Assembly (NCBI RefSeq): GCF_000213785.1
Contig: NC_015557.1
Span: 1,220,664 to 1,284,663, forward strand
From: Hydrogenobaculum sp. 3684
GTDB lineage: Bacteria > Aquificota > Aquificia > Aquificales > Aquificaceae
Length of the DNA: 64,000 nucleotides
Reading direction: 5' to 3'
Shown here: piece by piece, positions 1-64,000 of the stretch
Layout of the letters: each line of letters starts with the position of its first letter
How positions within the stretch are numbered: the first letter of the stretch is position 1
Notes under the pieces: generated by a model
Told to the model about the DNA's origin: nothing
Databases searched by the model: none
What the model saw: the letters and a program-made list of their open reading frames with translations, nothing else
Position numbers and translations under genes: made by a program

Positions 1-771
1 GTAATAATCCATATTCTCATAATCTATAAAAGCGCTTATCATATCTTGTACTAAAAATATATCCATATTTTCAACACCAGTGGCAACCGCTATGGTTTTA
101 CCCTCATCAACAGCATGGCTTGTGAAAACTCCTACATCAAAAAGTTCTTTTATATGCGTTATTTCCAGTACACCGCTGTTCCCATATATCCTAAAAGCCT
201 TTGTATAGTCTTTTGGATTTAAAATATAGGCTAAGTTCTTGCTAAAACCTTTTTCTACCAGCGTTTCCACGCAAGCTAAAGCTGTTTTAAATATACCGCC
301 TTCCTCGTCAAAGTTTTTGTTTTTAATTATACTTCTTCCTTCTACATTTAAAAGCCCAGGATACCCAATCTCGCTATCTCCATGGAATATAAACCTATCC
401 TCTGCCAAAGCCACTTCTCTTGTGGCCAAAGCCACTACGCTTACATCTAAGGGTATATTTAATTTTCTACTGGTTTCTATGTCTCTCCAGTGTATCTTAA
501 AGTCTTTGTAAATCTGGGGGATAGGTAAAAATTTTCTTGATTTTATTTTGGCTATACCGCATTCTTTTTCCCCAAAAAGCCCACAAGCTCCATTATCTAA
601 GCTTGGTATAGTATCGTAGGCCACCGATTGAATAGCTGGATCGAGAGCTTGGGTTAGCTCTATAAACCTTCTACCTACTAAGTGGTTTCTAGCGGTATTT
701 ACCACGATGTTGTCTATTGTTTGCCACTCTTGAGCTGTTAGTGGGCTTTCTTCTCTATGTAAAAAGTTCAT
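1..771 (-). CDS. Encapsulin shell protein (family 1), 3' end outside window
   Basis: Reading from ATG at 771 gives 257 codons that run off the window edge without a stop. The protein starts MNFLHREESPLTAQEW, continues with GRRFIEL near residue 34 and has AEDRFIFHGDSEIGYPGLL near residues 122-140. This order matches the linocin M18/CFP29/T. maritima encapsulin family (HK97 capsid fold), whose members are about 265-285 residues, so only the last 20-30 residues are missing. Encapsulins self-assemble into protein nanocompartments that enclose an enzyme cargo such as ferritin-like protein or DyP peroxidase. The start has a strong ribosome site (AGAGGAGG, 8 bases upstream) and its own -10 box. No N-terminal ferritin-like fusion is present. 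No cargo gene lies upstream on this strand, so any cargo is downstream, outside the window, or elsewhere. Confidence 0.9.
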   Translation of the reverse strand, partial: MNFLHREESPLTAQEWQTIDNIVVNTARNHLVGRRFIELTQALDPAIQSVAYDTIPSLDNGACGLFGEKECGIAKIKSRKFLPIPQIYKDFKIHWRDIETSRKLNIPLDVSVVALATREVALAEDRFIFHGDSEIGYPGLLNVEGRSIIKNKNFDEEGGIFKTALACVETLVEKGFSKNLAYILNPKDYTKAFRIYGNSGVLEITHIKELFDVGVFTSHAVDEGKTIAVATGVENMDIFLVQDMISAFIDYENMDYY

Positions 772-792
772 GATTTTATCCTCCTCTTTCAG

Positions 793-798
793 ATTATA
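793..798 (-). promoter_or_regulatory. -10 box of the encapsulin gene
   Basis: The minus strand reads TATAAT 21 bases before the encapsulin ATG, between that gene and the stop of the upstream gene at 825. No clear -35 hexamer is seen at 16-18 bases. It suggests that the encapsulin gene is transcribed on its own or heads a transcript running out of the window. Confidence 0.6.
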
Positions 799-824
799 AC
801 CCAAATTATTATTTTGTGTATGAG

Positions 825-2369
825 TTAAATGTAAAAAGTTGAAACTTTCTCCCACTCAAAACCCACAATGTTTTTATCCTTCTTGCTAAACTCTATCCCT
901 ATTAGGTATATATCATTATATTTGCTCTTATACTTTTCATAATACCTTTTTTCTTTTATCTGCTCTAAAGCTTTTCCTCCTTCTTCTTTATCTTCTACTA
1001 CCTTAAACTCTATTATATAAACGCTGTCTTGGTTAAAGACACTTAGATCTATCTGGCCTTTGTTTGTGTTGTCTTCTGCTATCACATTTAGCCCTGCTCC
1101 GTTAAAAAGCGCATATACAATAGATGCGTAAAAACCCTCATAGGAGTCTATATCGTTTTTCCTATACCAATCGTGAGGGATGCTTGCAAAGAATGTGTAT
1201 ATAGCATCTTTTAGTTTGTCTATATTTTTCTCTTTAAGAATTTGCTTTATATTAAGCTCTGTTTTGGTTATCCTGCTAGCATCAAAATCTAGATAAAAAA
1301 GAAAGGCGTTGTTTAAGCTTTTTCTTACTTCTAAGTTTGGATAAGATAGTATATACACCCCGTCTTCTTCTAAAAACTCTTTTATTGTAAGATAACCAGC
1401 TTGAAACAAAAGATTTTCTACCCTTATGTTATCAACATCAAGATTTGATAAAATCTCTTCTCCTACCTCCAAATTCTCAAGCTCTGGGATGTAGTATCTG
1501 TTTTTCATAAACATCTTAATAAGAAATGTAGGTGTCCCTGTCTCAAACCAAAAGGCTCTAAACCTTTTTTCTGAGAAAAGAAGGAGTATATCAAAAGGAT
1601 TGTAAACGCTCTCTCCAAGCCAACTATAGCCGTTGTACCACTGTTTTATCTTTTCTTTATCAAAATCCTTTAGTCTATCGGAAAACACACTTTCAAGCTC
1701 AGATTGGGTATAGCCGCATACTGTAGAAAACTCTTCATTTAACGTGATATCTTGAAGCTGATTTAAACCGCTAAAGATTGATACTTTCGAAAACCTTGAT
1801 ACACCTGTAAGGAATACAAGTTTTAGATAAGAATCAGCATCTTTTAACACCGAATAAAAATCTTTCAATATTTCTCTATTTTCCCTGGCTATCTCGATAT
1901 TCTCTATCGCATCTAATATCGGTTTATCGTATTCATCTATTAGTACTACTACTTTTTGATTGTATTTTTCGTATAGTTTTTGGATAAGTTCTAAAAACAT
2001 TTGGCTTGGACGCTTTTCTTTTAAGTTTATCTGTTCTTTTTCTGATATCCTATTTACTTGAGATGTCATTAGATCCAATAAAATATCTGAAGTTCTTATA
2101 TTTCCACTTGCAAAGCTTATTTTTATCACTGGATACCTTTTCTCCCAATCCCAATTATCGTACAGATAAAGCCCTTTAAATAATTCTTTGTTGCCAGAAA
2201 AAGCTTCTTTTAATGTGTCAAGAAAAAGAGATTTGCCAAATCTTCTTGGACGAGATAGAAAATAATATTTGCTCGTTAGTTTTGGTATAAATTGTGTTTT
2301 ATCTACATAGTAAAAACCGCCTTCTATGATATCTCTAAACGTTTGTATGCCAATAGGTAAATATTTCAT
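825..2369 (-). CDS. AAA-ATPase-like protein with C-terminal PD-(D/E)XK nuclease-like domain
   Basis: 514 residues. The N-terminus (MKYLPIGIQTFRDIIEGGFYYVDKT) and the P-loop-like SRPRRFGKSLFLDTL near residues 38-52, followed by VVVLIDEYDKPI near residue 140, are typical of the AAA-ATPase_like family (PF09820). The C-terminal third has GQIDLSVFNQDSVYIIEFKV near residues 438-457, which supplies the D...ExK core of the PDDEXK_9 family (PF08011). Members are common, often multicopy accessory proteins in thermophiles and anaerobes; their function is not established. The gene stands alone, 54 bases upstream of the encapsulin gene on the same strand. A link with the encapsulin is not supported beyond adjacency. 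Confidence 0.85.
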   Translation of the reverse strand: MKYLPIGIQTFRDIIEGGFYYVDKTQFIPKLTSKYYFLSRPRRFGKSLFLDTLKEAFSGNKELFKGLYLYDNWDWEKRYPVIKISFASGNIRTSDILLDLMTSQVNRISEKEQINLKEKRPSQMFLELIQKLYEKYNQKVVVLIDEYDKPILDAIENIEIARENREILKDFYSVLKDADSYLKLVFLTGVSRFSKVSIFSGLNQLQDITLNEEFSTVCGYTQSELESVFSDRLKDFDKEKIKQWYNGYSWLGESVYNPFDILLLFSEKRFRAFWFETGTPTFLIKMFMKNRYYIPELENLEVGEEILSNLDVDNIRVENLLFQAGYLTIKEFLEEDGVYILSYPNLEVRKSLNNAFLFYLDFDASRITKTELNIKQILKEKNIDKLKDAIYTFFASIPHDWYRKNDIDSYEGFYASIVYALFNGAGLNVIAEDNTNKGQIDLSVFNQDSVYIIEFKVVEDKEEGGKALEQIKEKRYYEKYKSKYNDIYLIGIEFSKKDKNIVGFEWEKVSTFYI

Positions 2370-2511
2370 ATAACCTGCCTTTAAAATATTATAATCTAAA
2401 ATGATAAATTAACCTCATAGCTAAAATTATTATCTTATCAAAAACCCCTACATTATGTTAAAATATTTATAAATATGTATTTATGCATGCAATTTTTGAA
2501 GGGGTAGTCAG

Positions 2512-2567
2512 ATGAGCGATAATGAATTTGATAACGATGCTATATATAAGAACTATAAAAGCCCGAG
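2512..2567 (+). pseudogene. 5' stump of an unidentified gene cut off by the IS
   Basis: ATG at 2512 follows a ribosome-site-like GAAGGGG and starts MSDNEFDNDAIYKNYKSPR before the frame enters the terminal repeat of the insertion sequence and stops at about 2607. It is too short to identify. It does not resemble the N-terminus of a nitroreductase, so it is not clearly the front of the broken gene on the other side of the IS. Confidence 0.4.
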
Positions 2568-3198
2568 ACTTGTCAATAATTTTGTGTCTCATAACAAAAT
2601 CTCCTGTTGAATATTTGTAAAACTTCATATGAGGACCCTTTTAATGCAGGAACTGGCTTACTCCACTTATTGTTCTTTAAAATATCTCTCTGGACAAGGA
2701 TATTTATTTCAAGAATCTCAGCAGATTGGAAATAGCCTCCTAAGTTTATCCTTGCTTTTTCAATCATGCTATTTATACTCTCTACGGGATTGGTAGTATA
2801 AATATGCTTTCTTAGATTTTCTGGATATTTCAAGAAGCATAAGTACCTTTCTTTGTTAGCTTGTATCCTTTTTATGAAGCTTGGATAAATAGACTTAAAT
2901 CTCTCACACAGTGCTCCAAACTTCTCTAAACCATCTTCAAAATCTAAGCTATTGTTCTTGATATTCTTTAACTCTTTCTTAAAGAACTGAGCATCTTGCT
3001 TACTCATCTGAGCTGTTACATTTCTCTGAAGATGTATGAAGCACAATTGATGGTCTGTATCTGGAAAAAATTTTTCAATGGCGTTAGCAATACCAGGGAA
3101 ATCATCGCTTACTATAATCATTACTCTTTTAACTCCTCTTTCTGTTAGGTCGTTGAAAACCTTTAGCCAATCTGCTCTGTTCTCGTTATTAAAGAAAG

Positions 3199-3280
3199 TA
3201 GAGTGCTTTAGCATATTTCCAATAAGTTTTTGCTTAAAAGACAACCTACTCACGAAGTAAGAAATGTCTATGACACACTA
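3199..3280 (-). repeat. MITE-like repeat, copy C (78 bp, diverged)
   Basis: 78 bp between two TA dinucleotides. Minus-strand ends GTGTGTCATAGACATTTCTTAC and the reverse complement of the other end, GAGTGCTTTAGCATATTTCC, form an imperfect inverted repeat similar to that of copies A and B, but the middle differs. It interrupts the transposase after LGF. The 78+2 bp insertion shifts the frame. Confidence 0.6.
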
Positions 3281-3389
3281 GAACCCAAGTATATCTTTGT
3301 TTCCTTGAAGGTCTATGCCAAGAGCAATATAAACAGCTGATTTCCTTACTTTACCCTTCTCTCTTATTTCACAATGATAGGCATCTATA

Positions 3390-3469
3390 TAGAGCGATGG
3401 TATCGCATTTCACTTCGTGGGTTTATTAAAGAACAGGCACTGGTAGTGTAAGAAATGCTACGCACGCTA
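3390..3469 (-). repeat. MITE-like repeat, copy A (76 bp)
   Basis: A 76 bp unit (3392-3467) flanked by TA on both sides. On the minus strand it starts GCGTGCGTAGCATTTCTTAC and ends AAATGCGATACCATCGCTC; the two ends pair imperfectly as terminal inverted repeats. Removing the unit plus one TA joins AIL to YIDAYH and restores the transposase. About 80 percent identical to copy B, same orientation. Confidence 0.8.
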
Positions 3470-3647
3470 GAGGATAGCTATGTCTGATGGTAATTCTCTG
3501 GTTTTGAAATCGTTTAACCTTTCAAGAAGATCTTGCTTAATTATCTTCATATGTTGTTTGGAGTAATCAAGACCCAAGCTATTTAAGGTAGACTCTATCT
3601 TACTTTCAGAGTATCCATTGGCCACAAGGCTCATTAGAAGATTTACG

Positions 3648-3727
3648 TAGAGCGATGGTATCGCATTTTACTTCAGGGGTTGACAAGGGAACAGGCACTG
3701 GTAGTGTAAGAAATGCTACGCACACTA
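3648..3727 (-). repeat. MITE-like repeat, copy B (76 bp)
   Basis: A 76 bp unit (3650-3725) flanked by TA, starting GTGTGCGTAGCATTTCTTAC on the minus strand and ending AAATGCGATACCATCGCTC. Removal with one TA joins RRVNED to YVNLLMSL in frame. Shares CACTACCAGTGCCTGTTC with copy A; the middle stretch next to it differs. Confidence 0.8.
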
Positions 3728-4098
3728 ATCTTCATTGACTCTTCTATAGGGCTCTGGTAAAGCTTTAGGCCTAAATCTTCCTTTTCTATCTCTCGGAACA
3801 TTTAAGTCTATCTTAAAAGATCCTGCGTTTAAAGTTCTTCCATAGTATCCGTTAGCTTTGTTGTCTTCTTTTTCGCTTAAGAATATCTTTCTTTCAGACT
3901 TCATAAGCGTTTCCATAACTAACTCAATGAACTCCTTTACACCAAGCTTCTGGTAGTTGTTGATGTCTTTACCAAGATAATCTTCTATTAGGCTTTCTAA
4001 AGAAGCTTTTAACTTCCCTATTCTTTCTTCTTCTTTCATAAACAAAACCTCCTAAAATTTGATAAAGTGTTTAAGTTTAAGACACATAAATATTTTAA

Positions 4099-4503
4099 CT
4101 CCCAGTAATAGCAAACCCAAAAGCTGCTATTGAGCATGCTGATGATATAGTAAATAGCTGGTTAGAGCTTGGTTATATAACTGAGGGAAATAAAGAAGCT
4201 GTGAAAAGTGCTATAGTAGATAGCTATGGTGTTAAGGACGGTGTTATACCAGAGAAGGCTAAGTTAAAAGCTGTAAGAGATAGTTCTTTGTTTGCCATGA
4301 ATTTTATAATCACTGCTAGATGCTTTGGCTTTGAAACGCATCCGATGGAAGGTTTTAATGATAAAAAATTGAGAGATTTTATAAAGCTTCCAGATTATAA
4401 GATAATCACCATGGTAATAGCCATAGGCTATAAAGATCAAAGCAGAAAACTCTTACCAAGGGCTTTTAGATATTCTTTTGAAGATTTTGTAAAGCTTTTA
4501 TAG
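4099..4503 (+). pseudogene. Nitroreductase family protein, 5' part lost at the IS end
   Basis: The frame is open from 4099 (a stop lies at 4096) and reads WLELGYITEGNKEAVKSAI, later LFAMNFIITARCFGFETHP and PMEGF, ending VAIGYKDQSRKLLPR-like. This order is that of the C-terminal 130 residues of small FMN nitroreductases (COG0778), which use NAD(P)H to reduce nitro compounds or quinones. The N-terminal 70 or so residues with the RRSVR-type FMN-phosphate motif are absent and the coding sequence begins exactly at the IS boundary. A GTG at 4201 could start a remnant peptide, but no function is expected. Confidence 0.8.
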
Positions 4504-4518
4504 CTTTTAATAGTATAT

Positions 4519-4988
4519 TTATACTTCCATAAAATCTCCAAAAAATAAATAACTCATGTTTTTACCAGAGGTTTTTGATACATACAATGCTCTATCGGCT
4601 TTTTTAAACAAGGTTTCTTTTGTATCGTTTTTACCAAACTCAGCTACGCCAAGGCTAACGGTGGTTTTTATAGTTTTGTCCTTGTAAGTGAAGTCTGTAG
4701 TTTCTACTATTTTCCTTAGTTTTTCTGAAACAACATACGCTCCAAATATATCTATCTGTTTTAGTATAATGGCAAACTCTTCCCCACCTATCCTACAAAA
4801 AATATCTTCTTGTCTTATGTTGGCTTTCACGAGCTCCGATATACGTTTTAGTATCAAATCCCCAGCGTCGTGTCCGTATGCGTCGTTTATTTTTTTAAAA
4901 TCGTCTATATCAAATATTATTAGAGAAAAAGGGGCCGTTTTAGTTCTTCTTGAATATCGTATATTGTAGCTATGTTTAGCATGTTTGC
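4519..4988 (-). pseudogene. Diguanylate cyclase GGDEF domain remnant, 5' truncated
   Basis: The minus strand encodes SLIIFDIDDFKKINDAYGHD, the active-site loop as GGEEF, and the end VSLGVAEF...KADRALYVSKTSG, i.e. most of a GGDEF domain (c-di-GMP synthesis from two GTP). The first part of the domain, D-x-LTGL-x-NRR, is missing. Extending the frame upstream only reaches a TTG inside the T-run of the doxDA terminator at 5043, so there is no credible start codon or ribosome site. A broken gene is the simplest reading. Confidence 0.7.
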
Positions 4989-5029
4989 TTGATGAATGAT
5001 TACCGATGTTATTAATTTTGCTTGTATGT

Positions 5030-5062
5030 AAAAAAAATTGCAATGCCCCGCAAAAGGGGCAT
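5030..5062 (-). terminator. Rho-independent terminator of doxDA
   Basis: On the minus strand, ATGCCCC and GGGGCAT pair around a six-base loop, followed within six bases by a run of eight T. It begins 16 bases after the doxDA stop. Confidence 0.8.
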
Positions 5063-5077
5063 ATTTATTTGATTAGC

Positions 5078-6139
5078 TTAATAGGTAAATGTTGTGCTGA
5101 ACTTTTGACCACCTATCTCATGTAATACAAGAGTATATTGACCATGTGTTAAATTTAGATTTTGTGGAAGCGGTAAGGTGATTATCGCCTTAGCACCTAA
5201 TCTCATACCAAGAGCGTATTGATTTATCTTAGCTTTGTTTATGTATATATTTTTTATGCTTGAAGGTGGTAAAGAGGTTATCGCTTTTTGATCCCAGGTA
5301 TAAATTACTTTACCATCTTTTATAAGATCTATTTTTGGTATCCAAGCCATAGCAGCAGAACTTCCACTTATTCTATAGGCTTCAAAAACGAGGTTTCCAT
5401 TTTGTATGTGTGCATTGGATACTTTTACATCGAGGACTTTGCCAAAGTTGTGAAGTTTACCCCATACACCCCCTTGGAAATATTGGTTCGTACCCATCGT
5501 GACAAATAAAGCAAAAAGAGCGCCAACTATAGCGATTTTGTTAAAAGCGGGGTTATCAAAAATTGGACCACTACCAAGCCATTTAAACCATCCGCTCTCT
5601 TTAAGCTTTGGATATTTGTTCATCAAAAGACAGTCTACACTTAAAACACCGCTTCCGGCAAAAAATAACGTGAGTCCCATTGCAACACCCGTAGAGCCTA
5701 TTTGCCACTCATCAAGGCATGTGGCACCTTGCCAACCTGCTCCTAAGAGCATTCCAAGGGGTAAAAGCGTCCCACCAATAGCGCTAAGCCTTGATAAAAG
5801 TCCAAGAGCTATGCCTAAACCAGTAAGAAATTCTATTATAGTAAATACCCATAGAAAACTAGCCAGAAGATCTGGATGAAGCACTAAGTATCTAACAAAA
5901 TCATGAAGCCATAGTATATTTGATGCGTGAGGCAAAAAGGAATTGAATTTATGCCCTACCCACAAAGGCGAGTTTGGATCCAGCTTTCCACTGGCTAAAA
6001 CCACCCTTCTCAATGGTGCAGATATATACATCCAAGCGTATACCAGTCTTACTGGTAAAACTACAAACGCAAGTAGCTGTAATATATCTATGTTACTATT
6101 TGAAACACTTTTAGATGAATAACCGCTGACACTTTCCAT
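5078..6139 (-). CDS. doxDA: Thiosulfate:quinone oxidoreductase, fused DoxD-DoxA
   Basis: 353 residues from ATG at 6139, chosen because AGGAGGT lies 8 bases upstream; an upstream in-frame ATG at 6238 lacks this. The N-terminal part is a four-helix membrane domain of the DoxD family (LLAFVVLPVRLVYAWMY, then LASFLWVFTIIEFLTGLG, a GMLLGAGW-containing segment and GLTLFFAGSGVLS). The C-terminal part after about residue 215 resembles DoxA, with a membrane anchor and an outward domain. In Acidianus, DoxD and DoxA form an enzyme that oxidises thiosulfate to tetrathionate and reduces membrane quinone. The fusion into one chain is known in several bacteria. It is a single gene with its own terminator. 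It implies sulfur oxidation. Confidence 0.85.
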   Translation of the reverse strand: MESVSGYSSKSVSNSNIDILQLLAFVVLPVRLVYAWMYISAPLRRVVLASGKLDPNSPLWVGHKFNSFLPHASNILWLHDFVRYLVLHPDLLASFLWVFTIIEFLTGLGIALGLLSRLSAIGGTLLPLGMLLGAGWQGATCLDEWQIGSTGVAMGLTLFFAGSGVLSVDCLLMNKYPKLKESGWFKWLGSGPIFDNPAFNKIAIVGALFALFVTMGTNQYFQGGVWGKLHNFGKVLDVKVSNAHIQNGNLVFEAYRISGSSAAMAWIPKIDLIKDGKVIYTWDQKAITSLPPSSIKNIYINKAKINQYALGMRLGAKAIITLPLPQNLNLTHGQYTLVLHEIGGQKFSTTFTY

Positions 6140-6276
6140 AAGCTTACACCTCCTATCAAGTGATATATTTAAATATAAATAACGCTGTATAAAAAAACAT
6201 AATCTTTGTTTATGATATTGTAAACTAAAATTTTTCATAAAGTTTGATATTTTATATTTTTTTCAAAAATATGAGT

Positions 6277-6288
6277 TAAAATATTTGT
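6277..6288 (+). promoter_or_regulatory. -10 box placed for a leaderless start
   Basis: TAAAAT at 6277-6282, then six bases, then ATG at 6289; no ribosome site. Confidence 0.5.
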
Positions 6289-6825
6289 ATGGATGTCTTG
6301 GAAAGAGATAAAGCTATATTGAAATCGTGGTTAGGAAGAAAGAAAGGGGAGAATGTCTCTTTAGAGAACTTTAGGAACCTTGTATTGGCGCTTTTAGTAA
6401 GACCTAAGACCTCCGATTATAGGGAAGCCATCGTATATATAGCAAAGGATATAGGCATTAAAGATGCTGATATGATAAGCACGGAAGAGCTAGAAGATAT
6501 AATCTTTAGAAATAAAGATCTTATGCTGATGGCAAAGCCAAAACATATACCCATAAAAGATTTTTTCTGGCTTGCCATGGGTGGTATCGTGATATCTGTG
6601 GCGGTATCTTTTTGGACTTTTACCATCGGGACGTTTAGTAGACCTGTAAATCATTTAGCCTGGGCTTTGGCTAGTCTAGTGATAAGCATAATAGGTCTTG
6701 TGCTCATTTATATAGGTTATAAAAAACTTCCAAAGGATAGAAGGTCAAAGGATGAAGTAGAAGTAAAGAGCGTGGAAGATCTTGTTTACGCTTTTGTTAG
6801 AATATATGAAATAAAACACCCTTGA
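6289..6825 (+). CDS. Membrane protein of unknown function (178 aa)
   Basis: I do not recognise this family. The first 90 residues are soluble and charged (LERDKAILKSWLGRKKGEN, with REAIVYIAKDIGI). Two hydrophobic segments follow, about residues 92-112 (FFWLAMGGIVISVAVSFW) and 124-145 (LAWALASLVISIIGLVLIYIG), then a basic and charged tail. This suggests an inner-membrane protein with both large ends in the cytoplasm. It is followed after three bases by a lytic transglycosylase gene on the same strand, so the two are probably co-transcribed. Confidence 0.75.
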   Translation: MDVLERDKAILKSWLGRKKGENVSLENFRNLVLALLVRPKTSDYREAIVYIAKDIGIKDADMISTEELEDIIFRNKDLMLMAKPKHIPIKDFFWLAMGGIVISVAVSFWTFTIGTFSRPVNHLAWALASLVISIIGLVLIYIGYKKLPKDRRSKDEVEVKSVEDLVYAFVRIYEIKHP

Positions 6826-6828
6826 TAA

Positions 6829-8352
6829 ATGCGCAAATTTTTATTGATTTTTTTAACGTTCTTATCCTTTGTAAGTTTTGGCTTTTCTTATGATTTTGAT
6901 AAAGAGCTTAATCTTTTCTCAAAAGCCCTAAAACTTGTTAAAAAAGATCCATCTGAAGCTAAAGCTCTTGTAAAGAAAGTAATATCTTACAACGATCCTA
7001 TTACAAAAAGCGATGCACTGGTGGTATATGCTTACCTTTCGAAAGATTCTAACAACCTTCAGCATATACTTGACCAAGTGGATACTCATTGTCTTACAAG
7101 GGGTTTTGTATACCAGTATTATAGGCTTTTAGCAAAAATAAATAAAGATATTATGGCTAAAAAACCTTGCTTTTTTCCTGATAAGAAGAATGAGCTTATG
7201 GGAAATGAGTCTGCTATAGAAAACGCTTTAAAAGGAGGGTGTTATTATCTTGCCTATCTTATATCCCAAAACAGCAATTCAGCACCAGCTATTGTAGCTA
7301 AATTTTATCATTATCTTTTTATAGACAATTTTGCCAAAGCAAGCCAAGAGCTATCAAGGTTAAAACCATATTCTAATTATCAACACTTGAAGGATTTTTA
7401 TGTAAACTATGTTTATAGATATTTGTTTTTTAAAGATAAACCAAGAGCTCTTATAAACTATGTCAGCTATGTACCAGATGGTTTTTATAAATATTTTTAT
7501 GAAGGGATATCTTATTTTGAGCTTGGAGATTATCAAAACGCTTCCAGGGCTTTTAAAAAAGCCTCCTATTACGATAAAACAGGAGCATCTTATTATTGGC
7601 TTTATAAAAGCACTAAAAACAAAAGATATTTAGAAAAAGCTTCAAGATATGATAGTTTTTACGGGACTTTGGCAAAGCTAAAACTTCATAAACCTATATA
7701 CGCAAAATTTTTAAGATGTCCTTCTTATAAGCCAGATAAGAGGGTGTTAGAATTTAAACGTATTATGGATTATGGGTTTAACGGCTACCTTTACAGCTAT
7801 TACAAAGATAAACATTTTAACGAAAAACAGATGTGTGAAATTTTTCATATAAACCCGAAGTTTTACATGATAAGAAAAGGCTATTGGGACGCTTATCCTA
7901 TAGTGTTTTTGAAATATATACCAAAAGATACCATGAGCCCAAGCTTGGTGCTTTCTATTATAAGGATGGAAAGCTTTTACAACCCCATAGCGAGAACTTA
8001 TTGGGCTTTTCCAGATAAAAAACCCACCACCGTTGGGCTTATGCAAGTAAAAGATACTACCGGTATGTTTGTGGCAAAAAGGTTTAATCTTCCTTTTGTA
8101 GATGATATGAAAAGCCCAAAATACTCTATACTTTATGGAAGCTATTACCTTTATTTTGTTTACAACCTTTGGCACAAAAACCTTGTAAAAGCTATAGCAT
8201 CTTACAACGCAGGACCTGGAAACGTATCAAGATACAAAGATTTTGATGATTGGCTTTTGTTTGTAGAGCACATACCAAACACCATAAATAGACACTATGT
8301 AAAAAACGTGTTAAACTTTTACTGGCATTATAAATATGCTTTTAATAAATAA
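6829..8352 (+). CDS. Soluble lytic murein transglycosylase-like protein
   Basis: 507 residues. A signal peptide is visible (basic start MRKF, hydrophobic LLIFLTFLSFVSFGFS). Residues 25-340 are helix-rich with repeat-like pairs (ALVVYAYLS, YYEGISYFELGDYQNASRAFKKA), as in the superhelical U/L domains of Slt enzymes. The SLT catalytic domain is at about residues 370-490: the catalytic glutamate is in RMESFYNPIA, followed by TVGLMQVKDTTG and ASYNAGPGNV. These enzymes cleave the MurNAc-GlcNAc bond of peptidoglycan with formation of a 1,6-anhydro ring. The insert between ESFYNP and GLMQ is slightly longer than usual. Confidence 0.9.
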   Translation: MRKFLLIFLTFLSFVSFGFSYDFDKELNLFSKALKLVKKDPSEAKALVKKVISYNDPITKSDALVVYAYLSKDSNNLQHILDQVDTHCLTRGFVYQYYRLLAKINKDIMAKKPCFFPDKKNELMGNESAIENALKGGCYYLAYLISQNSNSAPAIVAKFYHYLFIDNFAKASQELSRLKPYSNYQHLKDFYVNYVYRYLFFKDKPRALINYVSYVPDGFYKYFYEGISYFELGDYQNASRAFKKASYYDKTGASYYWLYKSTKNKRYLEKASRYDSFYGTLAKLKLHKPIYAKFLRCPSYKPDKRVLEFKRIMDYGFNGYLYSYYKDKHFNEKQMCEIFHINPKFYMIRKGYWDAYPIVFLKYIPKDTMSPSLVLSIIRMESFYNPIARTYWAFPDKKPTTVGLMQVKDTTGMFVAKRFNLPFVDDMKSPKYSILYGSYYLYFVYNLWHKNLVKAIASYNAGPGNVSRYKDFDDWLLFVEHIPNTINRHYVKNVLNFYWHYKYAFNK

Positions 8353-8353
8353 A

Positions 8354-10156
8354 TCATCTTTTCATAAACTTATTTAGCTGTTGTTGTACAATTCTTCCAA
8401 AGGCCACCGGCAAACTGTTTATAGAGTTTACTATAAGCGTATTCTTACCGAAAACCTCCTTTATGGATTCTCCAGCTTTTCCTACGCTTATAGCCACTAT
8501 AGGTATTTCTAGTTTTATTAAATTTACGTAGGAGCTTAGCTCTTCTTTTTTCATGCCTTTTGTGGGTTCTCCATCTGAAAACAGCACAAATACACCCCTT
8601 TTGTGGGTTTTTCTTTGAAAGTCATCTATATGCCTTCTTTCCTCTTCAATGGCAAGGCCTAAGTTTGTGCTTTTTTGAGGTAATATGTTTAATATGTTAG
8701 CTATAACTTGCTTATAAGGGGTTTTGTAATCTTTTAATATAAAATATTCTTCGTTGAAAAGGCTTATAGAAAAATCAAGTTTTAAATCGCTTAAAACCTC
8801 GCTTATAAGTATTAGGCTTTTAATGGCATTTATAAGCTTATCTTCTTTTCTCATGCTTGAAGATATGTCTAGTAAAAACGAAAAAAACACCGGTATTTCG
8901 TTTCCGGCTATCCTTCTTTGGAAAATACGACCACTTTTTGATGCTATCTCTGTGGCAAGGGCTGTTTTGTTTATATGCTTTCCGGTGTAGTATTTTCCTT
9001 CAAATAAACTATCCTCTGTGGGAAATAGTTTTGATATATTTCTTTTTAAAATCTCAGATACCACTATTATAGAGTTTCTTATTTCGTTGTAAGCTTTGCT
9101 TTGATCTTTTCCAAGAGAAGAAGATCCATTACCGTCGTTGTTTTTAGAATCGGATCTCCCGGATTTTGAAGAACTCCCTGAGGCCATGCTCTCTTCCCAG
9201 GGTTTTATGATAAAACTTAAAAATCCCCTGTGCTCTATCTCCGCTTCAAGGACTTTGGGTAGAAACTCTCTAAAGAATATAGCGTCTTGCTCTATCATCT
9301 CCATCCTTACTATTTGTCTTGCGTAGGCCACCATCCAATCTGGTATTTGTTTTAGTATAGCTTTTGATTTATCTACGATGACTTTGTCTATGAGGTTTGC
9401 TTTTTTTAGACTTTCAAAAAAGCTTATTTGCTCTGTGTTTAATTTCCCTACTATATCTGTGGTGATTCTACCAGAGTGTTTATCAAGCTCTTTTAATATG
9501 AGTTCTATAAGTCTTATATCTTGGGATAGCTCCACCAGTTGCCTATATCTTGGCCATACGGATTCCATCAGGATGTTGTAGGCTTCTGGTATATCTTTTA
9601 AAGCCTCGTCAAAGCTATTTCTTGTATCGTTTGCATGTTTTTTTATGTCGTTTGGTATATCAAATTGCTCTTGGTAAAAGCTTTTATAAATATAAGCAAG
9701 GTATAGATGGTGTGGATACTTTGGTTTTATACGGTTTAATCTTTCGTTGAATCTTTTTCTGTCAAAAGCCCCAAAACCAACCTCTTTATCAAGCCTTATG
9801 TTTTCAAAAACAGCGTAAAGACATACAAACGATGTGGGATCATACCCTGCTCTAAAAACTTCCCTTTGGCCGTTTCTAAAGTTAAATAGGTTTGTGCTAA
9901 TTATATATCTTATCTCATGTCCAATATCAGACAGTGCTTGCTCTTGAGAAACCCTTAAAAACTCTGAAGCGTTGTAAACAACACCCGCTGGTATTCTTAT
10001 GATTTGAGGTATATCTTCTATCTCCCCCTTTGCCCACATATCCACCATGGATACATATTTTGGATCGTATCCACAGCCCCAACCTTCTTGAGAATGTTTT
10101 ACCTCTATGTCGTACTCTCTTTCTAATATAGAATCTAATTGGTCAAACTTGTTCAT
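8354..10156 (-). CDS. VWA-domain protein (NorD/CoxE-like)
   Basis: 600 residues. The C-terminal 200 residues are a von Willebrand A domain with an intact metal site: FLLDISSSMRKEDK near residue 420 (DxSxS), a threonine in STNLGLAIE and VFVLFSDGEPTKGM near 530. The N-terminal 330 residues are helical and contain the signature-like MVAYARQIVRMEMIEQDA. A serine-, glycine- and asparagine-rich linker (SGSSSKSGRSDSKNN) separates them at about residues 325-345. This architecture resembles NorD/CoxE-type proteins that work with an AAA+ MoxR/NorQ ATPase in metalloenzyme maturation. No such ATPase is adjacent, so the role is open. Its start overlaps the upstream small gene by four bases. Confidence 0.75.
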   Translation of the reverse strand: MNKFDQLDSILEREYDIEVKHSQEGWGCGYDPKYVSMVDMWAKGEIEDIPQIIRIPAGVVYNASEFLRVSQEQALSDIGHEIRYIISTNLFNFRNGQREVFRAGYDPTSFVCLYAVFENIRLDKEVGFGAFDRKRFNERLNRIKPKYPHHLYLAYIYKSFYQEQFDIPNDIKKHANDTRNSFDEALKDIPEAYNILMESVWPRYRQLVELSQDIRLIELILKELDKHSGRITTDIVGKLNTEQISFFESLKKANLIDKVIVDKSKAILKQIPDWMVAYARQIVRMEMIEQDAIFFREFLPKVLEAEIEHRGFLSFIIKPWEESMASGSSSKSGRSDSKNNDGNGSSSLGKDQSKAYNEIRNSIIVVSEILKRNISKLFPTEDSLFEGKYYTGKHINKTALATEIASKSGRIFQRRIAGNEIPVFFSFLLDISSSMRKEDKLINAIKSLILISEVLSDLKLDFSISLFNEEYFILKDYKTPYKQVIANILNILPQKSTNLGLAIEEERRHIDDFQRKTHKRGVFVLFSDGEPTKGMKKEELSSYVNLIKLEIPIVAISVGKAGESIKEVFGKNTLIVNSINSLPVAFGRIVQQQLNKFMKR

Positions 10157-10530
10157 TTTTTACAAGGTTTTGTTTGCTGTAGCAATGTAAATATGGTTTC
10201 CCCAAGCGTTGATATGGAGTTTTTATCTTTTATATCTTTAGAATGCATATACTTATCTATCACTTCCTCTAAAGCTTTTAAAAGCTTAAAACGCTGGCAG
10301 TTATCCTTTAAGTTTGGCATGTTTAAAAGAAGGTGCTCTCTAAAACCATCTATGTTTTGGCACAGGACATATTCCAAATTTCCGTTTGATTTTGCACTCA
10401 TTATTATTATGTTTATGTTTTTGGCAAAGTTCATCTTTAGATCTAAAAGTGATTTATCAAAAGGACTAGACTTTAGTTCGTCAAAAAATGATTCCAAACA
10501 AGAGACCAACATAGAACAAGAGTCCTTCAT
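10153..10530 (-). CDS. Hypothetical protein (125 aa)
   Basis: Not recognised. ATG at 10530 is preferred over a GTG six bases upstream because GGAG lies seven bases before the ATG. The protein is helical and has no membrane segment or signal peptide. Five cysteines are spread through it (two at the start in DSCSMLVSC, one near the C-terminus) without a clear metal motif. It overlaps the VWA gene by four bases (ATGA-type coupling), so it probably serves the same process, perhaps as a small partner of the VWA protein. Confidence 0.6.
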   Translation of the reverse strand: MKDSCSMLVSCLESFFDELKSSPFDKSLLDLKMNFAKNINIIIMSAKSNGNLEYVLCQNIDGFREHLLLNMPNLKDNCQRFKLLKALEEVIDKYMHSKDIKDKNSISTLGETIFTLLQQTKPCKK

Positions 10531-10600
10531 AGACACACTCCAATTTAAGATAGTTTATATAAGATAATCTATTTCTACGGAAAAATCAAGTTTTAATGTT

Positions 10601-10687
10601 TTAAGTTTTTATACTTTTAGCAAATTCCACTATTGCTTTTATAGTGTTTTCAGATAGCGATGCAAGCTCGTAGCTTTGCTTTAAATT
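10601..10687 (-). pseudogene. Possible C-terminal coding remnant
   Basis: A 28-codon open stretch on the minus strand reads NLKQSYELASLSENTIKAIVEFA and ends with TAA at 10601. It begins right after in-frame stops and has no start codon or ribosome site. It looks like the tail of a small degraded gene, but chance cannot be excluded at this length. Confidence 0.2.
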
Positions 10688-10695
10688 TTACTACG

Positions 10696-11826
10696 TTATA
10701 TCATTCCGCTCAGTATCTTAGGTATATTTTTTATAAGCTCTTTCCAACCCCATCTGTATAAATCTTTGTAGGTTTTTTCTCCTTTTAAAAGCTCAAAAAA
10801 CATATATAGGGCTTTGTCTTGAGATAGTTTAAAAGATAACTCTTGTATGTTGTAGACTATGGAAGCGATTTTACCAGCGTAAACGAGATCTTCTAATATT
10901 GTATTTTTTACAAACCTTTCATACAAAGAATGGGCATCTTTTCTGGCAAGTTTTATGGCTCTTGCGCAAAGGCCCCCACTTAAGTATGCATACCTTATGC
11001 CCTCTCCCAGCAATGGATCTACTATAGCCCCAGCGTCTCCTGTTAAAAATACCCTATCTCTTCCAAGTCTTAACTCTTGGGCTTTTGAGATAAAAGGTAT
11101 AAACCAAGATTTTATGCGGTGTTTTGATATATCAATAGGAAATAGCTTATGGTTTTTTGTATAAGCTTTAAAAATGTTTAAAAGATCTTCTTTTTCAGCG
11201 GTGGCTATACCTATATTTACAAACTCCCCTTGGGGGAAATACCATCCGTAGCCTTTTTTTACAACGCCTATGTCTATCAAAACCTCATCTTCTTTAAAAT
11301 TTTTTAAATCATCTTTTGGGACTTTTACCTCCATAGCTATAAAAAACTTTCTTGATGCACTTTTACAGGCTATAGATTTTCTTGTAACAGAGTGATAACC
11401 ATCTGCTCCTATCACATAATCGGCTTCAAATACTCCTTTGTCGGTGATGACTTTTCTTACGGTGGGGGTTAGTTCTATATCTTTTACAGTGATCTCTTCT
11501 AAAAGATGGGCTCCTTTTTCTTGGGCTTTTGATATTAAAAAATGATCAAACTCTTTTCTATCTACTATAACAGCGCATTCATCGGAAACTTTTTCTACAA
11601 ACTCTTGGCCTTTGAAGCCCAGTATCCCTCCTTTTATGCTGTTTTTTATATTAAAAGCTGGAAACAAATCTACGGACCTTTTTGATATGCAACCAGCACA
11701 TAGCTTTGGTCTTGGGTATTTGGCTTTTTCAATTACTAGGACTTTTGCGCCAGCATCCGCAAGCTCGTAAGATGCACCAGCTCCAGCAGGACCACCGCCT
11801 ATAACTATAACGTCGTATCGCTCCAT
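10696..11826 (-). CDS. Geranylgeranyl reductase family FAD protein
   Basis: 376 residues. ATG at 11826 is used (a TTG precedes it) with AAGGA seven bases upstream. The N-terminal dinucleotide fold is intact (YDVIVIGGGPAGAGASYELA), followed by the family motif PRPKLCAGCIS near residue 40, and a second FAD motif VFLTGDAGAIVDPLLGEGI near residue 260. Family members reduce prenyl chains of membrane lipids or of quinone tails, or act on related substrates. In Aquificales a role in saturating the menaquinone/methionaquinone tail or a lipid is possible, but this is inference. The start overlaps the (frame-restored) stop of rbfA as TGATG, so the two genes are coupled. Confidence 0.8.
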   Translation of the reverse strand: MERYDVIVIGGGPAGAGASYELADAGAKVLVIEKAKYPRPKLCAGCISKRSVDLFPAFNIKNSIKGGILGFKGQEFVEKVSDECAVIVDRKEFDHFLISKAQEKGAHLLEEITVKDIELTPTVRKVITDKGVFEADYVIGADGYHSVTRKSIACKSASRKFFIAMEVKVPKDDLKNFKEDEVLIDIGVVKKGYGWYFPQGEFVNIGIATAEKEDLLNIFKAYTKNHKLFPIDISKHRIKSWFIPFISKAQELRLGRDRVFLTGDAGAIVDPLLGEGIRYAYLSGGLCARAIKLARKDAHSLYERFVKNTILEDLVYAGKIASIVYNIQELSFKLSQDKALYMFFELLKGEKTYKDLYRWGWKELIKNIPKILSGMI

Positions 11827-12112
11827 CAATCTTCCTTAGATATTACAAAATCGATTTTTGGCATGGATTTGGTTTTATTTTTTTGGTCAAAAGATGTCTT
11901 ATGTAATCCTTTGCGCTTTGAAGTCTTTTTAGTACCGCCTCTTCTTTGTCTTTTTCTAAAACGCTTATAGATATCAACACATTTTTACCATCTTCGCTTA
12001 AGAGTACACCGTTTACCGTTACAAAACCTGGGATGTTTTCTATGTCTTTTAATAGTATGTTTGCTACTTCTTTTTCGATGGTTCTTTTTAGCATATCTTT
12101 TTGTTTGTTCAT
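11826..12112 (-). CDS. rbfA: Ribosome-binding factor A, reading frame broken at an A7 run
   Basis: The zero frame (12112-11843, 89 aa) reads ANILLKDIENIPGFVTVNGV, then VLISISVLEKDKEE and RLQSAKDYIRHLL, which follows RbfA (KH-like fold, 30S maturation) up to residue 77. It then turns into an unrelated 12-residue tail after AAAAAAA. Re-reading one base in that run gives instead KTKSMPKIDFVISKED and a stop at 11826, which matches the usual RbfA ending (PEIxF) and overlaps the next start as TGATG. The true product is therefore likely 95 residues, made by slippage, or the sequence lacks one A. Confidence 0.75.
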
Positions 12113-13428
12113 TTGGAATCCTCTTCTATTTTGATGTTGTAAGCTTTTATCTTACGGTATAAATTTGTAAAATCCATACCTATGGCTTGAGCTGTTTGTT
12201 TTATATTGTAGTTGTACTGGGCAAGCTTTTTTAGTATAAACTGCTTTTCAAACTCTTGTTTTGCGCTTTTAAAATCCTGAGACTCTTTGTTTTTGATTTT
12301 TATCTCAAGAGAATCAGCGTCTATCGTATCTTTTTCTACTATTATGCTTAGTCTTTCCATTAGATTTTTTAGCTCTCTTACGTTTCCGGGCCAGTGGTAT
12401 TCTAAAAGTACTTCTTTTGCCTCTTCTGTTAATTTTTTTGGTTTTGTTTTGTTCTCTTGGCAAAACTTGTCTAAGAAATATTCTGCTAAGATTATTACGT
12501 CCTGTCCTCTTTCTCTTAAAGGTGGTACTTCTAGTGTTATAACTGCAAGCCTATAATAAAGGTCTTCTCTAAAAAGCCCTTGTTCTATAAGTGTTTTTAG
12601 ATCTTTGTTGGAAGCGCATATAAACCTTACATCCACATCTATTTTTTGAAGCCCCCCAAGCCGGTGAAAGCTTTTTGTCTCTATAGCCCTTAAGAGTTTT
12701 GCCTGGGCTTTTAAACTCATATCCCCTATTTCATCTAAAAATATCGTTCCTTCGTTTGCTATTTCAAGTTTTCCAGCTTTTCTTGACACCGCCCCAGTAA
12801 AAGCTCCCTTTTCGTATCCAAAAAGCTCAGATTCTATAAGCTCATCTGGTATTGCAGCACAGTTTATATCCACAAAGGGTTTGTCTTTTCTATAAGATAG
12901 TTTGTGGATGTTTTTTGCCACAAGCTCTTTACCGGTGCCATTTTCTCCAAATATTACGATGTTTGCATTTGATTTTGCTACCTTTTTTATCTCTTCTTTT
13001 AGTTTTTTTATAGCTGATGATTCTCCTATGATGTCATCACTTTGTTCTATGTTGGTGAGTTTGTTTTTTATGTGTTCTTTGTGGGCTTTTTCTATAACGT
13101 TTAAAAGCTTTTCAATAGATAGAGGTTTTTCTAAAAAATCAAAAGCCCCCTTTTTTATAGACTGAACTGCAAGCTCTATACCGCCATGACCTGTTATCAT
13201 CACTATGGAAGAGTTTGGAGATAACTCTTTTATGGTATCTATAAAATCTATACCAGAGCCATCTTCAAGCCATATGTCAAGAAGTATCACCGGAAAGTAC
13301 TCTTTTGTAAGGATCTTTTTTGCCTCTTCCAAGGACTTTGCGGTTTTTGAGCTTATATTTTCATCGCTTAGTATATTTGATATAGACTCTCTTATGGAAG
13401 CCTCGTCGTCTATTATAAGCACCTTCAT
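12109..13428 (-). CDS. Sigma-54-dependent response regulator, NtrC family
   Basis: 439 residues. Receiver domain 1-115 with the acidic pair IIDDEAS, phosphorylation aspartate in VILLDIWLEDGSG and MITGHG. AAA+ domain about 140-370: Walker A in FGENGTGKELVAKNIH, the sigma-54 contact loop ESELFGYEKGAFTGA, Walker B in GTIFLDEIGDMS, and arginine-finger region RFICASNKDL. A Fis-type helix-turn-helix closes the protein (IKQTAQAIGMDFTNLYRKIKA). It activates transcription by RNA polymerase with sigma-54. No histidine kinase gene is adjacent, so its signal is unknown. It overlaps the rbfA start by four bases and is overlapped by the preceding small gene by four. Confidence 0.93.
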   Translation of the reverse strand: MKVLIIDDEASIRESISNILSDENISSKTAKSLEEAKKILTKEYFPVILLDIWLEDGSGIDFIDTIKELSPNSSIVMITGHGGIELAVQSIKKGAFDFLEKPLSIEKLLNVIEKAHKEHIKNKLTNIEQSDDIIGESSAIKKLKEEIKKVAKSNANIVIFGENGTGKELVAKNIHKLSYRKDKPFVDINCAAIPDELIESELFGYEKGAFTGAVSRKAGKLEIANEGTIFLDEIGDMSLKAQAKLLRAIETKSFHRLGGLQKIDVDVRFICASNKDLKTLIEQGLFREDLYYRLAVITLEVPPLRERGQDVIILAEYFLDKFCQENKTKPKKLTEEAKEVLLEYHWPGNVRELKNLMERLSIIVEKDTIDADSLEIKIKNKESQDFKSAKQEFEKQFILKKLAQYNYNIKQTAQAIGMDFTNLYRKIKAYNIKIEEDSK

Positions 13429-13658
13429 TGCTCTATCTCTATAGATTCTATACTAAAATAAGGCTTTAACGTTTCTAAAAACTCCATCAAATCATTAATT
13501 TGATACCCTGTAGTTAGTATTTCAAGGGTTTTTTTGTCATAGGGTCTTGTCCTTGTAAGACCAAGCCTATTTGGTGCCCCTGTTATGATGGCATCTAATA
13601 TAAGAAGCTCCCCTTCTTTTGAAAGATGTATCACCACTTTCATATCACTTTTTATCAT
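13425..13658 (-). CDS. Small conserved-type protein (77 aa), perhaps DUF4911-like
   Basis: A compact alpha/beta protein (VVIHLSKEGELLILDAIITG, then LGLTRTRPYD and a C-terminal helix) with no signal or membrane segment. It resembles the small DUF4911 family, which binds no known ligand; this match is from memory and weak. It overlaps dnaX by 14 bases upstream and the response regulator by four downstream, so it is a real coupled gene. Confidence 0.6.
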   Translation of the reverse strand: MIKSDMKVVIHLSKEGELLILDAIITGAPNRLGLTRTRPYDKKTLEILTTGYQINDLMEFLETLKPYFSIESIEIEQ

Positions 13659-14931
13659 GGTTTATTTTCTTTTCATAGTGAAGTATCTTTGCCGGTTTAA
13701 AGACTTCTAAAATTTTCTCTACTTCTTCTGGATACTCTTGATCCTTAGAGTTTTCAGCTTTTATATCCTCAGTTTTTTGGCTTTTAGAATCTATAGGTTC
13801 ATTTGGTGTTTTTTTTTCAGCGGATTTTGTGGGCAAATCTAAACCTTCTTTTAAAAGCTCTGAAATGGGCACAAAATCTTTTATCAAAGAAGCTTTTAGC
13901 ACTGTTATCTCAAGAGCAAGGATTGGATCTTTTTGATACATGGCGCTAAAACCTTGATTTATGATATCTTCAAGGTATAAAAATACTTCTAAGGGTTTTT
14001 CTAACATTTTTTTGTAAAACTCTTCTTCGGCTTCTCCGGTGGCAAAAGCTTTTAGTATGTTTTTTATCTCTTTGTAAACTCCTTCCCAGAAAAGCCTTAC
14101 GTTGTAGCCTTTTTCGTTTATGGTATTTAACATATTTATAGCTTCTTTTGTGTCTGATTCTATTAAAAGCTCCAAAAACTTTCTTATAGATGCTTTATCC
14201 ACCGGTCCAAACATAGATTTTACTATGTCTATGGTTACTTTGTTGTTGCCGTATGTGCTAGCTTGATCTAAAAGACTAGCGGCATCTCTCATAGAATCAT
14301 CTGCTAAATCTGATAAAACATCCAAAGCCTCTTCGTCTATTTCGATGTTTTCTTGGGTGGCTATTCGTCTTAGGTATGTTTTTATGTTTTCTTTTGAAGC
14401 TCTTGAAAACACAAGCTTTTGACATCTTGATTGAATGGTGGGAAGTATCTTGTCAAACTCTGTGGTACAAAGGATAAATATCAAAGAAGGTGGTGGTTCT
14501 TCTATGGTTTTTAAAAGTGCATTAAAAGCTTCTTTTGTAAGCATATGAGCTTCATCTATGATATAAACTTTATATTTGCCTTGCATCGGTAGATAGCTTG
14601 CCCCTTCTTTTACGGCTCTTATTTCATCTATACCTCTGTTGGAAGCGGCATCCATCTCTATAAGGTCTACAAATGTACCTTTTTCTATAGCTTGGCAGTT
14701 TGGACAAGCGTTGCAAGGTTCTCCCTCTTGGGGATTTAGGCAGTTTAAGACTTTTGCAAATATCCTTGCGGTGGTGGTTTTACCTGTCCCTTTGTGTCCT
14801 GCAAATATATAAGCGTGATGTATTTTTTGGTATAAAAATGCGTTTTTTAATATGGTAGCTGGTATCTCTTGACCTATTAGCTCTTTAAACGTTTTTGGTC
14901 TGTACTTTCTAGCAAAAGGTATATAACTCAT
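13645..14931 (-). CDS. dnaX: DNA polymerase III gamma/tau subunit
   Basis: 428 residues, shorter than tau of E. coli (643) and close to gamma. Residues 1-225 are the clamp-loader AAA+ domain: FARKYRPKTFKELIGQ, Walker A AGHKGTGKTTTARIFA, a zinc site with four cysteines (CLNPQEGEPCNACPNC), Walker B YIIDEAHMLTKEAFNALLKTIEEPP and sensor SRCQKL. The C-terminal 60 residues are charged and low complexity. I see no strong slippery run in the 3' half, so frameshift-made gamma is not indicated. It loads the beta clamp as part of the polymerase III holoenzyme. A -10-like TAAAAT lies seven bases before the ATG. Confidence 0.95.
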   Translation of the reverse strand: MSYIPFARKYRPKTFKELIGQEIPATILKNAFLYQKIHHAYIFAGHKGTGKTTTARIFAKVLNCLNPQEGEPCNACPNCQAIEKGTFVDLIEMDAASNRGIDEIRAVKEGASYLPMQGKYKVYIIDEAHMLTKEAFNALLKTIEEPPPSLIFILCTTEFDKILPTIQSRCQKLVFSRASKENIKTYLRRIATQENIEIDEEALDVLSDLADDSMRDAASLLDQASTYGNNKVTIDIVKSMFGPVDKASIRKFLELLIESDTKEAINMLNTINEKGYNVRLFWEGVYKEIKNILKAFATGEAEEEFYKKMLEKPLEVFLYLEDIINQGFSAMYQKDPILALEITVLKASLIKDFVPISELLKEGLDLPTKSAEKKTPNEPIDSKSQKTEDIKAENSKDQEYPEEVEKILEVFKPAKILHYEKKINHDKK

Positions 14932-14955
14932 CCTATATATTTTAAATTATTTTGC

Positions 14956-14990
14956 TTGAAAAAATATAAAAATATTGATACACTATTGGT
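14956..14990 (+). promoter_or_regulatory. Sigma-70-type promoter, leaderless start
   Basis: TTGAAA at 14956, a 17-base spacer, TACACT at 14979, then six bases and the ATG at 14991. Transcription would begin at or next to the start codon. Confidence 0.65.
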
Positions 14991-15842
14991 ATGAAGGTAG
15001 GTTTTATAGGCTTTGGAAATCTTGGTTCAGCTATTGTAAGAAGAATGGCTTCTTTAGGTGTGGAGGTGATAGTTTACAACAGGACAAAATCAAAGGTAAA
15101 AGACTTTAAAGCGGTAGATCATCCATATGATCTTTTAGAAGAGGTGGATATTGTTTTTATAAACGTTTTTGACTCTTTTGCTTCAAGAGAGGTTGTCTTT
15201 GGAGAAAACGGTCTTGTAAAGGGAAATTTAAAAGATAAAACTATCGTAGATACCACCACAAACCACTACGCTTATGTAAAAGAAGCTTACGAGACGTTAA
15301 AAGGGCTTGGGGCTAAGTATCTTGATGCACCTGTGCTTGGTTCTGTGATACCTGCTACGAAGGGCGAGCTTATTATGCTCGTGGGGGGCGATGAGGATGT
15401 ATTTAAAAGCGTTGAAGAGGTTTTAAAGCTTTTTACAAAAGAAAGAATGTATCTTGGACCAGTGCCAAACGGCACTTACGGAAAACTAATAAACAACATA
15501 GTACTTGGAGCTTTTATGGACGCTATAGCCCAAGCCATTGGCATTGGAGAAAGCGTTGGCCTTCCCAAAGATACTATTTTGAAGTTTTTAGAGATTGGAG
15601 CTGGAAACTCTTACATATTAAACGTTAAAAAACAAAAGCTTTTACAAGAGGATTTTTCTCCTCAGTTTTCTGTAAAGGCCATATATAAAGACCTTCATTA
15701 TGTGCAAGACCTTCTTAAAGATTTTGGGCTTTTCTCTTTTAGCTTAGGAGCTGTTAAAGAGACTTATGGGCTTGCTATAAAATCAAACATGGAAGACCTT
15801 GATTTTTCAGCTATATATAATCTCTATAAGAAGAATTTATGA
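14991..15842 (+). CDS. NAD(P)-dependent beta-hydroxyacid dehydrogenase family protein
   Basis: 283 residues. The Rossmann motif is at the start (VGFIGFGNLGSAIVRRM), then YNRTKSK, followed by DAPVLGSVIPATKGELIMLVGGD near residues 116-138, the family substrate-binding signature (normally DAPVSGG). The catalytic lysine is in GKLINNIVLGAFM (residue about 165). Members include 3-hydroxyisobutyrate, tartronate semialdehyde and glyoxylate/succinic semialdehyde reductases. The change of SGG to LGS makes substrate prediction unsafe. recJ starts inside its stop codon (ATGA), so they form an operon. Confidence 0.85.
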   Translation: MKVGFIGFGNLGSAIVRRMASLGVEVIVYNRTKSKVKDFKAVDHPYDLLEEVDIVFINVFDSFASREVVFGENGLVKGNLKDKTIVDTTTNHYAYVKEAYETLKGLGAKYLDAPVLGSVIPATKGELIMLVGGDEDVFKSVEEVLKLFTKERMYLGPVPNGTYGKLINNIVLGAFMDAIAQAIGIGESVGLPKDTILKFLEIGAGNSYILNVKKQKLLQEDFSPQFSVKAIYKDLHYVQDLLKDFGLFSFSLGAVKETYGLAIKSNMEDLDFSAIYNLYKKNL

Positions 15843-17512
15843 TAAGTGCTTTAGGTAGGCATGTTGTTGTTAAAAGTCAAATACAGAGTTTAGATGATTC
15901 GGCGGATTTATATAGCTTAGTTTTTAATACGCTTCTTGGCCTTAGAAATATAAATATTGAAGATTTGGATGTAAAGTTGAAAAATATACCAAGTTTTGAG
16001 CTTTTACCAAACATAAACCAAGCCGTAGATAGACTTGTAAAAGCCATAAAATCTAAAGAAAGGATACTACTTTACGGGGATTACGATGTGGACGGGGTTA
16101 CTTCTACTACCATCATGTACGATTTTTTAAAGCAAATAGGCGCCAACGTAGTACCGGTGCTTCCAAACAGAAACTCCGGCTATGGGCTTTCAAAAGAGCT
16201 TATAGATTTATTCTCAAAGTACTCTAACTTGGTGCTTACATTAGACAACGGTACCACAGCCGTTCATGAGATAAAATATGCAAAAGAAAAATACAATATG
16301 GATTTTATCATTTTAGACCATCATATGATAAATCACGGCGAAGACATGCCTGAGGCTATATTGGTAAATCCAAACTTAGAAGAAGACAACAAACTAAAAG
16401 GCCTATGCACAGCTGGGCTTTCCTTTTATATGGTGGGGGCTTTAAGAAGGGCTTTGGGTGTAGATTTTGATATAAAAAAATATCTTGATTTGGTGGCAGT
16501 AGGTACTGTGGCGGATGTGATGCCGATAAATTCATTAAACAGAGTCCTAATATCTAAAGGTCTTGAGCTTATAAACAAAATAAAAGATATGTCTTGGGAT
16601 ATGGCTACAGATTTTGGAAAAGCTGGTATGAAAGCCCTTATAAACTACATATCAAAAACCCAAAACGGAAATCAAAAGATAATCACCGCCAAAGATATAG
16701 GATTTTCAATAGCCCCAAGGATAAACGCCGCAGGTCGCATAAGAAAACCTCAAATAGCTTTGAAGCTTTTGGCGGAAAAAAACTATGAGAAAGCTAGAAT
16801 ATTAGCTGAAGACTTAAACAAGATAAACCAAGATAGAAGAAGAATATCAAACGAGATGTTTAAAGAGGCTTATAGTCTTGCTTCTCAATCCAACGATGAT
16901 TTTGTGATACTTGGAAAACAAACATGGCATCATGGGGTTCTTGGAATTGTGGCTGGAAGACTTTCTAACAAGCTTAAAAAACCAACAGGTATATTTCACA
17001 TCAACAACACTCATGCGGTGGGCTCTATAAGATCTGTGGAAGGTCTTGATGTTCATAAGCTTTTATCAAATTTAAGCTATATGTTTGATAAATGGGGAGG
17101 TCATGCTGGAGCAGCTGGGGTTACCATTAAAAAAGAATATTTTGATGCTTTTAGACAAAAGATAAACGATTTATTAAAAAGAGAGTCCTTTGAAGTGGAT
17201 AGGGTTTTAGAGGTGGACATGGAACTTCCCCTAAGAAGCGTTGATAAACGTATTGAAGAAATAATAGAGAAGCTATCTCCATATGGTGAACTAAACCCAG
17301 AACCGATTTTTATATCTCAAGATATCACTATTTCTTCTATATCAAGCAAAGGCGTAGGGGTAAGGGTGAAGACTTTAGACAAAGACAAAGAGATAGAACT
17401 AAGCTGTTTTGAAGAGGAGCTTTTTGTAAAGCTAAGACCTGGTCAACGTTTAAAAGCCATATACAACATAGATTCTTACGGAATAAACATGATAGATGTG
17501 GTATTTTGTTGA
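15839..17512 (+). CDS. recJ: Single-stranded-DNA-specific exonuclease RecJ
   Basis: 557 residues, typical length. DHH-family motifs in order: YGDYDVDGVTST near residue 80, TLDNGT near 137, IILDHHMI near 160 and GTVADVMP near 222; the DHHA1 part has HHGVLGIVAGRL and GGHAGAAGVTI. These residues bind two Mn or Mg ions. RecJ degrades single-stranded DNA 5' to 3' in recombination and repair. It overlaps the preceding dehydrogenase gene by four bases. Confidence 0.95.
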   Translation: MISALGRHVVVKSQIQSLDDSADLYSLVFNTLLGLRNINIEDLDVKLKNIPSFELLPNINQAVDRLVKAIKSKERILLYGDYDVDGVTSTTIMYDFLKQIGANVVPVLPNRNSGYGLSKELIDLFSKYSNLVLTLDNGTTAVHEIKYAKEKYNMDFIILDHHMINHGEDMPEAILVNPNLEEDNKLKGLCTAGLSFYMVGALRRALGVDFDIKKYLDLVAVGTVADVMPINSLNRVLISKGLELINKIKDMSWDMATDFGKAGMKALINYISKTQNGNQKIITAKDIGFSIAPRINAAGRIRKPQIALKLLAEKNYEKARILAEDLNKINQDRRRISNEMFKEAYSLASQSNDDFVILGKQTWHHGVLGIVAGRLSNKLKKPTGIFHINNTHAVGSIRSVEGLDVHKLLSNLSYMFDKWGGHAGAAGVTIKKEYFDAFRQKINDLLKRESFEVDRVLEVDMELPLRSVDKRIEEIIEKLSPYGELNPEPIFISQDITISSISSKGVGVRVKTLDKDKEIELSCFEEELFVKLRPGQRLKAIYNIDSYGINMIDVVFC

Positions 17513-17518
17513 TATCTG

Positions 17519-18019
17519 ATGGCTTCTGGTAATACCCACGATTTTTTAAACTTAGCAACGCTTCCTATCTTCCTTTACGGTGTGCCTCATGAGTATTTTT
17601 TATATTTTGGAAGTGCTTATGTGATTTCTACTATTTTGCTATCTCCAGATATAGACCTTCATCATTCAAAACCCTCAAAAAGATGGAAGATATTAAAGTG
17701 GTTTTGGCATCCATACCGTATTGTTTTTAAACATAGGGGTTTGTCGCACTTTCCTATAGTGGGTACTCTCTCTAGACTCTTATATGTTTTTGTCTTGGTG
17801 GTGTTTTTATACTTTGTTATAGTGGGTATTATGAGCTTTTCGCATTATTCTCATACTTTTATTAAAAGCTCAGATACTTTTTTTCAACATATAAAATATA
17901 GGATAAAAGAAGAAGATATATTTTGGTTTGTGATGGGTGCAGTGGTATCTGATATAGTGCATATCTTTTGGGATTTTGTGTTTTCTTTTTTAAAAAAGCT
18001 AAAAAAGTTTATAAAATGA
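17519..18019 (+). CDS. Membrane metal-binding protein, DUF2227-like
   Basis: 166 residues. It starts GNTHDFLNL and has LLSPDIDLHHSKPSKRW near residue 45 and FKHRGLSHFPIVGT near 75: spaced histidines and aspartates of the kind seen in DUF2227/YdjM-type integral membrane putative metal-dependent hydrolases. Hydrophobic stretches at about 18-40, 83-107 and 140-155 indicate a membrane location. Substrate unknown. It lies six bases after recJ and is probably read with it. Confidence 0.65.
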   Translation: MASGNTHDFLNLATLPIFLYGVPHEYFLYFGSAYVISTILLSPDIDLHHSKPSKRWKILKWFWHPYRIVFKHRGLSHFPIVGTLSRLLYVFVLVVFLYFVIVGIMSFSHYSHTFIKSSDTFFQHIKYRIKEEDIFWFVMGAVVSDIVHIFWDFVFSFLKKLKKFIK

Positions 18020-18020
18020 T

Positions 18021-19016
18021 TTAAAGGTTTTTAAGTTTAAAAAATTTTGATTTCAAAAGATTTTCAGCGTATTCTTTTTCCTCATTTGAATCGTAGGTAA
18101 TACCAGAACCAGCGTAGTACGTAAAATATTTCGCATTTCCTACTATAGTCCTTATCAAAACACTTGAAACCATATTTTTACCTTTTAAAAGCAAAGCCAC
18201 ACCGCAATAATACCCTCTATCAAAAGGCTCTAGTGTTTTTATAAGATATGTGGCCATTTTCTTTGGAGCACCGCTTATGGAAGCCACTGGCAAGCATTGA
18301 TTTATTATATTTATAGGCTTTTCCTTGGTTTTGCCAAATACTTCAGAATACATATGATAAAGGGTTTTGTGTTTTGATATGGCAAAAAGTTTTTTACAGC
18401 TGACATTGTTTGATATTTTGTTAAAATCGTTTCTCATAACATCTGTTATCATAAGATTTTCAGATATGTCTTTTTGACTTTTGATAAGTTCACATTTTCG
18501 TTTTGAAGTGCCCTTTATAGGTTTTGAAATTATGATATCTTTTTCTTTTTTTATAAAAAGCTCCATAGACCCACTTATTATATAAAAATCTTTATCTTTA
18601 AAGAAAAATCCAAAATCCACCGGCTGGTATCTGAAAAAATGCCAAAACAATGCTTCTTCTTTGGATAAAAGCTCAAAGTCAAACTTCATAGCTAAGTTTA
18701 TTTGGTATATATCACCATTTTCTATATGTTTTTTGGCTTTTAGTAGCATATTTATATAATCTTGTTTTGGTGTCATATCAAGAAGTTTAAAACGAGATGT
18801 TGTGTAAATGGGTCTAAGCCTTACAAAAGAAGATATCTTTATATCTATTATTTTATCTTTTGAAAAGGGTATTATTAGAAAGTGTATATATTTGTCTTCT
18901 TCAAACTGATCTAAACTATCCAAATATATTATATCTTTTATATTTGCTTTGTAGAGTAATTTATTGTGCTTATTTAAAAAGCCAGAGGCTATTATGAGTT
19001 TTCTTTTTCTACCCAT
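18021..19016 (-). CDS. pabB: Aminodeoxychorismate synthase component I, short form
   Basis: 331 residues, about 120 shorter than E. coli PabB because the N-terminal beta domain is reduced. The chorismate-binding core is present: GDIYQINLAMKFDF, the lysine motif ISKPIKGTSKRK (the PIKGT form is typical of PabB), VMRNDFNKI, PVASISGAPKKMA and YYAGSGITYDS. It makes 4-amino-4-deoxychorismate for folate with a glutaminase subunit not found here. It overlaps pabC by 25 bases. Confidence 0.88.
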   Translation of the reverse strand: MGRKRKLIIASGFLNKHNKLLYKANIKDIIYLDSLDQFEEDKYIHFLIIPFSKDKIIDIKISSFVRLRPIYTTSRFKLLDMTPKQDYINMLLKAKKHIENGDIYQINLAMKFDFELLSKEEALFWHFFRYQPVDFGFFFKDKDFYIISGSMELFIKKEKDIIISKPIKGTSKRKCELIKSQKDISENLMITDVMRNDFNKISNNVSCKKLFAISKHKTLYHMYSEVFGKTKEKPINIINQCLPVASISGAPKKMATYLIKTLEPFDRGYYCGVALLLKGKNMVSSVLIRTIVGNAKYFTYYAGSGITYDSNEEKEYAENLLKSKFFKLKNL

Positions 19017-19717
19017 GAATTTAAATAATGCTCCAAATCTTGGTCTATTTTGTAGTTTATATGATCTATGTTTTTTATAGATTTTACACCGATTACAGAG
19101 TTTAATATAAAAGCTCTTTCAAACTCTTTTAGGTCTTTTGCTTTTATTGGTAAAAACTCTATATTTATATGGTCTTTTAGCGTTTGAAGGGTTATACCAA
19201 ACAAAATACCGCTTTGAATATAAGGACTGTAGTATTTGCCATCTTTTTCAAATAGTATGTTTGAGCTTGAGCACTCTTGGATATCATCGTTTTCATTTAA
19301 AAATATCCCGTCAAAAAATCCCATCTCTTGGGCTTTTCTTTTTGCTAGTGTGTTTAGAAGGTAATTTGTGGTTTTGTGGTATATGGTTATATCTTTACTA
19401 TGTCTTTTATAGGGTGAGATTGTTAGGCTTACTACAGATGGAATAGGTCCTTTTTCACGGTTTTTGATATAGACTTTGTAAGTTTTTGGCTTTTCATAGA
19501 AAATCTTAGTTTCATCATAAGCTACTAAAAGCTTTAAAACTGTGTTTTTGGTATATTGGTTTAATGTAGTTTTTATATTGTCTAGATCAAGTTCTATGTC
19601 AAATAGTTCTTTTGATGAGTTGTTTAATCGTTTTAGATGCCTTTCTAAGGACGGAGTATCGCCGTTGTATATGAAAGTTTCAAAAAGCCCCTGAGAGTAT
19701 TGGATGTTGTTGTCCAT
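18992..19717 (-). CDS. pabC: Aminodeoxychorismate lyase (class IV aminotransferase fold)
   Basis: 241 residues. SQGLFETFIYNG near the start, the PLP lysine region HKTTNYLLNTLAKRKA near residue 115, and FLNENDDIQECSSSNILFE near 140 are class IV signatures. With pabB overlapping its end, the role is release of 4-aminobenzoate and pyruvate from aminodeoxychorismate. It starts only about 12 bases after the 3' end of 5S rRNA on the same strand, so it may be read through from the rRNA operon. Confidence 0.85.
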   Translation of the reverse strand: MDNNIQYSQGLFETFIYNGDTPSLERHLKRLNNSSKELFDIELDLDNIKTTLNQYTKNTVLKLLVAYDETKIFYEKPKTYKVYIKNREKGPIPSVVSLTISPYKRHSKDITIYHKTTNYLLNTLAKRKAQEMGFFDGIFLNENDDIQECSSSNILFEKDGKYYSPYIQSGILFGITLQTLKDHINIEFLPIKAKDLKEFERAFILNSVIGVKSIKNIDHINYKIDQDLEHYLNSWVEKENS

Positions 19718-19729
19718 AGTAAATTTAAC

Positions 19730-19848
19730 CCCCGAGGGCGACCTACTTTCCCGTGCCGTTTGCCCAGCACAGTATCATCGGCGCAGAAGGGCTTAACTGC
19801 CGGGTTCGGAATGGATACCGGGTGTTTCCCCTTCGCTATTGCCCGCGG
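19730..19848 (-). rRNA. rrf: 5S ribosomal RNA
   Basis: The minus strand shows the 5S core CATTCCGAACCCGGCAGTTA, GCCGATGATACTG and GGGAAAGTAGGTCGCC, with complementary ends (GCGGGCAATAGCG and CGCCCTCGG). Ends are accurate to a few bases. Confidence 0.93.
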
Positions 19849-19871
19849 AGAATCTTGATTTTTAATTTTAT

Positions 19872-22873
<3,002 letters not shown>

Positions 22874-22904
22874 ATGAAGTATGAGCTTCTCCACGTTTTA
22901 CACA

Positions 22905-22976
22905 TGGAGATGGTGGGATTTGAACCCACGACATCCTGCTTGCAAAGCAGGCGCTCTCCCGCTGAGCTACATCCCC
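22905..22976 (-). tRNA. tRNA-Ala (anticodon TGC)
   Basis: 72 nt cloverleaf: acceptor GGGGATG/CATCTCC with discriminator A, D-arm TAGCTCAGC, anticodon loop CTTTGCAAG, T-arm GGGTTCAAATCCC. CCA is not encoded. Sits in the 16S-23S spacer. Confidence 0.96.
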
Positions 22977-22996
22977 TTAATACGCATCCCTGATAA

Positions 22997-23071
22997 TGGG
23001 CCTCACTGGATTTGAACCAGTGACCTTACCCTTATCAGGGGTACGCTCTAACCAAACTGAGCTAGAGGCCC
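22997..23071 (-). tRNA. tRNA-Ile (anticodon GAT)
   Basis: 75 nt cloverleaf: acceptor GGGCCTC/GAGGCCC with discriminator A, anticodon loop CCTGATAAGG, T-arm CTGGTTCAAATCCAG. CCA is not encoded. Spacer tRNA of the rRNA operon, upstream of tRNA-Ala. Confidence 0.96.
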
Positions 23072-23080
23072 TAAGGGTTA

Positions 23081-24738
<1,658 letters not shown>

Positions 24739-24795
24739 TGAAGTACGACCGTTGATAGCCAACTTTTTGAAGCTATCAACCAATTGAGAATATTA

Positions 24796-24824
24796 AGTAT
24801 ACAGAAATTTTTTCTTTTTGTCAA
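24796..24824 (-). promoter_or_regulatory. rRNA operon promoter
   Basis: Minus strand TTGACA (24824-24819), 17-base spacer, TATACT (24801-24796). The -35 is a perfect consensus and the -10 differs by one base. It lies about 117 bases before mature 16S. Confidence 0.85.
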
Positions 24825-24906
24825 GAGGGTGTTATATGATGTGGGTTAGGTTTGGGTTATCTTAAAAGCATAGCATACTAAGGAAAAATATAATATATTT
24901 AAAATT

Positions 24907-26112
24907 ATGAGTGAATTTGCAAGCATTGAAGAAGCTATAGAGGATATAAGAAACGGTAAGATGCTTATAGTGGTGGATGATCCCTCCAGAGAAAATGAGG
25001 GAGACCTTGTTATGGCTGCTGAATTTGTAACGCCAGAGGCTATAAATTTCATGGCTACCCACGGAAGAGGTCTTATATGCCTTACCTTGGAGGGAAAAAG
25101 GTGTGATGAACTTGACCTTCCTCCTATGGTAAGCATGAACACAGATCCAAAAGGAACTGCTTTTTGTGTATCTATAGATGCTCACCCTAAACACGGTACT
25201 ACTACAGGTATATCGGCTTTTGATAGAGCTAAGACTATAAAACTTGCCATCAGTGAAGATGCTAAGCCATCAGATTTTATAAGACCAGGACACGTGTTTC
25301 CCATAAGAGCTAAGGAAGGTGGTGTTTTGGAAAGAGCTGGACATACAGAAGCTTCGGTAGACCTTGCAAAGCTTGCTGGCCTTTACCCAGCTGGAGTGAT
25401 ATGTGAGATTATGAATAAAGATGGTACAATGGCTAGATTGCCAGAACTTCAAACGTTTGCAAAGGCTTTTAATCTAAAAATTATTACTATTGAAGACCTT
25501 ATAAAATATAGGTTAAGGAAAGATAGGACTATAGAAAGAGTTGCAAGCGCTACTTTGCCTACCGCTTACGGGCTTTTTAAAGTGCACGCTTATAGAAATA
25601 AACTAAACGGTGAAGAGCAAGTGGCTCTTACAATGGGAGAATGGAAAGAAGATGAACCGGTTTTGGTAAGAGTGCACTCTGAATGTCTTACCGGCGATGT
25701 ATTTAGGTCTTTAAGATGCGATTGCAGGTCTCAACTTGAAGCTGCCCTTGAAGCTATAGCTAAAGAAGGCAAAGGTGTTTTGGTGTACTTAAAGGGTCAT
25801 GAGGGAAGAGGTATTGGTATAGCAAACAAAATAAAGGCTTACGCTTTACAAGAACAGGGTTATGATACGGTAGAAGCCAACGAAAAGATAGGATTTCCAG
25901 CGGATTTGAGAGAGTATGGAACAGGCGTTCAAATACTTCTTGATTTGGGTGTTAGAAAGATAAGACTCTTAACCAACAATCCGCGTAAGATAGTGGCTCT
26001 TAAAGGATACGGCTTAGAAGTGGTGGAGCGGGTACCTATAGCTATAAATCCCAACGAATGCAATAGAGTTTATCTTGATACTAAGAAAAATAAGCTGGGT
26101 CATATGTTGTGA
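24907..26112 (+). CDS. ribBA: 3,4-dihydroxy-2-butanone 4-phosphate synthase / GTP cyclohydrolase II
   Basis: 401 residues, two fused enzymes of riboflavin synthesis. Residues 1-200 are Rib[20 protein letters not shown] near 25, GRGLICL and the PGHVFPIRA and [12 protein letters not shown] motifs. Residues 205-401 are Rib[16 protein letters not shown], the zinc cysteines in [23 protein letters not shown] and LLTNNPRKI. Together they feed ribulose 5-phosphate and GTP into the pathway. I see no FMN riboswitch upstream; a TATATT box seven bases before the ATG suggests a near-leaderless transcript. It overlaps the next gene by four bases. Confidence 0.95.
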
Positions 26113-27063
26113 AGCATATTTTAAAAGCTGTTGCATTGTTTACTTTTGTAGCAGGTCTTAGTATATTCTATGTAATTTATAAGACTTTTAACAAATATAC
26201 AATAGACGTTTTGTACAGGTTGAACTTTAGATACGTGCTTTTGGCTCTTCTTTTGAGCTTCTTGTATCAAACTTTTGATGTACTTAGGCTTTTTACCCTT
26301 TCAAAAGCCCTAAACGTGAGATACTCTATTTTTTACGGTTATATCATGTCTTTTATAAATACCTTTGCAGCTACAGTCACACCTCTTCACATAGGCGGAG
26401 AGCTAGCTAGTGTTTATATGTTAAAAAGAAGAGGTGTACACCTTCACAAAACTATGAGTATAGTCACTATGAAAACGTTTTCTGGTATGTTTTTTTTTAT
26501 TTTGGCCTTTCCTATAACAGCTTTTTACCTTTATCAGAAGCCAAAGCTTGGTTTAGATGTTCTTAAGATTTTTCTAGTGTCCTTTGGTATCGGGCTTTTA
26601 ATATATATAGGTGCTAAACTTTTTTTTAAAAGCAACATACTTAGCGACAAAAGAAAGCTAAACATAAAATATACACTAAGAAAATACGTAGCAACGTTGA
26701 GGATTTTTTTAAGAATTAAGAAAAGTAGTGTTTTTTTTGGCGTTTTTTTACTCTGTTATGCTCTATATAACATTTTTGAGTATAGCCCCAGTGCTTATAA
26801 AAGCTTTTGGAAAGAATGTGGATGTTCTAACTAGCATGCTGAGGCAGTTGGGGCTTTTGTATGGTATATACATGAGCCCTACTCCAGGGGGAGCTGGTGT
26901 AGGAGAAATAGGAGGACTCGAAGTGTTTAAAGGTTATCTTAGTTTATATGAACTGGGGCTTTTTGTAATACTTTGGAGGTTTGTAAGCCAGTATTTTTCA
27001 GCTTTTATAGGCTGGATATTGTTTCAAATAATACTTATAAAGGACAATGAAAAACAAACTTAG
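26109..27063 (+). CDS. Flippase-like membrane protein (UPF0104/LPG synthase TM family), frameshifted
   Basis: Two frames join into one protein of about 317 residues. The first (26109-26834) carries hydrophobic helices including [19 protein letters not shown] and [13 protein letters not shown] near residue 90, the family's central motif. The second (to 27063) carries [14 protein letters not shown] and [15 protein letters not shown], the family's other conserved motif. The frame change falls at a T8 run at 26731-26738; with seven T the frames join. The family includes the membrane part of lysylphosphatidylglycerol synthase and hopanoid or glycolipid proteins. GTG start at 26109 inside the ribBA stop. 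Confidence 0.75.
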
Positions 27064-28399
27064 TTTTTATCTTGGTGTTGGGTTTTTATACTCTTTTGTC
27101 TGCTATTACTGGATTTTTTATACGCTTTATAAATTTGGTGAGATGAATATATTTTTGGTGGTTTTGCTTTTTTTTGTTTTTTTGGTGGGGGTTGATATAC
27201 TTCAATTTGGAAGCGTTTACTTGTTTCAAAAGCTTTATAAATTTAACATTTACATGTTTCCAGTGTCGTGGATAAGTGTTGAATACCTAAGGGAGTTTTT
27301 GCCTTTTGATGGTTTTCCCTGGTATCCAGTGGGTACTTTGATAGTGCATGTACCTATTTTAAAGTACGCTTTGGCGTTTTTTGGTGTATATGGAGTGGGT
27401 CTTTTCTTACTTTATTTTCTTGTTAGTATTAAAAGCAAGAAACAATTTGTTTTTTCTATTGCTCTTACGATATTTTTAGCTATAATTTGTTATAATTACA
27501 AATCCTATGTTTATAGCTTTTACAAAGATAAACCCTCTATAAAAGTAGCTACGATACAGCCAAACATAGATGAGAACATAAAGCTAAACTATTATCAGTT
27601 TGAGAAAGAGTCGCTTGTTTACTTTCCTTTGATAAAAAAAGCTATATCAGAAAAAGCAGATCTTATAGTGCTTCCAGAATCTGCTTTTCCATTTTTGTAC
27701 TCAGATTACAAAGATCCTGTAAGAGAGTTATTTATGTATTATACTTATTACAAACCTTTTGTGGTGGGACTTGTGGATATAAAATACAAAGGCAACAAGA
27801 TACTTCCCACCAACAACGCCTACTCTTTTTATAAGGGTAACATGATAGACTACTATTCTAAAATAAAGCTTCTTCCCTTTGGTGAGTATATGCCTTATCC
27901 TTTTAAGTTTGCTAAAAAGCTTTTCGCTGCCATAAACGGTATAGATTTTGTACCTGGTAAAAGCATGAAACCTATAAACGTAATTGTTAATGGACACATC
28001 TATAAGGTAGCAACACCCATATGCTTTGAATTGGAATTTTCTTCTTATGTAAGAAAATTATCTTTGCACAGTGATTTTATTATAAATCTTACAAATGACG
28101 CTTGGTTTGGCCCTACATTGGAGCCTTATGAGCACAACGATCAAGCTATGGCAAGGGCAATTGAAAACGGAGAATACCTTATAAGGTCCAACAACTCTGG
28201 TATATCTGCAATAATATCTCCTCTTGGTTATGAAAAGACGCTTTCTTATGGAAAGAAAGGTGTTCGTGTGGGTTATGTAAAACCCTACAAACTAAAGACA
28301 CCTTTTGATATGTTTGGCTATAAACCGCTTGTTTTTGTAATACTTGGTGTAAATATATTTTATTTTTACAAGTTTGGGGCTTTTAAAAAGAGACACTAA
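27047..28399 (+). CDS. lnt: Apolipoprotein N-acyltransferase
   Basis: 450 residues. Residues 1-160 hold about six membrane helices including the motif FDGFPWYPVG near residue 84. The nitrilase-like domain follows: catalytic Glu in VLPESAFPF near 205, Lys in YSKIKLLPFGEYMP near 270 (also KLLPFGE), and Cys in ATPICFELEF near 325. It transfers an acyl chain to the N-terminal Cys of lipoproteins, consistent with FlgH having a lipobox. It overlaps the flippase-like gene by 17 bases. Confidence 0.93.
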   Translation: MKNKLSFYLGVGFLYSFVCYYWIFYTLYKFGEMNIFLVVLLFFVFLVGVDILQFGSVYLFQKLYKFNIYMFPVSWISVEYLREFLPFDGFPWYPVGTLIVHVPILKYALAFFGVYGVGLFLLYFLVSIKSKKQFVFSIALTIFLAIICYNYKSYVYSFYKDKPSIKVATIQPNIDENIKLNYYQFEKESLVYFPLIKKAISEKADLIVLPESAFPFLYSDYKDPVRELFMYYTYYKPFVVGLVDIKYKGNKILPTNNAYSFYKGNMIDYYSKIKLLPFGEYMPYPFKFAKKLFAAINGIDFVPGKSMKPINVIVNGHIYKVATPICFELEFSSYVRKLSLHSDFIINLTNDAWFGPTLEPYEHNDQAMARAIENGEYLIRSNNSGISAIISPLGYEKTLSYGKKGVRVGYVKPYKLKTPFDMFGYKPLVFVILGVNIFYFYKFGAFKKRH

Positions 28400-28514
28400 A
28401 AAATTTATGATAAAAATCTATGATTACCAAGTCATAAAAATAAATTTTAAACTAATATTTCTCATAAAATACCTTTAAAAAGTTTATATCTTTTTAAATT
28501 AAACGGAGGTAAGT

Positions 28515-29558
28515 ATGGCAGTAAAAGAAATTTTGGAGAAAATCAAAACTCTTGATTTGAAAGATTTAAACATTCAAGAGCCTACCAGCATAGTTAAAGA
28601 TCTAAAAGTGTCTGGAGATATTATAAATTTAAAGTTGGCTGTACCTGAACCTGTTAAGGAGCAGGTGAAGAGTCGTTTTGAAAACCTTATCAAAGAAACA
28701 AATCAAAACCTAAAGCCAAACATAGAATTTGTAGAAGGAGAACCCAAGAAAAACCCCTTTGAACAGCCTGTTTTCAGCAAAAGAAGTATAAAGGGTGTGA
28801 AAAGGATTATTCCTGTAGCAAGCGGTAAAGGTGGTGTTGGTAAATCTACGGTGGCAACGAACTTGGCTATGGCTTTAAGCAAGTTAGGTAGAAGTGTTGG
28901 GCTTTTAGATGCAGATATTTATGGTCCATCTGTGCCTACTATGCTTGGTACCAAAGGGGCAAGGCTAACCGCAAACGTGTTTAACAAGATAATACCTATA
29001 GAAAAATATGGCGTAAAGATGATATCTATGGGATTTTTGCTTCCTTCCGAAGACACCCCTGTAATATGGAGAGGTCCCATATTGATGCAGGCGTTAAATC
29101 AATTCTTGTTTGATGTAGATTGGGGGCCGTTAGATTATCTTATACTTGATTTGCCTCCTGGAACTGGCGATGTCCAGCTTAGTCTTGCGCAAAATACAGC
29201 TATAGATGGCGCGGTGGTGGTCACTACACCTCAGGATGTGGCTTTGGTGGATGTTAAAAAGGCGGTGTCTATGTTTAGAGAAGTAAATATACCTATACTT
29301 GGGGTTGTTGAAAATATGGCTTATTTTGTATGTCCAGAAACTGGAAAAGAGTACCGCATATTTGGAGAAAGCAAAGTGCCCCAATTTGTGCAAACTTACA
29401 ATCTAAAGCTTTTAGGCTCGATACCTATAGAGCCAGATGTTACAAAGTATGCAGACGAAGGAATACCCATAGTAGAAGCCTCGCCGGAGTCTAGGACGGC
29501 CAAGGCTTTTATGGGAATAGCAAAAATAGTTGATTCTATATACCAAGGAGGTAAATAA
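28515..29558 (+). CDS. mrp: Mrp/ApbC/NBP35-type P-loop ATPase, Fe-S cluster carrier
   Basis: 347 residues. Residues 1-85 form a MIP18/DUF59-like front, and the ATPase domain starts at IIPVASGKGGVGKSTVATN (deviant Walker A), with DADIYGPSVPTMLG, LILDLPPGTGDVQLSL and VVENMAYFVCPETGKEYRIFG. The last contains one Cys rather than the usual CxxC pair; the second family cysteine is replaced (VCPETGKE where CPHCG-like is common). GGAGG lies seven bases before ATG. One base separates its stop from the NifS-like gene. Confidence 0.88.
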   Translation: MAVKEILEKIKTLDLKDLNIQEPTSIVKDLKVSGDIINLKLAVPEPVKEQVKSRFENLIKETNQNLKPNIEFVEGEPKKNPFEQPVFSKRSIKGVKRIIPVASGKGGVGKSTVATNLAMALSKLGRSVGLLDADIYGPSVPTMLGTKGARLTANVFNKIIPIEKYGVKMISMGFLLPSEDTPVIWRGPILMQALNQFLFDVDWGPLDYLILDLPPGTGDVQLSLAQNTAIDGAVVVTTPQDVALVDVKKAVSMFREVNIPILGVVENMAYFVCPETGKEYRIFGESKVPQFVQTYNLKLLGSIPIEPDVTKYADEGIPIVEASPESRTAKAFMGIAKIVDSIYQGGK

Positions 29559-29559
29559 C

Positions 29560-30780
29560 ATGTTTTTTAAGAAGGCAGGGGAAAAGACAGTTTACTTGGA
29601 TCATATAGCTACTACCCCGGTGGCTCAGGAAGTTTTAGAGGCAATGTTGCCTTATTTTAGAGAGATTTTTGGAAACCCAACATCTTTACACAGTTTTGGT
29701 CAGCAGGCTAAAAAAGCCATAAACCACGCAAGAGAGCAGATAGCTTATTTTATAAATGCTAAAAGCCCTGAAGAAATAGTTTTTACATCTGGTGGCATAG
29801 AGGCCAACAACTTAGCGATAAAAGGGATAGCCAAATCTTACGAAAAAAAGGGTAAACACATTATCACCACACCAATAGAACATCATTCTATACTTCATCC
29901 TTGCAAAAATTTAGAGAAAGAAGGTTTTGAAGTTACATATCTTGAGGTGGATAAGTATGGATTTGTAAACCCAGAGCAGCTAGAACAGGCTATAAGACCA
30001 GATACCATACTAATCTCTATAGGACATTCAAATAGAGAAATAGGCACCATTCAGGATATAAAAAATCTTGTTTCTATCGCAAAAGCTAAAAACCCTAAGG
30101 TTGTATTCCACAGCGATATAGCTCCTTCTTGCGGTCATACTCCTATTGATGTGCAAGAGCTTGGTATAGATGCAGCTTCTTTTACAGCACATCTTATGTA
30201 TGGACCAAAAGGCGTTGGTGCTCTTTGGACTAAGAAAGGCGTCAAGATAAAACCCCTCATAGAAGGCGGTGTTCAAGAGCGCGGTGTTAGAGCTGGTACT
30301 GAAAACGTGCCTGGTATAGTGGGCTTTGGAGCAGCTGCAGAGCTTGCTATGAAAGAGATGGACGATAGGGTAAAACGCCTTTCTTCCTACAGAGATAAAG
30401 TGAGAAAAGCCCTCGAAGAAAATCTTGACATGATAGAGTTTACAGGACATCCAACCCAAAGGCTTCCTCATCATCTATCTGTCATAGTTCATCTTATAGA
30501 AGGTGAGGCTATGCTTCTTAGATTGGATCTACAAGGTATAGAAACAGCTTCAGGTTCTGCCTGTGTATCTACAGCTTTAAAACAATCTCATGTTATAGCT
30601 GCCATAGGTATACCAAAAGAAGTATCAAACGGTTCTTTGGTGTTTAGCTTTGGAAGAGACAATACCGATGAAGATATAGATTATGTGGCAAGAGAGTTTC
30701 CCAAAGTCATCAAAAAGTTAAGGGAAATATCTCCTTTTGACAGGTCAAACTGGGATAACTACGTAAAATCTAAAAAATAA
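29560..30780 (+). CDS. Cysteine desulfurase-like protein lacking the PLP lysine
   Basis: 406 residues; ATG at 29560 is chosen for its AGGAGG site. The fold is clearly NifS/IscS: YLDHIATTPVAQEV, FGNPTSLHSFG, EHHSILHPC, YGPKGVGALW, GGVQERGVRAGTENVP and ASGSACVS with the persulfide cysteine. But the lysine that binds PLP (IscS Lys206, SGHK) is leucine here (TAHLMYGPKG). Nearby PLP contacts also differ: SGATE is SGGIE and the DxxQ glutamine is proline (HSDIAPSCGH). The aspartate, the PLP-stacking histidine and the cysteine remain. It is probably not a normal desulfurase; it may bind, carry or transfer sulfane sulfur, or scaffold cluster loading with the adjacent Mrp. Follows mrp by one base. Confidence 0.85.
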   Translation: MFFKKAGEKTVYLDHIATTPVAQEVLEAMLPYFREIFGNPTSLHSFGQQAKKAINHAREQIAYFINAKSPEEIVFTSGGIEANNLAIKGIAKSYEKKGKHIITTPIEHHSILHPCKNLEKEGFEVTYLEVDKYGFVNPEQLEQAIRPDTILISIGHSNREIGTIQDIKNLVSIAKAKNPKVVFHSDIAPSCGHTPIDVQELGIDAASFTAHLMYGPKGVGALWTKKGVKIKPLIEGGVQERGVRAGTENVPGIVGFGAAAELAMKEMDDRVKRLSSYRDKVRKALEENLDMIEFTGHPTQRLPHHLSVIVHLIEGEAMLLRLDLQGIETASGSACVSTALKQSHVIAAIGIPKEVSNGSLVFSFGRDNTDEDIDYVAREFPKVIKKLREISPFDRSNWDNYVKSKK

Positions 30781-30802
30781 TCTATCTTACAATCTTTTCT
30801 AT

Positions 30803-30832
30803 GGGGCCTTTGCTGCCCCGTTTAAAAATGTT
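30803..30832 (+). terminator. Probable terminator after the NifS-like gene
   Basis: GGGGC and GCCCC pair around a seven-base loop, followed by an AT-rich stretch and T6 at 30831. Stem is short. Confidence 0.5.
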
Positions 30833-30908
30833 TTTTCAATGTCTTTATGATACTGATTAAGTATAAATTTTATTTATAGTGCTATAATATATAGTTAAGA
30901 GTGGTTGG

Positions 30909-31832
30909 ATGATAGATATTGTTAAGCTTAAAACGTTTATAACCGTAGCGGATCTTGGAAGTTTCTCAAAATCTTCAGATGTGCTTTATGTCACTCAGCC
31001 AGCTATAACCCAACAGATAAAATCTTTGGAAAAAACCATTGGTTGTAAGCTTTTAAGAAGACAAGGGGGTAAAATAGTTTTAACAGAGGAAGGGGAAAGG
31101 CTTTACCAAAAAGCAAAACTTCTTTTAGAAAGCTACGACAACCTTGTAAAAGAGATGTCTCAGCTAAAAAAAGATATAAAAGATACGCTTTATATAGGTT
31201 CTAGCCCTACCTTTGGTGAGTATAGGTTGCCAAAACTTATAGTGGAGTTTCAGAAACTTTATCCGGGCATTACAGTAAAGCTCTACGTAGATACCTCTAA
31301 AAAGATCGAAGATAGTATAGTAAATGGACTAATAAACGTAGGTGTGGTTGATAAAGAAGCCGATTCTAAAATAAACAGCGTTGAACTTTTTAGAGACGAG
31401 CTGGTGCTTTGTGTGGGGAAAAATCACGAGCTTGCAAAAAAAGATATCATAGAACCAGAAGATCTTTATACTATAGACCTTGTAATGAGAGAGGCGTATT
31501 CTTGTACTAGGAAAACCGTAAAAGAAACGCTGGAAGCCATGGGTATAAATTTTGAGCTTTTAAACATAAAAATAGAAACAAACTCTATAAGATCTATTAT
31601 GAATATCGTAAAATCTGGATACGGCGCTTCATTTTTCCCTAGAAACTCAATACAAAAAGATATTGAAGAAGGCGATCTTGTGCCTGTTAAGATTAGAAAC
31701 TTCAGCGCTTACAAAGTTTTTAACGTAATATATTATACCGATTTTACAAAATCAGCCCTCGTGGATAAATTTATAAAATTTCTTCTTGCCAACAAAGAGG
31801 CTCTTGGAGAAGCTGTTGGATTTCAATCTTAA
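30909..31832 (+). CDS. LysR-family transcriptional regulator
   Basis: 307 residues. An N-terminal winged helix-turn-helix (LKTFITVADLGSFSKSSDVLYVTQPAITQQIKSLEKTIG-type order) is followed by the two-lobed effector domain (LYIGSSPTFGEYRLP...). Length is typical. The nearest promoter has TATAAT at 30888-30893. The closest genes are a HAD phosphatase downstream and the mrp/nifS-like pair upstream; which of them it controls is not visible. CbbR- or CysB-like function cannot be distinguished. Confidence 0.9.
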   Translation: MIDIVKLKTFITVADLGSFSKSSDVLYVTQPAITQQIKSLEKTIGCKLLRRQGGKIVLTEEGERLYQKAKLLLESYDNLVKEMSQLKKDIKDTLYIGSSPTFGEYRLPKLIVEFQKLYPGITVKLYVDTSKKIEDSIVNGLINVGVVDKEADSKINSVELFRDELVLCVGKNHELAKKDIIEPEDLYTIDLVMREAYSCTRKTVKETLEAMGINFELLNIKIETNSIRSIMNIVKSGYGASFFPRNSIQKDIEEGDLVPVKIRNFSAYKVFNVIYYTDFTKSALVDKFIKFLLANKEALGEAVGFQS

Positions 31833-32583
31833 GGATAAAATAGACGCTGTTATATTTGATGTAGATGGCGTTTTGATAGACGTAAGACCTTCTTATCACA
31901 AAGCCATATACGAGACTTTTAAGCATTACACCGGTAAGGATTTGAAAGAAGAAGATTTTATATTTGTAAAAAAGAAAGCTGGTATAAACAACGACTGGGA
32001 AAGTAGTTCTGTTTTGATATTGATGGCGCTTGGATATATAACCAAAGAAGAAGCTTTACAGTACACCACAAATCAAACCTATATCCAGCAAAAGATTTTT
32101 AACAATCCTTACTTTGATTACAACGAGCTTGTAGATGTTTTTGAGGCTTTTTATAGAAAATTTAGAGAAAACGAAATACTTCTTTTGGATAAAAGCTTTT
32201 TAAAAGCTCTGAAAAAAAACTATAAAACTGGTATAGTGACCGGAAGACCTAAAGATGATTTGATATTTTCTTTGAAGCTTTTTGGTATTGAGGATATATT
32301 TGATTTTGTAGTGGATGACGATTACACAGATGATAAAACCAAGAGAAAACCAAGCAAAGAAGCTTTAAAGTATTGTGTAGATGCGATTTGTAAAAAAGGT
32401 GGAGTCTATATTGGAGATACTATAAGCGATATAATGATGACGAAGCATTACAACGACTCTTACAAGCCCTATGTGTATTATATACACTGCAATTTTTACA
32501 ACGAAGAAAACACTACCTTGCCAAAAGAATATATCTATGCTACGGTAAAATTTCAAAAGGAGTTAGAAGATTTACTCTTATGA
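31816..32583 (+). CDS. HAD-superfamily phosphatase (TIGR01548-like)
   Basis: 255 residues from TTG at 31816, chosen since GGAG lies six bases upstream; a TTG at 31786 is possible. HAD motif I is VIFDVDGVLID, motif II is GIVTGRPK, and motif III/IV is RKPSKEAL with YIGDTISDIMM. The pattern resembles the subfamily fused or linked to imidazoleglycerol-phosphate dehydratase in archaea. Substrate is unknown. Overlaps the LysR gene by 17 bases and meets the J-domain gene tail to tail with a six-base overlap. Confidence 0.8.
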   Translation: MDFNLKDKIDAVIFDVDGVLIDVRPSYHKAIYETFKHYTGKDLKEEDFIFVKKKAGINNDWESSSVLILMALGYITKEEALQYTTNQTYIQQKIFNNPYFDYNELVDVFEAFYRKFRENEILLLDKSFLKALKKNYKTGIVTGRPKDDLIFSLKLFGIEDIFDFVVDDDYTDDKTKRKPSKEALKYCVDAICKKGGVYIGDTISDIMMTKHYNDSYKPYVYYIHCNFYNEENTTLPKEYIYATVKFQKELEDLLL

Positions 32584-32757
32584 TTTTAGTCCGTTTATAT
32601 AGCTAAGTAAGACTTGGTAATGGTAGTTTATAAGTACAGTTTTCTCATGCGATATTTTTTTATCTTTTACCTTATCAGGGTGATATTCTTTCATCATTTT
32701 TCTATAGGCTTTTTTTAATCTGTCTTCATCAAGCTCTTCTAAGCCAAAAAACTTCAT
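32578..32757 (-). CDS. Minimal J-domain protein (59 aa)
   Basis: ATG at 32757 overlaps the cheW stop as ATGA, and the frame ends with TAA at 32578. The peptide reads MKFFGLEELDEDRLKKAYRK, then MMKEYHPDKVKDKK, so helix II and the HPD motif of DnaJ are present, followed by a helix IV-like end (LINYHYQVLLSYI). There is no G/F region, zinc finger or client domain. J-domains stimulate DnaK ATPase. Being coupled to a CheW-like protein, it may direct Hsp70 to that partner; this is inference. Confidence 0.75.
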   Translation of the reverse strand: MKFFGLEELDEDRLKKAYRKMMKEYHPDKVKDKKISHEKTVLINYHYQVLLSYINGLKS

Positions 32758-33206
32758 AGATTCTGATATCCGTTGTCTATCTGGGCTATATTTTTTACGT
32801 ATTCGCTATATCTTCCTACCATTGGATTTGGTTCTAAATCATCTTCTCTTACCTTTATAACACCGTAAATCTCATCCACTATGATACCAATCTTTCTAAA
32901 CCTTGTCTCCAATATTACTATCCTTTGAGATTCCCTAGTTTCGTTTAACCCAAGCGTCTCTTTCAAAGAGACTATAGCCATTATTTCACCGCGTATATTG
33001 ATTACTCCTCTTATATGGCTTTTCGAAAAAGGTACTGGTACTATATCCCTCATTTTTGTTATTTCTATCACTTTTGTAAGGGGTATCCCCATAAGCTCAC
33101 TCTCTAAGTAAATAGCCAAAAACTCCAATATATTCGCTTGAGCTTTCTTACCTCTTTGAGTAGCCGTTTGCGTTGGTACACTTTCAGCTTTTAATATATT
33201 TGCTAT
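32754..33206 (-). CDS. CheW-like coupling protein
   Basis: A CheW domain is clear: FLAIYLESELMGIPLTKV, then VPVPFSKSHIRGVINIRGEI (typical P-x-x-x-x-x-x-G-V-x-N-x-R-G) and VDEIYGVIKV. A TTG at 33128 gives 124 residues but lacks a ribosome site. The frame stays open upstream to an ATA at 33206 that sits five bases after a perfect AAGGAGG, with a stop four codons further up. I therefore place the start at ATA (150 residues), a rare start codon. CheW links receptors to CheA in chemotaxis or surface-motility arrays; no cheA is near. Confidence 0.7.
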   Translation of the reverse strand: MANILKAESVPTQTATQRGKKAQANILEFLAIYLESELMGIPLTKVIEITKMRDIVPVPFSKSHIRGVINIRGEIMAIVSLKETLGLNETRESQRIVILETRFRKIGIIVDEIYGVIKVREDDLEPNPMVGRYSEYVKNIAQIDNGYQNL

Positions 33207-33260
33207 AAAATCCTCCTTCTATATTATATTAACTTCTGTCATATTTTTAAAAAAATTTTT

Positions 33261-34007
33261 TTAGATTTTTAGGACCGCATTTTCTAAAAACATTCTAACA
33301 GATGGTTCCTTTGAATTTAGGAACTCTTCTTTGGTACCTAAAAATTTTTGCTCTCCTTTGTCTAGCACCATTATTCTATCGCTAATACCAAGAGCACTTA
33401 CCATATCGTGGGTTACTACGATGGACGTTATACCTAATCTAATTTTTAAATCCAATATAAGTTTGTCTATTATGCGGCTTGTAATTGGATCAAGTCCAGA
33501 GGTAGGTTCATCGTAGATGATAATCTCGGGGTCTGTGGCGAGGGCTCTTGCTAAACTTACTCTTTTTCTCATACCTCCAGAAAGCTCCGACGGCATAAGA
33601 TAGAGTATAGACTCGTCTAGGTTTACCTCTTTTAGCTTTTCTATGGCTATTTTTATTATCTCGTCTTTGGGTTTGTTTGTATGCTCTAAATAGTAAAAGC
33701 CTACGTTTTCCCAAACCCTAAGGCTATCAAACAAAGCCCCTTCTTGAAAGACGTATCCCATCTTCATCCTTATTTTGTTTAGTTCATCTTTATTTAGGTT
33801 TACTATAGATTTACCTTCAATCTCTATGTCTCCTTCGGTGGGTTGCCAAAGTCCTATGATATGTTTTGTAATAGATGTCTTACCGCTACCGCTACCGCCT
33901 ATTATGGTAAATACCTCTTTCTTATAAACATCAAAAGATATATTTTTTAGTATCGTCCTATTGTTTATTACCTTTGTAAGATTTCTTACTTTTATTGCGA
34001 TATCCAT
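33261..34007 (-). CDS. ABC transporter ATPase, MlaF/Ttg2A type
   Basis: 248 residues. Walker A is IGGSGSGKTSITKHIIGL, the Q-loop YVFQEGALFDSL, the signature ELSGGMRKRVSLARALATDP and Walker B IIIYDEPTSGLDPIT, then the H-loop VTHDM. The FQEGALFDSLRVWENV pattern is typical of MlaF, the ATPase moving phospholipids between membranes with MlaE, MlaD and others. Those partners are not next to it. It abuts the preceding hypothetical gene with no spacer. Confidence 0.85.
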   Translation of the reverse strand: MDIAIKVRNLTKVINNRTILKNISFDVYKKEVFTIIGGSGSGKTSITKHIIGLWQPTEGDIEIEGKSIVNLNKDELNKIRMKMGYVFQEGALFDSLRVWENVGFYYLEHTNKPKDEIIKIAIEKLKEVNLDESILYLMPSELSGGMRKRVSLARALATDPEIIIYDEPTSGLDPITSRIIDKLILDLKIRLGITSIVVTHDMVSALGISDRIMVLDKGEQKFLGTKEEFLNSKEPSVRMFLENAVLKI

Positions 34008-34472
34008 CTACTCTATGTGAAGAAAGTCTATAGCTTGAAGGCATCTAATGACCACATTTTCAAAGTTTATATCTAGCACGTCCATAACGGCTTTTATTTG
34101 CTCTTCTTCTTTTAAGGCTTTAAAAGAGTCCGATTTTATGCCTTTTTCATGAAGAAGTATAGGTATAAAGTGTCTTCCAAGTACAAAAAAAAGATAGGAA
34201 AGCTGATTTTCGGATAGTTTCGGAAAGTTGTTGAAAACCCTCATAGTTTGATCTACACCCCAAATAGCCCATCTTCTTACCTCTTCGTCTTTTGTCCTTG
34301 ACTCGATACCCCCTATTATAGCTGAGGCTATGGCGAGGGCTAATCTTTCGTCAGTGGACTGATTTAAAAAGTCCTGTTTGTAGTTTTGTATGTTTTTAGT
34401 GGCTTCTTTATATTTTTCGTACAAGTCTATATACTTTTGAAGGGGTTTTATAGGATCTTCAATGTATGCCAC
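34008..34472 (-). CDS. Hypothetical helical protein (154 aa)
   Basis: Not recognised. Starts with GTG at 34472, four bases after the zinc-ribbon gene. Predicted mostly helical and soluble, with ALAIASAIIGGIESRT at about residue 45 and a well-packed middle (RWAIWGVDQTMRVFNNFP). No signal peptide or metal motif. Its stop is immediately followed by the ABC ATPase start, so the three genes form one operon. Confidence 0.65.
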   Translation of the reverse strand: MAYIEDPIKPLQKYIDLYEKYKEATKNIQNYKQDFLNQSTDERLALAIASAIIGGIESRTKDEEVRRWAIWGVDQTMRVFNNFPKLSENQLSYLFFVLGRHFIPILLHEKGIKSDSFKALKEEEQIKAVMDVLDINFENVVIRCLQAIDFLHIE

Positions 34473-34476
34473 GCTT

Positions 34477-35043
34477 TTAACCCGGTGTTTCCGCTTTTTG
34501 ATAATCTTTGCAATCTATTTGAGATACATCAATGTTTGGTAATTTCTCTTCGTATACGTTGTGAAAACCACATAAGCTGCAAACAATCTCCACAAGATAA
34601 CCATTTCTTTTATGCCCTATATCGTTTTTGCATATGGGACACTCGCCTTCTTGTGCCCTTACGCAATCTTCTAGCTCTTCTTTCTTTAAACACTCCCATA
34701 CTTTTTTAACGTTTTTTATAGCATGTTGAAGTTCTTTGCTGTTCCATTCTGCACCGCAATCAAGACATCTAAACTCTTTGTAATTTCCCTCGTCTATAAG
34801 CCTTATTATGTTTTTAGAGCCGCAATTGTTGTCAACGCATACAAGGCCTATTTGTTTTTTGCTTAAAAGCTCTAAAATATTTTTAAAATCTAAGTCGTAA
34901 TGCTTTGGTATTTTGTCTTTTATAGTATAACCACAGCAAAGACAGTTAGCCTCTACCCTTGGGTAGGGCTCATCTAACTCGCAAACTTTTAGAGCTACAT
35001 GATAACAATACGGGCAAACCTCTAAATGAGTTAAACATATCAT
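34477..35043 (-). CDS. Multi-zinc-ribbon protein of unknown function
   Basis: 188 residues with four pairs of cysteines making two or more zinc ribbons: CPYCYH near 10, CLCCGY near 34, then VCVDNNCGS near 68 with FRCLDCGAEW near 92, and ECPICKND near 134 with VCSLCGFHN near 155. Such proteins bind zinc for structure or nucleic-acid or protein contact. No catalytic domain is visible. It is first of a three-gene operon with a helical protein and an Mla-type ATPase. Confidence 0.6.
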   Translation of the reverse strand: MICLTHLEVCPYCYHVALKVCELDEPYPRVEANCLCCGYTIKDKIPKHYDLDFKNILELLSKKQIGLVCVDNNCGSKNIIRLIDEGNYKEFRCLDCGAEWNSKELQHAIKNVKKVWECLKKEELEDCVRAQEGECPICKNDIGHKRNGYLVEIVCSLCGFHNVYEEKLPNIDVSQIDCKDYQKAETPG

Positions 35044-35055
35044 ACTAATATAATA
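35044..35055 (-). promoter_or_regulatory. -10 box placed for a leaderless start
   Basis: Minus strand TATTAT, six bases, then ATG at 35043. No ribosome site. Confidence 0.5.
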
Positions 35056-35080
35056 TCATGATTTGTTATAAAAACTATGC

Positions 35081-35320
35081 TTAATGTTTGAATGGTATGC
35101 TTATCCAAAGCTCTTCTGCAGAGTTGTCTTTTTTTAGCTCAACTTCTATGTTGTTTACATCAAACTGATAATATTTTGAGAAAACCGCTATAAGATCATC
35201 TCTTAAAGAATCTATAAAATTGGGCGCTAAACCTTTTCTTTCATAAGCAAGCACCATAGTAAGACGTTGCTTGGCAACATCTTTGCTTTTATTTTTGAAA
35301 AATATGTCTAATATACCCAT
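35081..35320 (-). CDS. minE: Cell division topological specificity factor MinE
   Basis: 79 residues: an N-terminal amphipathic MGILDIFFK segment, then AKQRLTMVLAYERKGLAPNF and the C-terminal dimer domain (KYYQFDVNNIEVELKK). MinE stimulates MinD ATPase and clears MinCD from midcell. Third gene of minCDE, two bases after minD. Confidence 0.93.
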   Translation of the reverse strand: MGILDIFFKNKSKDVAKQRLTMVLAYERKGLAPNFIDSLRDDLIAVFSKYYQFDVNNIEVELKKDNSAEELWISIPFKH

Positions 35321-35322
35321 TT

Positions 35323-36120
35323 TTACCTCCCGAAGAGTTTTGCCAGTAAACCCTTCTCTTTGTTGTAAAGGGTAAGAGGTACATTTTCACCGGTTATCCT
35401 TTTTGCTATATCCATTATTGCTTTTGAGGCATTGTATGATTCATCGAGCACTATAGGTTCACCTCTATTGGTAAAATCTACAAGCTTCTCTTCCTCTGGG
35501 ACAACTCCGAGCACAGGCACTTTTAAAACCTCTACTATGTCTTCCATAGAAAGCATCTCACCCTTTTTAACCTGGTGCCATCTTATACGATTTATGACAA
35601 TCTTATAATCGCTTTTGCCCATGCTTTCCATAAGGCCTATAGACCTATCTGCATCTCTTACCGATGATACTTCTGGGTTTACCACCACTATGGCGCTATC
35701 TGCTGGAGTTACCGCATTTTTAAATCCTTGTTCAATACCAGCCGGTGAGTCTATTATTATGTAGTTGAATTTTCCAGATTCTTTAAAATCTTCTATAAGC
35801 TTGTTCCATTTTACTGGGTCTATGGCGTCTTTATTCTTTGTTTGATTTGCCGGTAAAAGCCATAAAGGCAATCCTCTTTTATCTTTTACCAAGGCTTTTT
35901 CTGGGCTTACTCTTTGTTCTATTGCATCTAATACGTCATAAACTATACGATTTTCAAGCCCAAGTATCATGTCAAGATTCCTAAGGCCTATATCGGCATC
36001 TATTACTAGCACGCTTTTTCCTAATTTTGCCAAAGCGGTGCTTATGTTGGCAGTCATCGTAGTTTTGCCAACACCGCCTTTGCCGGATGTAATAACGATA
36101 ACTTTTGTATCGCTCATCAA
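35323..36120 (-). CDS. minD: Septum site-determining ATPase MinD
   Basis: 265 residues. Deviant Walker A ITSGKGGVGKTTMTANI, DADIGLRNLDMILGLE, IDSPAGIEQGF, and a C-terminal amphipathic membrane-targeting helix (KGLLAKLFGR). It binds membranes as ATP dimer and carries MinC to cell poles. Overlaps minC by four bases. Confidence 0.95.
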   Translation of the reverse strand: MMSDTKVIVITSGKGGVGKTTMTANISTALAKLGKSVLVIDADIGLRNLDMILGLENRIVYDVLDAIEQRVSPEKALVKDKRGLPLWLLPANQTKNKDAIDPVKWNKLIEDFKESGKFNYIIIDSPAGIEQGFKNAVTPADSAIVVVNPEVSSVRDADRSIGLMESMGKSDYKIVINRIRWHQVKKGEMLSMEDIVEVLKVPVLGVVPEEEKLVDFTNRGEPIVLDESYNASKAIMDIAKRITGENVPLTLYNKEKGLLAKLFGR

Positions 36121-36710
36121 AAACCTCCTATAGGTTCTAATATTATTTTATTATCTATAACTTTTGCTATCTCAGCCTCTTGAGGTTCTTCTTCGTCTTC
36201 TCCTCTTATGGCTATATGATGTCCTATCCTTAGTTGTTGAGGCATCATCTTCTTTGCTACCACCACGGAGCTATCGTCTCCTATAGCTCCAGCATGAGCA
36301 TAACCTCTTAAAGTTCCCATAACTACTATATTCCCTGCGGCTACAACTTCCGCACCTTCGTTTACATCACCTAGTATTAAAACATCCCCGCTATGCTCTA
36401 CCGTTTGTCCTGAGCGAAGGTTTTTATTTACTATTAAAAGCCTAGATACGTTTGTGGGTTTTTGTGCGCTTACTGTTTGAACGCTCATTGTTTTTATGCT
36501 TTTAACATTTTTTTCTTCCAGCAGCTTTTCTATCTGTTTTAGAGTTTCTTTATCTATACTTTCATCTACTTCTATGAGAAAATAGCTGTTTGAGAATACG
36601 TTTGAGTTTATTTTTTCTACAAGCTCATTTATAAGGTTTTCTTTCGTGGTATCTTCCAAAGATAGCGTCAAACTCACAACAGGTAGCGTTATACCTTTTA
36701 TCTTTATCAT
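36117..36710 (-). CDS. minC: Septum site-determining protein MinC
   Basis: 197 residues. The C-terminal beta-helix is clear: VEHSGDVLILGDVNEGAEVVAAGNI-type repeats, MGTLRGYAHAGAIGDDSS, ending with AEIAKVIDNKI. The N-terminal FtsZ-inhibiting domain is short. First gene of minCDE; its start faces that of ubiE 22 bases away, with no room for a leader. Confidence 0.9.
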   Translation of the reverse strand: MIKIKGITLPVVSLTLSLEDTTKENLINELVEKINSNVFSNSYFLIEVDESIDKETLKQIEKLLEEKNVKSIKTMSVQTVSAQKPTNVSRLLIVNKNLRSGQTVEHSGDVLILGDVNEGAEVVAAGNIVVMGTLRGYAHAGAIGDDSSVVVAKKMMPQQLRIGHHIAIRGEDEEEPQEAEIAKVIDNKIILEPIGGF

Positions 36711-36732
36711 ATTAATATGATATCATATTTGT
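36711..36732. promoter_or_regulatory. Divergent overlapping leaderless promoters, minC and ubiE
   Basis: The 22 bases between the two ATGs are palindromic. A TATCAT box for ubiE (36721-36726, plus) and one for minC (36722-36717, minus) overlap by two bases; each is followed by exactly six bases and an ATG. Confidence 0.6.
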
Positions 36733-37395
36733 ATGAATTTGGAAAATCTTGCCAATATTTTTGATTCAATATCTGGAGCTTACGATAAGTTTGTGGGATT
36801 TATAAGTCTTGGCCAAAACAAAAAATGGCACAAAAGCATAGCCCACGAGTTAAAACCTGGCAACCTGCTGGATATTGGTACTGCTACTGGGGACGTTATT
36901 TTTAGGGCTTTTGAGCAAAATAAGATAAAAACTGCTTTTGGTATAGACTTGTCTATAAAGATGCTTAAAATAGCCAAACAAAAACTAAAAGGAAAACCCA
37001 CTTATTTGTTTATAGCATCCGCTGAGCATATGCCTTTTAAAGATGGGGTTTTTGATAATATATCCATGTCTTTGGTTTTTAGACATATAATAGACAAAGA
37101 TTCTATGTTAAAGGAAATAAACAGAGTTTTAAGAAAAGGCGGTAAGTTTATAGTGCTTGATACTACGAAGTTTATTGGTATGGATTTTTTTGCTAAAGGT
37201 TCAAAGACGTTTTTAAGACCTCTTGGTGTGGCTATATTTGGTAACAAAAATTGGGACTTTTTTATACACTCTTTGGAAAACAGCCTATCCACCGAAGAGA
37301 TAAAAAACCTTTGCGAATCCTATGGTCTTAGACTCATAAACAAAAAGCTTTTTATCTTTGGTATGGTAGGATTGCTTGTGTTTGAAAAGCCTTAA
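36733..37395 (+). CDS. ubiE: Demethylmenaquinone/ubiquinone C-methyltransferase
   Basis: 220 residues. UbiE/MenG signature start (IFDSISGAYDKF), SAM site LLDIGTATGDVIF near 52, the second motif ASAEHMPFKDGVFDNISMSLVFRHI near 98, and an LRKGGKFIVLDT strand. It methylates the naphthoquinone ring in menaquinone synthesis. Monocistronic; convergent with tpiA. Confidence 0.9.
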   Translation: MNLENLANIFDSISGAYDKFVGFISLGQNKKWHKSIAHELKPGNLLDIGTATGDVIFRAFEQNKIKTAFGIDLSIKMLKIAKQKLKGKPTYLFIASAEHMPFKDGVFDNISMSLVFRHIIDKDSMLKEINRVLRKGGKFIVLDTTKFIGMDFFAKGSKTFLRPLGVAIFGNKNWDFFIHSLENSLSTEEIKNLCESYGLRLINKKLFIFGMVGLLVFEKP

Positions 37396-37405
37396 TTAAA
37401 TATTT

Positions 37406-38146
37406 TTAGCAAGCGTTTACTATCTCTAAAAACGTGTTTGGATCTAAGCTTGCACCACCTACTAAAAGCCCATCTACGTTTGGAGCTTTTAAAAACTCTT
37501 TAGCATTTTGCGGATTTACGCTACCACCATACAAAACTCTTATATCTGTATCTTTTTTTGCTATATCTTTTAATATGTCTTTTATAAAGCTATGTATCTT
37601 TGAAGCATCCTCTGGATTTGCCGATTTGCCGGTGCCTATTGCCCAAACAGGCTCGTAAGCTATTTCTATATTCTCAAACCACTCTTCTAAACCAGCCAGT
37701 GCAAGCTTTAGCTGAGATTCTATAACGTTGAAAGTAAGCTGAGACTCCCTTTCTTCTAAGGTTTCCCCTACGCAAAGCATCACCTTTAGACCTTCTTCCA
37801 GTGAAGATATCACTTTTTTTCTTATTAACTCATCAGATTCTTTGAATATGTGCCTTCTTTCTGAATGTCCTATGAGTATATACTCTGCCCCGCAGGATTT
37901 TACCATCACCGGTGAGATTTCCCCAGTGAAAGCCCCTTTCTTTTCATAGTATACGTTTTGAGCTCCTACTTTTATATTTGATTTTTCTAAAAGCTTAGAA
38001 ACCTCGCATACATATAAGCATGGAGGGTATATAAGCACATCTTTTTTTTCAAAATCTATATTTTTCTTCAAAAGTTCATTTATATAAGATATGGCTTCCT
38101 CATAGGTCTTATGCATCTTCCAATTGGCAGCTATAATCTTTTTCAT
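37406..38146 (-). CDS. tpiA: Triosephosphate isomerase
   Basis: 246 residues, usual length. Active-site residues: AANWKMHKT (Lys), ILIGHSERRHIFKE (His) and AYEPVWAIGTGKSA (Glu), then LYGGSVNPQNA phosphate loop. It interconverts glyceraldehyde 3-phosphate and dihydroxyacetone phosphate. A TATAAT six bases before the ATG suggests a leaderless message. Confidence 0.96.
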   Translation of the reverse strand: MKKIIAANWKMHKTYEEAISYINELLKKNIDFEKKDVLIYPPCLYVCEVSKLLEKSNIKVGAQNVYYEKKGAFTGEISPVMVKSCGAEYILIGHSERRHIFKESDELIRKKVISSLEEGLKVMLCVGETLEERESQLTFNVIESQLKLALAGLEEWFENIEIAYEPVWAIGTGKSANPEDASKIHSFIKDILKDIAKKDTDIRVLYGGSVNPQNAKEFLKAPNVDGLLVGGASLDPNTFLEIVNAC

Positions 38147-38158
38147 AAAGTTATTATA
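38147..38158 (-). promoter_or_regulatory. -10 box of tpiA placed for a leaderless start
   Basis: Minus strand TATAAT at 38158-38153, six bases, ATG at 38146. Confidence 0.6.
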
Positions 38159-38191
38159 CCATGTGTTAGTGTTTAATATATTAGTATATTA

Positions 38192-38248
38192 ACAAGCCTC
38201 TTGCGAGGCCACTTTTGCTTTCAAAGTACATGCATCTCAATAAGCCTT
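38192..38248 (-). repeat. Two similar hairpins between the GGDEF gene and tpiA
   Basis: Minus strand AGTGGCCTGAAAGGCTTATT starts at the GGDEF stop, and AGTGGCCTCGCAAGAGGCTT follows about 48 bases later. Each folds to a short GC stem with a GAA(A) or GCAA loop. The second could end transcription of the GGDEF gene; no long T run follows. Confidence 0.45.
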
Positions 38249-40951
38249 TCAGGCCACTACTCTGTTTCTCCCTTCTCTCTTTGCTTTGTAAAGGGCCTCG
38301 TCTACTCGTTTTAAAATGGTTTCTTTTGTATCTTCTTGGTTTAGCGAAGTGACGCCAAAGGAACATGTTATACTAAAACCTTCTTCAAAAAGAAAATTTT
38401 CTATTTCTTTTCTTAGTTTTTCAGCCAAGGCTTTTGCATCCTCCAAAGCTGTCTCCGGGGCTATTATAACAAACTCCTCACCGCCGTATCTTGCCAATAT
38501 GTCTGTGGCTCTTATGTTTGATAAGACTATATTTGCTATAGTTTTTAACACTTTGTCTCCTACATCGTGTCCATATAAGTCATTTATGTGTTTGAAAAAA
38601 TCTATGTCAAACATAATAACGCTTAAAGGTCTGTTGTATCTTTTGGCAAGGGTTAGATACTCTTCTAGTTTATCTTCTAAACACCTTCTGTTGCATATTC
38701 CAGTTAGGCCGTCTTTTATAGATAGCTCTTCGAAATATTTTATAATCATTGATTCTTCTGTGATATCTTGAAGTATACAAAGTATCAGTGTTTCATGGTT
38801 TTGGCTTATTCGGTTCATGTTTAGTTTTAGCACGATATTTTTATCTTGTTTCATAATAATATCGTTTATAGTAAAAATCCCGCTCTCGTCTGCTGTAATT
38901 TTCCTTAAATATCTCTTCATTAGTTCTTTTTTATCATCATCAAATATAAGAAAATCCTCGCAGGTTTTTATATCTTGATTTTCTATCATATTGTCAAAAT
39001 ATTTATTTTTATATATAATTTCTATCTCTAGATTTTCTAAATTTTTTAGTTTAAATATAAAAGCCCCAAAGTTTGCTCTATCTAATATATTTTCTAATGT
39101 TTTTTTCTCACGTGTTAGTATATCCCTTAGTTGCTTTTCCTGTGTGGTATCTACAAAGCTAAATATAGCGATATCTTTACCGCTTAAATCTTTTGTTAGG
39201 GTTAAAGAACCCTTTACGTATACAAGATGCTTGTTTTTGTTTATCAGATTAAAATCTTGTAAAAGTATTGATCTTTTGTTTGTGAAGGCTTCTATAAGAT
39301 CTTTCGTGTGTATTGAAGAAAATATATCAAATATGCTTATTTCTTTTATCGTATCTTCTTCATATCCTAAGAGCTCAAGAAAGTATCTGTTTGTGTAATA
39401 AATATTGTCTATATCAAATACCATCACACCTATTTGAGTATTCTCTACTATGTTTTTAAGAAGTTCATTCCTATAGTTTAACTCTTTTCTAAGATTTATG
39501 TTTTTTAATGCGTTTTCTATCTTTTCTTTAAGCTGTGTGATGAAAAGCCCATAATCTTCAAAGTAGCCTTTAATATTCGAACATATGCAAAGGGCTCCGT
39601 AACGCTTACCATCTTTTAATATGGGTATTGCAAAGGATGAGAGGACCCCTCTTTCTAAAAGCTTTTCTTTTACAAACTCATCTTTTATATCTTCTGTATT
39701 TTCATGGTAAACAGGGATTTTAAGATAAAAAGCCTCAAATATGGGAAAATTTTCTTCTTTATCTTTTATGTTTTGAATACAGCTTTCTGATGACGAACTT
39801 ATTTTGGTTTTGCCTTCTTTGTTTATTATAAAACATACATCTTTTGATATATCCTCTTTTTCTAAAAATCTAAAAAGATTTTCTATAAATTCTTCTTCTG
39901 TGTCAGAGATGTTGCTAAGGCGCTCTATCTCTTTTAAGATTTCTAAAAATTTTTTAGCCCTTTCTTCTTTCGTCGTGTCGTATATTATAGAAAGTAGATA
40001 TTCTTTACCTTCTACAACAACAGGGGATGAGTAAACTTCCACATCTCTTATCTCTCCAGATTTTAATCTGTGTTTGAACCTAAACCTGTTTATCTCTTTG
40101 TTTTTGGCTTTTGATGCGAGTTCTTTTATTTCTTTTTCGCCTAAAGTGTTTATATCCCAACTTTTCAAAGTAGTTATTTCTTCTTTTGTGTATCCATAAA
40201 AATCAAGAGCGGCCTGATTGGCGTTTGCTATGCTGTAAGTATCTGGATCTACCAAAAGTATTGGTATACTATGGCCCTCTAAAAGTGTTTTGTAAAACTC
40301 CCTTTCAAATTTCAAGCTGTATATTGATATAGCAGTTACTATTAAGATATTTAGATATCTCATGTGCCAGTATATACCGTATAGATTTTCTGTGTCTTTT
40401 TCTTTTATAAGCTTATAAAAGTATTGAGCGGTATAATGAAGTCTCTCGTGAGCTTTATGAACATCTTTTTTAACATCTTCTGGCATTGCTGAGTTTTCTA
40501 TTTCCTTGTAGACTGGGCAAGATTTTGTATCCAATATTATGGAAGGGGTTTCGTTTAATTCAACATAATCTTTTGTTATAGCGTCTTTAAATTGTGCACT
40601 TGGTTTTAAAAGCTCTGGTAATATATCCTCAGTATACAAAGTAGATTCCAACGTTTCTGAATATTCTATACACCTTATACCGTAAGCTCTTGATATATTT
40701 TTTTCAAGAATTTTAAAGAAAGAGTATATCTTATCGTAAGCTTCCTCTGTAAATTCGTGGCTTTTGAAGTATTCTTTTATAAAGCTATTTTTTATATTCT
40801 CTATATTGTGTTTTATATAAGTTATATGAGTTGTATCGTAAGCTTCATAACCTATCTTTTTTATGCTTTCTTCATCTATAATCCCTGTATCTAGGTAATC
40901 ATCTATCAATTTTTTTATACTTTCTTTGTATATACAATCAGAAGTTTCCAT
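38249..40951 (-). CDS. Diguanylate cyclase with CZB-like, PAS and GAF domains
   Basis: 900 residues, no membrane segment, so a soluble multi-sensor. Residues 1-215 are helical; within them CPVYKEI followed by VHKAHERLHYTA (Cys, then spaced His) resembles the second half of a CZB zinc-binding domain. PAS at about 225-330 (HSIPILLVDPDTYSIANANQ), GAF at about 345-480, PAS at about 490-610 (IENTQIGVMVFD type), a third PAS-like part to about 730. The GGDEF domain fills 739-900 with DGLTGICNRRCLEDKL, FDIDFFKHIND and active loop GGEEF. It makes c-di-GMP. I do not see an RxxD inhibitory site before GGEEF. Followed by tpiA. Confidence 0.85.
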   Translation of the reverse strand: METSDCIYKESIKKLIDDYLDTGIIDEESIKKIGYEAYDTTHITYIKHNIENIKNSFIKEYFKSHEFTEEAYDKIYSFFKILEKNISRAYGIRCIEYSETLESTLYTEDILPELLKPSAQFKDAITKDYVELNETPSIILDTKSCPVYKEIENSAMPEDVKKDVHKAHERLHYTAQYFYKLIKEKDTENLYGIYWHMRYLNILIVTAISIYSLKFEREFYKTLLEGHSIPILLVDPDTYSIANANQAALDFYGYTKEEITTLKSWDINTLGEKEIKELASKAKNKEINRFRFKHRLKSGEIRDVEVYSSPVVVEGKEYLLSIIYDTTKEERAKKFLEILKEIERLSNISDTEEEFIENLFRFLEKEDISKDVCFIINKEGKTKISSSSESCIQNIKDKEENFPIFEAFYLKIPVYHENTEDIKDEFVKEKLLERGVLSSFAIPILKDGKRYGALCICSNIKGYFEDYGLFITQLKEKIENALKNINLRKELNYRNELLKNIVENTQIGVMVFDIDNIYYTNRYFLELLGYEEDTIKEISIFDIFSSIHTKDLIEAFTNKRSILLQDFNLINKNKHLVYVKGSLTLTKDLSGKDIAIFSFVDTTQEKQLRDILTREKKTLENILDRANFGAFIFKLKNLENLEIEIIYKNKYFDNMIENQDIKTCEDFLIFDDDKKELMKRYLRKITADESGIFTINDIIMKQDKNIVLKLNMNRISQNHETLILCILQDITEESMIIKYFEELSIKDGLTGICNRRCLEDKLEEYLTLAKRYNRPLSVIMFDIDFFKHINDLYGHDVGDKVLKTIANIVLSNIRATDILARYGGEEFVIIAPETALEDAKALAEKLRKEIENFLFEEGFSITCSFGVTSLNQEDTKETILKRVDEALYKAKREGRNRVVA

Positions 40952-41031
40952 AGGTATATAATTATATCAAAACAAAAAACGATTTATGAGGTATATTATA
41001 ATGGTTTATAGTTGCAGGAACTTTTCAATAC

Positions 41032-41081
41032 TATACGATATTATCGTATAAAAATCTACAAAAATATACGACGCCATCGTA
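41032..41081 (+). promoter_or_regulatory. Paired operator-like palindromes between the GGDEF gene and tldD
   Basis: TATACGATATTATCGTATA (41032-41050) is a perfect odd palindrome. A second site TACGACGCCATCGTA lies at 41067-41081. Both are TACGA-N5-TCGTA and their centres are 33 bp apart, about three helix turns. They sit upstream of both divergent genes. Confidence 0.6.
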
Positions 41082-41170
41082 AAGATTTTACAAAATAGTT
41101 TTTTGGCTTGACTACCTCCTTGATTGAAGATAAATTAATAGAGTTAGAATATTTGGAAAGGAGAGTTTTT

Positions 41171-42580
41171 ATGATTTTAGAAGCAATAGATGTAAAAGAG
41201 CTTTTACAGGAAAAGGCCGGTTATATACTATCGTTTTTGATGGGAAACGGCGGAGAATACGGAGAGATTTTCTTTGAAGACTCTTCAAACACACGTATTG
41301 TTTTTGAAAACAACAAAGTAGATAAGATAGAACATGGGTCTGATGTGGGTGTAGGTCTTAGGCTTATAAAGAATCACAAGGTATATTACGGATACTCTAC
41401 GGAGTTTGATATAGACTCTTTGGTGGAGCTTGCCAAAACCATAGCAAACACGTCTTCTCAAGGTCCTATAAAGGTTGGAAAAGCCTACGCTAAAGCTTAT
41501 ATGCCTATAGGTATAGATCCAGAACAAATAGAGCTTTCAAAGAAAATAGAGATTTTAAACAGAGCTAATGATGCTGCTAGGTCTTTTGGAGAATATGTAA
41601 AACAAGTGAGTGCAGTTTTGATGGACAAAAAAAGACAAATAATGATAATAAACTCTTTAGGAGAGCATGTAGAAGACATCCAGACAAGAACAGTCTTCTA
41701 CACGGAAGTTGTGTCTTACAAAGATGGCATCCTTCAAAGGGGATACGAATCTATGGGTGGCAACGTAGGTTTTGAGCTTTTTGAAAGAAAATCTCCTGAG
41801 GAAATAGCAAGTGTAGCTGCAAGAAGGGCTATCATGCTTTTGGATGCAAAACCAGCACCAGCGGGTAGTTTTACCATAGTGATGTCTTCAGAAGCAGGCG
41901 GGACGATGGTACACGAAGCAGTGGGTCATGGGCTTGAGGCAGATTTGGTACAGCAAGGCCAATCTGTTTATAAAGATAGGATAGGTCAAAAAGTGGCTTC
42001 TTCGCTGGTGAGTGTCATTGATGATGCTACGATTCCAGGCATGAACGGCTCTTTTAACTTTGACGATGAAGGGGTTGAGGCTCAAAGGAAAGTTCTTATA
42101 GAGGATGGTTATCTGGTGGGCTATATGTACGATAGGCTAAGGGCTATGAAAGACGGTGTAAAATCCACCGGCAACGGAAGGCGTCAAAGCTATGCCCATC
42201 CTCCGGTGGTGCGTATGACAAATACCTTTATTAAAAGCGGTAAAACAAATCCAGAAGATATAATAAAAGACACCAAAAAGGGTATTTTGGTAAAGAAAAT
42301 GGGCGGTGGACAAGTAAACACCATCACTGGAGATTTTGTATTTGATGTAATGGAAGGCTATATTATAGAAAATGGCCAAATTACATATCCCATAAGAGGA
42401 GCAACACTCATAGGAAACGGCCCTAAGGCTTTGGAAGATATAGATGCCGTAGGTTACGACGAGGGTTTTGCCATAGGCACCTGCGGTAAAGATGGTCAAG
42501 GGGTACCAGTTTCAGATGCCCAGCCCACTGTGAGGATAAAATCTATGACCCTTGGTGGATGCGAGGTTTGCAGTGGATAA
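41171..42580 (+). CDS. tldD: TldD metalloprotease
   Basis: 469 residues from ATG at 41171, which has AAAGGAG seven bases upstream; an earlier in-frame start at 41108 lacks one. The zinc motif HEAVGHGLEAD (HExxxH) is at about residue 252, and GGGQVNTITGDF and ATLIGNGPKALEDIDAVG near the end are typical. TldD with TldE degrades or trims unfolded peptides in the cytoplasm. No tldE is adjacent. Confidence 0.92.
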   Translation: MILEAIDVKELLQEKAGYILSFLMGNGGEYGEIFFEDSSNTRIVFENNKVDKIEHGSDVGVGLRLIKNHKVYYGYSTEFDIDSLVELAKTIANTSSQGPIKVGKAYAKAYMPIGIDPEQIELSKKIEILNRANDAARSFGEYVKQVSAVLMDKKRQIMIINSLGEHVEDIQTRTVFYTEVVSYKDGILQRGYESMGGNVGFELFERKSPEEIASVAARRAIMLLDAKPAPAGSFTIVMSSEAGGTMVHEAVGHGLEADLVQQGQSVYKDRIGQKVASSLVSVIDDATIPGMNGSFNFDDEGVEAQRKVLIEDGYLVGYMYDRLRAMKDGVKSTGNGRRQSYAHPPVVRMTNTFIKSGKTNPEDIIKDTKKGILVKKMGGGQVNTITGDFVFDVMEGYIIENGQITYPIRGATLIGNGPKALEDIDAVGYDEGFAIGTCGKDGQGVPVSDAQPTVRIKSMTLGGCEVCSG

Positions 42581-43556
42581 AATAATAGATATAAAAAAAC
42601 AAGAGCTAAACCTAAAACTATCCGAGCTAAACAGAATAAAAGACGAAATAAACACCTTAGAAACCGAGAAAAAAGATATAGAGAAAGCTATGAACCTTTT
42701 AAATAAAGATGTTTCTTCTTACGATGAATATATATCAAACTTAGTGGCTTATCAAAAGCTGTATGTAAGATTAAAAGCTATAGAAAAAACGCTTGATGAG
42801 TTAAGACTGTTAGAGGAGGCTTTGGCTGAGGAGGCAAAAGATATTGTTAGAGATATTAAAGCTATGGAGATCATAAAACACAATAGACAGATTGAGTATA
42901 TAAAGAAAGAACTATACCAAGAGGAGATGAACGCTAGTTTTTTCTACAACCTAAAACATTTTTACATAGTTTTGATAGCCTTGTTTTTGGCTTTTAGTAT
43001 GAAAAGCTTTGGAGCACCGGCTTTGTATCAAAACGCCAAAACTCAAGTGGAACAAAATATTAACTCCGATGAACAAAACCTAAACCTTCTTTTAGACCAA
43101 AAACTTCAGAAGTTAGAAAAAGAAAAGAAAGAACTTCAAGCCCTTATAAAACAACAAGAAGAACTTCAAAAGCTTCAAAAGAAAAAGCAAGAAGAGGCTA
43201 AAAAGAAAAAACAACAAGAAGAACAAGAAATACAAAAGTATGTAAAAGTAGTAGCCGCTGCTGATAGTGACCAAGCGGGAGCTATGCTAAACGATGTAGA
43301 CCCTGAGATAGCGGCTAAGATTCTTGTTATGCTACCTTCTAGAAAAGCTGGAGATATACTTTCAGCGATGGATCCTAAAAAAGCTGCCCTTGTTACTGAT
43401 TATATTATGACACACAAAAAAGAACTAAACGCCATGAAAAAAGAGATTATGAATGCCAACAATCAAGCTCAAAATCAGAATGCATCTTCTCCTTCTTCCA
43501 GTCAATCTCCAAACCAAAACCAACCCCAAAATTCTCCACCACCTCCACCGGGATAA
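42573..43556 (+). CDS. FliJ-like coiled coil fused to MotE/MgtE-N-like domain
   Basis: 327 residues. GTG at 42573 has GAGG six bases upstream and overlaps the tldD stop. Residues 1-120 are a long two-helix coiled coil like FliJ (LNRIKDEINTLETEKKDIEK ... LVAYQKLYVRLKAIEKT). A membrane segment follows at about 130-146 (FYIVLIALFLAFSMKSF), then a second coiled coil rich in K, Q, E, then an MgtE-N/MotE domain at about 223-280 (AMLNDVDPEIAAKILVMLP, AGDILSAMDPKKAALV), and a Q, N, S, P-rich tail. FliJ and MotE are normally separate proteins encoded next to each other; FliJ helps flagellar export and MotE the stator. flgH elsewhere in the window supports a flagellum. Confidence 0.65.
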   Translation: MDKIIDIKKQELNLKLSELNRIKDEINTLETEKKDIEKAMNLLNKDVSSYDEYISNLVAYQKLYVRLKAIEKTLDELRLLEEALAEEAKDIVRDIKAMEIIKHNRQIEYIKKELYQEEMNASFFYNLKHFYIVLIALFLAFSMKSFGAPALYQNAKTQVEQNINSDEQNLNLLLDQKLQKLEKEKKELQALIKQQEELQKLQKKKQEEAKKKKQQEEQEIQKYVKVVAAADSDQAGAMLNDVDPEIAAKILVMLPSRKAGDILSAMDPKKAALVTDYIMTHKKELNAMKKEIMNANNQAQNQNASSPSSSQSPNQNQPQNSPPPPPG

Positions 43557-43559
43557 GAT

Positions 43560-45671
43560 ATGAAAACGTTAGATAAAGCCAACGAAAAACTCATAGAAGA
43601 TATTTTAAACAAATACAAAGAGCATGAGGACATTATAAACAAAGCTATAGATTTTATATATCAAAAGCATGAAAACCAAACAAGAAAATCTGGAGAACCC
43701 TATGTGAACCATCCTATAGCTGTAGCTAGTATATTAGCTTCCATAGGGATGGATTATCATAGTATTGTAGCTGGGCTTTTACACGACGTAGTAGAAGATA
43801 CCGATACCACCGTTGAGGAGATAAAAAGGGAGTTTGGCCCTCAGATCGCAAGCCTAGTGGATGGCCTTACCAAGATAGACAAGTATAAGTTTTCTTCAAA
43901 AGAACATGCAAAGGCTGAAAACTATAGGAAAATGCTTTTTGCTATGTCAAAGGATGTAAGGGTCATAGTCATAAAGTTAGCGGATAGACTACACAATATG
44001 AGAACCCTTGATTACATGCCAAGACACAAACAACTTGAAATAGCCAATGAGACCATAGACATATACGCTCCGATAGCTCATAGACTTGGCATATGGAGCA
44101 TAAAGAAAGAGCTAGAAGACCTTTACTTAAAATATACGCATCCTGAAGAGTACGAAAAAATAAAAGATTTTGTCCAAAAAATAAGTGCAGAATCAGAGGT
44201 TTATCTAAAAAAATACTTCATACCTAAATTGGTAGAAGCCATAAACGATTTTTTCAAAGATAAAAAACCAAACTACACCATACAATATAGACAAAAACAT
44301 ATATACAGCATATATCAAAAGCTAAAACGAAAAAATCTAAGCTTGGAGGATTTACAGGATATTCTTGGTATAAGGGTAATAGTAGAGGATGTGGCAGAGT
44401 GTTATACTGTTTTGGGCATAGTTCATAGCATTTTTAGGCCTATACCCGGAAGCTTTGATGATTACATATCACTTCCAAAACCAAACATGTACCAATCTCT
44501 TCATACTGCCGTGGAAGGTCCAAAAAAAAGAGTTGTGGAGGTACAGATAAGGACTTACGAAATGCACGAAAGAGCTGAAAAGGGTATAGCAGCTCACTGG
44601 GCTTACAAAGAAAATTCCTCTACAAAAGACAACTCCATATTTGCATGGTTAAGAGAGGTGTTAAACAGCATAAAAACCAAAAACGCCAATGAGCTCATAG
44701 AAGCTGTTAAAGATGAGCTTTTCGAAGATGAGGTATTTGTATTTACTCCAAAAGATGACGTTGTAGTGCTTCCAAAAGGTGCAACGGTGCTTGATTTTGC
44801 ATACTACATACATACAGATATAGGAAACCACTGTCAAAGAGCTATAGTAAACAACAAGATAGTGCCTCTTTCTTATGTGCTTCAAAGCGGTGATAGGGTA
44901 GAGATTATAACAAACCCCTCTCAAAGCCCAAAAATAGAATGGCTTAAGATTGTAACCACAAAAAAAGCAAAAACTCGTATTAGGCTTTTCTTAAAAGCAA
45001 AAGAAAAAGAAATGGCTATAGAAGAGGGTCACAAAACCCTTTTAAAGCTTTCAGAGAAACTAAGTGTAAGCTTCGAAGATATGATAAAAAAACTCAGTTT
45101 GCATTTTGATATAAACGAGCAAGATCTTTTTGCAAATGTGGGTTTTGGTAAAATCCCAATAAACAGGATAATAAAGCTATTTTCCAAAGAAAAAGAGCAA
45201 AAACATATAAAAGATGAGGGCAAAGAGGGGTCTTTGAAGCTTGAGAGTGTATCAAACGTGCTTTTTGGTGTAGCGAAATGCTGTATGCCAATTCCAGGAG
45301 ATCCGGTGATGGGGGTTATATCAAAAAACGCCGGTATTGTTATACATCATGAGAAATGCCCAAACCTTCAATACGCCATTAGAAACATCCCTCAAAAGGT
45401 GGTAAAAATAGACTGGAAAAATCAAGACAAACTATACACCACGAGGGTAAGAGTAATAGCTTCAGATAGGCCAGGCATACTTTCAGAAGTGTCTTCTGCT
45501 TTTACAAAATCAAACATAAACATAGTAGAAGCTTCCACAAAAACCAACAACCTAAACATAGCAAACATGGATTTTAAAGTGCAATTAAGAAACACAAAAG
45601 ACTTAAAGAGAGCTTTTGACGAGATAAAATCTATAAAAGGTGTAGAATCTGTAAAAAGGGTGTTTGGATGA
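43560..45671 (+). CDS. rel: (p)ppGpp synthetase/hydrolase, Rel/SpoT family
   Basis: 703 residues. HD hydrolase domain with intact motif (HPIAVASILASIG, LLHDVVEDT, IKLADRLHNMRTL); synthetase domain with YRQKHIYSIYQKLKRK, DILGIRVIV and KPNMYQSLHT; TGS domain at about 390-450; C-terminal ACT domain (VRVIASDRPGILSEVSSAF). Both catalytic halves look intact, so it should be bifunctional and govern the stringent response. murF overlaps its stop (ATGA). Confidence 0.95.
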   Translation: MKTLDKANEKLIEDILNKYKEHEDIINKAIDFIYQKHENQTRKSGEPYVNHPIAVASILASIGMDYHSIVAGLLHDVVEDTDTTVEEIKREFGPQIASLVDGLTKIDKYKFSSKEHAKAENYRKMLFAMSKDVRVIVIKLADRLHNMRTLDYMPRHKQLEIANETIDIYAPIAHRLGIWSIKKELEDLYLKYTHPEEYEKIKDFVQKISAESEVYLKKYFIPKLVEAINDFFKDKKPNYTIQYRQKHIYSIYQKLKRKNLSLEDLQDILGIRVIVEDVAECYTVLGIVHSIFRPIPGSFDDYISLPKPNMYQSLHTAVEGPKKRVVEVQIRTYEMHERAEKGIAAHWAYKENSSTKDNSIFAWLREVLNSIKTKNANELIEAVKDELFEDEVFVFTPKDDVVVLPKGATVLDFAYYIHTDIGNHCQRAIVNNKIVPLSYVLQSGDRVEIITNPSQSPKIEWLKIVTTKKAKTRIRLFLKAKEKEMAIEEGHKTLLKLSEKLSVSFEDMIKKLSLHFDINEQDLFANVGFGKIPINRIIKLFSKEKEQKHIKDEGKEGSLKLESVSNVLFGVAKCCMPIPGDPVMGVISKNAGIVIHHEKCPNLQYAIRNIPQKVVKIDWKNQDKLYTTRVRVIASDRPGILSEVSSAFTKSNINIVEASTKTNNLNIANMDFKVQLRNTKDLKRAFDEIKSIKGVESVKRVFG

Positions 45672-47008
45672 ACTCTTTAGAAGTTTCTAAAAGCTTAGGT
45701 TTGATACACGAGGGAAAACCTTTTTTGATAAAAGATGTATTTTTTGATTCAAGGGAGCCTGTAAAAGATGCTTTGTTTGTAGCTATAAAAGGAGAAAAAA
45801 CCGATGGACATCTTTATATAAAAAACCTTCTTAATGAAAATATAGCAGGGTTTTTGGTAAGAGAAGATTTTGACTGTAAAGAGATACTAGCAAAAGGTAA
45901 ATCTTGTCTAAAAGCCAAAGATACGATAAAGGCTTTGCAGGATATAGCCTCTTTGAAAAGGATTAGTCTTAAAGCAAATGTTGTAGCGATAGCTGGTTCT
46001 GCTGGTAAGACCACTACAAAAGAGCTTATAGCTCATGTATTACCTGGTAAAGTGCATAAAACTTACAAAAATTTTAACTCTCAAATAGGGCTTCCAAAGG
46101 TAGTTATAACAGCTGATAATGATATAGATTATCTTGTGTTGGAGATGGGAGCTACCGCATTAGAAGATGTAAAAAAGCTTACAAATATTGCAAAACAACA
46201 TGTTGGGGTTATATCTTCTATAGGAGAAGAGCACCTTGAGAGTTTTGGCTCTATTGAAAACGTGGTAAAAGGAAACTTTGAAGTGTTTGACTCTCCGAAT
46301 CTTTTGTCTGGGGTCTATCCTAAGGCGTTTCATAGCTTTTATAAAAAAGAATATGGGCTTAGTTTTTGTAGATTTAGAGATGATGCTGATATAAGAGTAA
46401 AAAATGTCTATATAGACGAAGAAGGTACACATTTTGAGATAATGGGAATCAGGCTTACTATACCAGTGCTTAGCATAGGTATAGCAGAGAGTGCGGCAGC
46501 AGCGGTTGGTGTTCTTGCATCTTTTGGTATAGATTGGAAGGAGTTAAAAGATAGGTTTGAGAGTTTTAAAGGTGTGCAAGGAAGGATGCAACTTATAAAA
46601 AAAGGACCTTTTAGAATAATAGACGATACTTACAACGCAAATCCTGTTTCTGTAAGAAATGCCATTCTTACTATAGATAGTTTTAAAGATTTTAATAAGA
46701 TAATAGTTTTGGGAGATATGCTTGAGATGGGAGAGTATTCAAAGGCTCTTCACGAGAAGGTAGGGGCTATGCTGAAGTCTTCTCATATTAACAATGTGTA
46801 TCTTTATGGAAGCGATATGAAATACGCTTACGATGTTTTAAAACTTTCCAACAAAGAAGTTTTTTACTTTGATAATCAAGAGGAGCTGTCTTTTCATCTT
46901 GTTAAAAGCCTAAAACAAAAAACCGATACCAATACAATGATTTTGGTAAAAGGCTCTAGAGGCATGAAGATGGAAAACGTTGTGGATAGGCTTGTAAATG
47001 GTTTATAA
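45668..47008 (+). CDS. murF: UDP-MurNAc-tripeptide--D-alanyl-D-alanine ligase
   Basis: 446 residues. N-terminal uridine-binding part with FFDSREPVKDALFVAIKGEKTDGH, the P-loop AIAGSAGKTTTKELI near 107, LEMGA, and the C-terminal IDDTYNANPVSVRNA and VLGDMLEMGE. It adds D-Ala-D-Ala to the peptidoglycan precursor. Translationally coupled to rel. Confidence 0.95.
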   Translation: MNSLEVSKSLGLIHEGKPFLIKDVFFDSREPVKDALFVAIKGEKTDGHLYIKNLLNENIAGFLVREDFDCKEILAKGKSCLKAKDTIKALQDIASLKRISLKANVVAIAGSAGKTTTKELIAHVLPGKVHKTYKNFNSQIGLPKVVITADNDIDYLVLEMGATALEDVKKLTNIAKQHVGVISSIGEEHLESFGSIENVVKGNFEVFDSPNLLSGVYPKAFHSFYKKEYGLSFCRFRDDADIRVKNVYIDEEGTHFEIMGIRLTIPVLSIGIAESAAAAVGVLASFGIDWKELKDRFESFKGVQGRMQLIKKGPFRIIDDTYNANPVSVRNAILTIDSFKDFNKIIVLGDMLEMGEYSKALHEKVGAMLKSSHINNVYLYGSDMKYAYDVLKLSNKEVFYFDNQEELSFHLVKSLKQKTDTNTMILVKGSRGMKMENVVDRLVNGL

Positions 47009-47059
47009 TATATATTGCTTTTTATAAGTATTATATATAATAGATATTTGGAGGTTTAT

Positions 47060-47593
47060 ATGGAAGATTTAGGAAAAGACGAAGTGGTGGTAGGAAGGTA
47101 TATAGTAAAAACACAAAAGTACTACTATTCAAAAGATCACGTATGGGTTTTGGTAAAAGGAAGCGTAGCTAAAATAGGTCTGACAGATTACGCGCAATTT
47201 CAAGTGGATACCGTAGAAGAGATAAAGCTTCCAAGCGTAGGAGATTACTTTGAACCACAAGATGTAATTTGCAGGATAGAAGGTCTTAAAGGAATGTTTG
47301 AGGTGTTGTCCCCTATTACTGGCACTGTAGAAAACACAAACTCTTACTTAGAAGACAACCCTAGTATAGTAAACGAAGATCCCTATGAAGAAGGTTGGAT
47401 TGTGGAGATTAGAATGTCAGATCCCCTTGAAGTAGAAGACCTTATGTCTTCAGAGGAGTATATAGAATATTTGGAAGAGCTAATAAGAGAAGAATCTGGT
47501 TCAGTAGGTATAATACACTCACCAGATATATTAGAAGAAGAGCCCTTAGAAGAAATACCAGAAGATGAGCTTGGTTATGAGGAAGAGCATTGA
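47060..47593 (+). CDS. GcvH-like lipoyl-domain protein with acidic tail
   Basis: 177 residues from ATG at 47060, preceded by GGAGG. Residues 15-130 follow glycine-cleavage H protein: YYYSKDHVWVLVKG, AKIGLTDYAQFQVDTVEEIKLP, and IEGLKGMFEVLSPITGTV, in which the lysine of GLK is at the lipoylation position (usually ESVK). The last 45 residues are highly acidic, unlike standard GcvH (about 130 residues). No gcvT or gcvP is adjacent. Aquificales carry several GcvH-like proteins; some sulfur oxidisers use lipoate-binding proteins of this fold with heterodisulfide reductase-like complexes. Which applies here is open. Confidence 0.75.
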   Translation: MEDLGKDEVVVGRYIVKTQKYYYSKDHVWVLVKGSVAKIGLTDYAQFQVDTVEEIKLPSVGDYFEPQDVICRIEGLKGMFEVLSPITGTVENTNSYLEDNPSIVNEDPYEEGWIVEIRMSDPLEVEDLMSSEEYIEYLEELIREESGSVGIIHSPDILEEEPLEEIPEDELGYEEEH

Positions 47594-47594
47594 T

Positions 47595-48173
47595 TTACTT
47601 TATCTTAAATAAATCTTCGTTGTTTTTTTCATTGTAAAAGCTCAATACCTTTATGTATAAAACGCCTTTTTGCGGCATATAAACGTAAAAGGAATCTGGA
47701 GTTAGATTTCTTGTTAATTTTAGAATTACGTAGGATACATCTTTTACAATTTTTGATTTTGGTATAAAGAGTATCTCATAATAGCCATTCTGATAAGAGG
47801 TAAGTATAGGTCTAAATACGCTAGTTATATCTTTGTTTAATATGCTTATACCTTTTATCTCTTCGCTTTTACCTTTTATATAGTAAGTGTAGTTTGAGCT
47901 TTTGTTGTAGAGTATGGTGCTTTTACCGTTGTATAGTATAACAAACTTGTTGGGCTTTTCATATGTAAGTTTTATTTTAAAAGGTGGTTTGTTTTCAATA
48001 TACGCTTCACCATAAGATACAATAGGCTTAGTGTAGCCTATTGGGTAAAACTTTTGTTGAAAGCCTATTTTTATAAGCTCCATATGTTTTATATTATTTA
48101 AAAACTTATCTACTACCTCGCCAAAAGCTAAAGATGTCATCAAAATAATCACTAAAATATATTTAAAGCGCAT
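47595..48173 (-). CDS. LolA-like outer-membrane lipoprotein carrier protein
   Basis: 192 residues. Signal peptide MRFKYILVIILMTSLAFG, then a LolA-like pattern: FQQKFYPIG, GEAYIENKPPFKIKLTYEKPNKF, and ILYNGKSTILYNKSSN. LolA shuttles lipoproteins across the periplasm. Similarity is at the fold level, so a related periplasmic lipid-binding role is possible. It overlaps the upstream gene by 11 bases. Confidence 0.65.
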   Translation of the reverse strand: MRFKYILVIILMTSLAFGEVVDKFLNNIKHMELIKIGFQQKFYPIGYTKPIVSYGEAYIENKPPFKIKLTYEKPNKFVILYNGKSTILYNKSSNYTYYIKGKSEEIKGISILNKDITSVFRPILTSYQNGYYEILFIPKSKIVKDVSYVILKLTRNLTPDSFYVYMPQKGVLYIKVLSFYNEKNNEDLFKIK

Positions 48174-49263
48174 GAAACCTCCTTAAAAATCCTGACAATA
48201 TTTCAAACCAAGAGCAAAGCTCTTCAAACCTAACACTTTCTATGTTGTCATACTTTGTATTTGATACAATGCAAGGATAAGAACCAAGCATGAGGGTTTT
48301 TACATCTTTATTTTTAAAAGGAGCATGCAAAAAAGACATTGTTTTTGTCTTTAGGAAAAATATGTTTTGATTTATGCTTTTTGCGTATTTATAAAATTTT
48401 TCGCTCATATAAAGAGAATTATCCCCGTGGGCGTCTTCATAAAAACAACTTTTGTTTGTCCAACCCATATTAAAAACAGATATTGCATAATAAACGTGTT
48501 TTAGATTTTTGCTAATATGCTTTTGTATACTTTCAAAGTTGTAGCTATCTTCTTCTGTAAAAAAGAACCTAAATTTAAAATCGCTGTTGTAATGTTTACA
48601 AAAGGATTGTGCGATACCAAGTGTCAAAGCTATTGATGAAGCACTGTATATAGATCCGTAACTGTCATCTTTTGAACTTATTGAGGTAATAACATATACA
48701 ATAGGACCTCTTCCTATATCAAAAGATATATTTTCTATCTCTATCTGTTCTTCTTTTATGGGTTCTAAGGTTATGTATGTTAACTCTTCTATATATTCTA
48801 AGTCTTTGTAGCCAATAGAAAACACCGGCATGTTGAAGTTGAAAACCCTTTGATAAAAGTTTGTGTCTATGGTTGTTAGGCTAAATATAACGGCTTTTGG
48901 TTTTATGTCGTTTATTTTGTCTTTATAAAGTTCTATATCTACTATATCTTTAATTAGCAAAATTGGAATATAATCTTGAAGGGTGTTTATATATTTTAAC
49001 TTTTCTATTTCAACAATAAAAATTTTACCCTCTACATGCTCTTTGAATTCGTTTAATATATTTAGTTTTACTAGTTTTTTAGCTTTTAGAAAAAAATGTG
49101 TAGGTGTGGTTTTAGATCTATGCTCTTCTATGCTTAATGGTAGATTGTTTTTTATGGCAAACTCTTTTACAAGATCTTTCGTATAGGTTGATCCTAAGGA
49201 ATTTACAGGTCTTGGGTATTTTGATACCTCTTGGCAAACCTCCTTTAAAAATTTATGTGTCAT
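48163..49263 (-). CDS. M28 peptidase-fold protein with degenerate metal site
   Basis: 366 residues. The plan follows M28 aminopeptidases: a PA-like insert (residues 70-170), then VYVITSISSKDDSYGSIYSASSIA and FRFFFTEEDSYNFES. In active members the first segment is H-x-D and G-x-x-D-N-A-S-G. Here histidine is serine or isoleucine and the DNASG loop reads YSASS, so the zinc ligands are not conserved. It may be a non-catalytic relative. Starts within the ilvE stop region (11-base overlap) and is followed by a LolA-like gene. Confidence 0.5.
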   Translation of the reverse strand: MTHKFLKEVCQEVSKYPRPVNSLGSTYTKDLVKEFAIKNNLPLSIEEHRSKTTPTHFFLKAKKLVKLNILNEFKEHVEGKIFIVEIEKLKYINTLQDYIPILLIKDIVDIELYKDKINDIKPKAVIFSLTTIDTNFYQRVFNFNMPVFSIGYKDLEYIEELTYITLEPIKEEQIEIENISFDIGRGPIVYVITSISSKDDSYGSIYSASSIALTLGIAQSFCKHYNSDFKFRFFFTEEDSYNFESIQKHISKNLKHVYYAISVFNMGWTNKSCFYEDAHGDNSLYMSEKFYKYAKSINQNIFFLKTKTMSFLHAPFKNKDVKTLMLGSYPCIVSNTKYDNIESVRFEELCSWFEILSGFLRRFHAL

Positions 49264-50170
49264 ATACTGGAGTAAGCCAGTGCCTATATCTTTCTATATT
49301 TCCTCTTACCGCATCAAAGTATAGTTTTTGAAGCTTTTGAGTTATGGGACCTATACCTCCATCTCCTATTGGTCTATTGTCTATAGCTATTACTGGGGTT
49401 ATTTCTGCTGCTGTGCCCGTTAGAAACACCTCATCAGCCATATAAAGCTCGCTTCTGGCTATAGATCTTTCTTCTACCTCTAAAAATAGTTCGTTTTTCG
49501 CAAGCTTTATGACGGCTCTTCTTGTGATACCCTCTAATATGCCTTCGCTAAAAGATGGTGTGATAAGCTTTTTGCCTCTTATTATAAATATATTTTCACC
49601 AGAGCCTTCAGCTATATTTCCTTGTTCGTTTAAAAGTATAGCCTCATCATATCCAGACATCAAAGCTTCTGTTTTGGCTAAAGCGCTATTTACATAAGCC
49701 CCAGCCACTTTCCAACGAGAAGGTATAGAGTTGTCTGAGTTTCTCTTCCAAGAAGATACTTTTGCATGAATACCTTTTGAAGTGTCTAAGTATCTACCGA
49801 ATTTATACGTATATATAGCTATTTCTGGCGTAAAATCTTTTAGTTTTGGTGTTAGAGCCAAATCTTTAAAATATACAAACGGTCTTATGTAAGTATCTTC
49901 CCTTATTTCGCTTTTTCTCAAAATTTCTTTTGTAATTTCTGTTAGTTCTTCCGGGGTTTTGTTTATGTTCATAAACATGGCTTTTGCGTTTTTCAAAAGC
50001 CTAAGATAATGTTCGTTGGAAAAAAGTATGTAAAGCTGTTTGTGTTCTTCGTTGTAATATGTTCTTATGCCTTCAAAAACAAGTGTACCGTAGTGTATAG
50101 AGTTGGTTTTGATGTTTATGTTGGCTTGTTCTACTGGTATTATGTTTCCTTCAAAATAAGCGTATTCCAT
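49253..50170 (-). CDS. ilvE: Branched-chain amino acid aminotransferase
   Basis: 305 residues. [16 protein letters not shown], the substrate motif [17 protein letters not shown] lysine in [15 protein letters not shown] near 160, then [19 protein letters not shown] and the GTAAEITPV loop. It makes Val, Leu and Ile from their 2-oxoacids. Length typical. Confidence 0.94.
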
Positions 50171-50200
50171 TTAACCACCTCTTAAAAAATAAAATAAAAA

Positions 50201-50283
50201 TGCCGAAGGTGGGACTTGAACCCACATGCCCTTGCGGGCGGGGGATTTTGAGTCCCCTGTGTCTGCCATTCCACCACTTCGGC
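50201..50283 (-). tRNA. tRNA-Leu (anticodon CAA)
   Basis: 83 nt: acceptor GCCGAAG/CTTCGGC with discriminator A, anticodon arm GGGGACTCAAAATCCCC, long variable arm CCCGCAAGGGC-type, T-arm GGGTTCAAGTCCC. CCA not encoded. Confidence 0.95.
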
Positions 50284-50329
50284 TAGTTATTATAATATCA
50301 TATAAAAGGCTTTTAAGTCAATGACTTCT

Positions 50330-50959
50330 TCAAATCATATACACCAAATCCTCAAAGCTTTTTAGGACAAAATCTGGCTTTGTTTCTTTCAATTTTACAT
50401 AGCCCCAGCTTGCCAATGCGCTTTTGCAATTTGATTTTTTTGCACTCTCTATATCTACATACGTATCTCCTATTACTATTGACTTTTCTGGAGCGATGTT
50501 TAATTTATCTAAAGTTTTTATTATGGGTATAGGAGAAGGTTTTCTTTCATTGTAGGTTTCTGGACCTACTATATATTCAAAATAATGTTCTATGTTTAGA
50601 GCTTTTAATATTATATTGCTAAGTTCTAAAGGTTTGTTTGATACTATGACCATTTTCTTATTTTTTGATTTTAAAAGCTTTAAAACCTCTAATGCACCAT
50701 CAAACAATTTGGTATGTTTTACAGGTTCTTGGGCATAGTAGGATTTAAATATTTCTACAGCTTTTTCCAAGTGAGATTCGCTTGGTAAGATTCCTTTAAA
50801 AAGTTCCCTTGCCCCTGAGCCTATGTGTTTTCTTATTTCTTCTTTTGATTTTTCCTCAAATCCTAAATCTCTTAGTGTTTTGTTGGCAGCGTTTGCTATG
50901 TCTTCCAAAGAATCTATCAAAGTGCCGTCCAAATCAAATATGTATCCTTCAAAGCGCAT
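50330..50959 (-). CDS. gph: Phosphoglycolate phosphatase-like HAD hydrolase
   Basis: 209 residues from ATG at 50959 with GGAGG seven bases upstream; it overlaps the rsmD stop as TGATG. Motif I FDLDGTLIDSLEDI, cap helices GSGARELFKGIL, motif II IVSNKP, motif III RKPSPIPI and motif IV IVIGDTYVDIESAKKS. Removes phosphate from 2-phosphoglycolate in most relatives; exact substrate inferred. Confidence 0.85.
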   Translation of the reverse strand: MRFEGYIFDLDGTLIDSLEDIANAANKTLRDLGFEEKSKEEIRKHIGSGARELFKGILPSESHLEKAVEIFKSYYAQEPVKHTKLFDGALEVLKLLKSKNKKMVIVSNKPLELSNIILKALNIEHYFEYIVGPETYNERKPSPIPIIKTLDKLNIAPEKSIVIGDTYVDIESAKKSNCKSALASWGYVKLKETKPDFVLKSFEDLVYMI

Positions 50960-51387
50960 CAAAGCTCCTCCTTGTACCAAAAAGATATCGCCGTGTCCCC
51001 GTAAACTCTTTTGTCTTTCGAGCCAAAATCAAGTTTTGAACTGTGCTCTAGTATAAAAAGCCCACCTTCTGACAAAACATTTTTTACCAAAAAAAGAAGC
51101 TTATCGTAATCTTGAAATTTGTAAGGAGGATCTGCAAATACAATATCAAATTGCTCTTTTGAGCTTTTTAAAAACGATAAAACGTCTCTTTTAACAAACT
51201 TTACATCTTTGGTTTTTACGTTTTTATTAGATATATCTACCGCTGTTGGTATGGCACCTCGCTTTTTTGCTTCCAAAGATATTGTGGCGCTTCCAGCAAA
51301 AAGCTCTAAAAACATGAGCCCCTCTATATCTCCAATTATGTTGAATATAGCTAATTTCACCATTGAAGACGTGGGCCTATAAGACAT
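50959..51387 (-). CDS. rsmD: 16S rRNA (guanine966-N2)-methyltransferase-like, short
   Basis: 142 residues, about 40 shorter than typical RsmD. RPTSSMVKLAIFNIIG, SAM loop FLELFAGSATISLEAKKRGA and catalytic DPPY in FDIVFADPPYKFQ are present. The first 15-20 residues common in the family (RVISGxxxG) are missing; the ATG follows directly on a -10 box. Confidence 0.8.
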   Translation of the reverse strand: MSYRPTSSMVKLAIFNIIGDIEGLMFLELFAGSATISLEAKKRGAIPTAVDISNKNVKTKDVKFVKRDVLSFLKSSKEQFDIVFADPPYKFQDYDKLLFLVKNVLSEGGLFILEHSSKLDFGSKDKRVYGDTAISFWYKEEL

Positions 51388-51399
51388 TTAATTATTATA
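51388..51399 (-). promoter_or_regulatory. -10 box of rsmD placed for a leaderless start
   Basis: Minus strand TATAAT at 51399-51394, six bases, ATG at 51387. Confidence 0.6.
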
Positions 51400-51437
51400 T
51401 CATTTTATGATCTAAAGACTTTGCTTTTAGGATAATT

Positions 51438-51449
51438 TATAATATTTAC
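51438..51449 (+). promoter_or_regulatory. -10 box of gmhA placed for a leaderless start
   Basis: TATAAT at 51438-51443, six bases, ATG at 51450. Confidence 0.6.
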
Positions 51450-52043
51450 ATGGAAGACTTGTTAAAAATTGTAAATGACTCTTTTATAAACAGCATAGAG
51501 ACCAAAAGGGCATTTTTGGAGATGTATAAAGATAGGATAGTAGAAGTGGGACTTATCATGGCTCAGGCTCTTTTGGATGGTAATAAAATTTTGTTTTTTG
51601 GAAATGGGGGCTCAGCAGCAGACTCACAGCATTTAGCCGCAGAGATTGTGGGGCGCTACAAAAAAGAAAGAAAAGGCCTTCCTTCTATAGCCCTTACCAC
51701 AGATACTTCTATACTTACAGCCGTTGGTAACGATTATGGATTTGATGTAATCTTTGAGCGTCAGATAGAAGCCCTTTGTATGCCTGGGGATGTGGCTATT
51801 GGTATATCTACATCTGGGAACTCTCCAAACGTAATAAAAGGTCTTATGAAAGCTCACGATATGGGAGCTACTACCATAGCTTTTAGCGGTAAGCAAGGGG
51901 GCAAGGTGGTGGATATAGCCCATTATAGTTTTGTAGTACCCTCTTACGATACAGCAAGAATCCAAGAGTGTCACATAACACTTGGACACACTTTATGCGA
52001 AATCATAGATGAAGTTGTAAATGAAAAGCTATCTATGGCCTAA
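51450..52043 (+). CDS. gmhA: Sedoheptulose-7-phosphate isomerase (SIS domain)
   Basis: 197 residues. FFGNGGSAADSQHLAAEIVGRYKKERKGLPS-type start, ALTTDTSILTAVGND, then GISTSGNSPNVIKG and QECHITLGHTLCEIID near the end. These are the GmhA residues for the first step of ADP-heptose synthesis for lipopolysaccharide core. The similar DiaA protein lacks several of these. Overlaps comEC by 23 bases. Confidence 0.9.
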   Translation: MEDLLKIVNDSFINSIETKRAFLEMYKDRIVEVGLIMAQALLDGNKILFFGNGGSAADSQHLAAEIVGRYKKERKGLPSIALTTDTSILTAVGNDYGFDVIFERQIEALCMPGDVAIGISTSGNSPNVIKGLMKAHDMGATTIAFSGKQGGKVVDIAHYSFVVPSYDTARIQECHITLGHTLCEIIDEVVNEKLSMA

Positions 52044-53250
52044 AAGTGTATTTTTATATCCACTTTTATTTTTTATACTTTTAGGTTTTCTGACTTTTAA
52101 AGATAATATTAAAAGCCCTAAAACCCATCTAAAAAATGGTTTTTACAAAATAGAGGCTAAAGCATTGACAAATTCTGAAGTAAAGGTACTAAACCCATCT
52201 TATCTAAAAGGCGATATCTTGCATCTAAACATAAAACTTCCAAAAGATAGCTATATAAAAGGTTATATAAAGGTAAAAAACGGCATCGCAAAAACTTCAA
52301 AAGATTTTTTGGAAATATCAAAACCAAATAACCGTGATTTGGGGCTTTTAGAAAGACTAAAGATATTTTTAAAAAATAGGTTCAAAAGCACCACTTCAAA
52401 CGATTGGTCAAAGGATATAGGCCTTGCGCTTTTGTTTGGAGAGGGCGTGAAGGCTCTTCCAGAGGACCTTCTTACAAGTTTTTCGGTAAACTCTTTGATA
52501 TTTTTGCTCATTATGTCTGGGATACATATAGACCTTATATTTAAAAATCTATCAAACCTCTTTTTTGGTGAGTATAAAGATGTTTTTGCACTTTTACTTT
52601 TGATAACCTATGTCGGTATTTTTATGGAACACGGGGCTCCTATAATAAGGGCTGTTAGCTATCTTATAGTGAGTGTTTTGCTAAAAACCTTTTATAGATA
52701 CGCAAGCAACATAAAAATATTTTTTATATCTGGTATTCTTACGCTTTGTTTTAATATATCTTTTTATAAAAGTATTGGTTTTTGGCTTTCAATGGTTATA
52801 ACATTTTATATACTCTTTTATCTTAAAAGCGTAGAAACTCCTAAAACCTTCTTTGGTAAGATAGCGCTTTCTATGGAGCTTTCTTTGGTGGCAATTCTTA
52901 GTTCTATGCCAATGATTTCAAAGCTTGGGCCTATATCTATATTAGCTGTTTTGGTGGTACCGTTTTTGCTTCTAGTTGTAGAATTATACCTTGTTTTGGG
53001 GCTTTTAAACATATTAACGGTTTTTTCTATACCTATATTTTATATACCTTTAAATAAAATAGCCTATTATTTTGGAGATATCGTTTATGAGCTAAATCTA
53101 AGACCTATGTACTTTAAAATACCTATTTACTATGGAGTGGTTTTTGATGGACTTTTGCTACTATCTATAGTTTTTATAAAAGATAGATTTTTAAAAGTCT
53201 TTTCTATGATATTTCTTTTTGGTTTAGCTTACGCTATGTGGGGTTTATAA
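52021..53250 (+). CDS. comEC: ComEC/Rec2-type DNA uptake channel, short form
   Basis: 409 residues against 700-800 in classic ComEC. The competence domain is present: DIGLALLFGEGVKALPEDL, FLLIMSGIHIDLIF (normally LxxxSGLH), HGAPIIRAVSYLIVSVLLK, and about eight membrane helices. The C-terminal metallo-beta-lactamase domain is absent and the N-terminal OB part is small. It would form the inner-membrane channel for single-stranded DNA in transformation. Convergent with argD. Confidence 0.8.
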   Translation: MKSYLWPKSVFLYPLLFFILLGFLTFKDNIKSPKTHLKNGFYKIEAKALTNSEVKVLNPSYLKGDILHLNIKLPKDSYIKGYIKVKNGIAKTSKDFLEISKPNNRDLGLLERLKIFLKNRFKSTTSNDWSKDIGLALLFGEGVKALPEDLLTSFSVNSLIFLLIMSGIHIDLIFKNLSNLFFGEYKDVFALLLLITYVGIFMEHGAPIIRAVSYLIVSVLLKTFYRYASNIKIFFISGILTLCFNISFYKSIGFWLSMVITFYILFYLKSVETPKTFFGKIALSMELSLVAILSSMPMISKLGPISILAVLVVPFLLLVVELYLVLGLLNILTVFSIPIFYIPLNKIAYYFGDIVYELNLRPMYFKIPIYYGVVFDGLLLLSIVFIKDRFLKVFSMIFLFGLAYAMWGL

Positions 53251-54378
53251 AAGATCTTTTAGCGTAGATGTCAATATATCTAATCCCTCTTCTATCTCTT
53301 CTTTTGTGATAACAAGAGGCGGAAGCATTCTTAAAACGCTGTTGGCGGTGCAGTTTATTACAAGCCCTCTTTTGTGAAGTTCATTTGATATCTCTTTGCA
53401 ATCTTTTTTTATATCAAGCCCAAGCATCAATCCTTTTCCTTTTAAAAGCCCAAAACTTTCTAAAGCGTTTCTAAATATTGCCTCTTTTGAAGGTATGTCT
53501 TTCATAAGATTTGGTATCTCATCAAGGGTAATAGATGCTGCCATGCAAGAAAGGGCGTTTCCTCCAAAGGTAGCCCCGTGGGTACCCACTCCAAAAGATT
53601 CTGAAATCTCATCTTTTGCAATAACAGCTCCTATAGGAAGCCCAGAGCCAAGCCCTTTTGCCATCGTAACGATATCTGGTTTTATATCTGCATATTGATA
53701 TGCAAAAAACTTACCGGTTCTTCCCATGCCAGCTTGGACCTCATCCAAGATAAGAAGCATATCGTTTTCTTTGCATAATATTTCAAGCTCTTTTAGAAAA
53801 TCTAAGTTTGCTTCGTTTATACCACCTTCTCCTTGAATGGCTTCTATCATTATGCCTGCTGTTTTATCCGTCATTAGGCTTTTAACGGAGTTTATATCGT
53901 TAAACTCGGCGTAATCAAAACCCTCAAGCATCGGTTCAAAACCTTGGTGCAGGTTTGGTCTGGGAGTGGCCGACAAAGAGCCCATAGTCCTTCCGTGAAA
54001 CCCGCCTTTAAATGTGATGATACGGTATTTGTCTTTTCCTTTGTCCTTGAAGTATTTTCTTGTTAGTTTTATGGCTGCTTCGTTGGCTTCTGTGCCGCTG
54101 TTGCAAAAAAATACTTTGCCCCTGTCTTTATAAAAGCTTATTAACTTTGAAGCTACTTCTTCTTGCCAAGGGTTTTCGTATAGGTTTGAAGTATGGATTA
54201 TCTCATCTATTTGATTTTTCAAAGCGTTTTTAAGCTTTTGATGTGAATACCCTAGCGTATTTACAGCAATACCTGATAAAAAATCTATGTACCTTTTACC
54301 ATTTTTGTCAAATAAAACAGAATTTTCTCCTCTTACAAAAGCAATATCTTTACGAGGATACGTGTTCATTAAAAACAT
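53245..54378 (-). CDS. argD: Acetylornithine aminotransferase
   Basis: 377 residues. YIDFLSGIAVNTLGYSH, FCNSGTEANEAAIKL, TFKGGFHGRTMGSLSAT, ILDEVQAGMGRTG, PLP lysine in TMAKGLGSGLPIGA and GTHGATFGGNALSC. Class III aminotransferase of arginine synthesis. Starts five bases after the recA stop. Confidence 0.93.
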   Translation of the reverse strand: MFLMNTYPRKDIAFVRGENSVLFDKNGKRYIDFLSGIAVNTLGYSHQKLKNALKNQIDEIIHTSNLYENPWQEEVASKLISFYKDRGKVFFCNSGTEANEAAIKLTRKYFKDKGKDKYRIITFKGGFHGRTMGSLSATPRPNLHQGFEPMLEGFDYAEFNDINSVKSLMTDKTAGIMIEAIQGEGGINEANLDFLKELEILCKENDMLLILDEVQAGMGRTGKFFAYQYADIKPDIVTMAKGLGSGLPIGAVIAKDEISESFGVGTHGATFGGNALSCMAASITLDEIPNLMKDIPSKEAIFRNALESFGLLKGKGLMLGLDIKKDCKEISNELHKRGLVINCTANSVLRMLPPLVITKEEIEEGLDILTSTLKDLL

Positions 54379-54382
54379 AAAA

Positions 54383-55441
54383 CTACGCTTCTTCTTTTTT
54401 GGTTTGGGCTTTTTGCTCTTTTTTGTTTTCTTCTGATGGTGGTGGGTTGTTGGAGCTATATATGGCTTGTCTTATTTTGGTTTCTATGTCTTTTGCTATA
54501 TCTTTGTTTTCAGTTAAAAATGTCTTAACTTGTTCTTTGCCTTGGCCTATCTTTGTATCTTGATAGCTGTACCAACTACCGCTTTTTTGAATTATACCCA
54601 TCTCTATTGCTACGTTTACAAGATCACAGATTTTACATACACCTTCGCCAAAGTAAACTTCGTATTCGCCCTCTTGGAAAGGTGGTGCTAATTTGTTTTT
54701 TACTACCCTTACCTTCGCACTGTAGCCTATTTTGTTATCTCCGGCTTTTATATCTCCAGTTTTTCTTACTTCAAGCCTCATATCTGCAAAAAACTTCAAA
54801 GCTCTTCCGCCCGGTGTGGTTTCTGGGTTTCCGTACATCTGACCTATTTTTTCTCTTATTTGATTTATAAATATAAGGGTTGTATTGGATTTATTGGTGG
54901 CTCCCTTTAGTTTTCTTAAAGCCTGAGACATAAGCCTTGCTTGTTTACCTACTTGAGCATCACCCATTTCGCCTTCTAATTCATCTTTTGGTACCAAAGC
55001 AGCCACCGAGTCTACTACTATAATATCCACTGTGTTTGAGTTTATAAAAGCATCCGCTATCTCAAGGGCTTGCTCTCCATAATCTGGCTGGGATATATAC
55101 ATAGCATCAAGATTTACCCCAAGTTTTACGGCGTACTTTGGGTCCAAAGCGTGTTCTGCGTCTATAAAAAGCGCTATACCCCCTTGCTTTTGGGCTTCTG
55201 CTATAGCATAAAGGGCTAATGTGGTTTTGCCTGCAGATTCTGGTCCAAATATTTCTATAATCTTACCCCTTGGTAAGCCACCTACTCCCGTAGCTCTATC
55301 CACAGACAATATCCCTGTAGGAATGACGTTTATGGTTTGTTTTTCGTAGGCGGCCTTCATAGGCATAACGGCACCTTTGCCGTATTTCTTTTCTACTTGT
55401 GTAAGAGTCGCCTCTAAGGCTTTTTTCTTTTCTTGATCCAT
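54383..55441 (-). CDS. recA: Recombinase RecA
   Basis: 352 residues, full length. Walker A FGPESAGKTTLALYA, IDAEHALDP, Walker B VDIIVVDSVAALVP, DNA loop L1 (EGEMGDAQVGKQARLMSQALRK part) and L2 region FINQIREKIG with GNPETTPGGRALKFF. Followed by argD; preceded by gatC. Confidence 0.97.
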   Translation of the reverse strand: MDQEKKKALEATLTQVEKKYGKGAVMPMKAAYEKQTINVIPTGILSVDRATGVGGLPRGKIIEIFGPESAGKTTLALYAIAEAQKQGGIALFIDAEHALDPKYAVKLGVNLDAMYISQPDYGEQALEIADAFINSNTVDIIVVDSVAALVPKDELEGEMGDAQVGKQARLMSQALRKLKGATNKSNTTLIFINQIREKIGQMYGNPETTPGGRALKFFADMRLEVRKTGDIKAGDNKIGYSAKVRVVKNKLAPPFQEGEYEVYFGEGVCKICDLVNVAIEMGIIQKSGSWYSYQDTKIGQGKEQVKTFLTENKDIAKDIETKIRQAIYSSNNPPPSEENKKEQKAQTKKEEA

Positions 55442-55452
55442 AACTACCTCAG

Positions 55453-55737
55453 TCAGTTTGCATCTACTATTTTTGGAACTTCAAACATGTTTAAACGCTT
55501 AGCTGGAGCGTTTAGAAGGACTTTGTCCACCTCTAAAGAAGCCTCTGGTTCATCTTCTCTTAAAGGTGTAGAGTTGCTATACTCTTCTTCTAGGAGCTCG
55601 GCTTTTACTTCATTTAGCTTGTTTACAAAATCAAGTATGTTTTTCATTTGAGCTGAGAAAAACTCTACTTCATCCTCTTTTAACTCTAACCTTGAAAGCT
55701 TTGCTATTTTTATAACCTCTTCTTTGCTAATACTCAT
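55453..55737 (-). CDS. gatC: Asp/Glu-tRNA amidotransferase subunit C
   Basis: 94 residues. KIAKLSRLELKEDEVEFFSAQMKNILDFV and a conserved ending with LREDEPEASLEVDKVLLNAP. Small subunit holding GatA and GatB in the enzyme that makes Gln-tRNA (and Asn-tRNA). gatA and gatB are not in the window. Confidence 0.9.
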   Translation of the reverse strand: MSISKEEVIKIAKLSRLELKEDEVEFFSAQMKNILDFVNKLNEVKAELLEEEYSNSTPLREDEPEASLEVDKVLLNAPAKRLNMFEVPKIVDAN

Positions 55738-55749
55738 ATTCTTATTATA
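55738..55749 (-). promoter_or_regulatory. -10 box of gatC inside the end of the ATPase gene
   Basis: Minus strand TATAAT at 55749-55744 overlaps the TAA stop of the preceding gene; six bases then ATG at 55737. Confidence 0.55.
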
Positions 55750-58027
55750 TCATTTTGAGGCTTTTAAAAGTAAAAATCTTTAATGTATTAAAGGGTATAA
55801 ACATTAAGAATATGTAAAGGTCCATTGTGAGTACTATATAAACTGGAAGCTTTGGCATTAGAAAACCGTATAAAGCCATAAGGTTTGAACCTACTATTGC
55901 AAAAAGCATAGAAAACAATAATGCTTTTGAAGGCATATTTTTTATACCAAAGTCTCTTTCTCTTACTGAGAATATACTGACGGGTATGGTAAGGACTAAG
56001 GCAAGAAAAGTTAGAGTTTTTATATTTTGAAGAGGAAGCTTGAATACTAGATGACCAAAGATGTATATACCACCTACAATCCATAAAACACTAAAAATAC
56101 CAAATGCCAAAGATGCTATAGATATCTTTTTTATATCCCATTTATCTGGTTTTTGAGAATAGCCAACGTTGTCTGTGGCCAAAGAAAGCGTAAGAAAATC
56201 GTTGTAAAAAAACATGGCTATTATCATTTTTGTAGTGAGTACAAAATCTTTGTCTATAATAAAAAATGCAAATATCGTAAGCACTACGGCAAAAACTCTT
56301 ATGGTCTTTGAGAATACGTATGTTAGAAGTCTTTGATATATTTTTCTTGATACCACTATGGCAGAAACTATATTTATTAGTCCCTCTTCTGTTAAAACCA
56401 CTGAAGCGGCCGCTTTTGCCACATCTGTGGCGTTTGAGACTGCTATACCAAAGTCTGCCTGTTTTAAAGCTGGAGCATCGTTGATGCCATCTCCGGTCAT
56501 ACCTACTATATGACCCATCTTTTGGTAGGTTTTTACAATTTTAAATTTATCTTCTGGTAATACTCCGGCAAACACTCCGCAGGCTTCTCTTATATCTTTT
56601 GCTTCGCAAACATCACCTTCTATCCCTACCAAAGAGGCTATATGACTTGCAGTTTCTTTGGTATCACCGGTAATCATTTTTACATCTACACCTAAGTCCC
56701 TTATTTTTTCTATAAGTTCTTTAGAGTCTTCTCTTGGAGGATCAGAAAAGCCTATAAAACCCACCAACTCTTTTTTGTGGTCTTTTTCTATCCAAACCGC
56801 CAAAACTCTTAGCCCCATGCTAGCCATTTCTTTGTAAAGGTTTTCTTGATTTTCATCTTCTATGGGAGCTACTTTAGGCGAACCTTTAAATACATATATT
56901 TCTTCGTTGTCTTTTTTGATTTTTGCTGTTGAGTATTTTTTTGATGGATCAAAAGCCTCAAAATCTTCTTTTTCTATTTTGTAGCAATCGTCTTTTAAAT
57001 AGTTAAATATTGCCTCTTCTATGGGGTCTTTTTGCTTTGGGTCAGAAGATATGGCTCCGTAACACATTACATCTTTTTCTTGGTAATTACCTACAGGGAG
57101 GATTTTATCTACTGTTATCTTGTTTTTTGTAATAGTACCTGTTTTATCGGTGCAAAGTATATCCATCGATGCAGCAGATTCGATAGCTGAGAGTTTTGTG
57201 GTGAGGACACCGTTTTTAGCAAGTTCTTTTGCTCCAAGCGCTGTGGAGAGTGTGAAAGCCGCTGGCAAAGCTACAGGTATGATAGGAATGAGCATTACCA
57301 CAAGAACAGGTAAAACATCGCCTAAATAAAAACCTTTTGATATGGAAAGACCTAACAATATTATTATGAGAAAGACCCCAAACAAAAATAAGTATTTTAC
57401 CAGCTCAAAAACCACTACTTCAAGCTGGGTTTTGGTTTTAGCCTCTTGTACTAGCTTTGCAGATTTTCCAAAAAACGTATGCTCTCCTATGTTTATCACC
57501 CTTCCTATAGCCTCTCCTCTTACCACAAAAGAACCCATATACGCTGTATCTTTAGGTTTTAGGCTTTTAGGAAGAGATTCTCCTGTTATACTTGATTGGT
57601 CTACCGATATCGCACCTTCTAAAATCTCTACATCAGCTGGTACTGCAAATCCACTTTGTAAAAGTACAATATCATCTATTGTAATATACTTTGCATCTAT
57701 CTCTTTCCAAATGCCGTCTCTTAGTACTTTAGCTTTTACACTTAGATGTTTTTTTAAAAGCTCCAAAGCGTTTTGAGCGCTTAGCTCATGCCAAAAAGAT
57801 ACTACCCCGTTAAATATTAGCAATACAAAAATAGCTATCGCATCAGGATACTTTTTTAGTAAAAACGTCAATATACCTGTAAATTCTAAAAGCCAAGGTA
57901 TAGGACCCCAAAATTTTTTGAGAAACAAGACAAAGGTTGATTCTTTTTTTTCTTTTATTTCGTTAAAGCCATACTTTTTTATATTTTCTTTAGCTTGATC
58001 TTCCGTTAAGCCTTTGTAACTTTCCAC
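55745..58027 (-). CDS. Plasma-membrane-type proton-exporting P-type ATPase (P3A)
   Basis: 760 residues from GTG. GLTEDQAKENIKKYGFNEI (cation ATPase N-terminus), actuator TGESLPKS, phosphorylation DKTGTITKNKI near 300, nucleotide-domain KGSPK, MITGDTKETA and hinge GMTGDGINDAPALKQADFGIAV. About ten membrane helices. The length and C-terminus resemble archaeal and bacterial PMA1-like H+-ATPases with no regulatory tail. It probably exports protons using ATP, useful at low pH. Preceded by a 44-residue membrane peptide gene. Confidence 0.88.
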   Translation of the reverse strand: MESYKGLTEDQAKENIKKYGFNEIKEKKESTFVLFLKKFWGPIPWLLEFTGILTFLLKKYPDAIAIFVLLIFNGVVSFWHELSAQNALELLKKHLSVKAKVLRDGIWKEIDAKYITIDDIVLLQSGFAVPADVEILEGAISVDQSSITGESLPKSLKPKDTAYMGSFVVRGEAIGRVINIGEHTFFGKSAKLVQEAKTKTQLEVVVFELVKYLFLFGVFLIIILLGLSISKGFYLGDVLPVLVVMLIPIIPVALPAAFTLSTALGAKELAKNGVLTTKLSAIESAASMDILCTDKTGTITKNKITVDKILPVGNYQEKDVMCYGAISSDPKQKDPIEEAIFNYLKDDCYKIEKEDFEAFDPSKKYSTAKIKKDNEEIYVFKGSPKVAPIEDENQENLYKEMASMGLRVLAVWIEKDHKKELVGFIGFSDPPREDSKELIEKIRDLGVDVKMITGDTKETASHIASLVGIEGDVCEAKDIREACGVFAGVLPEDKFKIVKTYQKMGHIVGMTGDGINDAPALKQADFGIAVSNATDVAKAAASVVLTEEGLINIVSAIVVSRKIYQRLLTYVFSKTIRVFAVVLTIFAFFIIDKDFVLTTKMIIAMFFYNDFLTLSLATDNVGYSQKPDKWDIKKISIASLAFGIFSVLWIVGGIYIFGHLVFKLPLQNIKTLTFLALVLTIPVSIFSVRERDFGIKNMPSKALLFSMLFAIVGSNLMALYGFLMPKLPVYIVLTMDLYIFLMFIPFNTLKIFTFKSLKMI

Positions 58028-58053
58028 AAAGCTTATTTTAACATAACTTTAGT

Positions 58054-58188
58054 TTATGTTTCATTCTCTTGCTCATCGTAATCTAAGACTTTATCGGATT
58101 CATCATTTGGATCGTAAACAAACATCCATATAAAATACACCACTATACCAATAAGCGTTATCACGCCTACTATCTCAGAAATTCCCAT
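58054..58188 (-). CDS. Small single-span membrane peptide (44 aa)
   Basis: ATG at 58188 has AGGAG eight bases upstream. MGISEIVGVITLIGIVVYFI is a membrane span, followed by WMFVYDP and an acidic tail (ESDKVLDYDEQENET). It lies 26 bases before the H+-ATPase on the same strand. CcoQ-like and other small oxidase subunits look similar, but the neighbour suggests an ATPase companion. Family not identified. Confidence 0.6.
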   Translation of the reverse strand: MGISEIVGVITLIGIVVYFIWMFVYDPNDESDKVLDYDEQENET

Positions 58189-58247
58189 AAAAAATCTCCT
58201 TCTATATCATATTATTGCGATTTATGAAAAAAGTCAATGATTTTATT

Positions 58248-58925
58248 TTAAAAGGGGAGGATCTTTGCCAAAAATCTAGCTAGCCATCCTGGTTGAGAGC
58301 CATTTACTAGATAACCATGGCCTTGGTATAAAATCTCTAAGTTTGCTATATCCTGGCTTGGGACGGTATCTGTGTTGTCTATATCTTGAGGTCTTACGAT
58401 ACCCCTTAACGTAATTACCCTTTCTACGTTGTTTAGATATATAATTTTATGACCTTCTATGAGAAGGTTGCCATTTGGGTAAACTCTTTTTACATAAGCT
58501 GTAATAGTAGTAGTAAAAACCCCGCTTTGAGATTCTGTGCCTTGAGCTTTTTGCTGTGCGTTTGAGTTTGCTCCAACCCCTAAATTTCTAAGAGTACTTG
58601 AAGGAAGTCCAAAAAACGAGGAGATAGCGTCGTTGAATGTGCTTGAACGTTGAGTTTGATTTGATATACTTTCTACGGCGTTTACGCTTTCTGAAACAAG
58701 GATGTGTACCAAATCCCCCACTGCAAAAGCCCTTTGGTCGCTGTAAAGATTAGCCATAGGACTATCTGGTACGTACAGGCTACCTTTTGATGCATAGTTT
58801 AGATTTTGAGATGGTGTTGAATAGGGTAAGTATTTTAAGTGATGAGGCGTTGAAGCACAGCTATTTAGCAATAAACTAAGCATTATAACGTTAAAAGCTA
58901 AAAAAACAAGCTTCTTAAACTTCAT
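58248..58925 (-). CDS. flgH: Flagellar L-ring protein FlgH
   Basis: 225 residues. Lipoprotein signal MKFKKLVFLAFNVIMLSLLL with lipobox NSC, then GSLYVPDSPMANLYSDQRAFAVGDLVHILVSES and the end GNLLIEGHKIIYLNNVERVITLRGIVRPQDI. Forms the outer-membrane ring of the flagellar basal body. Other flagellar genes are elsewhere. A TATAAT lies seven bases before ATG, at the end of accC. Confidence 0.93.
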   Translation of the reverse strand: MKFKKLVFLAFNVIMLSLLLNSCASTPHHLKYLPYSTPSQNLNYASKGSLYVPDSPMANLYSDQRAFAVGDLVHILVSESVNAVESISNQTQRSSTFNDAISSFFGLPSSTLRNLGVGANSNAQQKAQGTESQSGVFTTTITAYVKRVYPNGNLLIEGHKIIYLNNVERVITLRGIVRPQDIDNTDTVPSQDIANLEILYQGHGYLVNGSQPGWLARFLAKILPF

Positions 58926-58933
58926 TTTCCAAA

Positions 58934-60259
58934 TTATATCATGTTTTCTAAAAATCTTACATGATGCTCATTTTTTTTGAACTCTGTTGTGTCTAAAAGT
59001 TTTCTGTGAAGATCTAAGTTTGATTTTAGAGATTTTCCTTCTATCTTTGTTTCGTTAATAGCTCTTTTCATGCGATTTATAGCTTCTTCTTTATTTTTAC
59101 CATAAGCTATTATTTTGGCTAAAAGAGAGTCGTAATATTGGGGTATGCTATAGCCTTGGTAAAGATGGGTATCTACTCTTACTCCAAACCCGCCTGGTAA
59201 TCTTAGTTTTTCAACAACACCTACAGATGGTATGAAAGTAATAGGGTCTTCTGCATTTATTCTACATTCTATAGCAAATCCTCGTGGTTTTATAGAGTCT
59301 ATATCAAGCTCACCTTCATCCGCTATTAAAAGCTGATAAGACACTATGTCTATTCCTGTAGTCATCTCGGTTACGGGATGTTCTACTTGTATACGAGCGT
59401 TCATTTCTATGAAATAAAATTGCCCTTCTGTGTAGAGGAATTCTACAGTGCCAGCTCCTATGTAGTTTATAGCTTTTGCAAACCTTATAGCGTATTCGTA
59501 TAGCAGCTCTCTTTCAGAATCAGATATTGAAGCAGAAGGCGATTCTTCTATTATCTTTTGATGCCTTCTTTGTAAAGAGCATTCTCTTTCTCCTAAGGTT
59601 ATTACGTTTTTCCCATCAGATAGTATTTGTACTTCTATATGTTTTGGGTTTATAAGGTATTTTTCTATATATATCCTTTCATCTCCAAAGGAATTTTTTG
59701 CTTCTGCCATAGCTGTTTGCATCACTTCAAGAAGCTCTTTATCGTCTCTTACTATCCTTATGCCTCTACCACCGCCACCGGCTGCCGCTTTTAACACAAC
59801 TGGATATCCTATTTTGTGAGCTATCTCCTTTGCTTCTAAAAAGCTTACTTCACCGTCGCTTCCTGGTACTACCGGTACTCCAGCTTTCTTTGCTATCTCC
59901 TTGGCCTTTACCTTATCACCGCTTAATTCTATAACTTCTGAAGGTGGTCCCACAAACTTTATATTGCTAGCTTGAACTATTTCTGCAAATGTTGGATTTT
60001 CCGACAAAAAGCCGTATCCTGGGTGTATGGCGTCTACTTTTGTAACTTCTGCGGCTGCCATTATAGAAGGAATATTTAAGTAGCTATCGGCTGCCTTCGG
60101 CGGGCCTATGCATATTGCTTCATCAGCCATTTCTACGTGTAGGGAATTTTTATCTGCTTCGGAGTATATGGCCACGGTTTTTATGCCCATCTCTTTGGCG
60201 GTTCTTATAATTCTTACGGCGATTTCGCCTCTATTTGCTATAAGTAGCTTTTTAATCAT
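58934..60259 (-). CDS. accC: Biotin carboxylase subunit of acetyl-CoA carboxylase
   Basis: 441 residues from ATG at 60259. IKKLLIANRGEIAVRIIR, EAICIGPPKAADSYLN, ATP-grasp loop KAAAGGGGRGIRIVRDD, ERECSLQRRHQKIIEESPS, MNARIQVEHPVTE and the C-terminal domain. CfiB (2-oxoglutarate carboxylase) and PycA are close relatives; wording such as GPPKAADSYLN fits AccC better. It carboxylates biotin on AccB. It overlaps the DUF167 gene. Confidence 0.85.
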   Translation of the reverse strand: MIKKLLIANRGEIAVRIIRTAKEMGIKTVAIYSEADKNSLHVEMADEAICIGPPKAADSYLNIPSIMAAAEVTKVDAIHPGYGFLSENPTFAEIVQASNIKFVGPPSEVIELSGDKVKAKEIAKKAGVPVVPGSDGEVSFLEAKEIAHKIGYPVVLKAAAGGGGRGIRIVRDDKELLEVMQTAMAEAKNSFGDERIYIEKYLINPKHIEVQILSDGKNVITLGERECSLQRRHQKIIEESPSASISDSERELLYEYAIRFAKAINYIGAGTVEFLYTEGQFYFIEMNARIQVEHPVTEMTTGIDIVSYQLLIADEGELDIDSIKPRGFAIECRINAEDPITFIPSVGVVEKLRLPGGFGVRVDTHLYQGYSIPQYYDSLLAKIIAYGKNKEEAINRMKRAINETKIEGKSLKSNLDLHRKLLDTTEFKKNEHHVRFLENMI

Positions 60260-60473
60260 ATATTTCCACAAGTTTTTCTTTTGAGCTTTTTCCTGCTTTT
60301 ATGTGTATCTTAGATTTTGATACTTTTAGAAATTCCGACAAAACGTTGATGAGTTCTTCGTTTGCTTTACCGTCCACCGGCGGAGCTTTTATGCTTATTT
60401 TTAAGCTTTTGTCTTCTAATTGCTCCACCGAAACGGTTTTTGCGTTTGGTTTTACTTTTACCCTTAAAATCAT
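60252..60473 (-). CDS. DUF167/YggU family protein
   Basis: 73 residues. RVKVKPNAKTVSVEQLED and IKAPPVDGKANEELINVLSEFLKVSKS with KAGKSSKEKLVEI are the family hallmarks. Function unknown. Starts as TAATG on the citryl-CoA lyase stop. Confidence 0.85.
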   Translation of the reverse strand: MILRVKVKPNAKTVSVEQLEDKSLKISIKAPPVDGKANEELINVLSEFLKVSKSKIHIKAGKSSKEKLVEIYD

Positions 60474-61246
60474 TAAAACTTTTTAAACTCTTGAGGAAGC
60501 TCTCTTGGTTCTATCCCGGTGTATTCAGTTTCTTCCTTTTCGTTTAATCTCTTGCTAAAAGGCTTTTCTTTGGTAAGTTCTTCGTATACGTGAGCTACAA
60601 GCCCAGGAACCCTTCCTATTATGAAAAATCCTTTACCAAGCCTCCAATCAAACCCCATTTCCGATGTAACAGCAGCTATGGCACCGTCTACGTTTAACAC
60701 GAGCTTTTTGCCCTTTTGTTTAAGTATCTCTTCTTCTACTTTTTCTGCAAAAGCACAATACTTATCGTAAAAGCCCAAAGATTTAGCTATATCCATCAGC
60801 CTCTTTGTCCTTGGGTCAAATTCTTTGTAGTATTTATGTCCAAAACCAGGTATTGGTTTTTTATTTTCAAGATATTCTTTTACAAGCTCTTCTATATTTT
60901 TGTTTATGTTATCTTGCATAAACTTCATCGCATCTTCCAAAGCCCCACCGTGAGCAGAACCAAATGTCGCAACACCAGCGGCTACTCCTACGTTTAGCGT
61001 GTTGCCACCAGAGGCTACAGCTCTTGCAGCTATTACAGAAGGTGGAGCTATGCCGTGGTCTATTACAGATACAAAGATAGCATCCATCATCTTGGCTTCT
61101 TTTTCAGATGGCAGCTCACCTTTTAATATTAGATATATCGCTTGTGAAAAGCTAAGGTTACCTACTAAGTCTAATAGCTTGTAACCTCTTATATAGGTGT
61201 CTTCGCCTTTGTGAAGAGTGATACCGGTACGCCATTTTTTTTCCAT
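60473..61246 (-). CDS. ccl: Citryl-CoA lyase (citrate synthase-like, short)
   Basis: 257 residues, far shorter than citrate synthase (about 380-430) but like Ccl of Hydrogenobacter. Citrate synthase core: catalytic His in TFGSAHGGALEDAM near 98, IPGFGHKYYKEFDPR near 133 and the Asp-containing NVDGAIAAVTSEMGFD near 190. In the reductive TCA cycle, citryl-CoA synthetase activates citrate, and this enzyme splits citryl-CoA into acetyl-CoA and oxaloacetate. Downstream accC would use the acetyl-CoA product. A citrate-synthase-like lyase of another acyl-CoA is the alternative. Confidence 0.85.
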   Translation of the reverse strand: MEKKWRTGITLHKGEDTYIRGYKLLDLVGNLSFSQAIYLILKGELPSEKEAKMMDAIFVSVIDHGIAPPSVIAARAVASGGNTLNVGVAAGVATFGSAHGGALEDAMKFMQDNINKNIEELVKEYLENKKPIPGFGHKYYKEFDPRTKRLMDIAKSLGFYDKYCAFAEKVEEEILKQKGKKLVLNVDGAIAAVTSEMGFDWRLGKGFFIIGRVPGLVAHVYEELTKEKPFSKRLNEKEETEYTGIEPRELPQEFKKF

Positions 61247-61255
61247 CTAAACCTC

Positions 61256-62071
61256 CTAAAAATGAACATCGCAGGTTTGTTCATATTCTATTAGCTCTTT
61301 TATATGAGCGTTTTCTCCGCAAAGCGGGCAAGATTTATCTTTTCTTAGATTTACTTTTCTAAAATCCATAGACAAAGCATCCATGATAAGCAGTTTACCT
61401 ATAAGGGGCTCTCCACAGCCTATTACAAGTTTTAAAGCTTCTGTGGCTTGTATTGCACCCATTATACCACCGATAGAACCGAGTATGCCAGCTTCTTGGC
61501 AAGTGGGCACAAGCCCCGGGGGCGGTGGTTCTGGGAACAAACACCTATAACAAGGAGAGTTTTCCTTGTCTTCGTAGTTAAATACGGTTATTTGACCTTC
61601 GAATCTGAGCATCGCGGCTGATACAAGCTTTTTACCTAAGAAATAGCAAGCATCGTTTATTAAAAACCTTGTGGGAAAGTTGTCGGTACCATCTAATATG
61701 ATGTCGTAATCTTTTATAATATCCATTACGTTGTCTTTGTTTATCATAGTGTTGTAAGTGATGACGTTTACATCTTTGTTTAGGGCTTTTACCGTCATGG
61801 CGGCAGATTCAACTTTAGGCATTCCTACCCTATCTTCTGTATGAATAATTTGCCTTTGGAGATTTGAATAGTCTACTTTATCAAAATCTACAATGCCAAG
61901 TGTACCAACCCCAGCTGCCGCTAAGTAATATATAGCTGGTGATCCAAGCCCACCGGCACCTATTACCAAAATTTTGGCTTGGCTTATCTTTTTTTGTCCA
62001 ACACCACCTACTTCTGGTAATATTATATGTCTTGCATATCTTTTAATTTGCTCTTCAGTAAAATCAAACAT
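61256..62071 (-). CDS. moeB: HesA/MoeB/ThiF family E1-like adenylyltransferase
   Basis: 271 residues. RYARHIILPEVGGVGQKKI, ATP loop VIGAGGLGSPAIYYLAAAGVGTLGIVD, the RQIIHTEDRVGMPK segment, ILDGTDNFPTRFLIND, and zinc cysteines CYRC (near 180) and CPLCGE (near 250). It adenylates the C-terminus of a ubiquitin-like sulfur carrier (MoaD or ThiS). MoeB versus ThiF cannot be told from the sequence alone. Followed nine bases later by ccl. Confidence 0.85.
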   Translation of the reverse strand: MFDFTEEQIKRYARHIILPEVGGVGQKKISQAKILVIGAGGLGSPAIYYLAAAGVGTLGIVDFDKVDYSNLQRQIIHTEDRVGMPKVESAAMTVKALNKDVNVITYNTMINKDNVMDIIKDYDIILDGTDNFPTRFLINDACYFLGKKLVSAAMLRFEGQITVFNYEDKENSPCYRCLFPEPPPPGLVPTCQEAGILGSIGGIMGAIQATEALKLVIGCGEPLIGKLLIMDALSMDFRKVNLRKDKSCPLCGENAHIKELIEYEQTCDVHF

Positions 62072-62083
62072 GCTAATACTCCT

Positions 62084-63535
62084 TTAAGGTCTTGGCCTTT
62101 CTATGGTTATATCCATGCTGTTGTTGTGCTTTTTTATATCTGTTACATATAGGTCTTCTTTTTCCGGCACAAGCACAATAACAACGGTATCTTTACCGTT
62201 TTGAACTATTAACCTGCCAAAAGCTTCTTTTCCAAAGTATAAAGGTTTTACAGTCCTGGCTATTGGATGTTTTATTCTTCTTGTGAAGAATACATCTATT
62301 ATACCTATTCTTCTGCCGTCCACAAACTTGGTGCTGTAATCGTATTTTCTTATGGATCCATAAGCTTTCGGAAACTCTAAAGAAGCCACTTCTTTATAAA
62401 TATTTTTTTGTGGTTTTACCACTTCTTTCTTCTTAGGCTTTGGTATGCTTTTGGGTTGTAGCTTTGTAACTTCTTTTTGGAAAGTTTGAGCCGGTTTTTT
62501 GGGTACCATACCCTCTATGTATGCAGATATTGTAATTGGCTCCGATTTCGTATATATAAGGCTTACCTTCGCTGTGCCGTTTATGAAATCCTCTGGGGGT
62601 ATTATATCTGGAATAAGTTTGCCAGTACCACTTGCCACAAGGTGAACAGTTTTACCCACTATATTGTAATTTCTTATAACTTGACCATCTTGATCGTATG
62701 CTGTAACGTATACTTCAAAGGGCTCACCGGCACTTATAGTACTTTCTGGAATCTCTACTTTAAATCTGGATGGTTTTGGTGAATATAAATCTACATAATA
62801 ATCTTGGCTTGATATTTTACGGTTGTTTACTTCGTAAGCGTCTATAGCTACTTTAGAAGGCGTGTCGTATCTTAATACGATATCAGCTATACCGTTTTTA
62901 AACTTATAAGCATGAACTGTGTAAGGAAGTGTGCCGTTTGGTGTTTTAAGTTCTACTACAACGTCAGAGCCTATTGAAGCATAATTTTTAACCACATTTC
63001 CATATTTGTCTAAAGCGATAACCTTAGCTACAAAATCCCTACCCGCTTCTACTGTAGAAGGCGCTTCTATAGCGAACTTATAGACAGGACCATTGACTAC
63101 TTTTATGCTAACCACAGGCATCATACTGCCAGTGGCTTCGTTTTTTATAGGAACTGGATAAGAGCCTTCCAGTATTGATAAAGTAGCCACACCCGCCTCA
63201 TTGTCTTCTATGGTTATACTAAAAGAACCATCTTTGAAATCCTTTGAAGAAAATAAAGCTGGATCTACTGCTAACTCTCCTGTGCTTCTTACAAGAAACT
63301 TCTTATCGTAATAAGAGAAATTATTTATGAAGTTTCCATAAGCATCCGTTGGTCTTAAGGTAAAGGTTACTTTTTGTCCAGCGGTTATATAAATGGGTAT
63401 GTATGCGTCAAAGTAAGAAAAATTACCCGGTTTTACATAAACCTGCTCTGCTCTTGATAAACCCACGCTTACCAACGTGCTCATAAATATTAAAAATAGA
63501 TATATCTTGGCAGTTTGTATATAGCTCTTAATCAT
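62084..63535 (-). CDS. Exported protein with repeated Ig-like domains
   Basis: 483 residues from ATG at 63535, which has AAGGAG five bases upstream; an upstream in-frame start at 63601 lacks one. Signal peptide MIKSYIQTAKIYLFLIFMST, cut near SRAEQVYV. Three repeats of an invasin/Big-1-like pattern follow: AGQKVTFTLRPTDAYGNFIN, EAGRDFVAKVIALDKYGNVV and AGEPFEVYVTAYDQDGQVI, each with the DxYG/DQDG turn. A proline- and lysine-rich linker (KLQPKSIPKPKKKEV) leads to a C-terminal domain of about 100 residues. Likely periplasmic or surface structural or binding protein. Confidence 0.65.
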   Translation of the reverse strand: MIKSYIQTAKIYLFLIFMSTLVSVGLSRAEQVYVKPGNFSYFDAYIPIYITAGQKVTFTLRPTDAYGNFINNFSYYDKKFLVRSTGELAVDPALFSSKDFKDGSFSITIEDNEAGVATLSILEGSYPVPIKNEATGSMMPVVSIKVVNGPVYKFAIEAPSTVEAGRDFVAKVIALDKYGNVVKNYASIGSDVVVELKTPNGTLPYTVHAYKFKNGIADIVLRYDTPSKVAIDAYEVNNRKISSQDYYVDLYSPKPSRFKVEIPESTISAGEPFEVYVTAYDQDGQVIRNYNIVGKTVHLVASGTGKLIPDIIPPEDFINGTAKVSLIYTKSEPITISAYIEGMVPKKPAQTFQKEVTKLQPKSIPKPKKKEVVKPQKNIYKEVASLEFPKAYGSIRKYDYSTKFVDGRRIGIIDVFFTRRIKHPIARTVKPLYFGKEAFGRLIVQNGKDTVVIVLVPEKEDLYVTDIKKHNNSMDITIERPRP

Positions 63536-63602
63536 AACATCTCCTTGTAAAATATTATATAACATTTTTTTATAAAAATAGAAATTTTGTAGCAAACTCA
63601 TG

Positions 63603-63614
63603 TAAAATATTAGA
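63603..63614 (+). promoter_or_regulatory. -10 box placed for a leaderless start
   Basis: TAAAAT, six bases, ATG at 63615. Confidence 0.5.
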
Positions 63615-64000
63615 ATGATAAAGATAATTGAGCCTAGATTTACGGAAGAAGATGCAAAAGTCCTATCAGAGATAGTGCTTTCTGGTTATATAACAAGAGG
63701 ACCATGGACCAAAAAATTTTCTGAAGCTTTTGCACAGTTTTTAGGTGTAGAAAAAGTTTATACGGTTTGTTCTGGGACCGCTGCTTTATACGTGATATTA
63801 AAAGCCTTAAACGTTGAAGGTAAACATGTTGTAGTACCAGCTCTTAGCTTTATGGCTACGATAGACACGGTGATTTTGGCAGGTGGTATACCGGTGGTGG
63901 TGGATGTAGATGAGTATTATACAATGGATGTAAATCAACTAGAAGATGCTATAAAAAAATACAACCCAGTTTGTATAATACCGGTGCATCTTTACGGTGG
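63615..64000 (+). CDS. DegT/DnrJ/EryC1-family aminotransferase, 3' end outside window
   Basis: The first 128 codons are open to the window edge: EPRFTEEDAKVLSEIVLSGYITRGPWTKKF, VCSGTAALYVILKAL, VVVPALSFMATIDTVILAGGIPVVVDVD and IIPVHLYG. This is the PLP-dependent sugar aminotransferase family used for amino sugars of surface polysaccharides. The PLP lysine lies beyond the edge. It is divergent from the exported Ig-like protein. Confidence 0.88.
   Translation, partial: MIKIIEPRFTEEDAKVLSEIVLSGYITRGPWTKKFSEAFAQFLGVEKVYTVCSGTAALYVILKALNVEGKHVVVPALSFMATIDTVILAGGIPVVVDVDEYYTMDVNQLEDAIKKYNPVCIIPVHLYG

Follow-up and report, generated by a model that had tools for sequence, protein, structure and literature searches.

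What a protein of the NifS/IscS family does once it has lost its catalytic lysine is the question raised by this locus. A cysteine desulfurase is commonly regarded as the indispensable start of ISC-type Fe-S cluster assembly, but the NifS-like protein of the heat-loving Hydrogenobaculum (Aquificaceae) carries a leucine at the position of the lysine that forms the Schiff base with PLP. We followed this protein from its gene and active site through its relatives, its gene neighborhood, and the desulfurase content of the genomes to its most probable partner.

The nifS-like gene is intact and directly follows mrp

Positions are those of the window, i.e., the whole stretch of 64,000 nucleotides that was analyzed.

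28515-29558, plus strand: Mrp/ApbC/NBP35-type Fe-S carrier ATPase, co-directional with the nifS-like gene
29545-29551, plus strand: Shine-Dalgarno sequence AAGGAGG, within the 3' end of mrp
29560-30780, plus strand: NifS/IscS-like protein of 406 aa that lacks the PLP lysine, proposed partner of IscU

The reading frame begins with ATG one base past the mrp stop codon and is intact over its 406 codons, in agreement with a preliminary description of this DNA that had named a full-length gene with a strong ribosome site in an operon with mrp. The Pfam family Aminotran_5 matches the full protein with 284.6 bits. The best NCBIfam model is TIGR03402 (NifS), which also matches over the full length, and its 487.5 bits do not reach the equivalog cut-off of 530.75 bits. 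Elsewhere in the window, two overlapping open reading frames at 26109-27063 represent one membrane protein that is intact (>300 aa) in a close relative (locus L004); as the two frames part at a run of T, the cause is a frameshift or a sequencing error.

The reaction center is lost, whereas the persulfide loop is kept

Alignment with active NifS sequences revealed the exchanges A16I, T80I, N159R, Q189P, S209T, K212L, and R361V, while H108, D186, H211, and C335 are retained. The main positions are as follows, with the PDB entries in which the respective residue of the Aquifex aeolicus orthologue was reverted:

29605-29607, plus strand: Ile16, position of the Ala in DHAATT (reverted to Ala in 9wer and 9wep)
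29797-29799, plus strand: Ile80, position of the Thr in SGATE, here SGGIE (reverted in 9wew)
30034-30036, plus strand: Arg159, position of the conserved PLP-contacting Asn (reverted in 9wfe)
30124-30126, plus strand: Pro189, position of the Gln in DxxQ (reverted in 9wf8)
30193-30195, plus strand: Leu212, codon CTT, Schiff-base lysine position in TAHLMYGPKG (reverted to Lys in 9wfe)
30562-30564, plus strand: Cys335, kept persulfide-loop cysteine in SGSACVS (aligns with the same-loop Cys of Archaeoglobus fulgidus IscS)
30640-30642, plus strand: Val361, position of the substrate carboxylate-binding Arg (reverted in 9wfb)

The preliminary description had already noted the exchanges at the Schiff-base lysine, at the Gln of DxxQ, and in SGATE, as well as the conservation of the SGSACVS loop, the His, and RAGTENVP, and all of this was borne out. 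To its three losses, A16I, N159R, S209T, and R361V have to be added. Position 361 we take to be that of the substrate-binding Arg and position 159 that of the PLP-contacting Asn, as in IscS, and the loss of these two residues adds weight to the view that the entire reaction center is gone. The Schiff-base lysine required of an active NifS/IscS desulfurase is therefore absent, as are the Asn, Gln, and Arg of its PLP and substrate pocket, whereas the persulfide cysteine loop SGSAC of these enzymes is present. Sequence comparison detected no nearby lysine beyond that of GPKG, which is also present in active enzymes. Judged by these residues, the protein should neither form a PLP Schiff base nor hold a cysteine substrate.

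The altered protein is conserved and under purifying selection

All 45 Aquificaceae loci examined agree in the changed residues, with Leu at the lysine position, and throughout the 20 Hydrogenothermaceae loci Tyr replaces the lysine, Arg the Asn, and Val the Arg, with the Cys retained (the locus counts of both families include some genomes that were reached twice). Cys335 is thus invariant while the losses are fixed across two families. Within Aquificaceae, dN/dS of the nifS-like gene is 0.02-0.08, with some of the distances near saturation; these values reflect strong purifying selection, so the gene is not decaying. Together with the invariance in the 45 loci, they also argue against chance or sequence error as the cause of the changes. 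The lysine-to-leucine exchange, for which the preliminary description had suggested a comparison across Aquificales, is therefore clade-wide and not unique to this sequence, which would have spoken against a new role. The observation holds, and the altered protein is conserved and of functional significance. An apparent absence of the gene in a congener (G033) turned out to be an assembly gap, as the contig ends inside mrp.

Lysine-less relatives outside Aquificota occur in Chloroflexi (Gln at the lysine position), WOR-3 (Ser), and Margulisbacteria (Leu). When a tree was computed without the trait columns, every lysine-less sequence of the first sampling fell on one side of a single branch (support 100/95), and the bacterial lysine-less set remained a supported group (100/98) when A. 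fulgidus IscS was added. The best tree places A. fulgidus IscS outside this group, which requires two changes. However, a single origin of the lysine loss that includes A. fulgidus was not rejected (p-AU 0.23), and we therefore dropped the claim of an independent loss in A. fulgidus.

The gene neighborhood points to mrp in two families and to iscU across phyla

With short gaps, mrp adjoins the gene upstream in 42 of the 44 loci from Aquificaceae and in all 20 from Hydrogenothermaceae (62/64 in total), and the two loci without it are short contig pieces. The order in Hydrogenothermaceae is mrp, nifS-like, iscU, thiI-like, tusA, DUF1858, nfu, and aroE; in 12 of the 20 loci, iscU is the immediate neighbor of the nifS-like gene, and several others have a chloride-channel gene between the two. 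The lysine-less genes of Chloroflexi (two loci), WOR-3, and Margulisbacteria also adjoin iscU, and in these other phyla mrp is not a neighbor.

Hydrogenobaculum has its iscU (at 328 kb in its genome) more than 600 kb from the nifS-like gene on the circle and thus not adjacent. The order of this iscU block is iscU, a ThiI/MnmA-like PP-loop protein with an NFACT-R_2 domain, tusA, DUF1858, and nfu. The fusion of the ThiI/MnmA-like PP-loop protein to the NFACT-R_2 RNA-binding domain (positions 2709-3746 of locus L147, beside tusA in the iscU block) is an observation in its own right; this protein is probably a tRNA thiolase, and a separate ordinary MnmA is encoded in the Hydrogenobaculum genome.

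Hydrogenobaculum has IscU but no recognizable cysteine desulfurase

The Hydrogenobaculum genome is a single contig of 1.55 Mb that was scored 100% complete. Family searches recognized no canonical cysteine desulfurase (iscS/sufS) in it, as the Aminotran_5 matches comprise only the NifS-like protein, a glyoxylate-type aminotransferase (best NCBIfam match BhcA, below the cut-off), and a DegT-type protein. The separate normal iscS that the preliminary description had proposed to look for was thus not found, and neither was SufB. Many near-complete Aquificaceae genomes likewise have only the lysine-less NifS-type protein and one weaker Aminotran_5 match, the identity of which was sequence-checked in the Hydrogenobaculum genome only.

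Among 136 Aquificota genomes, the NifS-like protein (101 genomes, a few of which show only fragments or a paralogue) and IscU (98 genomes) are confined to the same two families at the thresholds used. SufB was found in 29 of the 136, all of them from the other three families, which have neither the NifS-like protein nor IscU. The distributions of NifS-like/IscU and of SufB are therefore mutually exclusive across the phylum. IscU is also encoded in all Chloroflexi, WOR-3, and Margulisbacteria genomes with the lysine-less protein. As four of these five non-Aquificota genomes also have lysine-bearing paralogues, the absence of a desulfurase is a feature of Aquificaceae and not of the whole lysine-less group.

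Some side aspects of these distributions deserve mention. In the three families with a SufB-type protein and with neither the NifS-like protein nor IscU (f3, f4, and f5; genomes G105-G135), nearly all genomes have a single Aminotran_5 match of about 90-130 bits, and these Aquificota may be without cysteine desulfurase, too. A lysine-bearing NifS is encoded beside fdhE and a GcvH-like gene in some Aquificaceae, including G001 (L134-L137, L140), and this position hints at a function in the maturation of formate dehydrogenase. The Aquificaceae loci L138, L139, L141, and L142 harbor a second NifS-like paralogue that lacks the lysine; its gene belongs to a conserved cluster that also encodes an aldehyde ferredoxin oxidoreductase, a homocitrate-synthase-like protein, a 4Fe-4S ferredoxin, and a ThiS-like protein, and a diverged copy is found at L123:2157-3350 (genome G030).

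An orthologue has been deposited together with IscU

The NifS-like protein is 79% identical to an A. aeolicus protein that constitutes chain A of PDB entry 9wfy and matches the protein from genome G001 with 100% identity. IscU forms chain D of the same entry and over the aligned region matches 2z7e, the A. aeolicus IscU carrying a [2Fe-2S] cluster (PMC13423590), save for an Asp-to-Ala change. Orthologue and IscU have thus been deposited within one entry. The A. aeolicus orthologue and the Hydrogenobaculum protein agree in their residues at every changed site and in the Cys loop, but genome G001 also has the lysine-bearing NifS beside fdhE/gcvH (L140), which Hydrogenobaculum does not have.

Further entries contain stepwise variants toward the active-type residues, beginning with R159N and L212K (9wfe), to which V361R (9wfb), P189Q (9wf8), I80T (9wew), I16A (9wer), and finally G155M, A188V, and T209S (9wep) were added. 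We infer that this series was an attempt to restore the enzyme. Our literature search found no paper on 9wfy and the variant entries, and no functional assay of the NifS-like protein was found in the literature searched.

The NifS-like protein as a partner of IscU

In our view, the protein is most likely a non-desulfurase partner of IscU, with Cys335 holding the nascent cluster and with sulfide supplying the sulfur. Its association with IscU is well supported, whereas the roles of Cys335 as a cluster ligand and of sulfide as the sulfur source are inferred. The protein would be a catalytically dead NifS/IscS descendant that was kept as a partner of the scaffold IscU and that retains the fold of IscS along with the loop around Cys335. 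Docked on IscU in the manner of IscS, it would insert Cys335 into the assembly site, as the fourth ligand or as a transient sulfur holder for the nascent [2Fe-2S] cluster, and IscU would then hand the cluster over to the carriers Nfu and Mrp and to proteins that use it, for example the ThiI/MnmA-like tRNA thiolase. The sulfur would derive not from cysteine but from free sulfide, which is plentiful in these habitats. The suggestion of the preliminary description that a shell conserved despite the selective loss of PLP chemistry has acquired a new role fits well with such a scaffold-type function. We give even chances to the wider claim that most Aquificaceae carry out ISC-type Fe-S assembly without any desulfurase, by IscU and the dead NifS as its essential partner, fed by sulfide and with no SUF back-up.

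A persulfide carrier, which the preliminary description had named as a possible role, is the alternative that fares best. In such a relay, TusA, a rhodanese, or a sulfur-oxidation protein would load Cys335, which would pass the sulfane sulfur on to IscU or the tRNA thiolase, in line with the invariant loop, with tusA in the iscU block of both Aquificaceae and Hydrogenothermaceae, and with the known binding of both TusA and IscU by IscS (PMC11302665). We nevertheless consider such a relay unlikely, as TusA normally receives its sulfur from IscS and as the A. fulgidus precedent is one of cluster ligation and not of sulfur supply.

It is improbable that the protein is a residual or different PLP enzyme that binds PLP non-covalently or via another lysine and acts on cysteine or another amine. 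The fold, H108, D186, and H211 are retained, and loss of the lysine alone would be compatible with non-covalent PLP; indeed, A. fulgidus IscS crystals have been described with PLP, which is also listed in the figure legend for 4EB5 (PMC9769115). However, the substrate Arg (V361), the PLP-contacting Asn (R159), and the Gln (P189) are lost as well, the GPKG lysine is the only one nearby and is common to active enzymes, and the nine reversions of the PDB series suggest that a single change was insufficient for activity.

The preliminary description had also proposed a scaffold for the adjacent Fe-S carrier, of which the scaffold-type role fits well but most likely not the partner. Loading of Mrp in place of IscU would account for the 62 of 64 loci with mrp directly upstream, but we regard it as very improbable, given that iscU and not mrp neighbors the lysine-less genes of other phyla and that 9wfy pairs the orthologue with IscU. 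The adjacency of iscU in Hydrogenothermaceae and in the other lysine-less lineages, together with 9wfy, makes IscU the likelier partner. Finally, a decaying pseudogene can practically be dismissed, since the loss of the active site is accompanied by an open frame in every copy, an invariant Cys loop, and a conserved gene order, and dN/dS far below 1 already contradicts it.

If most Aquificaceae indeed assemble their Fe-S clusters without a desulfurase, with the dead NifS as the essential partner, the scaffold role of IscS has been separated from its sulfur-supply role in bacteria. With IscU kept, the enzyme chemistry discarded, and the body preserved, IscS would appear as an assembly partner that is independent of sulfur release, sulfide-rich habitats would be tied to sulfide-fed Fe-S assembly outside methanogens, and many proteins annotated as cysteine desulfurases, these included, may not be enzymes.

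Comparison with known systems

The idea of a dead NifS as a partner is not new, as A. fulgidus IscS has been published (PMC7585200, PMC9769115) and a direct orthologue is in the PDB. New is the genome-wide picture, in which canonical desulfurase and SufB are missing, IscU is kept, and SufB is mutually exclusive with this pair across the phylum. With respect to TIGR03402 group I cysteine desulfurases, the protein shares the full-length match and the Cys loop, but the catalytic residues are missing. Methanosarcina acetivorans IscS1, likened here by description only, has been reported without the catalytic lysine and with an IscU1 encoded in its gene cluster (PMC7585200); unlike Hydrogenobaculum, M. 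acetivorans also has an active IscS2 and SufBC.

A published precedent is A. fulgidus IscS, in which Asp (D199) replaces the lysine, which is without desulfurase activity, and whose Cys321 ligates the [2Fe-2S] cluster on IscU (PMC7585200, PMC9769115). The IscS(D199)-IscU complex (4EB5, 4EB7, 4HVK) shares with the Hydrogenobaculum protein the lost lysine and the kept Cys, with Cys335 aligning with the cysteine of the Cys321 loop, and IscU is encoded in the Hydrogenobaculum genome. The two proteins are 44% identical and differ in that A. fulgidus IscS has Asp and not Leu and has kept the Asn and SGATE; PDB entry 4R5F of A. fulgidus IscS carries Lys at the lysine position. Assembly from sulfide has precedents, too: H2S feeds IscU-dependent Fe-S assembly in iscS-deletion Escherichia coli (PMC13015791), and in Methanococcus maripaludis sulfide serves as a sulfur source of Fe-S clusters, according to a work cited in PMC7585200. 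A [4Fe-4S]-dependent tRNA thiolase can take sulfide in vitro (PMC10067955), in keeping with the presence of a ThiI-like gene in the iscU block.
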